In this document: in pieces, positions 1-37,374 of the stretch
Layout: each line of letters begins with the position of its first letter
How positions within the stretch are numbered: the first letter of the stretch is position 1
Assembly (NCBI GenBank): GCA_026418035.1
Contig: JAOACC010000053.1
Location: 1 to 37,374, forward strand
Direction of reading: 5' to 3'
DNA: 37,374 bases
From: a bacterium
GTDB taxonomy: Bacteria; DUMJ01
The notes under the pieces: generated by a model
The model's database searches: none
Seen by the model: the letters and a program-made list of their open reading frames with translations, nothing else
Told to the model about the DNA's origin: nothing
Position numbers and translations under genes: made by a program

Positions 1-914
1 GCAGGGTCTATGTCTATGTGAATCTTTTTAGCTTTAGAAGCAAACTTATCAACTCTACCAGTAGTCCTATCACTAAACCTACATCCTATAGCTATAAGTA
101 AGTCGCACTCCATAAGAGCATAATTCGCAGCGTAATTACCATGCATACCAGCTGATTTTAAGGATAATGGATGGTCTTGAGGAAAGCTTCCTATTCCCAT
201 AAAGGTCGTTGCTACAGGTATATTAGCCTTCGTAGCTAATCTAAATAGCTCTTCGCTTGCACCTGCGATTATAACTCCACCACCAGCCAATATACAAGGC
301 TTCTTCGCCTCGTTTATAAGCTTTGCTGCCTCTTTTATCTGCCTTATATGACCAGTTACAGACGGTTTATAGCCTCTTATATTAATCTCTATAGAGGAAT
401 AATCAAAATCGGTAGTAGCAAGCTGAACATCTCTGGGGATGTCTATAAGAACAGGACCAGGACGACCAGTTCTTGCTATATAAAATGCTTCCTTTATGAT
501 TCTAGCCAATTCATTGATATCTTTTACAAGATAATTATGCTTTGTTATTGGAGAAGTGATACCAGTTGTATCTGCCTCTTGGAAGGCATCTTTTCCTATC
601 AAACGAGTAACCACCTGGCCCGTAATAGCCACTATAGGAATTGAATCCATATAAGCATTAGCTATTCCCGTGGTAAGGTTAGTTGCCCCAGGGCCCGAGG
701 TGGCAAAACATACACCTACCTTTCCAGTAGCCCTAGCATATCCATCAGCCATATGGGCTGCACCTTGCTCGTGATGGGCAAGGATATGTCTTATACCAGA
801 GTCATAGAGAGCATCATAGACATCAATTATAGCTCCACCTGGAATTCCAAATATAACTTCTACACCCTCATGTTTTAAGGCTTCGATAACTATCTGTGCA
901 CCAGTCAATTTCAT
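1..914 (-). CDS. ilvB: Acetolactate synthase large subunit, N-terminal part (runs off window)
   Basis: This is the first ~304 codons of a ThDP-dependent acetolactate synthase; the rest lies beyond base 1. The enzyme condenses pyruvate with pyruvate or 2-oxobutyrate as the first common step of Val/Leu/Ile synthesis. The frame opens [19 protein letters not shown] and shows the family landmarks in order: the GIPGGAI loop, the catalytic Glu of ThDP activation in [16 protein letters not shown], and TSGPGATNL. It continues into the central domain with [12 protein letters not shown] and the FSDRTTGR motif. The ATG at 914-912 overlaps the ilvD stop as ATGA, which suggests translational coupling, so it should share the T-box-controlled transcript. 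Catalytic rather than anabolic-only isoforms cannot be told apart without the C-terminus, but the ilvD partner supports a biosynthetic role. Confidence 0.95.
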
Positions 915-2575
915 CTTCTATTTACCTCCATAACTGCTCCAAATGAAGCAGAAGATACTAGTTTCTGATATCTACCAAGATATCCTTTACGTCTATGACT
1001 TTCTGGAACTTTATATACTCTCCTAGAAAGCTCCTCTTTATCAACCAAAAGATTTACTTCTCTCTTATTAAGGTCTATTTCTATAAGGTCTCCATCTTGC
1101 ACGTAAGCAATAGGACCACCTTCCCAAGCCTCTGGAGACACATGTCCTATAGCCAGCCCTCTAGTAGCGCCAGAAAATCTACCATCAGTTATAAGGGCAA
1201 CATCCAAGTCTAACCCCATACCAACAAGGGCAGATGTAGGGGTAAGCATTTCTCTCATTCCGGGACCACCCTTGGGACCCTCATATCTAATTATAACCAC
1301 ATCACCTTTCTCTATCTTATTGCTAAATATAGCTTTTGTTGCCTCATCTTCGCTGTCAAAAACCTTAGCCCTTCCTATAAATCTGTACAAAGATTCTGCA
1401 ACTCCTGATTTCTTAACTACTGCACCATCTGGAGCTAAAGTCCCTCTAAGTATAGACAATCCACCAGTCTCTCTTATAGGATTATCTATAGGTTTTATTA
1501 CATTGTAGTCTTTAACCTCAGTATTATCTATAAGCTCACCCAACTTCTTACCACTAACAGTAAGAGTATCCCTATCTACAAGCTTCCTTTTACTAAGTTC
1601 CTTCAAAACAGCCATAACACCACCAGCTCTATGTAGATCTACAACATAATATGGACCTACAGGACTCAAATGACAAAGATAAGGAGTCTTATCTGCTATA
1701 CTATTTATTTCATCAAAATCCAGCTCAATGCCCAACTCATTAGCTATAGCGGTAAGATGCAAGATTGTATTAGTTGAACATCCTAATGCCATATCCAAAG
1801 TTATCCCATTTAAAAATGCTGATTTAGTAAGGATCATCTCAGGGATAATATTTCTCTCAACTAATTTCACTATAGCCCTTCCAGTAGCTTTAGCCAATCT
1901 TATCCTCCCAGCTTCTACTGCAGGAATAGTTCCATTTCCAGGAAGAGCTATCCCAATAGCCTCAGATAAACAATTCATAGAATTTGCTGTAAACATTCCA
2001 GCGCATGAACCACATCCAGGGCAGGCAGAATATTCTAATTCTCTAAGATATTCTATATCCTTTTTACCGCTAGCAACAGCCCCAACAGCCTCGAATATGG
2101 TAGACAAATCTATCCTTCTTCCATTATATTCTCCAGGTAACATTGGTCCACCGCTAACAAGTATGGATGGAACATTTACTCTGGCTAGTCCCATTATCAT
2201 ACCTGGAATAATCTTATCGCAATTTGGAATAACAACAAGACCATCAAACTTATAAGCTTCAGCGAGTGATTCTACACTATCAGCAATGAGTTCTCTAGAA
2301 GGAAGGGAAAAGCACATCCCACTATGATTCATAGCAATTCCATCACATATACCTATCGTTTCACACTCAAAAGGAACCCCGCCTGCTTCTCTTATACCAG
2401 CCTTTACTGCTTCTGCTATTCTTGCTAGATGCATATGACCAGGGATTATTTCCGAATAACTATTTATCACCCCTATAAAGGGCTTATTCAGTTCCTCATC
2501 ATCTATACCTAGAGCTTTCAAAAGTGACCTATGTGGAGCCCTTTCAATTCCTCTTTTAATTTCATCACTACGCAT
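911..2575 (-). CDS. ilvD: Dihydroxy-acid dehydratase
   Basis: A 554-residue IlvD/Edd family protein of normal length. It dehydrates 2,3-dihydroxy-isovalerate and 2,3-dihydroxy-3-methylvalerate to the 2-oxo acids in Val/Leu/Ile synthesis. Iron-sulfur cluster cysteines are visible in [10 protein letters not shown] and [18 protein letters not shown], followed by [10 protein letters not shown], and the C-terminal domain has [14 protein letters not shown] and [11 protein letters not shown]. The Edd paralogue (6-phosphogluconate dehydratase) is less likely because the gene is coupled to ilvB and sits behind a branched-chain T-box. The ATG at 2575 has an AAGGAG ribosome-binding site about 8 nt upstream, placed just after the T-box terminator. 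Confidence 0.97.
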
Positions 2576-2599
2576 ATCATCAACTCCTTTTCAGATTAT

Positions 2600-2787
2600 A
2601 AAAAAGCTTTCCTTCCACAGCAAAAATCTGCTAGGGACGGAAAGCTTTCCGCGGTACCACCCTACTTGGCTTTTAAACCCACTTTCTATTCTATAACGGG
2701 AATTCCCGGGATAAGCTACTACTATTTCACCTATCCAGCTCCGAGGCGAGTTCACCTTAAATGGCTACTACTCCTCTTCACAGCTTT
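2600..2787 (-). promoter_or_regulatory. T-box leader (Leu/CUC specifier, ultrashort Stem I) controlling ilvD-ilvB
   Basis: The diagnostic T-box sequence AGGGTGGTACCGCGG lies at 2663-2649 and its antiterminator partner GTCCCT ends at 2633. The UGGU bulge would pair with an ACCA tRNA end, matching the A73 discriminator of tRNA-Leu. The competing terminator pairs AAGCTTTCC (2647-2639) with GGAAAGCTT (2612-2604) and ends in a T run near 2605-2600. Upstream, GAGG (2776-2773) pairs with CCTC (2746-2743). The internal loop between them carries AGTAGTA on the 5' side and GAA-CUC on the 3' side, capped by GCC/GGT around a 6-nt loop. CUC (2750-2748) is therefore the likely Leu specifier. An outer AGCT/AGCT helix (2785-2782 with 2740-2737) closes Stem I, which is only ~49 nt. 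Stem II (GGATA/TATCC) and CGGG/CCCG elements follow. Confidence 0.93.
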
Positions 2788-2809
2788 TGCTATATGTAAT
2801 TGTTTAGAG

Positions 2810-2838
2810 ATAATATCAAAAGAAATTACGCAAGTCAA
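2810..2838 (-). promoter_or_regulatory. Sigma-A-type promoter of the ilvD-ilvB T-box transcript
   Basis: The -35 box TTGACT (2838-2833) and -10 box TATTAT (2815-2810) are separated by exactly 17 nt. The predicted start near 2803 is about 20 nt before the base of T-box Stem I. Confidence 0.75.
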
Positions 2839-2903
2839 GTAAAATGGTCAGAGATTTCTTCTTGATTATTATTGATTATTTGATAGAAGATTAATAGAAC
2901 ACA

Positions 2904-2936
2904 CTGAGGGGAAAGAGTATGCCTCTTTCCCCTCAG
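2904..2936 (-). terminator. Terminator after the solute-binding protein gene
   Basis: A perfect 14-bp inverted repeat, CTGAGGGGAAAGAG (2904-2917) and its complement (2923-2936), has a 5-nt loop. It lies 9 nt past the stop of the minus-strand gene. The trailing sequence on the minus strand (GTGTGTTCTATT) is only moderately T-rich, so termination may be imperfect. It also insulates the ilvD promoter from upstream transcription. Confidence 0.75.
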
Positions 2937-2944
2937 GTAAAATC

Positions 2945-4912
2945 TTACTTTTTTATAAAAATCTGTGCAGGGAAGTATGCATAGGTTCTTAGGTTATCAT
3001 AACCCCAGAGCCCTTCAGCAGGAATATTTCTTAAGTAATTCTTCGCTATAATCGGCTGAGGAGTTAATCCAACAGTTCCTATTGTCCAGAGATTTTCGGC
3101 ATTAGATTTAAGAATCTCTTTTCCTAATCTTATTCTTTCTTTATCACTCAAAGTAGTTTGCATCTTTTCCCAAAGGGTTAAAAGTCTTTTAACTTCTTTA
3201 GGAGGCTCTTCTCCAGACTTTCCACCAGTAACATACCACTGAGCCCATAGAGGACACCAAGTATTTTCCCAACCATAGTTCATCGGTACCCACCAATAGG
3301 GTTCAAGAGGAAACAAGAATGCACATCTATCGCCAGTCCAGAATCCCATTTGTATAAGATTACCCATAGCTCTTGGACTCTGCAGTTCTCTAGCAATCTC
3401 TTTTACTGCTACTTTAACGCCTATAGCATCCCAATAACGAACTAACATCTCTCCAAGTCTTGTAGCAGTAGCATCTGGAACATGCTCTAGTAGAATTTCC
3501 AATCTCTTACCATCAGGCCTTACTCTATAACCATCAGAGCCTCTTTTTAAACCTATCTCATCTAATAATTTGTTTGCAGTTTCAGGGTCATACTTCGCAT
3601 AAGCACTAGCAAAAGACTCTTCATAATATGGCGACTGCGGAATTACAGTGGTCTGTCTAGAAACACCTAAACCGAAGTATAACATCTGATTCAACTCTTC
3701 ACGGTTTATAGCTAAGGACATAGCTCTTCTAAACCTTATATCTCTAAAGATATTCCTTAACACAGGATCTTCTTTATAGGTTTGATTAATCTCAATGATA
3801 AAATTTGAACCCCATAATCCTTGCCATAGAAGTACCCTGTAATTTCCCTTCTTCTCATTTTCCTTATAGAGTGTATAGTTTTCTAAACTAGTCCGTCTCC
3901 CAGCAAAATCCGCCTCTCCAGAGATAGCTTTCATATCCATAATATCAATACTTTGAACTACACTAATAAATATTCTATCTATGTAAGGCAGCTGATTCCC
4001 AGCTGTATCAATCTGCCAGAAATAAGGATTTCTCTCCATAACAAGGAAGTCTGTTCCTCTCTTAGTAAGAACGAACGACCTTAAAGTAGGACAATTCACC
4101 TCAGTAGCATTAATAGTATTATATTTACCAAAAAGTTGATACCACTTTTCATACCCTTCAGCCTTTGCCCTCTTGTTTATCTCTTCGATAGATGTATATC
4201 TTGGATGGAATTGCTTTAAGAAGTGCTTAGGCCTATATATAGCTCCCGTCTCGTGGGCTAGCCTATAAGTTGCCATAGGATACGGAACAGCGAAGCTCAA
4301 CTTAACAGTGTAGTCATCAATCTTTTCTACTTTCATTAATTTTCCACCTGGAGACCAATGCACAGGCTTTACAGGGGTAAGCTCATCATTTAAGATGATA
4401 TCCTCATACCAAAAGATGATATCATCAGCAGTAAATGGAGCTCCATCAGACCATCTCATTCCTTTACGTAGATATATGGTGAGAGTTTTTCCACCATCTG
4501 TAAACTTCCAGGCTCTTGCTATTCGAGGAGTTACAGAGGAACCATCAGTAGCTATACCTAGGATATGCTCATATCCAGTAAAGTAATCCGCCTCTCCAAG
4601 ACTATTGGGAGAATTTGTAAATAGATTTATCTGTCCTCCATACTGTCCAACTTCTTCTACAGGAACAACTACCAAAGGGTCTTTTGGTAACCTCTTATCA
4701 ACTGGTGGGAGCTTTCCCTGTCTTACTAGTTCAGCTAACATAGGAGATTCGCCAAACTTAGTTATCCTCTTTCCTGTAATTCTCTGATAATCGGATAGAG
4801 TATTGTAGAAATTAGGTTTAGGTACCTTTTGAGCGAAAGAGACTGAAAGAGAGGTAAAAGCTATCGTCATTATCAAAAAGGTAAAAATTAATAGTCTAAA
4901 ACATCTAATCAT
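2945..4912 (-). CDS. ABC transporter substrate-binding protein, family 5 (oligopeptide/oligosaccharide type)
   Basis: A 655-residue exported SBP_bac_5 (DppA/OppA-like) protein. A signal peptide covers about residues 1-28 (Arg/Cys, then a hydrophobic core, ending SFAQ). No lipobox cysteine follows the core, so anchoring is unclear. Family-5 landmarks include YLRKGMRWSDGAPFTADDIIFWYEDI, VLRNIFRDIRFRRAMSLAINRE and LLDEIGL. It is longer than a typical DppA (~535 aa), closer to the large family-5 proteins that bind oligosaccharides in thermophiles. No permease or ATPase gene is adjacent, so its transporter must be elsewhere or shared. Carbohydrate ligands are an inference from the GH-rich surroundings; peptide binding is equally possible. 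It has its own promoter and terminator, so it is a single-gene unit. Confidence 0.88.
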   Translation of the reverse strand: MIRCFRLLIFTFLIMTIAFTSLSVSFAQKVPKPNFYNTLSDYQRITGKRITKFGESPMLAELVRQGKLPPVDKRLPKDPLVVVPVEEVGQYGGQINLFTNSPNSLGEADYFTGYEHILGIATDGSSVTPRIARAWKFTDGGKTLTIYLRKGMRWSDGAPFTADDIIFWYEDIILNDELTPVKPVHWSPGGKLMKVEKIDDYTVKLSFAVPYPMATYRLAHETGAIYRPKHFLKQFHPRYTSIEEINKRAKAEGYEKWYQLFGKYNTINATEVNCPTLRSFVLTKRGTDFLVMERNPYFWQIDTAGNQLPYIDRIFISVVQSIDIMDMKAISGEADFAGRRTSLENYTLYKENEKKGNYRVLLWQGLWGSNFIIEINQTYKEDPVLRNIFRDIRFRRAMSLAINREELNQMLYFGLGVSRQTTVIPQSPYYEESFASAYAKYDPETANKLLDEIGLKRGSDGYRVRPDGKRLEILLEHVPDATATRLGEMLVRYWDAIGVKVAVKEIARELQSPRAMGNLIQMGFWTGDRCAFLFPLEPYWWVPMNYGWENTWCPLWAQWYVTGGKSGEEPPKEVKRLLTLWEKMQTTLSDKERIRLGKEILKSNAENLWTIGTVGLTPQPIIAKNYLRNIPAEGLWGYDNLRTYAYFPAQIFIKK

Positions 4913-4951
4913 ACTTATAACCTCCTCTGTTAATCTATTTGGAACACTAAA

Positions 4952-4980
4952 ACTATATCATAGATAGAAAATATTTTCAA
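4952..4980 (-). promoter_or_regulatory. Promoter of the solute-binding protein gene
   Basis: TTGAAA (4980-4975), 17-nt spacer, then TATAGT (4957-4952), with a TG extended -10 motif. It starts immediately after the stop codon of the upstream gene. An AGAGGAGG ribosome-binding site precedes the ATG at 4912. Confidence 0.75.
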
Positions 4981-4981
4981 T

Positions 4982-5830
4982 TTAAATATCTATGTTAAAG
5001 AATATCCTTACTAAAAGACCAATTCCAAATGAAACTACTGATACTCCAAATATAATAGCTATCATCTCTAGAAATCTTCTTTTAAATTCAAGCTCTTTCG
5101 CCACTGAGATGTAGAATGTAAAGAATAAGACTAAAATTACTGCAAATAGTAGAGTAAAACCAAAAGATAAAAAACTGTTCTTTAGCAAAATATAAGGAAG
5201 AACTAAGAAAAACACAGCAAATATATAAGTCGCTCCAGTACTTAAAGATGCCTTCAAAGGGCTTTTCTCTTCACTTTCAGCCTTAGTAGAAAGATATTCA
5301 GAAGCGCCCATGGAGAGCGAAGCTGCTATCCCTGTGATAATTCCAGTAAGAGCTATTAAAGAGTTATCTCTAAGAGCAAATGTAAATCCTGCCAGGGTCC
5401 CAGTAAACTCAACAAGTGCATCACTCAATCCCAAAACTATAGAACCAACATATCTTAGTCTTTCTTCATCTAAGATAGATAAAAGCTCCTTCTCGTGTAC
5501 CTTTTCATCACTAATAATACTATCAACCTCAGGATATCTATAAGCAATATTACCATAACTCTTCTGAGCTGACTCTTCTCCAGATTCCATTAACTTTAAT
5601 CCAAATGTTATTCCTAATATCTTTATAAGAATCAGATAAAACCATATTTTAAGCCTATTTGGACTAACATCCCTACCAGTAATCTTTTTTAATCTCTCAT
5701 AATGACTATACTCTTCTTGAGCTAATCTATTCAATATTTCTTTATTATGCTGGTCTTTAATAGTCTTTGCTAGATAACTATAAATTAGATGTTCTGTTAT
5801 TTCATTTCTCTGTAATTCTACAACTTTCAT
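4982..5830 (-). CDS. Ferritin-like + VIT1/CCC1 membrane protein (MbfA-like iron transporter)
   Basis: A 282-residue two-domain protein. Residues ~1-125 form a rubrerythrin/ferritin-like helical domain with paired E-x-x-H motifs (E40/H43 and E109/H112) plus other Glu residues (E10, E13, E82, E85) suited to a di-iron site. Residues ~128-282 are a VIT1/CCC1-type membrane domain: GLSDALVEFTGTLAGFTFAL, then GITGIAASLSMGASEYLSTKAE, then three further hydrophobic segments. In characterised members of this fusion family (MbfA) the cytosolic ferritin-like part senses or oxidises Fe(II) and the membrane part exports iron or manganese. The role here is inferred from that family. It is probably monocistronic: a TATAAT-like -10 lies at 5863-5858 and an AAGGAGG site precedes the ATG. 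Confidence 0.88.
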   Translation of the reverse strand: MKVVELQRNEITEHLIYSYLAKTIKDQHNKEILNRLAQEEYSHYERLKKITGRDVSPNRLKIWFYLILIKILGITFGLKLMESGEESAQKSYGNIAYRYPEVDSIISDEKVHEKELLSILDEERLRYVGSIVLGLSDALVEFTGTLAGFTFALRDNSLIALTGIITGIAASLSMGASEYLSTKAESEEKSPLKASLSTGATYIFAVFFLVLPYILLKNSFLSFGFTLLFAVILVLFFTFYISVAKELEFKRRFLEMIAIIFGVSVVSFGIGLLVRIFFNIDI

Positions 5831-5916
5831 GCCCCAGAAACCTCCTTTTTAGAGAATATTATACTATACTACCCACACTCAAGCGCCTCTTGTAAGACAC
5901 ATTTAGAACACTAAGT

Positions 5917-5922
5917 TATAAT
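5917..5922 (+). promoter_or_regulatory. -10 box of the GH130 gene promoter
   Basis: TATAAT lies 32 nt before the ATG at 5955, followed by a strong AGGAGGT ribosome-binding site. No good -35 hexamer is seen at 16-18 nt, so this is a partial promoter call. The divergent gene has its own TATAAT at 5863-5858. Confidence 0.45.
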
Positions 5923-5954
5923 ATTAGATAAATTATGCTTATAGGAGGTCTGAT

Positions 5955-6956
5955 ATGGGTAAGATAGAAATCTATACTGAACCAATTCCTAATGTGCCAT
6001 GGGAAGAAAGACCATCTAACTGTAAAGATGTCATATGGAGATATTCAAAAAATCCAATCATAAAGAGAAATCAAGTGCAACGGGCAAATAGTATCTTTAA
6101 CAGCGCAGTGGTAAAGTTTAAAGATAGGTTTGCAGGGGTATTTAGGGTAGATGACAAAAGTAGAGCTATGAATATTCATAGTGGGTTTAGTAATGATGGA
6201 ATTAATTGGTCACTTAGTGAAGAACCGATAGACTTTATTCAAGAGACCAGAGACCCATTAGTAAGTATGTATAAATATGACCCAAGAGTAACTTGGCTAG
6301 AGGACAGATACTATATTACTTGGTGTAATGGATACTATGGACCTACCATAGGAGTAGGATACACTTATGACTTTGAAAAATTCTATCAGATAGAGAATGC
6401 GTTTCTTCCATACAATAGGAATGGAGTCCTCTTCCCAAGAAAGATTAACGGGAAATATGCAATGTTAAGTAGGCCATCTGATAAAGGTCATACACCTTTT
6501 GGCGATATCTTCTATAGTGAAAGTCCTGATATGATTCATTGGGGCTGTCATAGATTTGTAATGGCAGCAGGACACCAGTATTCATCTTGGCAATCACTAA
6601 AAATAGGAGCTGGACCCACCCCTATAGAAACAAGTGAAGGCTGGCTACTTATATATCATGGGGTACTATTGTCCTGTAATGGATATGTCTACAGTTTTGG
6701 CTGTGCATTACTAGATAATGAAAAACCATGGATAGTGAAGTATAGGTCCAGGAGTTATCTCCTTTCTCCTCAAGAATTATACGAATGTGTTGGAGATGTC
6801 CCCAACGTTGTTTTTCCATGTGCCGCTCTGTGTGATTCTCAAACAGGAAGGATAGCTATATATTATGGAGGTGCAGACACCGTAGTATGTCTCGCATTTG
6901 GCTACATAGATGAAATAATAGATTTCTTAAAGAGTGATGGAATAAAGATGATCTAA
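5955..6956 (+). CDS. GH130 family beta-mannoside phosphorylase-like protein
   Basis: A 333-residue cytosolic five-bladed beta-propeller protein of family GH130, normal length. Members phosphorolyse beta-1,4- or beta-1,2-mannosides (for example mannosyl-glucose or manno-oligosaccharides) to mannose 1-phosphate. Visible landmarks are the N-terminal AGVFRVDD segment with [14 protein letters not shown], the catalytic Asp in YDPRVT (D109), then [18 protein letters not shown] and [20 protein letters not shown]. The last two contain the conserved Arg and His that hold phosphate in family members. Sub-family, and so exact substrate, cannot be fixed by eye. There is no signal peptide, so the substrate must be imported; the nearby solute-binding protein is a possible but unproven partner. 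It stands alone between its promoter and a terminator. Confidence 0.9.
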
Positions 6957-6964
6957 AATAAAAA

Positions 6965-6984
6965 GGGGCTCCGGTTGGAGCCCC
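6965..6984. terminator. Bidirectional terminator between converging genes
   Basis: GGGGCTCC (6965-6972), GGTT loop, GGAGCCCC (6977-6984). An A run precedes it and TTTTT follows at 6988-6992 after TGA, so both strands give a hairpin plus a T tract. It serves the GH130 gene (plus) and the 5'-nucleotidase gene (minus). Confidence 0.88.
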
Positions 6985-6990
6985 TGATTT

Positions 6991-8526
6991 TTACTTCTTA
7001 ATGATACGTCCTTCTATCTGCGGATTAATTGGAGAATTTTTCTGAATATACTCTCTTAAAACATCATAATCAACAAAACCAAGGTTTATAAAGTTAGTCC
7101 CCTTCTGAAAGACTGTATAACCGTCTCCACCTTGTGCCAAGAAGTTATTAGTTACTACCCTATAAGTTCTAGTAGGATCAATTGGCTGGTAAGTTCCATC
7201 AGGATTCTTTATCTCTACACTGACAATTCTTTTTCCAACGTCGGCATTTGGATCCCAAACAAATCTTAAGCCGGATACCTGTGGAAATCTACCAGCTAGG
7301 TCCTTAACTTGGCTTACACCATTTTCTAATGCCTCTATAATCTGCTGACCAGTAAGGTCTAAGGTAACTAAATAATTACCAAATGGAAGCACAGTCATAA
7401 TCTGACCAAGTGTTATTTTACCTTTAGGGATAGAAGCTCTAATGCCTCCACCATTCTGAATAGCGATAACCGCATTTACAACCTTTGCCTTAGCCAACAT
7501 AGCATCGGTAACAAGATTAGCTAGATTTGTCTCTTGAGATCTAACTCTACTTCTTTCCCCATCCAAATCAATCAAAGATTCCCCAACCACCGTATTCATC
7601 AGCTTAGTAACAGGTTTCTTATAATCCTCAAGTTTAATCTTGCAAAGAGATTCTTCTTTTATCTTACTGTCTATAGCAATTAGATTCCCCTTCCAGCTCT
7701 GAATAATACCAGCATTATTAAAGATAACATCTAAACGCCCAAGGTATTTACCATATTCATTAGCCTGAACAATCAAGGTAGGTGTATTATCATCGGCAAC
7801 AACTGTTGGATAAGACTTAGGCAAGGTGTGAGAATGTCCTCCAACAATAATATCAATTCCTTCTACCTCTTTTGCTAGCCTTACATCATTATCCCAACCT
7901 ATGTGTGAAAGAGCTATAATCTTATTTATTCCTCTAGACTCTAATTCCTTCACTATTATCTTCGCCGTCTCTAGATAATCATTGATAGCTATATTCTTAC
8001 CAGGACTAGATATCTCTGCGGTTTCAGGTGTAGTGAGGCCAAAGACACCAAACTTTTCTCCCCCCTTCTCTACTATAACCCAACTTTTTACTTTATCTTT
8101 CAGCGCATCTTCCTTAGAGAAGTCAAAATTCGCACATAGAATGGGGAATTTAGCTTTCTCTATAAATCTTGCCAATACATTTGGACCCATATCAAACTCG
8201 TGATTTCCTAGCGTCATAGCATCATAACCTGCATAATTCATAAATCTTACATCGGCAGAACCTTTATAAATGGTAAAATATGGCGTACCCGAAAAAACAT
8301 CTCCAGCATCTAATAGAAGAACTTTATTCCTGCCTACCTCTTTCTGAACCTGTCTTATAAGCGTAACCCTACGGGCTATCTCTTCTATATGGGAATGAGT
8401 GTCATTTGTATGTAAAATGGTAATACTAAACGCATCGGTAGAAAATGATAAAGACGGAACTAGTGATAAAAAGAGTAGAACAATCACTAAAGTTACTACT
8501 AACCTATTAAAAAACTTCTTACTCAT
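6991..8526 (-). CDS. Secreted 5'-nucleotidase / UshA-type metallophosphatase
   Basis: A 511-residue exported two-domain protein. A signal peptide covers about residues 1-30. The N-terminal calcineurin-like dimetal domain shows ILHTNDTHSH (D42, H44), LDAGDVFSG (D76), TLGNHEFDMG (N108, H109), LSHIGWDND and GGHSHT. The C-terminal 5_nucleotid_C domain shows NLVTDAMLA and IAIQNGGGIRASIPKG and ends with a QGGDGYTVF substrate-stacking region. The family hydrolyses extracellular nucleotides, and some members also UDP-sugars or cyclic nucleotides. No sortase motif or C-terminal anchor is seen, so it is soluble outside the membrane unless the signal sequence is uncleaved. The strong AGGAGGTGAAG ribosome-binding site fixes the start. 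No clear promoter or terminator is seen in the 100 bp upstream, so readthrough from the GH57 operon is possible. Confidence 0.93.
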   Translation of the reverse strand: MSKKFFNRLVVTLVIVLLFLSLVPSLSFSTDAFSITILHTNDTHSHIEEIARRVTLIRQVQKEVGRNKVLLLDAGDVFSGTPYFTIYKGSADVRFMNYAGYDAMTLGNHEFDMGPNVLARFIEKAKFPILCANFDFSKEDALKDKVKSWVIVEKGGEKFGVFGLTTPETAEISSPGKNIAINDYLETAKIIVKELESRGINKIIALSHIGWDNDVRLAKEVEGIDIIVGGHSHTLPKSYPTVVADDNTPTLIVQANEYGKYLGRLDVIFNNAGIIQSWKGNLIAIDSKIKEESLCKIKLEDYKKPVTKLMNTVVGESLIDLDGERSRVRSQETNLANLVTDAMLAKAKVVNAVIAIQNGGGIRASIPKGKITLGQIMTVLPFGNYLVTLDLTGQQIIEALENGVSQVKDLAGRFPQVSGLRFVWDPNADVGKRIVSVEIKNPDGTYQPIDPTRTYRVVTNNFLAQGGDGYTVFQKGTNFINLGFVDYDVLREYIQKNSPINPQIEGRIIKK

Positions 8527-8626
8527 AAAACTTCACCTCCTGCTAATCTATAGCTAATAAAATAATTCAAAAACATTAATAGTTCATTAAAATATCATTA
8601 ATAATAAATTAAGGGACATAAAATTT

Positions 8627-10246
8627 CTATCGCTTTTCTATAGGCTTATTTAGGAAATCCGGAACAGATCTATTAAGCCTAATATACACCTCTTTAAGAT
8701 GCTCTCTAAATAACTCATCAAATATAACCTCTTCTTTTACTCTATGATGACTATTATACCACCAAAACCAATCACTTCCTTCCGCAATAAGTACTTCCCT
8801 CAAGGCAGATTCATAGAGTTCTTTACTTATTTTTTCTTTTGAATCTTCTAGGTCCTTCCTTACCAAATACAGGTACTCCCAAGCTAAGTTTGTAGTAGTT
8901 TCTCCTATCCAAGTATCAAAGGACATATTTATCCATGAACCAGGAGAGAGGGTAGTTAATGTCTCAAAATTCCCATCTAGATCTATGAATTCTGAGATAG
9001 TTACTGGTTTTAACCCCGCGGTTTCTGAAAGTCTCATGTAGAGAGAAGTAAGAAACTTCCAGCCATTTTCAGGATAGTAATTCCAGCAATTTTCTCCATC
9101 TAATGCTATAACTACAAGGTATTTCTTACCAGGTGGAAGATTAAAACGTATCTCTTCTAATCTCCTTACAAGGTCTATAGCTGCATCCTGAGGGTCTATT
9201 TTGTAGTAGTGGAAACTTATTAAGTTTGATAGGAACTTGTCTCTAAATACTACCATTATCTTCCCATTTTGAGTCTCTAAAAAGTAGGGTCTATACAAAA
9301 TTTCAGGATTTAAAAGTTTATCATCAGATCCTCTAAAATTTCTACCTAAAGTCTTAGCCAAGATATCCTCATCAGTTATTACCCATTTAAAGTCAAAGGA
9401 GTTAATAATACTTAAAGCCTCATAACTTACAGCTAATTCGGAGGGCCAGATACCATTAGGAATTCCCCCAAAAGTAGAACTATACAACTCTATAGCATAC
9501 TTTAATTGAAGTCTTGCATCATCAGGATAATGGAAGTTAAACCTTGGCAGATTTTTTATTCCAGTTAAACTAGCAGTATTAGTATCTATAAGGAGAGGAA
9601 GTATTGGATGATAAAATGGTGATGTGATAATCTCAGCTTGATTTAAGTCCAAGAGTTCACTATATCTAAGTAGGGTTAAACTCATTACTTCTAACTGCTT
9701 CCTTATTACAAGTCTTTTATGCCTTTCTGTAAAGTGTTCCTCGTTTATTAGCCTTCTTATCACAGGGTCATCCTTCTTAAAGTGAGGGTCAAACCAAACT
9801 AAATGTCCCCAAACCTGAAGGTCAAGAAAATCTTGAAGAGACAGTTCTTCTACAGCCCTATCTATACCGAGAGAGTTTATCTTACTGTAGAGAGAATAGA
9901 AGCCAGGGTATGGTTTTACAAAGTAATCAAGATTTAATACAAAGGAGTATTCAATCAAAAGTCTCTTTTCATCTGTAGTTAATTCTTCAACAGGCTTATT
10001 AATAATCTCTAGATATACATCACTTGCATAATTAGAAATATAGTCATTTATTTGAGAGATAAGTACTGGAGTTATGTTGGCAGTATAATGAACATCAGGG
10101 AAATAGGTCAGAAGATTAGCCATATAAAAATAGTCTTTCACTGCATGCATCCTAGTCCATGGAAGAAGATACTTACCTGTTCTTGGATCTTTATAAGTTG
10201 GTTGATGATGATGCCATACTAATGAAACATAAAGTGTAGAAACCAT
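8627..10246 (-). CDS. GH57 alpha-amylase/amylopullulanase-type glycosidase
   Basis: A 539-residue intracellular glycoside hydrolase of family 57. The five family regions can be read: HHHQP (residues 12-16), IITSPFYHPILPLL (~206-219), NGIWPSELAVS with the nucleophile E270, VIALDGENCWNYY with the acid/base D383, and the C-terminal SHHRVKEEVIFDELFREHL. The ALDGENCWNYY form of region 4 matches alpha-amylase/amylopullulanase-type members rather than branching enzymes or 4-alpha-glucanotransferases. No signal peptide is present, so it probably acts on cytoplasmic glycogen or imported maltodextrin. It is the last gene of the long rpsB-to-glycogen run, 11 nt after galT. Exact bond specificity (alpha-1,4 against alpha-1,6) is not determined. 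Confidence 0.9.
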   Translation of the reverse strand: MVSTLYVSLVWHHHQPTYKDPRTGKYLLPWTRMHAVKDYFYMANLLTYFPDVHYTANITPVLISQINDYISNYASDVYLEIINKPVEELTTDEKRLLIEYSFVLNLDYFVKPYPGFYSLYSKINSLGIDRAVEELSLQDFLDLQVWGHLVWFDPHFKKDDPVIRRLINEEHFTERHKRLVIRKQLEVMSLTLLRYSELLDLNQAEIITSPFYHPILPLLIDTNTASLTGIKNLPRFNFHYPDDARLQLKYAIELYSSTFGGIPNGIWPSELAVSYEALSIINSFDFKWVITDEDILAKTLGRNFRGSDDKLLNPEILYRPYFLETQNGKIMVVFRDKFLSNLISFHYYKIDPQDAAIDLVRRLEEIRFNLPPGKKYLVVIALDGENCWNYYPENGWKFLTSLYMRLSETAGLKPVTISEFIDLDGNFETLTTLSPGSWINMSFDTWIGETTTNLAWEYLYLVRKDLEDSKEKISKELYESALREVLIAEGSDWFWWYNSHHRVKEEVIFDELFREHLKEVYIRLNRSVPDFLNKPIEKR

Positions 10247-10257
10247 ACCATATCACC

Positions 10258-11277
10258 CTATACAGAATTAATCCTGTCTCTCAAAGCCTTAGCAGAATCT
10301 TCTGGTTTTACTGGATTAATATAGAATCCAGAACCCAATTCAAAACCGGCTAACTTAGTAATTCTTGGAACGAGATTAAAATGCCAGTGGAAGAATTCAT
10401 TTCCATTTCCTCTAAAAGGAATATTATGTAGTATAAAGTTATAAGGGGGATCATTAAGAACCTCTGACAAAGCCCAAAATATAATTTTAAATATCTTAGC
10501 AAGTTCCATAATTTCTATCTTACCTATCTTCTCAAAGGTAGACGAATGTTGTTTAGGTAATATATCTACCTCATACGGAGATGGCGAAGCAAACGGAGCA
10601 AGGGCAATAAAAAGGTCATTCTCATAGATTACCCTTTCCCCATCGCTTTTATCCTGCCTAATGATATCACAGTATGGGCATCTTTCTTTATAGGCATAAT
10701 AATCCCTAGCTCCTTCATACTCTTCTAAAACTCTCTTAGGAATTACCGGAAGAGCTATGAGCTGAGAATGTGAGTGCTCTAAAGAAGCTCCAGCTTCTGC
10801 CCCATAATTTTTAAAAATTATAGCGTACTTAATCTCTGGATTTTTTGCCTGCTCTAAGATTCTATCCCTATATGCCCAAAGGATTTCCTCTATCTCCTTT
10901 TCAGACATATTAGCCATAGTTCTGTTATGGTATGGACTTTCTATTATGATCTCATGAGCACCATAACCAGTTGCCATATCGTACATGCCAATTCCTCTTC
11001 TTTCTAAAGGGGTATCTGGACTCACCGCCGAATACTTGTTTGGTATTACTCTTATCCACCATCCCTTAGAGTCTTTTTGGGTACCAGCATGTCTGTAAGC
11101 CATAAGTTCGGGAGGAGTAAGAGATTCATTCCCTTCACAGAAAGGACAGTTATCTACATATTCAGGTATTGTCTTCTCTTCGACTTTAGGTTTGGCAAAG
11201 TCACTGGGCCTTTTAGCTCTCTCTGTAGCTATTATTACCCATCTTCTAGTAACAGGGTCCTTCCTAAGTTCTGACAT
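10258..11277 (-). CDS. galT: Galactose-1-phosphate uridylyltransferase
   Basis: A 339-residue HIT-superfamily GalT of normal length. It swaps UDP-glucose and galactose 1-phosphate in the Leloir pathway. The nucleotidyl-accepting His sits in EHSHSQLIALP. Metal-binding cysteines are in the N-terminal NCPFCEGNE and a second CPYCD pair. The C-terminal half carries ILPKQHSS and the FHWHFNLVPR motif. It begins MSELRKDPVTRRWVII, the usual GalT start, with an AGAGGTGAAAG site just upstream. It lies 8 nt from glgA, among glycogen genes and without galK or galE, so it may mainly balance sugar nucleotides. Some thermophile relatives act on other hexose 1-phosphates, so strict galactose specificity is an assumption. 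Confidence 0.93.
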   Translation of the reverse strand: MSELRKDPVTRRWVIIATERAKRPSDFAKPKVEEKTIPEYVDNCPFCEGNESLTPPELMAYRHAGTQKDSKGWWIRVIPNKYSAVSPDTPLERRGIGMYDMATGYGAHEIIIESPYHNRTMANMSEKEIEEILWAYRDRILEQAKNPEIKYAIIFKNYGAEAGASLEHSHSQLIALPVIPKRVLEEYEGARDYYAYKERCPYCDIIRQDKSDGERVIYENDLFIALAPFASPSPYEVDILPKQHSSTFEKIGKIEIMELAKIFKIIFWALSEVLNDPPYNFILHNIPFRGNGNEFFHWHFNLVPRITKLAGFELGSGFYINPVKPEDSAKALRDRINSV

Positions 11278-11285
11278 TTAATCTT

Positions 11286-12692
11286 TCACCTCTTTTTCAA
11301 TTCTAGTATTTTATTGTAGGTATCTAGATATATCTTTGCTGAGTTATTCCAAGAGTGGTCTTCTAGCATAATTCTTTTTCGCATTATGTTAAGCCTATCT
11401 TTATCATTATAAAGGTTAATTGCCCTATCTATACTTTCAAGCAGAGCATTATAAGTATAATCAAAAAATACAAAACCTGTCTCATTTTCTTTAACAGTAT
11501 CTTTCAATCCGCCAACGCCTCTAACAACAGGAATTGTCCCATACTTCATAGCTATCATCTGTCCTAAGCCGCATGGTTCAAACCTAGATGGCATCAAAAG
11601 AAAATCGGAGCCCCCATATATCAAATGAGCAAGCCTATTATCGAACTTTAGATTTATTGATATCTTATCTGGATACTGTTCCTTAAATTGGTTCAATACT
11701 TGGTGATAATATTCAGAGCCTGTACCTAATATTATCAAATAAACATCTCTACTCATAAGTTCAGGTATGGCCTGAATAATAATGTCTATACCCTTCTGAT
11801 CCCAGAGCCTACCTATAAAACTTATCACAGGAACATTTTCATCATAGACGAGACCTAACTCACCGAGTAAGAATTTTTTATTCTCCTCTTTCTTCTCTAG
11901 AGAATCGGACGAAAATCTTACCAGAAGATATCTATCTATTTGAGGATTAAATTCTTCTTCATCTATTCCGTTTAGTATACCAACTAAAACATCTGCTCTA
12001 CTTCTTAATAATCCATCTAAGCCACATCCAAATTCTGGAGTCTTTATCTCTTCAGCATAGGTAGGACTAACAGTATTTATCATATCACTATAGACTATAC
12101 CAGACTTCATAATATTAAATTTCCCATAGAACTCTACTCCTTCAGGATTAAACGCAATATCAGGTAGACCAGAATATATAAACATATCTCTATCGCAAAG
12201 GCCTTGATAAGCTAAATTATGTATAGAAAAAAGTGTTCCTACCTGCCTTCTATCCCAGAAATACTTTACATAACCAGGCAATAAAGCGGTATGCCAATCA
12301 TTACAGTGAATTATATCCGGCCCTAAGATCTTAGCTAACTCAAAGCTAGCTCTAGAGAAAAAGATAAAACGTCTAGGGTCATCAGGGAAATTATACAAGG
12401 TTTCCCTCTGAAAGTATGCTCCATTGTCTACTAAGTATAGACTTACATTATCAGAAAGAGAAATTCTTTTTATACTTGCAGTCTCATTACCATATCCAAG
12501 AGGTACATCTAAATCTTTTACAAATTCAGTTACATCATAACTATCTAGACTTACCTGTCTATACATTGGCATTACTACATATACTTCACAACCTAAGCTA
12601 GCAAGAGCTTTGGGTAAAGCTCCGGCAACATCAGCTAATCCTCCAACTTTAACAAATGGATTTACTTCGCTAGCCACAAAAAATACCTTCAT
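11286..12692 (-). CDS. glgA: Glycogen (starch) synthase, GT5
   Basis: A 468-residue GT-B glucosyltransferase that elongates alpha-1,4-glucan from a nucleotide-glucose donor. The N-terminal KVGGLADVAGALPKAL motif binds donor, and the C-terminal domain has ISFIGRLWDQKG, the catalytic-region MPSRFEPCGLGQM and VVRGVGGLKDTV. I place the start at MKVFFVASE (ATG at 12692) rather than the in-frame ATG 24 nt upstream: GGAGGTG lies 7 nt before 12692, and the longer form would overlap the upstream gene and add residues not usual for GlgA. No glgC is present in the window, so the source of ADP-glucose is not shown; use of UDP-glucose is possible. It sits 5 nt downstream of the GH57 branching enzyme gene, which fits a joint role in glycogen synthesis. 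Confidence 0.95.
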   Translation of the reverse strand: MKVFFVASEVNPFVKVGGLADVAGALPKALASLGCEVYVVMPMYRQVSLDSYDVTEFVKDLDVPLGYGNETASIKRISLSDNVSLYLVDNGAYFQRETLYNFPDDPRRFIFFSRASFELAKILGPDIIHCNDWHTALLPGYVKYFWDRRQVGTLFSIHNLAYQGLCDRDMFIYSGLPDIAFNPEGVEFYGKFNIMKSGIVYSDMINTVSPTYAEEIKTPEFGCGLDGLLRSRADVLVGILNGIDEEEFNPQIDRYLLVRFSSDSLEKKEENKKFLLGELGLVYDENVPVISFIGRLWDQKGIDIIIQAIPELMSRDVYLIILGTGSEYYHQVLNQFKEQYPDKISINLKFDNRLAHLIYGGSDFLLMPSRFEPCGLGQMIAMKYGTIPVVRGVGGLKDTVKENETGFVFFDYTYNALLESIDRAINLYNDKDRLNIMRKRIMLEDHSWNNSAKIYLDTYNKILELKKR

Positions 12693-12697
12693 AAAAT

Positions 12698-14263
12698 TCA
12701 CCTCCAGAGAGACCAAAGTTTACGCTCTGGAAATAGAGAATCACGCCTCTCTAGATCTATAACGAATTCCTTGTCCTCGTTAGACAGAGTCTGTTTCTCA
12801 AGTATATCAAAGAGTAATTTTATATTAGCCAAATGTTCATTAAACCTCTTCTCGCCATAATCTCCAGCTGACTTTGTATATATCAGAAATTCCCAATCAG
12901 AACTAGTAAGGAGCAAAAACTCTCTTATTATCTGGTCTGCTATCCTCTCTTGCCAACCAGAAAAATCTCTATTGGAGAAAATTCTATCTATCTTTTTCTC
13001 GATATCATATATCTTCTCCCACATCCATCTTGTGTTTTCGTTATACCAAACTTCATGCCCTCCACCAACACCCCAACTTGATTCTGGGATATCTATAGAC
13101 TCGCTAGGAGGAAAACTAGCAAGGTATTTACTAGGGGTTATTGTTTTTACTAAACTTGAAGAGTTTAGTTTTATAAGAAGTTCTTTTATAAAATCTATTC
13201 CTTCCCACCACCAGTGGCCAAAGAGTTCAGTATCAAATGGAGTTACTATAATAGGATTGTCTATATCAGTGTTTTCTACTGTCCTCTCTAATCTCCAAAC
13301 AAAATGGTTAGAATGCTCCTTTACCTTTTTTAAAGCAAGCTCTGGGTTATATGGTTCTTTAGCTCCTAGGTCAACATTAGGACCAGTAACTCTCCAATAC
13401 TGTAGACCAGAACCTTCCTTACGTTTATGAAATTCCCTATATAGGGCTTCTCCCGGATATCCCAAATCCTTAGACCATATCTGTCCTGAAAGGTCTCCTA
13501 CTCTTCCAAAAGCAGATATATTAGAATCCCTTATATAGTAAGGCTTAAGGACCGAGTAATTCCTAGGAGGCATTTTAGAGTCTATCTCTTTTCCATAAGG
13601 GCTATAAGCCTTTCCACCACGTATAGCATGTTCTTCAAAGAATGAGAATCTATAACCCATTTCAGACATAAAACTCTCAATGCCTGGCTTATAAGCACAT
13701 TCTGGTAGCCACATTCCATAGGGTATAAGACCAGTAATATTAATGTGCTCCTCTTTACCTACTTTTAACTGAAGCCTTATAGATTTCTCATTTCTTAAAA
13801 GAGGCAAGTAGGCATGCGTAGCTGAGGAAGTAATAAGTTCTATTGCCCCATTCTTTGCTAACTGAGAAAGCTTCCTTACTAAATTACCACCAGATTCTTC
13901 AAAATATCTTAACCTCTCTTCTAGAAGATCTCTGTAGTAGAAAGTAAGATTAAATAAATCTGCCTCTTGGGTATGTTTAAAATAATCTCTATCTGCACTT
14001 ATAAGCTCTATCTTTCTAGCTATATACTTTCGAAAGCCATCTATACATTCAGGCATTGTAAGTTGATAGAGAAGAACAGGAGTTATACTGACAGTAATAT
14101 TGGGTATTATTCCATCTTCGTATAGGTCTTCTAACATCTTGACTAAAGGTATATAAGAACCGTACATAACCTCATATAACCATTCCTCCCCAAAGGGCCA
14201 CATACCCTTTCCTTTTACGAAAGGAAGGTGGGTATGAAGCACAAGCATAAAATACCCATTCAA
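12698..14263 (-). CDS. GH57 1,4-alpha-glucan branching enzyme (DUF1957 type)
   Basis: A 521-residue GH57 protein with the DUF1957 C-terminal helical domain, normal length for GH57 branching enzymes. These cut alpha-1,4 chains and rejoin them as alpha-1,6 branches in glycogen. Landmarks are HTHLP (residues 10-14), SSATHAYLPLL, GMWLPECAY with the nucleophile E188, TPFDTELFGHWWWEG with the acid/base D344, and SSWGVGGGHEVWYN. The Trp-rich FDTELFGHWWWEG separates it from the amylase-type GH57 further down the operon. It directly precedes glgA, the expected partner. No GH13 GlgB occurs in the window, so this is probably the cell's branching enzyme. Very little hydrolytic activity is expected, based on the family. 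Confidence 0.92.
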   Translation of the reverse strand: MNGYFMLVLHTHLPFVKGKGMWPFGEEWLYEVMYGSYIPLVKMLEDLYEDGIIPNITVSITPVLLYQLTMPECIDGFRKYIARKIELISADRDYFKHTQEADLFNLTFYYRDLLEERLRYFEESGGNLVRKLSQLAKNGAIELITSSATHAYLPLLRNEKSIRLQLKVGKEEHINITGLIPYGMWLPECAYKPGIESFMSEMGYRFSFFEEHAIRGGKAYSPYGKEIDSKMPPRNYSVLKPYYIRDSNISAFGRVGDLSGQIWSKDLGYPGEALYREFHKRKEGSGLQYWRVTGPNVDLGAKEPYNPELALKKVKEHSNHFVWRLERTVENTDIDNPIIVTPFDTELFGHWWWEGIDFIKELLIKLNSSSLVKTITPSKYLASFPPSESIDIPESSWGVGGGHEVWYNENTRWMWEKIYDIEKKIDRIFSNRDFSGWQERIADQIIREFLLLTSSDWEFLIYTKSAGDYGEKRFNEHLANIKLLFDILEKQTLSNEDKEFVIDLERRDSLFPERKLWSLWR

Positions 14264-14279
14264 GGGAACCGCCTCCTTT

Positions 14280-14804
14280 TCAATATTCTATTCCAATCCT
14301 AGCTTTTATCCCCTCTTTATAAGGATGTTTAACCTCTCTCATCTCTGTGACAAGATGAGACAGCTTGATTATTTCTTCAGGAGCCCCTCTACCAGTAAGG
14401 ACAAGCTCTGTATTTTCAGCTTTTCTCTCTATAAGAGCTATTATTTCATCCAATGTGATAAGTCCAATGTTATAAGCTGGAAATATCTCATCTACAACTA
14501 CTATATCGTACATCCCAGATGAAACAGCTGATAGAATCTTTTTATAGAGAGATTTAGACAAAGCAATATCCTCTTCTGTAGGTTTATCAGTTATAAACCT
14601 TCCCCTACCTCCCTGGATAATCTCTACCTCGGGGAAAGCCTTCTTTAAAGCAATAACTTCGCCAGACGGAGAAGTGCTAGATTTTATAAATTGAAAAATG
14701 ATAACCTTTTTACCTCTACCTAAAGCCCTCAATGCAAGACCAAATGCAGATGTTGTCTTGCCCTTACCATCTCCAGTATATACTTCTACTAATCCCTTTT
14801 GCAT
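14280..14804 (-). CDS. cobO: Corrinoid adenosyltransferase (CobA/CobO/BtuR type)
   Basis: A 174-residue P-loop ATP:cob(I)alamin adenosyltransferase that makes adenosylcobalamin or its precursors. It starts MQKGLVEVYTGDGKGKTTSAF, where GDGKGKTT is the Walker A loop that binds ATP in the reversed mode typical of this family. DIVVVDEIFPAYNIGLI carries the Walker B region and LTGRGAPEEII is the usual C-terminal motif. Length is slightly shorter than E. coli BtuR (196), which has an extra N-terminal helix. It overlaps the upstream glycosyltransferase gene by 16 nt. No other cobalamin genes are near, so this probably serves salvage for B12-dependent enzymes such as ribonucleotide reductase or mutases; that part is inference. 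Confidence 0.93.
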   Translation of the reverse strand: MQKGLVEVYTGDGKGKTTSAFGLALRALGRGKKVIIFQFIKSSTSPSGEVIALKKAFPEVEIIQGGRGRFITDKPTEEDIALSKSLYKKILSAVSSGMYDIVVVDEIFPAYNIGLITLDEIIALIERKAENTELVLTGRGAPEEIIKLSHLVTEMREVKHPYKEGIKARIGIEY

Positions 14805-15904
14805 AAGATAATCTCTGCTATTTCAAAACTTGCCCTAGGTCTTCCTATCCTCTTAGCATTATTAGACATCTCTTTAATTCTCTCTGGACTTCCTAATAGT
14901 AATTCTATTACAATAGGAACCTCAGAAAGCTTATTTACTCTTAGTCCAGCTCCTTCGGTAGTAAGGTATATAGCATTGAATTCTTCCTGCCCCGGTATTG
15001 GATTTACTATGATCATAGGAAGCCCAGAAGCTAAGGTCTCGGAAGAGATAAGCCCTCCAGGTTTTGTTATTATTATGTCAGAAGCACGCATAACCTCATA
15101 GACATTAGTTATAAAACCAAAAACCACCAGAGGGATATTAGTTTTACTCTTCATTTTTTCTAGACGTTCTTTTAGCTTCTCGTTCTTACCAGATACTGCA
15201 ATAACTTGAATAGGTAAAGACGCTTCGTCTAGTGCTTCTATAAGATTGTCTATACCTATATCAAGCCAGCTCCCCATCAAAAGTATTGTAAACTTATCAT
15301 GATCAAGATTAAATTTTCTCTTAAGCTCTGCTTTATCATACTCTTGGGTAAATCTTAGATCTACTGGTATACCAGTAATGTATATCTTCTCCGGGGAGAC
15401 ACCTTCTTTAATCAGGTAATTCTTAGTAAATTCATTAGGAACCATATACTTGTCTATCTCATTATAAACCCAGAAGGGATGAGCTCTAAAATCAGTTACT
15501 ATACCTATTAACTCTGTATTTAATCCATGCTCCTTCTTAAGACTAGCCACCATACCTGATGGAGATTCATGGGAAGAGACAATGATATCTGGTTTATATT
15601 CCTCGATAAGAGCCTTTACCTTCCCTATACCTATATGGTGTAAGAATTCTTTTAAAGCGGTTGAATCTTCTCCTAAGGTATAGAAATATCCATAAAGATT
15701 TGGTGCAATATTTACTATCCTTTCATAACTTTTAGAGACAAATTTCCCCAAAGCCAAGTTTATATAGTTATATACATCGACGATCTTATATTCAATATCT
15801 TCTAATCCCTTTTCTCTACAGATTATATTAAGGGCATTAGCCACAGACTCTATAGCTTTATTATGACCTGTCCCTATACTAGCGGTAAGAAATAATATCC
15901 TCAC
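14789..15904 (-). CDS. GT28 processive glycolipid glycosyltransferase (MGDG synthase / UgtP-like)
   Basis: A 371-residue GT-B protein of the MGDG-synthase/UgtP group. It starts MRILFLTASIGTGHNKAIESVANAL, the acceptor-side signature of this group. Mid-protein it has MVPNEFTKNYLIKEGV and ITGIPVD. The C-terminal donor-binding domain has LLMGSWLDIG and the signature TKPGGLISSETLASGLPMI with PGQEEFNA. Members transfer galactose, glucose or other hexoses from UDP-sugar to diacylglycerol at the cytoplasmic membrane face. The sugar cannot be decided by eye. A GTG start is used (15904), 9 nt from a GGAGGGGG site and 1 nt after the proS stop. A related family, MurG, is excluded because the GTGH signature and length match the glycolipid group. 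Its position after cdsA and uppS fits envelope synthesis. Confidence 0.85.
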   Translation of the reverse strand: MRILFLTASIGTGHNKAIESVANALNIICREKGLEDIEYKIVDVYNYINLALGKFVSKSYERIVNIAPNLYGYFYTLGEDSTALKEFLHHIGIGKVKALIEEYKPDIIVSSHESPSGMVASLKKEHGLNTELIGIVTDFRAHPFWVYNEIDKYMVPNEFTKNYLIKEGVSPEKIYITGIPVDLRFTQEYDKAELKRKFNLDHDKFTILLMGSWLDIGIDNLIEALDEASLPIQVIAVSGKNEKLKERLEKMKSKTNIPLVVFGFITNVYEVMRASDIIITKPGGLISSETLASGLPMIIVNPIPGQEEFNAIYLTTEGAGLRVNKLSEVPIVIELLLGSPERIKEMSNNAKRIGRPRASFEIAEIILCKRD

Positions 15905-15905
15905 A

Positions 15906-17591
15906 TTAGAATACCCCCTCCAACCGATCTATAATTTCTTCAGCAGGGACTTCCCATACATCCGTTTTTCTTCTATTCTTTAATTCTACAATACCTGACC
16001 TTATAAATCTGTTACCTATAGTTATGCGTATTGGAATTCCTAAAAGATCAGCATCCATAAATTTGACACCAGCTCTTTCATCTCTATCATCCAATAATAC
16101 CTCATAACCCTTCTGCACAAGTCTATTATATAAATCCTCAGAAAAACTTCTTATAGTCTCATTAGTCCAATCTGTAGGCAGTATATATATCTCGTATGGA
16201 GCGATATTCCTTGGCCAGATGATACCATTTTTATCATTATTCTGTTCTATACTAGCAGCAACAAGTCTACTTACTCCTATCCCATAGCATCCCATTATAA
16301 TAGGCTTTAACTGCCCTGTAGCAGTCTGAAAAACTGCCCCCATAGGTTCGCTATATTTTGTCCCAAGCTTAAATATATGTCCTGCCTCTATCCCTTTCGA
16401 GATAACGAGTTCCCCTCCACATTTAGGACAGAGATCCCCTTTCTTTGCCCTTCTTATAGGTAGAAAGCGTGTAGGTTCGAAGTCTCTTCCTATATTGACA
16501 TTCTTAAGGTGATAATCTTTCTCATTAGCCCCTACAACTCCATTTTTTACACCTTTTATCTCTGGATCAGCAATAATTTCAATTCCTTCCAAACCGATAG
16601 GACCGACAAAACCTAATGGAGCCGAAGTTTCACTGTCCTCTACAAGAGATACATTTTTAATCCCTAAAAGCTCTTCTACTTTCTTTAAATTTACCTCACT
16701 ATCTCCTCTTACTAATAGGGCGATACTTCTACCATCTGCCTTTATCATGATAGTCTTAATTAACTTAGATGGGGGAACATTTAGATAATTGGATACCTCT
16801 TCTACACTCTTTAAACCTGGAGTATAAACCTTTTCTATCGGTAGTAGATCTTCACTATCATCTACTATCACAGGCTTATACTCAGCCTTCTCGGTAGTAG
16901 CAGAGTAAGTGCAAGAAGAGCAGTAAGCTATCTCATCCTCTCCACTTTCTGCTATTATCACAAATTCATGTGAGACGTCTCCACCTATAGGTCCACTTTC
17001 TGCTTCAACAATCTTGTAATCTAATCCTATTGCATCAAAGATATTCTTATATGCTTGATATACTCTATAATATCCTTCATTAAGGCTCTCTTCATCTGCA
17101 TGAAAACTATACAAATCTTTCATAATAAATTCTCTACTTCTTATAATTCCAAATCTAGGTCTGGGTTCATCTCGGAATTTCGTCTGAATCTGGAAAAGCA
17201 TAAAAGGAAGTTGTCTATAAGAGTTTATCTTAGCCTTTACTAGAGCAGTTATAATCTCCTCATGGGTAGGCCCAAGACACATCATACGATCATGTCTATC
17301 TTTAAGCTTAAATAATTCTTCGCCATATTCATCCCACCTTCCAGTTATCTTCCATAGCTCACTAGGATGGAGAGCTGGAAGGAGAACTTCCTGAGCACCT
17401 ATGGCTAACATCTCTCTTCTAATTATATCCTCTATCTTCTTTAGAACACGAAATCCTAATGGTAAAAAGTTATATATGCCAGAAGCGACTCTCTCTATCA
17501 TACAGCTTTTAAGCATAAGCATATGACTTATAGCTTCTACATCCTTAGGCATCTCTTTCTGTGGATAATAGAACAGTTGTGACATTCTCAT
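15906..17591 (-). CDS. proS: Prolyl-tRNA synthetase, bacterial type with editing domain
   Basis: A 561-residue class II aminoacyl-tRNA synthetase of the bacterial type. Motif 1 and the N-terminal catalytic core include ASGIYNFLPLGFRVLKKIE, then EVLLPALHPSELW. Motif 2 is in KFRDEPRPRFGIIRSREFIMKDLYSFH, and motif 3 near MGCYGIGVSRLVAAS. Between motifs 2 and 3 a cysteine pair (CSSC), a second pair (CPKC) and an inserted domain with VSNYLNVPPSKLIKTIMIKA correspond to the INS domain that clears mischarged Ala-tRNA-Pro. The C-terminal anticodon-binding domain has DWTNETIRSF and LLDDRDERAGVKFMDADLLGIP. The first codon lies inside ispG, giving a 47-nt overlap. AAGGAGG is 15 nt upstream, a wide spacing, so the second ATG two codons later is an alternative start. 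Confidence 0.97.
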   Translation of the reverse strand: MRMSQLFYYPQKEMPKDVEAISHMLMLKSCMIERVASGIYNFLPLGFRVLKKIEDIIRREMLAIGAQEVLLPALHPSELWKITGRWDEYGEELFKLKDRHDRMMCLGPTHEEIITALVKAKINSYRQLPFMLFQIQTKFRDEPRPRFGIIRSREFIMKDLYSFHADEESLNEGYYRVYQAYKNIFDAIGLDYKIVEAESGPIGGDVSHEFVIIAESGEDEIAYCSSCTYSATTEKAEYKPVIVDDSEDLLPIEKVYTPGLKSVEEVSNYLNVPPSKLIKTIMIKADGRSIALLVRGDSEVNLKKVEELLGIKNVSLVEDSETSAPLGFVGPIGLEGIEIIADPEIKGVKNGVVGANEKDYHLKNVNIGRDFEPTRFLPIRRAKKGDLCPKCGGELVISKGIEAGHIFKLGTKYSEPMGAVFQTATGQLKPIIMGCYGIGVSRLVAASIEQNNDKNGIIWPRNIAPYEIYILPTDWTNETIRSFSEDLYNRLVQKGYEVLLDDRDERAGVKFMDADLLGIPIRITIGNRFIRSGIVELKNRRKTDVWEVPAEEIIDRLEGVF

Positions 17592-18639
17592 TTTTAGATC
17601 TCTCTGCCTCCTTTACATAGCCTATAAGCTTTTCAATCGCCTCTCTAGGGCTAAATGTACCCATTATTTCTCCTTTTATGAAAAAAATTGCCTTATCTTT
17701 TCCAAATGCAACTCCGCAATCCGCCAATCTCGCCTCTCCAGGCCCATTTACACTGCAACCCATAACAGCAACATCTATAGGTATTTTTATATCCTCTAGT
17801 GCAGACTCAACTTCTTTATAGTAAGACTCTAAGTCAACTTGACATCTTCCACAGGTTGGACAGGCAATTAGGTTTACCCCACGCTTTCTCAGTCCTAAAG
17901 TTCTTAGTATCTCATACGCTACCTTTACTTCCATAACAGGGTCACCAGTGAGAGAAACCCTAATAGTATCTCCTATCCCTTCTTTTAACGCTAATGCCAT
18001 ACCAATAGAGGACTTAACTATACCTCTCCACCCTCCCCCTGCTTCAGTTACTCCTAAAGATATCGGATATCTAACATAAGAGGCAAGAAGTATATTTGCA
18101 CTTACAGTTTCTTCTGGATCAGAAGATTTGATCGATACTACAAGATTATTATAACCCCAATCTTCTACAAGCTTCAAATAATCTAAAGCGCATCTTACTA
18201 GTCCCTCTTTATCTTTACTGTAGTTATCTGGTAATGATCCCTTATTTACACCAATTCTTATAGGGACATTTCTAGCCTTAGCTTCCAAAACTAAACTTTT
18301 TAATATATCTCTATTTGGAACAGTTCCAGGATTTATCCTTATCTTATCTACTCCCATTTCTAACGCAATAAAGCCCAATGATAGATCAAAGTGTAAATCA
18401 GCAATAAGAGGTATAGAAATACTTTTCTTTATCTCTCTAAGCTTTAACGCTGAATCTCTCGTAGGAACCGCCACTCTTACTAACTCACATCCAGCTTTCT
18501 CTAATCTCTTTATCTGATACACTGTAGCAGTAACATCTTCTGTATGAGTATTTGTCATAGATTGAACCGCAATTGGATTTCCTCCACCTATAACGACATT
18601 TCCGATCCTTACAGGTATGGTACTCTCTCTTCTCCACAT
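17545..18639 (-). CDS. ispG: 4-hydroxy-3-methylbut-2-en-1-yl diphosphate synthase (GcpE)
   Basis: A 364-residue two-domain IspG, the penultimate step of the MEP isoprenoid pathway, converting MEcPP to HMBPP at a [4Fe-4S] cluster. The TIM-barrel part shows VQSMTNTHTEDV, IPLIADLHFD and KIRINPGTV. The C-terminal cluster domain shows CPTCGRCQ (Cys ligands) and VMGCSVNGPGEA with the third Cys and the Glu ligand. The last ~16 residues beyond the usual end overlap the proS start by 47 nt. The start ATG overlaps the rseP stop (TAATG). With dxr in the same run, this shows the cell makes isoprenoids by the MEP route. The electron donor (ferredoxin or flavodoxin) is not in the window. Confidence 0.97.
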   Translation of the reverse strand: MWRRESTIPVRIGNVVIGGGNPIAVQSMTNTHTEDVTATVYQIKRLEKAGCELVRVAVPTRDSALKLREIKKSISIPLIADLHFDLSLGFIALEMGVDKIRINPGTVPNRDILKSLVLEAKARNVPIRIGVNKGSLPDNYSKDKEGLVRCALDYLKLVEDWGYNNLVVSIKSSDPEETVSANILLASYVRYPISLGVTEAGGGWRGIVKSSIGMALALKEGIGDTIRVSLTGDPVMEVKVAYEILRTLGLRKRGVNLIACPTCGRCQVDLESYYKEVESALEDIKIPIDVAVMGCSVNGPGEARLADCGVAFGKDKAIFFIKGEIMGTFSPREAIEKLIGYVKEAERSKNENVTTVLLSTERDA

Positions 18640-19655
18640 TAGAATCGTCTCACATCTCCTATGGTAACTATTATCATCAGTACTAAAAGAACAAGAAACC
18701 CTATATAATGAATAAAATTCTCCCTTTCAGGTGAAATCTTAATCTTCTTCCAAAGATTCAATGTAAGAAATAGTATTCTTCCCCCATCTAATGCAGGTAT
18801 AGGTAATAGATTAAAGAGTCCCCACTGTATACTTAAGAAAGCCATAAGTTGAAGAAACACCTTTATTCCCATTTGAGCAGCTATCCCAGTCATTCTAGCT
18901 ACCCCAATCGGACCACTAAAAGACTCAGCACCAAGTCTACCTGTTATAAGCTTCCAAAGAGCACCTAAAGTTCCTAATATAATAGCACCAAAAGTACTAA
19001 ATGCCATTTTAAGAGCATTAAAGACAGGATATCTAACTTCGCTAAAAAATGGAACGGTGATACCTATAAGCTTCTTACCCTGCTCTGCATTATACTTAGG
19101 TATCACCTCAAAGGTTAATCTGTTCCCCTCCCTCTCAATTACTAGTATTACTTTATCCTTTGACCCCTGTATTGCCCGAGTTATATCTTGGGCGGTAGAT
19201 ACCAGATTTCCATTTATAGAAATAATCTTATCTCCAGGCTTTATACCTACTAAATCGGCAGGGGAACCAGGAACTACCGAATTAATCCCTGTAGGAATAA
19301 CAGTGGGAACACCCCAGGTAAAAAGTAAAAATAGGATAAATATAGCTAGTAGGAAATTCATAATCCCACCAGAAGCCAATATAGAAAATCTTGCCAGCCA
19401 ACTCTTAGTATGGAAATTAGCCTCATCGTCTATAGTTCCTTCCGTATCTAACCCTGCAAGTTTTACATAACCTCCAAATGGAAGTAGTCTTATAGAAAAC
19501 CTAGTCTTGTTCCTCTCAAAAGAGATTATGTTCGGTCCGAAACCTATAGAAAACTCAATAACTCCTACCTTATGTAACTTGGCAAATAAAAAATGCCCAT
19601 ACTCGTGAACTAAAACTAATATTCCTACCAATATAAGAAAATAGAATAGATTCAT
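18639..19655 (-). CDS. rseP: Site-2 protease family zinc metalloprotease (RseP/RasP)
   Basis: A 338-residue intramembrane M50 protease that cuts transmembrane segments of anti-sigma factors and remnant signal peptides. The zinc-binding HEYGH lies in the first membrane segment (VLVHEYGHFLFAKL) and the third metal ligand in LLPIPALDGGRILF near the C-terminus. Between them is one PDZ domain (about residues 115-185, VVPGSPADLVGIKPGDKIISING), as in Gram-positive RasP; E. coli RseP has two. At least four hydrophobic segments are visible. Its place between dxr and ispG is the conserved bacterial order. The four-base overlap with dxr and the TAATG overlap with ispG indicate translational coupling. 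Confidence 0.95.
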   Translation of the reverse strand: MNLFYFLILVGILVLVHEYGHFLFAKLHKVGVIEFSIGFGPNIISFERNKTRFSIRLLPFGGYVKLAGLDTEGTIDDEANFHTKSWLARFSILASGGIMNFLLAIFILFLLFTWGVPTVIPTGINSVVPGSPADLVGIKPGDKIISINGNLVSTAQDITRAIQGSKDKVILVIEREGNRLTFEVIPKYNAEQGKKLIGITVPFFSEVRYPVFNALKMAFSTFGAIILGTLGALWKLITGRLGAESFSGPIGVARMTGIAAQMGIKVFLQLMAFLSIQWGLFNLLPIPALDGGRILFLTLNLWKKIKISPERENFIHYIGFLVLLVLMIIVTIGDVRRF

Positions 19656-20824
19656 CTTTTTATCACCCTATCCAATATATTTATGGTTTCCCTTCTTGCC
19701 CAACTGTCTATTTCCATCACTGTATCTACAGAATCTATAGAGATTGGATTATGTCTACACAGAACCTCCTCTACTAGAATAGGTATATCTGTAAATTTTA
19801 TCCTTCTATTAAGAAAAAGCTCTACCGCAGTTTCATCTGATGCATTAAGAACTGTAGGATAAGAAGCTCCCTTTCTACCAGCCTCCATTGCTATCCTTAA
19901 TGCGGGAAAACGATCAACATCTGGTGGTTCAAAAGTGAGTTCTTTTATTTCTAAGAGACTTAACTTTTTCCAAGGCGTTGCTAGCCTCTCAGGATAAGAA
20001 AGAGCATAGAATATAGGTATTCTCATATCTGGATTACTCATAAGAGATATAAATGTTCCATCTATCAAACTTATAGCCCCATGCATGATACCCTGAGGAT
20101 GCACAACTATATGTATCTTCTCATAAGGGATATTAAAAAACTTATGAAGCTCTATATATTCGAGTCCTTTATTCATAAGTGTAGCAGAATCTACACTTAT
20201 CCTTCTCCCCATCCTCCATACGGGATGGGCTATAGCCTCTTCAGGAGTTACTCTCTCTAATTGTTCTTTAGTAAATCTTCTAAATGGACCGCCAGAGGCG
20301 GTAAGGATAACACTATCTAGCTCTTCTCTATCATTTAAAGCCTGAAGGCATTGAAAAATAGCGCTAGGTTCACTGTCTATAGGTATAAGGTTTACTCCTT
20401 TTTCATTAGCTAATTCTCTTATAATCTCTCCCATCATAACAATAGACTCTTTATTAGCTATAGCTACATTTCTATTATACCTTATAGCCTCCCAGAGAGG
20501 ATATATACCTAAAGCTCCACCCATAACTATTACAACAAGGTCTACATTATCCACAGAAACAATCTCTTTAAGCCCTTCTATACCAAAGAAAAACTTGCTA
20601 TTATTAGATTCTATAGCAGATTTCAAAGAAAAAGTCATACTGTCTTCTTCTGTAAGAAGCACATACTTAGGATGAAACTCATTCACCTGTAGTGCCAACC
20701 GTTCAGAATCTCTTCTAGCACCTAAACCAACTATTTCAAACCTATCTCTAAATTCTCTTATAACTTCAAGAACCTGTGTACCTAAAGCACCGGTAGACCC
20801 TATAAGGATCAGTTTTCTTACCAT
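19652..20824 (-). CDS. dxr: 1-deoxy-D-xylulose 5-phosphate reductoisomerase
   Basis: A 390-residue NADPH-dependent DXR, the committed step of the MEP pathway (DXP to MEP). The N-terminal Rossmann motif is LILIGSTGALGTQVLEVI. The metal- and substrate-binding centre reads ANKESIVMMGEII, IPIDSEPSAIFQCLQ (Asp/Glu metal ligands) and SGGPFR. Then come HPVWRMGRRISVDSATLMNKGLE and the flexible loop around IVVHPQGIMHG. The C-terminal helical domain is present and the length is normal. The gene overlaps cdsA by 7 nt at its start and rseP by 4 nt at its end. It is the target of fosmidomycin in characterised species. Confidence 0.97.
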   Translation of the reverse strand: MVRKLILIGSTGALGTQVLEVIREFRDRFEIVGLGARRDSERLALQVNEFHPKYVLLTEEDSMTFSLKSAIESNNSKFFFGIEGLKEIVSVDNVDLVVIVMGGALGIYPLWEAIRYNRNVAIANKESIVMMGEIIRELANEKGVNLIPIDSEPSAIFQCLQALNDREELDSVILTASGGPFRRFTKEQLERVTPEEAIAHPVWRMGRRISVDSATLMNKGLEYIELHKFFNIPYEKIHIVVHPQGIMHGAISLIDGTFISLMSNPDMRIPIFYALSYPERLATPWKKLSLLEIKELTFEPPDVDRFPALRIAMEAGRKGASYPTVLNASDETAVELFLNRRIKFTDIPILVEEVLCRHNPISIDSVDTVMEIDSWARRETINILDRVIKR

Positions 20825-21594
20825 ACTCCACCAACTATAAACCTTATTAATGGGAAAACAAAAACTACTCCGACTAAAAAACCATCAAACCTGTCTAAAA
20901 CCCCTCCATGCCCAGGAATGATATTACCAGAATCCTTCACATTAGCCTCTCTCTTAAGGAGAGACTCAAAAAGGTCTCCAGCTTGAACCCCTAGTCCAAG
21001 GGTTAAACCTATTAAAATACCTTTAAAATTACTCAAGAATAAAAAGGTAGCTATTACAGTTGCCAATAATCCACCGATAAACCCCTCCCAAGATTTAAGA
21101 GGGCTTAGAATAAATGCTAGTTTATGTCTTCCAAATTTTCTTCCAACAAAGTAGGCGGTAGAGTCAAAAGCCCATGTCCCTACCATTACCATAGTACACC
21201 AATAACCATTGGGATCAAATTTCCTCATTATTAGAAACATAGATAATGGGACTGATAGATATAGAAGGCCAAATATCGTAGAAGAGATTATAGAAAGACT
21301 GTTTTCTATATCTTGCATAATTATAAAATAGAGCATAAGATAAACCCAAAGGATTACAAGTGTTTGTAGGACACTTGTAGCATATTCCCAACTCCAGAGA
21401 AGTATGAAAGCTCCCCCAACTAAACCCTCCCAAAATCTTATCTTTATATTCATATATTCTGCAAGTCTACTATACTCAAAAAAAGCTATAACAAAAAGGA
21501 CTAAGAGAAAAAGCTGAAGCGGAAAACCTCCATATCTTATAAGAAGTAGGATTACTGGAATACCTACAAGAGCACTTATTATTCTCTTTAACAT
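20818..21594 (-). CDS. cdsA: Phosphatidate cytidylyltransferase
   Basis: A 258-residue polytopic membrane enzyme that makes CDP-diacylglycerol from phosphatidic acid and CTP, the branch point for phospholipids. About seven to eight hydrophobic segments are visible. The signature is in the C-terminal third: GTWAFDSTAYFVGRKFGRHK, then LSPLKSWEGFIGG, GDLFESLLKREANVKDSG and IPGHGGVLDRFDGFL, which match the CdsA pattern S-x-LKR-x4-KD-x5-PGHGG-x2-DR-x-D including the dimetal Asp pair. It lies between uppS and dxr as in most bacteria, and its ATG is 6 nt past the uppS stop with a rather distant GGAGG. Confidence 0.95.
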   Translation of the reverse strand: MLKRIISALVGIPVILLLIRYGGFPLQLFLLVLFVIAFFEYSRLAEYMNIKIRFWEGLVGGAFILLWSWEYATSVLQTLVILWVYLMLYFIIMQDIENSLSIISSTIFGLLYLSVPLSMFLIMRKFDPNGYWCTMVMVGTWAFDSTAYFVGRKFGRHKLAFILSPLKSWEGFIGGLLATVIATFLFLSNFKGILIGLTLGLGVQAGDLFESLLKREANVKDSGNIIPGHGGVLDRFDGFLVGVVFVFPLIRFIVGGVW

Positions 21595-21600
21595 TAATCT

Positions 21601-22308
21601 TTAGATGCCTCCAAATCTTCTCTTTCTACTTTGGTAGGCCTCTATAGCAGATTCGAGTTCTTTTTCGTCGAAATCAGGCCATAAAACTGGGGTAAAGTAG
21701 AACTCACTGTAGGCAGACTGCCATAAGTAAAAGTTGCTTATCCTCAATTCTCCGCTAGTTCTTATTATAAGATCAGGGTCAGGAAAATCTTTAGTATCTA
21801 ATTCTTGAGAGATTAAGTTAATATCTATACTGTCTATACTAACTTTCCCTTCCAATACCTTGGTAGAGATTTTTCTCATTGCTCTTAATATGTCGTCTCT
21901 TCCACTATAGTTGATAGCAAATGCCAAATGAAGTTTAGAATTTGACGAGGTCAAAGATTCTGTTAACTCCATCTCTTTAAGCACTTCTCTAGGCAATCTT
22001 GTTCTATCTCCGAAGAAAACTACCCTTATGCCCTCCCTAATGAATTCAGGTCTTTCCTCCTGAAGGCCAATCCTCAGAATCTCCATTAATCCATCTACTT
22101 CCTCTTTTGGTCTTTTCCAATTCTCAGTAGAAAAAGCAAAAAGACTGAGATATTTTATACCTAAATTAGCTGCATGTCTAACTATTCTTTTTACATTTTG
22201 CTTCCCTTCTTGATGCCCATAGATCCTGGGTAAACCTCTAGCTTGAGCCCAACGTCCATTACCATCCATAATAATAGCTATATGGATGGGTAAATTATTT
22301 GATTCCAA
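21601..22308 (-). CDS. uppS: Undecaprenyl diphosphate synthase (cis-prenyltransferase)
   Basis: A 235-residue cis-prenyltransferase that extends FPP with eight IPP units to make the C55 carrier lipid for peptidoglycan. Landmarks are the catalytic Asp in IIMDGNGRWAQARGLPRIYGHQEG, FAFSTENWKRP, NYSGRDDI, and the C-terminal DPDLIIRTSGELRISNFYLWQSAYSEFYFT. The start is TTG at 22308, 7 nt from a strong GGAGGT that overlaps the frr stop; no ATG lies nearby in frame. The neighbours frr, cdsA, dxr and ispG supply the usual bacterial grouping. A longer-chain product cannot be excluded in a thermophile. Confidence 0.96.
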   Translation of the reverse strand: MESNNLPIHIAIIMDGNGRWAQARGLPRIYGHQEGKQNVKRIVRHAANLGIKYLSLFAFSTENWKRPKEEVDGLMEILRIGLQEERPEFIREGIRVVFFGDRTRLPREVLKEMELTESLTSSNSKLHLAFAINYSGRDDILRAMRKISTKVLEGKVSIDSIDINLISQELDTKDFPDPDLIIRTSGELRISNFYLWQSAYSEFYFTPVLWPDFDEKELESAIEAYQSRKRRFGGI

Positions 22309-22310
22309 AT

Positions 22311-22871
22311 TTATACCTCCATAATTTCCTTCTCTTTTTCAGCTAAGATCTTATCGATCTCCTCTATATATTTATCCGTAATCTTTTGTAACTGGTCTTT
22401 AAGTCTCTTTTCTAAGTCCTCCGGAATCTTTCCATTCTTCTTCTCTTTTTCTAATTCCTCTATACCAGTCCTCCTTATGTTTCTTATTATAACCTTGGCA
22501 TCTTCTCCCTTCTTCTTCACTAATTTCACCAGTTCTTTTCTTCTCTCCTCGGTGGGAGAAGGAATATTAAGTCTTATCGATGTGCCATCATTTATAGGTG
22601 TCAAGCTAAGATTAGATTTTAATATAGCCTTTTCAATACTCTGAATTGCCTGTTTATCCCATGGCTGAATAAGTATGGTTCTAGGGTCAGGAGTAGTTAT
22701 CTTAGCTAGCTGGAAGAGTGGCGTAGCAGTTCCATAATAGTCAACCATTAACTCCTCTACTAACGCTGGATTAGCTCTCCCTGTTCTGATTCCAACAAGC
22801 TCCTTCTGAAAAACAGTTATAGACTGCTTCATCTTTTCCTCTATACCACGGGTGAATGCCTTTTCATCCAT
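22311..22871 (-). CDS. frr: Ribosome recycling factor
   Basis: A 186-residue RRF, the standard length. Together with EF-G it splits post-termination ribosomes. It begins with a helix MDEKAFTRGIEEKMKQSI and has the conserved ELVGIRTGRANPALVEELMVDYYGTATPLFQLAKIT, then DPRTILIQPWDKQAI, LNIPSPTEERRKELVKLVKKKGEDAKVIIRNIRR and a charged C-terminal helix. It is 6 nt downstream of pyrH and 2 nt upstream of uppS, matching the widespread rpsB-tsf-pyrH-frr order. Confidence 0.97.
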   Translation of the reverse strand: MDEKAFTRGIEEKMKQSITVFQKELVGIRTGRANPALVEELMVDYYGTATPLFQLAKITTPDPRTILIQPWDKQAIQSIEKAILKSNLSLTPINDGTSIRLNIPSPTEERRKELVKLVKKKGEDAKVIIRNIRRTGIEELEKEKKNGKIPEDLEKRLKDQLQKITDKYIEEIDKILAEKEKEIMEV

Positions 22872-22877
22872 ATCTTC

Positions 22878-24186
<1,309 letters not shown>

Positions 24187-24190
<4 letters not shown>

Positions 24191-24981
24191 TCTAACGTCT
24201 CCTCCTCGTATTCGCTAGCGACTTTTTCTTCAATCTCTTCTATAGAAATCTCTTCTATACTTGGCATTTCTGCCATCTCTTCTTCAACCTCTTCCTTCCT
24301 CATACCTACACCCTCAAGAACTGCATCGGCTATCTTGCTACAGTATAATCTTATGGCTCTGATAGCATCATCGTTTCCAGGAATAGGATAATCTATTATC
24401 TCAGGGTCACCATTCGTATCAACTACACCTACAATAGGAATCCCAAGTCTTATAGCTTCCTTAACTGCGTTTTCTTCTTTTTTGGTATCTACTACAAAAA
24501 GGAGCTCAGGCAGATTGGTAAGGTTCTCTATACCCCCTACATACTTCTCAAGTCTATTAAGTTCAAGTTCTAAATGTTTTCTTTCCCTCTTTGTATAGGA
24601 TTCCCACAAGCCACTATCTCTTTCTTCTCTAAGTCTTTTCAGTTTCTCTACACTTCTCCTAATCGTTTGGAAATTGGTTAGGAGACCTCCTAACCATCTC
24701 TGATTTACATAAGGCATTCCACATCTCTCAGCTTCACTCTTTATAACCTCGTAAGCCTGCTTTTTAGTACCAACAAAGAGGACCTTTCCCCCATTACCAG
24801 AGACATCTCTTACCACTTCATAAGCCTTCTCCATACAAGTCACAGTTTTCTGAAGATCTATTATGTGAATCCCATTACGCTCAGCAAAAATATAAGGTTT
24901 CATTTTGGGATTCCAACGCTTAGTCTGATGTCCAAAGTGGACACCTGCCTCTAAAAGCTGCTTAATAGTTACTATTGCCAT
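24187..24981 (-). CDS. rpsB: 30S ribosomal protein S2
   Basis: A 264-residue S2 protein of the small-subunit platform. It begins [45 protein letters not shown] and contains [30 protein letters not shown], the coiled-coil insert rich in RLREERDSG and [16 protein letters not shown], and [33 protein letters not shown]. The C-terminus is a Glu-rich tail, common but variable in length in S2. It heads the 16-gene run and has its own promoter and a structured leader, fitting feedback control by S2 as seen in other bacteria. Confidence 0.98.
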
Positions 24982-25059
24982 ACGTTCTCCTCCTCTAAGT
25001 TAGACTTCTGCCCCACCGCCACCAGAGGTGGACTTAGAGATGTGAGGCATGTAAATTCT
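24982..25059 (-). promoter_or_regulatory. Structured 5' leader of rpsB (possible S2 autoregulatory RNA)
   Basis: Between the predicted start (~25059) and the rpsB ATG the RNA can form a 7-bp helix, CUCUAAG (25039-25033) with CUUAGAG (24999-24993). It encloses an inner CCACC/GGUGG hairpin and a G-rich GGUGGGG stretch. The 3' arm runs directly into the Shine-Dalgarno GAGGAGGAG, so folding could gate ribosome access. Leaders bound by S2 are known in other phyla, but resemblance to any named family was not tested. Confidence 0.5.
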
Positions 25060-25065
25060 TGTGAA

Positions 25066-25094
25066 AGTATAACATATAGTTAGATGCTTGGCAA
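25066..25094 (-). promoter_or_regulatory. Promoter of the rpsB operon
   Basis: TTGCCA (25094-25089), 17-nt spacer, TATACT (25071-25066). The -35 box lies in the last codons of the upstream Na/Pi cotransporter gene, so the two genes overlap at the regulatory level. Confidence 0.75.
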
Positions 25095-26744
25095 GGGTCT
25101 ATTTATTCCTCTATTCTTCTTTACTAAGTTTACCTCATGAAATTCTTGGGCTATATTCATACAGTGGTCACTAATCCTTTCTAAATCTGTTAGTATATCA
25201 GTATATATTACCCCCGCCATCGGAAGACAAATACCCTGTTTCATTCTTTCCAGATGACTATCTTTGGATTCCTTAACTTTGACATCTATCCTTTCCTCTC
25301 TAGTATATACACTATCAAGGTTAGATATATCACTTTCTTTAATCATATCAAAGGATTCATTCAGGTTTTCCAAGATGAGCTCTTTTAACTCCTGAAGGTC
25401 CTTTTTTGCATACTCAGTAAATTCTACCCTATCAGAAATTTTTAGCTCTGCCTTTTCCATGATATTAGTTATATGGTCAGCTATCCTCTCAACATCATCT
25501 ACCGCCCTTAATATAGCATTCAACTCCCTAGCTTCATCTTCAGAGAGCGACGTAGCAGAAAGTTTTGTCAAAAACTTAATAAGTGAAGACTTAAGCTCAT
25601 CAGTAATATTTTCCATAGTCAATATATCTTTATAATGATTTAGAGAATTGTTTTCTAAGTCTTCAAAAGCAAGGACATACATCTCCTTAACCATATCCGC
25701 CATCCTTATAAGTTCCTTTATAGCGCTTTCTAGAGCAGTAGATGGGGCATTTAATAAGATAGGATTAAGTATAAGGGTAGGACGTTGATATATTCTCTCT
25801 CTACCAGGTAAAATCTTTCTTATAAGAGATGCATATTGCTTTGTAAACCATATCCAAACAAATGCCCAGATAACATTAAAAAGTGTATGGGCATTCGCCA
25901 CTTGCCTAGCAACATCACTAGTAGTATGCGAAACCAAATTAGTAAAAGGACCTAAAAGGGGAAAGATTAAGATAACACCTATCACATTAAAGAGTAGATG
26001 AGATAAGGCTGTTCTTTTAGCAGATAGGTTAGTCCCTATACTGGCTAAAAGAGCAGTCACACAGGTTCCAATATTCGCCCCTAGGATAATGGGTATTGCA
26101 GAATTTAAAGGCATTGCACCTTTAGATGCTAAAGCGACAACTGTACTTGTAGTTACACTACTGCTTTGGATAATTGCAGTTACTCCCGCCCCAGTAAGAA
26201 TACCTAGGAGAGGATTTTTCCCCATAGTAATCATTGCCTTTGAGAATGGAGGCCAATTTTTGAGAAGTGTAATAGAAGAATCCATAAGATTAATGCCTAA
26301 AAATACCATACCAAAACCAAAACATGCCTCCCCTATATACTTTATGTATCTTCTCCTACCAGCAAATACAAGAATAAATCCTAATAGTAAAAAGTAAGGT
26401 GCTACTAGTGTAAGCTTAAACGCTACTAACTGAGCAGTTATAGTAGTTCCTATGTTTGCACCAAAGATAATCCCTAATGAGCCTTCCAAGGTAAGTAATC
26501 CTGCATTTACAAAACCAACAACCAAAACAGTTATAGCACTACTACTCTGAACTATAGAGGTTGCTACTGTTCCAATTAATAAACCCCTCCAAGGAGATGC
26601 ACTAATCTTCTCAAAGATAGTCCTCATTCTCGAACCAGCAGCCTTTTCTAAACCAGAACTCATCTGTAAAATACCATAAAGAAACAGGCTTAACCCCCCA
26701 AGAAGAAGCCCTAGATCTTTAAGAGATAGAGGAAAATTCTCCAT
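25080..26744 (-). CDS. Na+/phosphate cotransporter with PhoU-like C-terminal domain
   Basis: A 554-residue NptA/YjbB-type inner-membrane protein. The N-terminal ~320 residues hold two inverted PNaS repeats, each with the QSSSA/QSSSV signature: TVATSIVQSSSAITVLVVGF with FGANIGTTITAQ, and VTAIIQSSSVTTSTVVAL with LGANIGTCVTALLASIG. The C-terminal ~210 residues are a PhoU-like helical bundle (ELIRMADMVKEMYVLAFEDL, LRAVDDVERIADHITNIME, DLERISDHCMNIAQEF). Members move phosphate with sodium, in or out. No pho genes are adjacent. A TATAAT lies at 26792-26787 and AGGAGTGAT precedes the ATG. Its 3' end carries the rpsB -35 box, and no terminator is seen between it and rpsB. Confidence 0.92.
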   Translation of the reverse strand: MENFPLSLKDLGLLLGGLSLFLYGILQMSSGLEKAAGSRMRTIFEKISASPWRGLLIGTVATSIVQSSSAITVLVVGFVNAGLLTLEGSLGIIFGANIGTTITAQLVAFKLTLVAPYFLLLGFILVFAGRRRYIKYIGEACFGFGMVFLGINLMDSSITLLKNWPPFSKAMITMGKNPLLGILTGAGVTAIIQSSSVTTSTVVALASKGAMPLNSAIPIILGANIGTCVTALLASIGTNLSAKRTALSHLLFNVIGVILIFPLLGPFTNLVSHTTSDVARQVANAHTLFNVIWAFVWIWFTKQYASLIRKILPGRERIYQRPTLILNPILLNAPSTALESAIKELIRMADMVKEMYVLAFEDLENNSLNHYKDILTMENITDELKSSLIKFLTKLSATSLSEDEARELNAILRAVDDVERIADHITNIMEKAELKISDRVEFTEYAKKDLQELKELILENLNESFDMIKESDISNLDSVYTREERIDVKVKESKDSHLERMKQGICLPMAGVIYTDILTDLERISDHCMNIAQEFHEVNLVKKNRGINRPLPSI

Positions 26745-26786
26745 ATATCACTCCTATCGATATAATATTTTTACCTTCAATTATCT

Positions 26787-26792
26787 ATTATA
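26787..26792 (-). promoter_or_regulatory. -10 box of the Na/Pi cotransporter gene
   Basis: TATAAT on the minus strand, 43 nt before the ATG at 26744. No convincing -35 hexamer is seen at the usual distance. Confidence 0.45.
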
Positions 26793-26843
26793 CTATAAAA
26801 GAAAGATTCTATCCTGTTGAGAAATTAGAGTATCACTTTATTA

Positions 26844-26852
26844 TGTTATAAT
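26844..26852 (+). promoter_or_regulatory. Extended -10 promoter of the tgt-like / 16S methyltransferase / rsmI operon
   Basis: TGTTATAAT, an extended -10 element (TG-n-TATAAT), ends 26 nt before the ATG at 26879. The -35 is weak (TTAGAG at 16 nt). AAGGGG serves as ribosome-binding site. Confidence 0.6.
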
Positions 26853-26878
26853 AAACACAAGAATATTAAGGGGTATCT

Positions 26879-27955
26879 ATGGAAAAGAGTCTAAATCTAG
26901 CAATTAGGCATATAGAGCTACCAGCATTTTTCCCTGATGGTACCAATGGAGTTGTTCGCTCTCTAGATAAAGAGGATCTTCGCAATACAAATACTCAAGG
27001 TATAGTAATAAACACATTACATCTTATGAGAAATCCGGGGATTAGTGTAATTAAAGATCTAGGGGGGATACATAGGTTTATAAACTGGGATGGTATTGTT
27101 CTTACAGACTCTGGGGGATTTCAAGTATTTTCTATGTTAAGAGAGAATGCCAGGTATGGAACAGTGACTGATAACGGCATAATCTTTAAGCCGTCTTCTA
27201 AAGAAAAGATAGAACTTACACCGGAGAGATGTATTCAAGCTCAGTATATATGTGGCTCTGATATAATTATGTGTTTAGACTATTGCACCCATCCAGATGA
27301 TCCAATTGAGATCAACAAGTTATCCGTAGATAACACTATTAAATGGGCTCAAAGATGTAGATACGAGTATAATAGACTTCTAAGTCCATATCCTAAGGAT
27401 ACATATCCCCTTATCTTTGGGATAATACAGGGAGGAAAAGACAAGGAATTAAGGAAAAGGTGTGCTGATTCTCTTATCGAGATAGGATTTGACGGATATG
27501 GGTTTGGAGGTTGGCCCCTAGACAAAAAGGGGAACTTCTTGATAGACATTTTAGAATATACAGCCGAACTGATGCCTGATAATCTTCCCAAATACGCAAT
27601 GGGTATAGGAAAGCCAGAAAATATTGTTATATGTGCAGAACTTGGCTATAACCTCTTTGATTGTGTTGTGCCAACAAGAGAAGCTAGACATGGTAAGTTA
27701 TATGTATTCAATCCAGAATTAGATATAAAAAGCAAAAGCTTCTACACAAATATCTTTATAAAGGAAGAAAAATATACCCGAGATGAAAAGCCCATATCTG
27801 AATATTGTAACTGCTATGCATGTAGAAACTTCTCTAGAGCTTATATACATCATCTTTTTAAGTTGGAAGATTGTTTAGCGTTTAGGTTAGCTACTATTCA
27901 TAACTTATATTTTTATAACGAGCTTATAAGACTTATAAAAGAGAAGAAAGAGTGA
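26879..27955 (+). CDS. TGT-family tRNA-ribosyltransferase, variant base-binding loop
   Basis: A 358-residue member of the tRNA-guanine transglycosylase family, which swaps guanine 34 in GUN anticodon tRNAs for a 7-deazaguanine. Core catalytic residues are present: D77 in LTDSGGFQVFS, D134 in CLDYCTHP, Q184 in GIIQGG, and the nucleophile D261 in LFDCVVPTR. The zinc site is C310, C312, C315 plus a His of YIHHL. The guanine-pocket loop that reads GGLAVGE in standard bacterial Tgt is GGWPLDKKG here (residues 210-218), and GNTYHL is INTLHL. The N-terminal segment is also shortened. So the fold and chemistry look intact but base choice may differ. No queA or queH is near. It overlaps the next gene by GTGA. 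Standard queuosine Tgt remains possible; an archaeosine type is unlikely because there is no PUA domain. Confidence 0.85.
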   Translation: MEKSLNLAIRHIELPAFFPDGTNGVVRSLDKEDLRNTNTQGIVINTLHLMRNPGISVIKDLGGIHRFINWDGIVLTDSGGFQVFSMLRENARYGTVTDNGIIFKPSSKEKIELTPERCIQAQYICGSDIIMCLDYCTHPDDPIEINKLSVDNTIKWAQRCRYEYNRLLSPYPKDTYPLIFGIIQGGKDKELRKRCADSLIEIGFDGYGFGGWPLDKKGNFLIDILEYTAELMPDNLPKYAMGIGKPENIVICAELGYNLFDCVVPTREARHGKLYVFNPELDIKSKSFYTNIFIKEEKYTRDEKPISEYCNCYACRNFSRAYIHHLFKLEDCLAFRLATIHNLYFYNELIRLIKEKKE

Positions 27956-28743
27956 TAGAAGAGATTATAGAAAGAGTAAAGCTTTCTAGTAAATATAAAG
28001 ACATAAACGAAAAAACAATACTAGAGATAATTAATATAGAATTGCCTAAACATAAGAACAAGAAGAGCTTAGTAAAAGCAGTCAAAAACAAACTTCACCA
28101 GATCTATGGAGCATTCTTAAATAGACGAGATATTGAAAAGATTAAAAGCCTACTTTTAGAGTTAAAAAGAGGGGAAAAATTAAAAAAAGAGATAATAAGT
28201 GAGATATTACAATTACATCAATCTACTAGAGAAAGGATAGGTGTGTATGAAGAAATTTATAGAGAAATATTTAAGGTTACTGGAAAACCAAGTTCTATAA
28301 TAGATTTGGCGTGTGGACTTAATCCTTTCTCCATACCCTTTATGAATATAGAGAGTCCTATTTTATACTATGCCTATGATATAGACTCTATATTGATAGA
28401 AACTATAAATGAGTTTTTAAGTATCTTAGATTATCAAAGATTAGCCAAGAGAAAAGATGTGCTCTTTGAAGACATCGAAGACCAAGCAGATATATGCTTT
28501 ATATTTAAGTTTCTCCCTATAGCCGAACAGATAAAAAAAGGACTTTCTCTAAAACTATTAAGTAGAGTTAACAGTGAATTTATAATAGTCTCCTTTCCTC
28601 TAAAGAGTATCAGCGGAAGAGGAAAGGGCATGTTAGAGAATTACAGTAAAATCTTTGAACCAATCCTAGAAGAAAGGCATAAAATCTTAGAGAGGCTTAT
28701 TTTAGAAAATGAAATGTTTTATATACTCATAGAAAGGAGATAA
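27952..28743 (+). CDS. 16S rRNA (guanine-1405-N7)-methyltransferase family protein (ArmA/FmrO-like)
   Basis: A 263-residue SAM-dependent methyltransferase of the FmrO/ArmA/Rmt family, whose known members methylate N7 of G1405 in 16S rRNA and give high-level resistance to 4,6-substituted aminoglycosides. The match runs the full length: KLHQIYG (47-53) in the N-terminal helical rRNA-binding domain, LHQSTRER (88-95), SAM motif DLACGLNP (118-125), AYDID (141-145) with the acidic ribose-binding residue, FIFKFLP (183-189), and SFPLKSISGRGKGM (214-227). The start is GTG, overlapping the upstream stop by 4 nt, and rsmI follows after 2 nt. Base and codon use match the neighbours, with no mobile element in sight, so it looks native. 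Methylation of G1405 is inferred from family; a shifted target is possible. Confidence 0.9.
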   Translation: MIEEIIERVKLSSKYKDINEKTILEIINIELPKHKNKKSLVKAVKNKLHQIYGAFLNRRDIEKIKSLLLELKRGEKLKKEIISEILQLHQSTRERIGVYEEIYREIFKVTGKPSSIIDLACGLNPFSIPFMNIESPILYYAYDIDSILIETINEFLSILDYQRLAKRKDVLFEDIEDQADICFIFKFLPIAEQIKKGLSLKLLSRVNSEFIIVSFPLKSISGRGKGMLENYSKIFEPILEERHKILERLILENEMFYILIERR

Positions 28744-28745
28744 GA

Positions 28746-29609
28746 GTGGGAAAACTTTACGTGGTAGCTACACCTATAGGTAATTTGAAAGATATTACCT
28801 ATAGAGCTGTAGAAGTCTTAAATAACTGTGACTTAATAGCCGCTGAAGATACTAGACACACATCGATACTTCTGAAACATTACAATATAAAGACCAGACT
28901 AATCTCCTATTATAAATATAATGAAGAAGAACGGTCTAGGTTACTTATAAACTACATAACTGAAAAAGGGATGAATATAGCTTTGGTATCTAACGCTGGA
29001 ACACCATGCATATCAGACCCTGGATATAGAATTGTAAAGGATGCAAGAGAAAGGGGAATAGAAGTTATTCCAATACCAGGCCCTTCTGCTGTTATGGCAG
29101 CTTTATCTGTATCTGGAGTACCTATAAATCATTTTCTATTTCTAGGATTTTTACCAAGAAAGGAATTAGAAAGAGAAAAGATTATAAGAGACATAAAGGA
29201 AAAAGGTATAGAGATAGTAGTTTTATATGAATCACCAAAGAGAATAATATCACTTGCTGAACTTATTGCTAAAGAGCTACCCAATGCTACTGTATGTTTC
29301 TTCTGTGAACTTACCAAAGTCTTTGAAAGATCATATATAGGAGATATAAAAACTGTACTAGAAAGACTAAGAAGTGATACTAAGGCTAACCAGGGAGAAT
29401 ATACAGTAATAATATATAACAGAGAAGAACCTTCACAAGAAGGTAGACTTGAAGCAAGTATAGAAGCGCTATTAGTAGATTTTATAGTTAAAGAAAATAT
29501 CACTCTAAAAGAAGCTGTAGAAAAGGTCTCCAAGAGATTTAATTTACCAAAGAATCATGTCTACAGAAAGGCATTAGAACTAAAAGGGTTGCTTCAAGGT
29601 TTTAAATAA
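28746..29609 (+). CDS. rsmI: 16S rRNA (cytidine-1402-2'-O)-methyltransferase
   Basis: A 287-residue RsmI of the tetrapyrrole-methylase fold that 2'-O-methylates C1402 in the decoding centre. It begins GKLYVVATPIGNLKDITYRAVEVL and has AAEDTRHTSILLKHY, LVSNAGTPCISDPGYRIV, PGPSAVMAALSVSGVP, FLGFLPRK and VLYESPKRI, all typical. The C-terminal small helical domain (VKENITLKEAVEKVSKRFNLPKNHVYRKAL) is present. It starts with GTG, 6 nt from AAGGAGA, and is coupled to the preceding methyltransferase gene, whose predicted target G1405 is three nucleotides from C1402. No RsmH, which adds the N4-methyl on C1402, is in the window. Confidence 0.96.
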   Translation: MGKLYVVATPIGNLKDITYRAVEVLNNCDLIAAEDTRHTSILLKHYNIKTRLISYYKYNEEERSRLLINYITEKGMNIALVSNAGTPCISDPGYRIVKDARERGIEVIPIPGPSAVMAALSVSGVPINHFLFLGFLPRKELEREKIIRDIKEKGIEIVVLYESPKRIISLAELIAKELPNATVCFFCELTKVFERSYIGDIKTVLERLRSDTKANQGEYTVIIYNREEPSQEGRLEASIEALLVDFIVKENITLKEAVEKVSKRFNLPKNHVYRKALELKGLLQGFK

Positions 29610-29616
29610 ATAATAG

Positions 29617-29645
29617 TTTACTTAAAGAGTCAGGTGTAATATACT
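29617..29645 (+). promoter_or_regulatory. Promoter of alr giving an apparently leaderless mRNA
   Basis: TTTACT (29617-29622), 17-nt spacer, TATACT (29640-29645). Only 7 nt separate the -10 from the alr ATG at 29653, so the predicted start of transcription is at or within 2 nt of the start codon. No Shine-Dalgarno sequence is present. Confidence 0.65.
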
Positions 29646-29652
29646 ATTTGTT

Positions 29653-30753
29653 ATGGATGCGAATATTATTGAGATTAACATCAATAACCTCAAACATAAT
29701 ATAGAGGTATTAAAGGGGTATATAGGTCCTTATGTAAAGTTTATGGCTGTTGTAAAAGCAGATGCCTATGGGCACGGTCTTAGAGACATAGCTGTACACC
29801 TTGACAATGTAGATGGATTTGGTGTGGCTAATGTAGAAGAAGGAATAACCTTGAGAGAGCTCAATATAAAAAAACCTATTCTTATAATGGGCGATGTATT
29901 CCCGAAAGATATAGAAGGGATTATAAATTATGAGATAACTCCGTCTGTATCAAATCTAGAGATTGCAAGATTAATCTCCAGATATGGAAAAAGAGAAGAC
30001 AGAGAGATACCTATACATATAAAAGTTGATACAGGAATGGGAAGGTTTGGTTTTTTACCTGAAGAGTTACTGAGAGTTATGGATGAAATATTAACACTAG
30101 ATAACTTGAAATTAGAAGGTATATTCAGCCATTTCAGTACTGCAGGAACAGATAAAGAATATGTAGACTTACAATTTAGAAGATTCTTGGAGTTAATATC
30201 TATCTTAGAAAGAAGAAAGGTGTTCTTCTCTATCAGACATATAGCTAATAGCCCGGCAGTACTATTTCATCCTTATACTACTATGGATATGGTAAGGGTA
30301 GGAATTGCCATGTATGGAATTAATCCTATAGGAACAGAAAGTCCTGTAGAGCTACTTCCAGTTATGAGTCTAAAGTCAAAGGTGCTTTCAATCAGAGAGA
30401 TCCCCAATAATTGGTCGGTAGGATATGATAGAATATTTATCTCAGAAAAACCCATGAAGATAGGTATAATTCCTATAGGGTATGGAGATGGTATCCCATT
30501 TCAACTATCAAATAATGGATATGTCTTAGTGAGAGGGAAAAGGGCACCAATCTTAGGACGTATCTGTATGGATTATACAATAATCGACCTAACTAACATC
30601 CCTGAGGCAAAATTAGAAGATGAAGTTGTCATAATAGGAAATCAAGGGGAAAAAAGTATCTCGGCTAATGAGATAGCAAAGAGATGTGGAGAGATTCCAT
30701 ACAGCATAATCACAAACTTAAAAGGAAGAATAAGGAGAAGGCTTATTCAGTAA
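29653..30753 (+). CDS. alr: Alanine racemase
   Basis: A 366-residue fold-type III PLP enzyme that interconverts L- and D-alanine for peptidoglycan. The PLP lysine is K35 in AVVKADAYGHG. The catalytic Tyr from the partner subunit is in the NWSVGYDRIF region. Other landmarks are HIKVDTGMGRFG, EGIFSHFSTA, RHIANSPAVL, MVRVGIAMYGINP, IGYGDGIPF, and RICMDYTIIDLT. The length is normal and there is no export signal. The chosen ATG has no ribosome-binding site but sits 7 nt after a good -10 box; no alternative start with a site was found before the conserved residues. murI and an amidase lie downstream, so cell-wall D-amino-acid genes are grouped. Confidence 0.96.
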   Translation: MDANIIEININNLKHNIEVLKGYIGPYVKFMAVVKADAYGHGLRDIAVHLDNVDGFGVANVEEGITLRELNIKKPILIMGDVFPKDIEGIINYEITPSVSNLEIARLISRYGKREDREIPIHIKVDTGMGRFGFLPEELLRVMDEILTLDNLKLEGIFSHFSTAGTDKEYVDLQFRRFLELISILERRKVFFSIRHIANSPAVLFHPYTTMDMVRVGIAMYGINPIGTESPVELLPVMSLKSKVLSIREIPNNWSVGYDRIFISEKPMKIGIIPIGYGDGIPFQLSNNGYVLVRGKRAPILGRICMDYTIIDLTNIPEAKLEDEVVIIGNQGEKSISANEIAKRCGEIPYSIITNLKGRIRRRLIQ

Positions 30754-30779
30754 AGAAATAACTAATTTCTTGAAATCTG

Positions 30780-30788
30780 TGTTATAAT
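30780..30788 (+). promoter_or_regulatory. Extended -10 promoter upstream of rpmE
   Basis: TGTTATAAT, the same TG-n-TATAAT form as at 26844-26852, lies 42 nt before the rpmE ATG. The -35 match is poor. It probably drives rpmE-smpB-ssrA and downstream genes. Confidence 0.6.
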
Positions 30789-30830
30789 ATTATGTAGAAA
30801 GGAATCAGTGCCAAGGAGGAAGAAGATAAA

Positions 30831-31043
30831 ATGAAGAAAGATATACACCCAACATATTACAGAGATGCTATAGTAATATGTGCCTGTGGTAATACTTTTA
30901 CGACGGGCTCTACCAAAAAGGAGCTTAGGGTAGAATCGTGTTCTAAATGTCATCCGTTCTTCACAGGTCAGCAGAAGATTGTAGACACTGAAGGAAGAGT
31001 AGAGAAATTTAGAAGGAAGTTTAATCTAGGAGAGAAAGAGTAG
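30831..31043 (+). CDS. rpmE: 50S ribosomal protein L31 (zinc-binding form)
   Basis: A 70-residue L31 with the standard [10 protein letters not shown] start. It has cysteines in VICACGNTF and [29 protein letters not shown], so it is the C+ (zinc-ribbon) type rather than the Cys-free paralogue made under zinc limitation. The strong AAGGAGGAAGATAAA site and extended -10 promoter support high expression. smpB begins 2 nt after its stop. Confidence 0.97.
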
Positions 31044-31045
31044 TT

Positions 31046-31510
31046 TTGAAAGAGGAAGAGAAAGTAGTAACGGTCAACAGAAAGGCTTATCATGATTACG
31101 ATATAGAGGAGACACTAGAAGCAGGGATAGTATTATCTGGAACTGAAGTAAAGAGTCTTAGAAGAGGAAGTTGTAATCTTAGGGATAGTTATATACAGAT
31201 AAAAGATGGAGAAGCTTGGATAATAAATATGCACATACCGCCTTATAAAGAAGGTGGTAGATACAATCTAGACCCGGATAGAACAAGAAAGCTTCTCCTT
31301 CATAAAGAAGAGATAGAGTACCTCGCAGGTAGAAGCCAACTGCGGGGATACTCTATAATCCCGTTAAGGGTATATTTTAAAAGAGGGAGAGCTAAACTAG
31401 AGATTGCTCTAGCTAAGGGTAGAAAACTAGTAGATAAAAAGAAATTACTTATAGAAAAAGAAAAGGTAAGAGAGTTAGAGAGAGCTTTAAAGGAATACAA
31501 GGGGGCGTAA
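31046..31510 (+). CDS. smpB: SsrA-binding protein
   Basis: A 154-residue SmpB, which carries tmRNA into stalled ribosomes. The OB-fold core has AYHDYDIEETLEAGIVLSGTEVKSLRRGSCNLRDSYIQI, AWIINMHIPPYKEG and RTRKLLLHKEEIEYL. The basic C-terminal tail (LALAKGRKLVDKKKLLIEKEK plus a final helix), which mimics mRNA downstream of the A site, is split only by normal variation (here IALAKGRKLVDKK). The start is TTG, 2 nt after the rpmE stop, with GGAGAG upstream. Its last codons GGG GCG TAA are also the first 10 nt of the tmRNA gene, an unusual overlap with its own RNA partner. Confidence 0.96.
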   Translation: MKEEEKVVTVNRKAYHDYDIEETLEAGIVLSGTEVKSLRRGSCNLRDSYIQIKDGEAWIINMHIPPYKEGGRYNLDPDRTRKLLLHKEEIEYLAGRSQLRGYSIIPLRVYFKRGRAKLEIALAKGRKLVDKKKLLIEKEKVRELERALKEYKGA

Positions 31511-31853
31511 GGATTCGACGGGGATGGAGAGGTCAAAAGGAGCAGGACGAGTCACCGCAGGCTCGTAAAAATGCGGTAAAAAAATAACTGCTGACAATCA
31601 GTTAGCATTAGCTGCCTAATTAGATAGGCAGAGGTCATTCCTGCCTTAGCCTGCGAGGTAGGAAATGGCCTGACCTTAGCAGGCTGACTCTTCCTCCGGT
31701 GCTCACAGGAGGAAGAGGAAATTAAAGGTGAGCTTACTTCTATAGCCCTGCCTCTGGGGTCCTATAGAAGGAAAAGTAAACAGGGGCTAATCCTGTAGGA
31801 GCCTTTTGGCGTCTCATTCTCGGACGCGGGTTCGATTCCCGCCGCCTCCACCA
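31501..31853 (+). ncRNA. ssrA: tmRNA (10Sa RNA), one-piece, trans-translation
   Basis: The 5' end GGGGGCG (31501-31507) pairs with CGCCTCC (31843-31849) as a 7-bp acceptor stem with one G-U, followed by A and an encoded CCA. The T-arm GCGGGTTCGATTCCCGC precedes it, and the 5' GGATTCGACGGGGA is the usual tmRNA start. The tag frame probably resumes at GGT (31575) and encodes GKKITADNQLALAA, ending TAA at 31617-31619; the ALAA end is the ClpXP-type degron and the GK start resembles Bacillus tags. The exact resume codon is an inference. Several G/C-rich hairpins after the tag (for example AGGCTGACTC and GGAGGAAGAGG segments) are the expected pseudoknots. It overlaps smpB by 10 nt. Confidence 0.97.
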
Positions 31854-31863
31854 AGATTATTAA

Positions 31864-33162
31864 ATGAAAGATAAAGATATATATTTTTATGTTATTTTTA
31901 TTTTTAGTTTCTTATTTATAACCTCTCTAGTATACGGCGGAGAAACTATCTATACCTTACCCTATTCGCCGATAGAAGGTATATCCTGGGAGCAAACCGA
32001 AGATGGAGATATATTCAGGATATTAACCTCTAGTAAACTCGAATTCAGTTATTCTTATCTCCAGAACCCTTATAGGTTCTTTGTGGATATATTTCCGGTC
32101 AATATAAATATAAATAAAGTAGAGATACCTGTAGGAATATCAGGAATAGAAAAGATAAGGTTAGCAAAGCAGAGTGATGATAAGATAAGAATCGTTTTTG
32201 ACCTTAGTGGACCTATAAGATATAGGGAGATAAAACAGGAAGAAAACTGTATTATAATTATATTTCCACCCAGATTAAAAGAGCTCTCTTTACAGATTGA
32301 TCTAGATAAATTATTTTTAAAGATAGTTTCTAGCCACAGAAAGGAGTTAAATCCAGAGATATTCTATCTAGTTAATCCTGATAGGATAGTAATAGATATA
32401 CCTAATATGACCCTTATGTATGATAATTATATAAATCCTTCGATCCCTATAGATCTTAAGGTGAGCCAATTCAGCATATATCCTCCATCTATTAGAATAG
32501 TTGTAAAAGGGGGTATAAAAAATGAGTGGCAGATGGGGGAAATGCAAGAACCGGGGACAGTTTTACTTCAAATACCCATATTGCAGTTTGAAAAAGTAGC
32601 TAAGCCTATCATCATATTAGACCCTGGGCACGGGGGAAATGACCCTGGGGCAATAGGCCCAAGTGGATTAAAAGAAAAGGATGTTACTCTAGACGTCGTC
32701 CTATATATGAAAGGTCTATTAGAGTCTGCAGGATACAGAGTTATTCTAACTAGAGATGGAGATTATAATGTATCTCAAAGCCCTCAAAATTCCAAAGATG
32801 AGTTAAATGCTAGGGTTGTAATTGTGAATAATCATAATTCTGCGGTATTAGTAAGTGTGCATTGTAATTCAGCTTATTCACCTATACCAGGTGGCATAGA
32901 GGTTTTCTATTATAGGGATGACGATAAGGCTTTTGCTGAGACAGTATGCAATTCTCTAGTAGAAATAACGGGCAGATATAATAGAGGAACTAAAAGGGCA
33001 GAGTTCTTCCTCTTAAAAAATACAAATATACCTGCTATACTAGTAGAGGCATTATTTATATCAAATCCTATAGAGGAGAAGTTACTTATGGATCCTTTAT
33101 ATAGAAGAAAGATTGCAGGAGGAATAGTAACGGGTATATTAAGGTATCTGGAGAAGAAGTAA
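31864..33162 (+). CDS. N-acetylmuramoyl-L-alanine amidase with AMIN-type N-terminus
   Basis: A 432-residue exported Amidase_3 protein that cuts peptide stems from peptidoglycan. A signal sequence is at about residues 1-27. Residues ~35-235 are beta-rich and resemble one or two AMIN domains (YRFFVDIFP, KIRIVFDLSG, DRIVIDIPN, IRIVVKGG), which place related enzymes at septa. The catalytic domain has the zinc His in LDPGHGGNDPGAIG, the Glu in LKEKDVTLDVV, SVHCNSA and the catalytic Glu in AILVEALFISN. The ATG lies 10 nt after the tmRNA CCA with no ribosome-binding site, and no other in-frame Met occurs near. Translation may depend on RNA processing at the tmRNA 3' end. The gene overlaps murI as TAATG. 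Confidence 0.92.
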   Translation: MKDKDIYFYVIFIFSFLFITSLVYGGETIYTLPYSPIEGISWEQTEDGDIFRILTSSKLEFSYSYLQNPYRFFVDIFPVNININKVEIPVGISGIEKIRLAKQSDDKIRIVFDLSGPIRYREIKQEENCIIIIFPPRLKELSLQIDLDKLFLKIVSSHRKELNPEIFYLVNPDRIVIDIPNMTLMYDNYINPSIPIDLKVSQFSIYPPSIRIVVKGGIKNEWQMGEMQEPGTVLLQIPILQFEKVAKPIIILDPGHGGNDPGAIGPSGLKEKDVTLDVVLYMKGLLESAGYRVILTRDGDYNVSQSPQNSKDELNARVVIVNNHNSAVLVSVHCNSAYSPIPGGIEVFYYRDDDKAFAETVCNSLVEITGRYNRGTKRAEFFLLKNTNIPAILVEALFISNPIEEKLLMDPLYRRKIAGGIVTGILRYLEKK

Positions 33163-33989
33163 TGAGTAGCACTATTGGTATATTTGATTCTGGACTAGGA
33201 GGACTTACTGTATTAAAGGAGCTTATAAAAGTAGCTCCTTATGAGGATGTTATATATGTGGCAGATACAATCCATATGCCTTATGGGAATAGGTCAGTTC
33301 AAGAGATAGTAGGATATATGAAGCAAATTGTATCTTTTCTAGAGAGAATGAATGTGAAGGCAATACTTGTAGCATGTAACACAAGCTCTGCTTTAGCTTT
33401 AAATTATATAAAAAATATCGTATCACTACCTATCATTGGACTTATAGAACCTACTGCAAGAAGGATATCAGAAGAGAAACGCATTAAAAAGATAGGGGTC
33501 TTAGCTACTAGAGCTACCGTATCTTCTTTGGCATATACACTAGCAATAAAAAGATACAGTCCTGATATACAGGTTATAGAAAAATCTGCACCTCTATTGG
33601 TTCCATTTATAGAAAATAGGGTAAAAAAAGAGGTTTTAATCAAAGCCTTGACCATATACCTAGAACCACTTGTAAAAGCAGAAATAGATACACTTATCTT
33701 AGGATGTAGTCACTATCCCTTGTATTTAAAAGAGATTAGTAGTATTCTATTAGAAAAGTATAATAAGGAGATAAAAATAGTTGATCCAGCCATATATGCC
33801 GTTGAAGAACTATTGACAGAATTAAAAGATATAGGTATAACGGAAAGAGGAACAGGCGAAATTAGATTCTTTACTACTGGAGATGCCTATGAGTTTAGTG
33901 AAAAAGCTACTGTTTTTATCAGTAGACCTATTAAAGTAAAACATATAAATCTCAGAGAAGAAGGAGAGATTAAAATATGGCACAGATAG
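33162..33989 (+). CDS. murI: Glutamate racemase
   Basis: A 275-residue cofactor-free racemase making D-glutamate for peptidoglycan. The N-terminal IGIFDSGLGGLTVLKEL carries the catalytic Asp region. The two catalytic cysteines are in LVACNTSSALAL and LGCSHYPL. Other family marks are IPYGNRS-like MPYGNRS and IGLIEPTARR, with KKIGVLATRATV. The length is normal. The start overlaps the amidase stop (TAATG), with GGAGAAGAAG upstream, and the end overlaps rpe by 13 nt, so the three genes are coupled. Confidence 0.96.
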   Translation: MSSTIGIFDSGLGGLTVLKELIKVAPYEDVIYVADTIHMPYGNRSVQEIVGYMKQIVSFLERMNVKAILVACNTSSALALNYIKNIVSLPIIGLIEPTARRISEEKRIKKIGVLATRATVSSLAYTLAIKRYSPDIQVIEKSAPLLVPFIENRVKKEVLIKALTIYLEPLVKAEIDTLILGCSHYPLYLKEISSILLEKYNKEIKIVDPAIYAVEELLTELKDIGITERGTGEIRFFTTGDAYEFSEKATVFISRPIKVKHINLREEGEIKIWHR

Positions 33990-34690
33990 TTCCATCTCTC
34001 CTATCGGCAGATATATTAGAACTTAAGGACCTGTTGGAGGAATTTAGAAATTTTGGAATAGAGTGGTTACATATAGATATAATGGACGGACACTTTGTAC
34101 CAAATCTAAGCTTTGGTCCACAATTTGTAGAATCAATAAGAGGAAGTAATAAATTTTTACTAGATGTACATCTTATGGTAACTCCTCCAGAGAATTTTGT
34201 AGACCTATTTATAAAGGCAGGAGCAGACTTAATAACAGTCCACTTAGAATCAACCCCACATATACATAGAGTTATCTCTTATATAAAACTTAGTGGTCGT
34301 AAAGCAGGTATTGCTATAAACCCGGGGACTCCAATATTTCTTCTAGAGGATATCATAAAGGATATAGACCTGGTATTATTAATGAGTGTAGATCCAGGAT
34401 TTGGAGGACAAGAGTTTATTGAAAATACATTTAAAAGGCTAAAGGACTTAAAAAGACTATGTAAGAGTTTAGATATCTCTCCCCTTATAGAAGTGGATGG
34501 CGGTATAAACGGAGAAAATATAGAAAAACTTCTGGACCTTGGTGTAGATATGTTAGTCATAGGTTCGGCAATAACTAGATGTAAAGATAGGAAGTTAAGA
34601 CTGTCTGAATTAGACAGCATAATAAAAAAGAAGCAAGGAGCTCTTTTAGGGCTTCAATTCAATAAAAAGGTAGGTGAGAGTTATGGGTAA
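33977..34690 (+). CDS. rpe: Ribulose-phosphate 3-epimerase
   Basis: A 237-residue TIM-barrel epimerase linking ribulose 5-phosphate and xylulose 5-phosphate. It starts AQIVPSLLSADILELKDLLEEF and has the metal-binding LHIDIMDGHFVPNLSFGP, LDVHLMV, ITVHLEST, INPGTP, LLMSVDPGFGGQ and IEVDGGING, with the catalytic Asp residues in MDGHF and VDGGI. The ~15-residue C-terminal tail after the barrel is slightly longer than usual and overlaps the next small gene by 8 nt. AAGGAGAGAT precedes the ATG. Confidence 0.95.
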   Translation: MAQIVPSLLSADILELKDLLEEFRNFGIEWLHIDIMDGHFVPNLSFGPQFVESIRGSNKFLLDVHLMVTPPENFVDLFIKAGADLITVHLESTPHIHRVISYIKLSGRKAGIAINPGTPIFLLEDIIKDIDLVLLMSVDPGFGGQEFIENTFKRLKDLKRLCKSLDISPLIEVDGGINGENIEKLLDLGVDMLVIGSAITRCKDRKLRLSELDSIIKKKQGALLGLQFNKKVGESYG

Positions 34691-34805
34691 AAAGGCTCCA
34701 GCAAGATGTCCAAAGTGTGGTAGCACAAAGATACTACCTAAGAAAGGTGATCCATCTAAATGGGAGTGTAAGAACTGTGGCTCTACCTTCTCAGCAAATG
34801 CCTAA
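34683..34805 (+). CDS. Small zinc-ribbon protein, 40 residues
   Basis: A 40-residue frame begins at an ATG inside the end of rpe, preceded by AGGTGAGAG, and ends TAA just before a terminator. It has two Cys pairs, RCPKCGS (C9, C12) and ECKNCGS (C29, C32), 16 residues apart, the layout of a single zinc ribbon, with a basic N-terminus (GKKAPAR). The even codon use, ribosome-binding site, coupling to rpe and conserved-looking Cys knuckles argue for a real gene. Function is unknown. Such tiny ribbons bind nucleic acid or ribosomes in other cases, but nothing here decides it. Confidence 0.8.
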   Translation: MGKKAPARCPKCGSTKILPKKGDPSKWECKNCGSTFSANA

Positions 34806-34813
34806 AGAACAAA

Positions 34814-34845
34814 GAGGGCTACCAAAGAACTCTTTGGTAGCCCTC
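34814..34845. terminator. Convergent terminator
   Basis: A perfect 14-bp stem, GAGGGCTACCAAAG (34814-34827) with CTTTGGTAGCCCTC (34832-34845), around a 4-nt loop. The minus strand continues TTTGTTCTTT, and the plus strand continues AGTTAAAATTATC, so it looks stronger for the minus-strand rpoC-disulfide oxidoreductase transcript while also ending the plus operon. Confidence 0.85.
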
Positions 34846-34853
34846 AGTTAAAA

Positions 34854-35531
34854 TTATCCTTCCCCTTTCATAATTGCCTTTTCTATACTTTCCAGAAATA
34901 CAGTGTCTGGAACAGCTCCTATTATCTCTTCTTTATCGTTTATTACAGTCTTAGGAACGCCACTTACATTATAGTAATTAGCAAGTTGGGGAAATTCTAT
35001 AACCTCTATCCCTTTCGCCTTTATATATTTACTCTCTAGAGCAAATTGGTAAGCAGTATGGACCATTCTAGGACAATAGGGACAGGTTGGAGTTACAAAG
35101 ACCTGAATTATAACATCTTTATCTACTTTAGCCAACCTCTCTTTTATCTCTTTAGATAGCTTAGTCTCTCTCTTACTCACATCTATAATGGTCTCTATTA
35201 ACGACGAAAATTCATAGCCAGAAGGAATCCCATAAAACCTTATTCCATAGTCCTCCTCACCGGATATAACAATAGCGGGTATCCTCTCTATACCATACTT
35301 ATTTACAACTTCCTGGTCTGAAATAAAATCATAGACTTCTAGCTTTATCTTATCAGACGTCTCTGATAATTCTTTTAGTAGTTCTCCTGTCTCTCTACAG
35401 TATTCACATTCTACTCCAGGGACAAAAAGTCCTGACTTTTGGGTAAAGAAAAGCAATTTTACATCATTTATAAGTTCTCTATCAAATATATCTTTCAAAT
35501 AGTTTCTATCTTTTTCACTTATAAAAGCCAT
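34854..35531 (-). CDS. Protein disulfide oxidoreductase (tandem thioredoxin fold, PDO)
   Basis: A 225-residue protein made of two thioredoxin/glutaredoxin folds, the size of archaeal PDO (226 in Pyrococcus). Each fold has its own active site: CEYC (C42, C45) in the N-terminal half and CPYC (C150, C153) in the C-terminal half. Each also has a cis-Pro loop (ERIPAIV and SGVPKTV). PDO proteins make, reduce and shuffle disulfides in the cytoplasm of thermophiles, with a thioredoxin reductase as partner. There is no signal peptide. It lies 10 nt after rpoC on the same strand with an AGGAGGAGA site, so it is probably co-transcribed with RNA polymerase genes. Confidence 0.93.
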   Translation of the reverse strand: MAFISEKDRNYLKDIFDRELINDVKLLFFTQKSGLFVPGVECEYCRETGELLKELSETSDKIKLEVYDFISDQEVVNKYGIERIPAIVISGEEDYGIRFYGIPSGYEFSSLIETIIDVSKRETKLSKEIKERLAKVDKDVIIQVFVTPTCPYCPRMVHTAYQFALESKYIKAKGIEVIEFPQLANYYNVSGVPKTVINDKEEIIGAVPDTVFLESIEKAIMKGEG

Positions 35532-35541
35532 AATCTCCTCC

Positions 35542-37374
35542 TTATATCCTTTGTAAATCCTCCATTTTAATTTCCTCTTCCTCTTCTTCGATTCTTTCTA
35601 CTTCAATATTTCTATACTTAGGGAATCCAGTTCCAGCAGGTATAAGGTTACCTATAATAACATTTTCTTTTAAACCTGAGAGTGTATCTACTTTACCCTT
35701 TACAGCAGCTTCTGTCAATACTCTAGTGGTTTCTTGGAAAGATGCAGCAGATAGGAAACTATCAGTGGTAAGCGAAGCCCTAGTAATTCCTAATAGGACC
35801 CTCTTACCTCTTGGAGGTCTTAGATTATTCCTTATAGCCCAATCTTGAAGCTCTTCAAATTCATTTATATCTATAAGATTCCCTATTATTAGGTCTGTAT
35901 CTCCAGGGTCATCTACTCTTACTTTTTGCAGCATCCTCTTTACTATCAACTCTATATGCTTATCATGCAATTCAACCCCTTGGGATATGTAAACCTTTTT
36001 GACCTCATCTACTAGATACCTTTCTACCTCTTCTACTCCCTTTATTCTTAAGATTTCATGGGGATTTAATGGACCCTCTGTAAGAGGAGTACCAGGGACA
36101 ACTCTATCACCATTCTGGACCTTAAGTTTAGCTCCAAATGGGACCTGATACCTAGCCTTCTCTACATTGTCTTCGCTGATGATATAGATATATGTTACAC
36201 CTTTATTTTCCTCTATCTTGACTATTCCAGAGACCTCACTCATAATAGCTTGACCCTTCGGTTTTCTAGCCTCAAATAGCTCCTCTACTCTGGGAAGACC
36301 TTGAGTTATATCTTCTAGCGCTACTCCTCCTGTATGGAATGTCCTAAGGGTCAGCTGAGTTCCAGGCTCTCCTATAGATTGAGCGGCGATAACTCCAACC
36401 GCCTCGCCAACATCTACTAACTTGTTAGTAGCTAGGTTAACACCGTAGCATTTAGCACACACACCACGCTTAGACTTACAGGTAAGAACAGAGAAAATTC
36501 TAATCTTCTCTATACCGCTAGAATCAATCCTTTTAGCTTTCTCATCATCTATAGGTTCATTGGCTCTTACTATAATCTCGCCAGTATTTGGATCTACTAC
36601 ATCCTCTGCGGAGATTCTATATAAAACTCTCCTAGAAAGAGGTTCAATAACTTCATCTCCTTCTTTTAGAGGATAGATATATATTCCTTCTGTATCTCCA
36701 CAATCTTTCTCCTCAACAATAACTTCCTGAGCAACATCTATAAGTCGCCTGGTAAGATAACCAGAGTCTGCAGTTCTAAGAGCGGTATCGGTTGATCCCT
36801 TTCTTGCCCCATGTGTGGAGATAAAGTACTCTACTACACTTAAGCCTTCTCTAAAGTTATGCACGATTGGAAATTCTATAATACGTCCAGACGGATCAGC
36901 CATAAGTCCTCTCATTCCAGCCAACTGTCTAATCTGCTGTATATTACCTCTAGCACCAGATATTGACATCATATAGAGGTGATTAAACGGAGTCATACTA
37001 TTTTTTATCTTTTCTGTTATGGTATCAGTTACATTATTCCATAGTTTCACTATCTCTTGATATCTCTCAGAATCTGTGAGTAATCCCGCCTCATATTGCT
37101 TATTTAGAGACTCAACCTCTTTTTCCGCCTCTGCTATAAGCTCATTTTTCCCTTCCGGGATTTCAACATCTTTCACCGAGATTGTAAGCCCTGCCTTAGT
37201 AGCCCATCTGAATCCTAACTCTTTCATATCATCTAGAAGATTAATGGTAGCAGTATAACCCTTTCGTTTAAAACAAGTCTCTACAAGATTTACTTGTGCC
37301 TTTTTGTCCATAGGCTCGTTTATATACTCCCAATCCTCAGGTAGTATATTGTTAAATATTACTCTGCACAGTGT
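35542..37374 (-). CDS. rpoC: RNA polymerase beta' subunit, C-terminal ~610 residues (runs off window)
   Basis: The reading frame is open to the window edge (first codons encode [15 protein letters not shown]), so the 5' part lies beyond 37374. It shows the bridge-helix region [18 protein letters not shown] with [20 protein letters not shown], then [16 protein letters not shown]. The second zinc site is visible (KDCGD, then [13 protein letters not shown]), followed by the trigger-loop region [24 protein letters not shown]. The C-terminal domain has [33 protein letters not shown] and [13 protein letters not shown]. It ends in an acidic [11 protein letters not shown] tail. No large lineage insert appears in the trigger loop, unlike the long insert of E. 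coli. Confidence 0.97.

What the first reader, a model, noticed from the sequence alone, without database searches (positions are those of the whole stretch)
2737..2787. Transcriptional T-box with an ultrashort Stem I
The T-box upstream of ilvD has a perfect antiterminator/terminator pair, but its Stem I is only ~49 nt. AGCT/AGCT and GAGG/CCTC helices flank an AGTAGTA / GAA-CUC specifier loop that is capped by three base pairs and a 6-nt loop. The distal AG-bulge and apical loop that stack on the tRNA elbow in classic T-boxes are missing. Ultrashort Stem I was described for translational ileS T-boxes of Actinobacteria; here it is joined to a transcription terminator and a Leu specifier. tRNA recognition would have to depend on the codon, Stem II and the acceptor end.
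Basis: partly seen in the sequence, partly recalled or inferred. Interest (0 to 1): 0.66.

Follow-up and report, generated by a model that had tools for sequence, protein, structure and literature searches.

The report
Leucine T-box lacking the elbow grip
A bacterial RNA switch that senses leucine starvation through uncharged transfer RNA appears to control transcription without the part normally thought essential for gripping the tRNA's elbow, making it a natural test of whether that part is needed.

Summary
Confirmed: the minus strand at 2790-2630 carries a genuine T-box leader (RF00230, 103.6 bits, gathering 93). It lies upstream of ilvD and has a strong, mutually exclusive terminator. Stem I is only 49 nt (2785-2737): base helix, K-turn, GAGG/CCUC helix, S-turn plus CUC (Leu) specifier loop, then 3 bp and a 6-nt loop. 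The AG bulge and distal loop (IDTM) that touch the tRNA elbow are absent. This is not an annotation cut-off: a consensus promoter puts the transcript start about 16-19 nt before Stem I, and promoter plus short Stem I are conserved in two other species of the genus. Related Leu T-boxes elsewhere share the proximal Stem I sequence but carry 53-67 nt where this one has 8. No other short Stem I turned up in a sampled, imperfect survey of about 1,160 genomes.

"Ultrashort" is the wrong label: published ultrashort (class III) T-boxes hold the specifier in the apical loop. This one has class IV architecture (side bulge, intermediate length), but transcriptional output and class I-like sequence. The likely mechanism, Stem I/Stem II anticodon pincer plus antiterminator capture of uncharged tRNA-Leu(GAG), is inferred. 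New variant of a known kind.

The parts
2810..2838 (-). sigma-70-type promoter TTGACT-17-(TG)-TATTAT; predicted start site about 2804-2801
   Evidence: consensus scan 10/12 with TG extension; conserved in G001 and G002; start site inferred
2737..2785 (-). short Stem I, 49 nt, no distal AG-bulge/apical (IDTM) module
   Evidence: RF00230 alignment with distal 51 positions skipped; anatomy; conserved in three species
2773..2776 (-). Stem I middle helix 5' arm GAGG (pairs with CCUC 2746-2743)
   Evidence: 4/4 pairs compensatory, 99.2% paired over 32 T-boxes
2741..2742 (-). 3' side of K-turn (GG; 5' side GUGAA at 2781-2777)
   Evidence: matches RF00230 conserved UGA / GGAG positions
2766..2772 (-). 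AGUAGUA, S-turn side of the specifier loop
   Evidence: RF00230 AGUA positions
2754..2765 (-). cap of Stem I: GCC-AUUUAA-GGU (3 bp, 6-nt loop)
   Evidence: sequence; invariant pairs in genus, loop varies A/G
2748..2750 (-). specifier codon CUC (Leu), preceded by GAA, followed by purine G
   Evidence: RF00230 alignment; cognate tRNA-Leu(GAG) found in genome
2709..2736 (-). Stem II, 8 bp with GAA/AGUA S-turn-like loop
   Evidence: RF00230 alignment; 8/8 pairs compensatory in 32 T-boxes
2688..2708 (-). Stem IIA/B: CGG-GAAUUC-CCG with possible pseudoknot AUUC(2703-2700)/GAAU(2691-2688)
   Evidence: IIA by RF00230 and covariation; IIB pairing is inference
2668..2679 (-). Stem III
   Evidence: U-G in own genome, C-G in G001 and G002; 4/4 pairs compensatory in 32 T-boxes
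2633..2663 (-). antiterminator with T-box bulge UGGU (2659-2656) complementary to tRNA ACCA end
   Evidence: tRNA-Leu(GAG) ends ...GGCACCA
2600..2646 (-). intrinsic terminator hairpin 2646-2605 and U-tract, overlaps antiterminator 3' arm
   Evidence: -22.1 kcal/mol, z -4.28
2573..2589 (-). Shine-Dalgarno AAGGAG and ilvD start, outside the terminator
   Evidence: sequence
911..2575 (-). ilvD (dihydroxy-acid dehydratase), first gene of ilvD-ilvB-ilvN-ilvC-leuA-leuC
   Evidence: ilvD plus start of ilvB in window; whole operon read in G001, present in the same order in G002; gene names assigned from sequence, not by a family search

Best explanation
It is a transcription-attenuating T-box riboswitch for leucine that controls the ilvD-ilvB-ilvN-ilvC-leuA-leuC operon. 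Uncharged tRNA-Leu(GAG) pairs its anticodon with the CUC specifier in Stem I, and Stem II (through its S-turn, folded back by the K-turn) clamps the codon-anticodon helix from the side. The tRNA 3' ACCA end pairs with the UGGU bulge and stabilises the antiterminator, so transcription runs into the operon. Charged tRNA cannot, and the terminator forms. The distal Stem I module that stacks on the tRNA elbow in class I T-boxes has been lost in this genus, leaving a natural counterpart of the laboratory delta-DTM construct. Sequence-supported: domain anatomy, promoter, terminator, specifier, cognate tRNA, conservation, and absence of the distal module. Inferred: tRNA binding, the pincer geometry, and that the switch works without an elbow contact.
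For: RF00230 above its gathering score. Two orthologous leaders with the same promoter and short Stem I; the 161-nt element is 98% identical across three species. Promoter places the transcript start ~16-19 nt before Stem I. Covariation for every helix over 32 T-boxes, 95% of cells paired against 41-53% for slid controls. The segment between cap and specifier is 8 nt here against 53-67 nt in 29 relatives that share the proximal layout. tRNA-Leu(GAG) with A73 and encoded CCA is in the genome. Downstream BCAA/leucine operon, as in long-Stem-I Leu T-boxes before leuA or ilvB elsewhere. Stem II pincer mechanism and the effect of removing the distal module come from PMC7583486, PMC10482949 and PMC5951919.
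Against: No binding or termination data. Transcriptional T-boxes are reported to depend on the elbow module (PMC7583486), and deleting it from glyQS gave short-lived complexes (PMC5951919). The cap helix shows no variation within the genus. Nearest-neighbour folding pairs the specifier with GAG.
Confidence: 0.85

Rival explanations
1. A decaying T-box: the distal module was lost and the leader now acts as a fixed or leaky attenuator that no longer responds to tRNA.
For: Loss of a module said to be needed in transcriptional T-boxes (PMC7583486); only one T-box in the genome.
Against: All other tRNA-contacting elements are intact, and the 161 nt are 98% identical in three species whose upstream DNA has diverged and whose IlvD proteins differ at ~8% of positions between G001 and G002.
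Confidence: 0.1
2. The short Stem I is an artefact: the real Stem I is longer and uses sequence upstream, or the assembly lost a piece.
For: The RF00230 alignment simply skips the distal part; some other leaders looked short in a covariance-model alignment and proved long.
Against: Three separate assemblies agree; nothing fits between AGUA and GAA; the promoter leaves under 20 nt upstream; an intrinsic-terminator-like hairpin (2936-2904) closes the upstream gene.
Confidence: 0.03
3. Regulation is translational, as in known short-Stem-I T-boxes.
For: Published class III/IV T-boxes mostly act on translation (PMC10482949).
Against: Strong hairpin followed by U6, with the ribosome-binding site about 10 nt beyond it and not paired in it.
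Confidence: 0.04
4. The switch needs an additional partner, for example a K-turn-binding protein or a tRNA contact by another part of the leader, in place of the elbow contact.
For: K-turn-binding proteins are suggested to help T-boxes (PMC7583486); the natural loss of the elbow module may need some compensation.
Against: No candidate extra element is visible: Stem II, IIA/B and Stem III are of minimal size.
Confidence: 0.15

Closest known systems
Class I transcriptional T-box (B. subtilis tyrS type), especially Leu-CUC T-boxes of leuA/ilv operons
   Same: Proximal Stem I nearly identical in sequence (GAAGAGGAGUAGUAG...GAACUCGCCU), K-turn, S-turn, Stem II, IIA/B, Stem III, antiterminator/terminator, BCAA target genes
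   Different: Distal half of Stem I (AG bulge and apical loop, the IDTM) is missing: 8 nt instead of 53-67
Class IV translational T-box (Actinomyces odontolyticus ileS)
   Same: Intermediate Stem I without IDTM, specifier in a side bulge between two helices, Stem II present
   Different: Leu not Ile, terminator not sequestrator; sequence points to class I ancestry
Class III (ultrashort) translational ileS T-box (Nocardia farcinica, Mycobacterium)
   Same: No elbow-binding module; Stem II S-turn expected to carry the stabilising contact
   Different: Specifier is not in the apical loop; output is transcriptional; Leu
Engineered delta-DTM glyQS T-box (PMC5951919)
   Same: Stem I truncated distally and capped by a short loop, transcriptional class
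   Different: Engineered from a Stem-II-less glycine T-box; ours is natural and keeps Stem II

Membership tests
T-box leader (RF00230) | covariance-model score over the curated gathering threshold | tested here: met
   103.6 against 93 bits
T-box leader (RF00230) | T-box bulge complementary to tRNA NCCA, with a matching tRNA in the genome | tested here: met
   UGGU 2659-2656; tRNA-Leu(GAG) with A73-CCA
T-box leader (RF00230) | amino-acid biosynthesis or aaRS gene downstream matching the specifier | tested here: met
   ilvD-ilvB in window, ilvD...leuA-leuC in G001
T-box leader (RF00230) | binds uncharged cognate tRNA and switches | not testable with these tools
   needs in vitro antitermination
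Class I T-box | long Stem I with distal IDTM (AG bulge and apical loop) | tested here: not met
   8 nt between cap and specifier, no AG bulge
Class I T-box | transcription terminator/antiterminator | tested here: met
   sequence-level only
Class III (ultrashort) T-box | specifier in a 5-6 nt apical loop of Stem I | tested here: not met
   specifier in a side bulge below a 3-bp cap
Class IV T-box | intermediate Stem I, no IDTM, specifier in side bulge between two helices | tested here: met
   covariation of the lower helix
Class IV T-box | translational output (described as 'mostly', so not strictly defining) | tested here: not met
   terminator plus U-tract
Class II T-box (glyQS) | no Stem II domain, glycine specifier | tested here: not met
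   Stem II and IIA present, CUC specifier

The most novel reading that the evidence does not exclude
A natural lineage of transcriptional T-boxes works without any tRNA-elbow contact. The Stem I/Stem II anticodon pincer plus antiterminator capture alone would recruit tRNA-Leu fast enough during transcription, contrary to the view that the elbow module is essential for transcriptional T-boxes.
Probability: 0.6. Interest if true: 0.62.

Novelty: new variant of a known kind. Interest (0 to 1): 0.47.

Why it matters
Reviews explain the missing elbow module of translational T-boxes by the lack of a time limit, and hold that transcriptional T-boxes need it to catch tRNA before polymerase reaches the terminator. 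A conserved transcriptional T-box without the module is a ready-made natural test of that kinetic argument. It would also be a compact leucine sensor and, on sequence grounds, apparently a separate loss of the module from the actinobacterial ileS forms.

Tried and rejected
Searched for other short Stem I T-boxes with RF00230 in 59, 40 and 386 genomes, the genus covariance model R1 in 398 genomes, and a spacing pattern in 50, 301, 299 and 7 genomes. In the candidates inspected, T-boxes that could be judged kept a long Stem I, or the short match came from a missing Stem II, from Stem II itself, or from an AGUA in the distal arm; a few were cut off by contig ends or not printed. A weak second T-box hit in the same genome, G000:C31:25-198 (E 0.7, 14 bits), did not reach the Rfam threshold and was not pursued. 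Searches of plasmids and viral contigs found no relative. Older key papers (Vitreschak 2008, Gutierrez-Preciado 2009, Sherwood 2015) are not held, so prior mention of transcriptional short forms there cannot be excluded.

Full report
What is there. The minus strand 2790-2630 matches the T-box family RF00230 at 103.6 bits (gathering 93; E 5e-22), and the match itself skips the 51 distal Stem I positions. It is the only convincing T-box in the 2.13-Mb genome. Read 5' to 3', the leader consists of: a consensus promoter (2838-2810); an unpaired lead of about 16-19 nt; a 49-nt Stem I (2785-2737); Stem II (2736-2709); Stem IIA/B (2708-2688); Stem III (2679-2668); the antiterminator with its UGGU bulge (2663-2633); and an overlapping terminator with U-tract (2646-2600). 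The Shine-Dalgarno sequence and ilvD start follow.

Stem I in detail. Base helix AGCU/AGCU, K-turn GUGAA/GG, helix GAGG/CCUC, S-turn strand AGUAGUA opposite GAA-CUC-G, then three pairs GCC/GGU closed by AUUUAA. There is no AG bulge and no second loop. CUC fits the leucine operon, and the genome holds tRNA-Leu(GAG) with discriminator A73 and encoded CCA, matching UGGU. The base 3' of the specifier is a purine, as in other T-boxes (PMC7583486).

Is the short form real? Three assemblies of the same genus agree: 98% identity over 161 nt, with the promoter also conserved and DNA further upstream diverged. The start site predicted from the promoter leaves no room for another arm, and an intrinsic-terminator-like hairpin ends the gene upstream. 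A 32-member alignment from R1 shows 8 nt between cap and specifier in the genus but 53-67 nt in the other 29, which share the proximal layout. The alignment is fitted to the model, and related sequences inflate the shuffle control, but every helix is supported by changes on both sides, and slid structures pair 41-53% of cells against 95%. The GAGG/CCUC helix has compensatory change in all four pairs. The cap pairs do not vary inside the genus. In relatives the same columns are the first pairs of the distal helix and covary, which supports their position but does not test the 3-bp cap.

Ancestry. Leu-CUC T-boxes with almost the same lower Stem I sit before leuA across much of the phylum of G014 (28 of 40 genomes carry a T-box; leuA downstream in nearly all of those), and before ilvB-ilvN-ilvC-leuA in G153. 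All of these match the full family length and the ones displayed have the long Stem I. The simplest history is loss of the distal half in the lineage of this genus, not kinship with the actinobacterial ileS forms. This is inference; no tree was built.

How rare. About 1,160 genomes were screened in total with three approaches. The genus scores 207-211 bits with R1 and nothing else passes 90. Inspection of unusually short matches showed long Stem I with AGNGA-type bulge, or matches lying in Stem II. The screens are incomplete: large sets scored only the best 5-7 candidates per genome, the match list was truncated, and the pattern fixes Stem II size. 'Not found in this sample' is the claim, not 'unique'.

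How it likely works. In class III structures Stem II clamps the codon-anticodon helix, and truncated Stem I alone binds tRNA barely (PMC7583486). Here Stem II keeps the GAA/AGUA S-turn signature and the K-turn that would fold it back. Elbow contact is held to speed tRNA capture in transcriptional T-boxes, and glyQS without the distal module forms only short-lived complexes (PMC5951919). This leader is a natural version of that deletion, though it retains Stem II, which glyQS lacks. Whether it still switches is the open experimental question.

Naming. Literature classes: I long with IDTM; II long without Stem II; III short with apical specifier; IV intermediate, side-bulge specifier, no IDTM; III and IV mostly translational (PMC10482949). 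This element has class IV architecture, transcriptional output and class I-like sequence. 'Ultrashort' should be dropped. TBDB mentions class-I-model hits with truncated Stem I (PMC7778990), so related cases may already lie unremarked in databases.

Noticed in passing
window 31501-31853 (+): Complete tmRNA gene, tag peptide ADNQLALAA.
   Followed up: no
L005, L112-L138 (phylum of G014): 28 of 40 genomes of this unnamed phylum carry exactly one T-box match; leuA lies directly downstream in nearly all, and those aligned have a long Stem I, mostly with a Leu CUC specifier.
   Followed up: partly
L139, L140, L143 (G147, G235, G344): T-boxes with full Stem I but Stem II and/or IIA/B strongly reduced or absent. 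In L139 the linker is only a few nt and the specifier reads UGG, suggesting Trp.
   Followed up: no
window 2904-2936 (-): Strong terminator-like hairpin between the upstream substrate-binding-protein gene and the T-box promoter.
   Followed up: no
window 2531-2842 (+): 103-aa ORF antisense over the T-box; probably spurious.
   Followed up: no

Follow-up and report, generated by a model that had tools for sequence, protein, structure and literature searches.

A probable native decoding-centre modification operon, TGT′-Rmt-RsmI, as the likely background of several mobile aminoglycoside-resistance methyltransferase genes

The window, meaning the whole stretch of 37,374 nucleotides that was analysed (contig JAOACC010000053.1), carries a gene for a predicted G1405-type 16S rRNA methyltransferase between a transglycosylase gene and rsmI. 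The features of the locus are listed below.

26745..26878, no strand: divergent intergenic region of 134 nt, 5′ of the operon, the presumed promoter region (ORF map and sequence).
26879..27955, + strand: TGT′ gene, distinct tRNA-guanine transglycosylase subfamily with GGWPLD replacing GGLAVGE (PF01702, 4.1e-104; TGT′ HMM).
27952..28743, + strand: rmt-like gene, predicted Rmt/FmrO family 16S rRNA (guanine-1405-N7) methyltransferase (NF000466, PF07091, PDB RmtC and Sgm).
28746..29609, + strand: rsmI, predicted 16S rRNA (cytidine-1402-2′-O)-methyltransferase (TIGR00096), the sole rsmI found in the genome.
29653..30753, + strand: alr (alanine racemase; PF01168/PF00842), the next 3′ gene, 43 nt past rsmI.

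The rmt-like open reading frame starts with GTG and encodes 263 amino acids. It overlaps the end of the TGT′ gene by 4 nt (gTGA) and is separated from rsmI by 2 nt, so that both spacings given in an earlier reading of the sequence alone (the sequence-only reading) were borne out. The coordinates given in that reading (27952–29609) left out the TGT′ gene, and it missed that this gene encodes a pocket-remodelled TGT paralogue and is the most constant partner. A Na/Pi cotransporter gene lies on the opposite strand across the 134-nt region. The GC content of the operon stretch (31–35%) is at the low end of the range in the window (31–41%). Translation genes (rpsB, tsf, smpB, and tmRNA) are plentiful around the locus, and PADLOC gave no defence match.

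The scanned neighbours across the 37-kb window were housekeeping genes. As had been claimed before, the scanned open reading frames included none recognisable as a mobile element or as a gene of antibiotic synthesis (the antibiotic-gene check covered the 37-kb window, and a cluster may lie farther off in the genome). In particular, no transposase, integrase, or IS adjoining the rmt-like gene was recognised among them. The gene thus has neither the IS or transposase neighbour nor the position in a plasmid clade that mark a mobile resistance gene, and it lacks the adjoining antibiotic biosynthesis genes of a producer self-protection gene. The TGT′-Rmt-RsmI locus was present in all three genomes sampled from the window phylum (one genus) with flanks identical in kind, including the two relatives L001 and L002, and rsmI was single-copy; the chromosomal setting beside rsmI and the conservation of the neighbourhood, both put forward earlier, were therefore upheld. 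The position of alr was also conserved within the genus (same order in L001 and L002), although alr lies outside the module that recurs across phyla.

Several comparisons placed the rmt-like product in the Rmt/ArmA/FmrO family (including RmtB, RmtC, RmtD, RmtG, and Sgm), in agreement with the full-length similarity to ArmA/FmrO-type G1405 methyltransferases proposed in the sequence-only reading. The Pfam model FmrO (PF07091) matched residues 12–258 of 263 with an E-value of 6.7e-40 and 137.6 bits (cut-off 27). NF000466 of NCBIfam, defined as "Rmt family 16S rRNA (guanine(1405)-N(7))-methyltransferase", gave 254.7 bits, which is barely over its curated cut-off of 250. Full-length matches among PDB sequences were obtained with RmtC (6e-41) and Sgm (3e-40), and the identity to characterised enzymes was 28–36%. 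In the AlphaFold2 model (pLDDT 84.2), a helical N-terminal domain precedes a Rossmann methyltransferase domain, as in RmtC and Sgm. The 16 best PDB structure matches of this model were Sgm, RmtF, RmtC, RmtB, and ArmA, followed by a sharp fall; the query TM scores against RmtC, Sgm, RmtF, and RmtB were 0.72–0.83. Alignment of 25 members, including RmtC, RmtB2, ArmA, and Sgm, indicated that the window protein keeps every invariant or near-invariant residue of the family (H49, H89, S91, E94, R95, D118, C121-G122, D143, K186, P216, G226-M227, Y231, and E254). The SAM-site motifs and the C-terminal motif SFPxxSxGGRxKGM were likewise retained. These comparisons confirmed 27952–28743 as a gene for a predicted full-length member of the Rmt/FmrO family of G1405-N7 methyltransferases. 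It differs from the known members in being chromosomal, in a conserved operon with TGT′ and rsmI, and in having no mobile element or drug cluster nearby.

The native enzyme might instead act on another guanine or another RNA, with G1405 activity confined to the mobile and producer enzymes. Such a split would suit the 28–35% identity to characterised enzymes, and some members of the wider family may have shifted to other targets, given a distant relative (L020) that is paired with a TGT of the archaeosine type and no longer has the C-terminal motif. We consider it quite improbable, however, because the window protein has neither lost the C-terminal motif nor any near-invariant residue, its score exceeds the curated equivalog cut-off of NF000466, and plasmid enzymes are interleaved with chromosomal ones in the tree (RmtE2 with G418, 97/92).

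The RsmI of the window is a full member of its family, scoring 242.3 bits against TIGR00096 (cut-off 167.9). By homology, it would 2′-O-methylate C1402, three nucleotides from G1405 in helix 44. RsmI was contiguous with the module in 14 of the 17 genomes that hold a full-length Rmt, in two gene orders, TGT′-Rmt-RsmI and RsmI-TGT′-Rmt. A search of these 14 genomes returned one RsmI match each, the operon copy, and none was detectable in the three carrier genomes without the linkage; hence, the recognisable RsmI of a carrier is always tied to the module. This contiguity with rmt and TGT′ wherever RsmI is present was the sole difference found from other RsmI proteins. In addition, the pairwise identities of TGT′, Rmt, and RsmI were correlated (r 0.79–0.85, a level reached in 0 of 2000 permutations), and nearly all supported groups were common to the trees of Rmt and TGT′.

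TGT′ formed its own clade in the TGT tree (100/100), apart from canonical TGTs, and the TGT′ HMM scored 559–620 bits on TGT′ sequences and 285–316 bits on canonical TGTs. In the numbering of Zymomonas TGT, the catalytic aspartates D102 and D280, the guanine-site residues D156, Q203, and G230, and the zinc ligands C318, C320, C323, and H349 were invariant in 19 TGT′ sequences. Arg286 and Arg289, which touch the anticodon loop in the Zymomonas enzyme, were kept as well. The segment 231–235 of TGT recognises the 7-substituent of preQ1. Its form in the queuosine enzymes, L231-A/S232-V233-x-E235, was not found in TGT′: W or Y at 231 and P at 232 occurred in all 19 sequences, and E235 occurred in one of 19, versus nine of nine canonical TGTs. 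TGT′ differs further from Zymomonas TGT by V45D, A227G, and I276Y. Since the catalytic machinery is kept and the 231–235 segment is altered, TGT′ is expected to remain a guanine-exchanging enzyme, probably for bases with another 7-substituent. Compared with bacterial queuosine TGTs (TIGR00430; Zymomonas and E. coli Tgt), TGT′ thus shares the catalytic, guanine-binding, arginine, and zinc residues, whereas it has L231W/Y and A232P, does not conserve E235, is found with Rmt, and in most carriers is a second copy beside a canonical TGT. A canonical TGT was found elsewhere in eight of ten Rmt carriers searched (G001, G002, G036, G258, G289, G079, G351, and G064); none was found in the other two, G000 (the window genome) and G386, both draft assemblies.

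Candidate targets of TGT′ are the tRNA wobble base G34 and a guanine in the decoding region where Rmt and RsmI would act. If TGT′ is a second G34 transglycosylase, the three enzymes would be linked only through a joint adjustment of decoding and would not act on a common RNA. The window TGT′ passes the NCBI Q-tRNA TGT cut-off (342.6 versus 306.75), R286 and R289 are retained, and the theme of the operon may be translation in general. We regard this as a serious possibility, though one that falls short of even chances: seven of the nine searched genomes with TGT′ or a TGT-like partner also hold a canonical TGT, the conserved E235 is lost and L231/A232 are replaced, and TGT′ occurs only together with Rmt in a sample of 399 genomes.

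A bolder proposal is that TGT′ swaps the base at or near G1405 in 16S rRNA, turning m7G1405 into another 7-substituted or 7-deaza guanine, or back into plain guanine. We rate it as improbable. The points that favour it are circumstantial: TGT′ is almost always paired with a methyltransferase for N7 of guanine, its pocket is changed at precisely the 7-position of the base, and in a separate case a TGT of the archaeosine type stands beside a distant Rmt relative (L020). 7-Methylguanine is, moreover, a known TGT ligand and competitive inhibitor (PMC9299380). In this rRNA-exchange reading, m7G1405 would be a good leaving group. No relevant paper was found in a literature search on 7-deazaguanine in connection with rRNA and on TGT paralogues. 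If TGT′ restored guanine, G1405 methylation would be reversible, and any activity of TGT′ on rRNA would add base exchange to the kinds of rRNA modification known.

In a domain-wide sample of 386 genomes, strong Rmt matches outside the window genus were found in G036, G258, G289, and the pair G079/G351, with a weaker match in G064. These represent five further genera, counting G258, which has an Rmt without an upstream TGT′ and without RsmI, and the divergent G064. Weak PF07091 matches in G110, G360, G594, G725, and G978 (18–29 bits) were left out of the counts. Further searches added G387 (phylum of G289) and G388 (phylum of G036). In the phylum of L003/G386, a full-length Rmt was found in seven of 399 genomes, and TGT′ was present in exactly the same seven and never without Rmt; the probability of this coincidence by chance is 3e-15 if genomes are treated as independent, which is not entirely true. 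No full-length match to a producer-type Rmt was found in 397 genomes of the phylum of G110, which we tentatively take to be Actinomycetota; the producer enzymes were represented in the comparison by the Sgm sequence.

In 16 of the 17 carriers of a full-length Rmt, all but G258, the gene immediately 5′ of rmt was the TGT-family gene TGT′. The two genes overlapped by 1–19 nt in 15 of these 16 and were separated by a 21-nt gap in one, when the nearest start codon was chosen as the Rmt start. G064 has an archaeosine-type TGT followed by the distant Rmt relative L020 without the usual SFPxxSxGGRxKGM motif, and this case strengthens the biochemical tie between both families. A mobile Rmt might have landed among translation genes by chance, as the rpsB, tsf, smpB, and tmRNA genes near the window locus would allow. 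However, the same two or three genes, their ends overlapping, are met again in neighbourhoods that have nothing in common and whose GC content ranges from 29% to 71%. Chance clustering was refuted by this recurrence across phyla and has hardly any probability.

In the phylogeny, the window genus grouped with the chromosomal homologues G079/G351 (support 86/91 for Rmt and 98/96 for TGT′) and not inside a mobile resistance clade, the placement that would have spoken against the sequence-only reading. G466 and G614, from the phylum of G386, grouped with G036 and G388, from another phylum, in both the Rmt and TGT′ trees. This grouping and the patchy distribution suggest horizontal transfer of the whole TGT′-Rmt-RsmI unit. 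Because of this suggested transfer, a history driven by resistance has to be weighed.

The module could be an environmental aminoglycoside-resistance operon, in which Rmt shields the cell from the drugs of neighbours, TGT′ and RsmI aid accurate decoding by the m7G1405 ribosome as a set that compensates for lost fitness, and resistance drives the horizontal spread. The distribution suits such a spreading trait and counts against a native operon: seven of 399 genomes in one phylum, few genera in the 386-genome sample, and the grouping of G466/G614 with G036/G388 across phyla in both trees. Plasmid copies do confer resistance. In E. coli, G1405 methylation reportedly hampers RsmF at C1407 and is costly in fitness and fidelity (PMC12406665), and a partner could offset these costs. 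On the other hand, genes for resistance, transport, or drug synthesis are absent from the module, which adjoins the sole rsmI of the genome, and the locus with its flanks is conserved in all three sampled species of the window genus. We therefore consider the resistance operon a rather unlikely explanation, although one that keeps some weight.

Relatives of the module were also identified on plasmids that carry clinical resistance genes. Full-length plasmid TGT′ sequences were 50–53% identical to the window TGT′, versus about 38% for canonical tgt. In the rmtG cassette, the order is rsmH-TGT′-rmtG-rsmI; its rsmI is broken after the first 79 amino acids, which are 47% identical to the window RsmI. 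TGT′ adjoins rmtD1, with the last 31 amino acids of RsmH before it, and a shortened TGT′ adjoins rmtE2. Near rmtB2, a metallophosphoesterase gene lies between TGT′ and the methyltransferase gene. RmtE2 and its TGT′ fragment both grouped with the chromosomal G418 (97/92 in the Rmt tree, 99/97 in the TGT′ tree). No TGT′ was found near rmtC, rmtF, armA, or rmtE1 on the plasmids examined, which indicates that TGT′ is not needed for resistance.

The plasmid operon rsmH-tgt-rmtG-rsmI of Klebsiella pKP13f was already noted in a review (PMC9311965, citing Passarelli-Araujo 2019), and a tRNA ribosyltransferase upstream of rmtG was noted in PMC3904158. The pKP13f operon has the same TGT′ subfamily and the same order TGT′-Rmt-RsmI as the window, whereas it is mobile, IS-flanked, and extended by rsmH, and the window copy is intact and chromosomal. 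The plasmid link among rmtG, rsmH, tgt, and rsmI was thus known before; no report of the chromosomal cross-phylum module or of the TGT′ subfamily was found in the literature searched. The simplest account of these arrangements is that several mobile genes (rmtB, rmtD, rmtE, and rmtG) were excised from operons of the TGT′-Rmt-RsmI kind. The direction of capture, from chromosome to plasmid, is what we infer from them. The presence of TGT′ on the rmtB2, rmtD1, rmtE2, and rmtG plasmids, and of rsmH or rsmI pieces with rmtG and rmtD1, supports the non-resistance background of the family suggested in the sequence-only reading. The further idea that this role is ancestral is no more than plausible; carriers are scattered, and the module seems to pass from phylum to phylum.

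Here, we propose that TGT′-Rmt-RsmI is a native chromosomal operon for modification of the ribosomal decoding centre, from which several mobile resistance genes were captured; we consider this explanation probable. Besides the patchy distribution, the Rmt of G258 with neither partner, the resistance plasmids that show no TGT′ near the gene, and the narrow NF000466 margin weigh against it. The operon would comprise three translationally coupled genes. Rmt would place a methyl group on N7 of G1405 in helix 44 of 16S rRNA, and RsmI would 2′-O-methylate C1402; in all likelihood the two enzymes routinely act on one and the same stretch of helix 44 in the 30S subunit. A by-product would be resistance to 4,6-disubstituted deoxystreptamine aminoglycosides. 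The guanine that TGT′ exchanges most likely belongs to this pathway too, and rmtB, rmtD, rmtE, and rmtG would derive from such operons. A search for 16S rRNA genes in the window genome, its two congeners (G001 and G002), and G386 found none, and the presence of G1405 in the native 16S rRNA is therefore assumed. For the native carriers, we infer the m7G1405 product, its routine formation, the resistance, and the TGT′ substrate from the gene content and conserved residues.

Most aminoglycosides in clinical use fail against G1405 methyltransferases, for which reviews name antibiotic producers as the natural home. The recurrent chromosomal operon would offer a concrete candidate source for rmtB, rmtD, rmtE, and rmtG, together with a testable role of the family outside resistance. 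It also points to TGT′, presently annotated as ordinary Tgt, as the paired enzyme of these methyltransferases.

TGT′, the transglycosylase paralogue paired with Rmt, was scored with the NCBIfam queuosine-TGT equivalog model TIGR00430 (cut-off, 306.75 bits) in the window (26879-27952) and at loci L003, L058, L015, and L042. The cut-off was exceeded by TGT′ of the window (342.6 bits), L003 (324.6 bits), and L058 (316.7 bits); TGT′ of L015 and that of rmtG were missed. As the model passes some TGT′ and misses others, we concluded that the Tgt label for this paralogue in public annotation is unreliable. At 31046-31853 of the window, the gene for tmRNA, which encodes the tag ADNQLALAA, comes next after smpB and overlaps it by approximately 10 nt.

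On plasmid p12100-NDM, a metallophosphoesterase gene is located between TGT′ and rmtB2 (L040:7146-7955), and was possibly co-transferred from the source chromosome. Plasmid 6411TF carries two copies of the rmtD1 cassette, comprising at least the RsmH remnant and TGT′ (L041:5998-7845 and 12597-13080), with IS26 copies nearby.

Genome G258 is the sole exception to the TGT′-Rmt pairing, and neither TGT′ nor RsmI was found when sought in this genome. Its full-length Rmt (L016:6222-7016) lies shortly downstream of a small rpsT-like gene.

In the bacterial genome G064, which also has a canonical TGT, an archaeosine-type TGT (TIGR00432, 192 bits, below the cut-off of that model) is directly followed by a distant FmrO-family methyltransferase (NF000466, 72 bits) at L020:5317-7279. 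This is a second TGT-Rmt pairing, separate from TGT′-Rmt.
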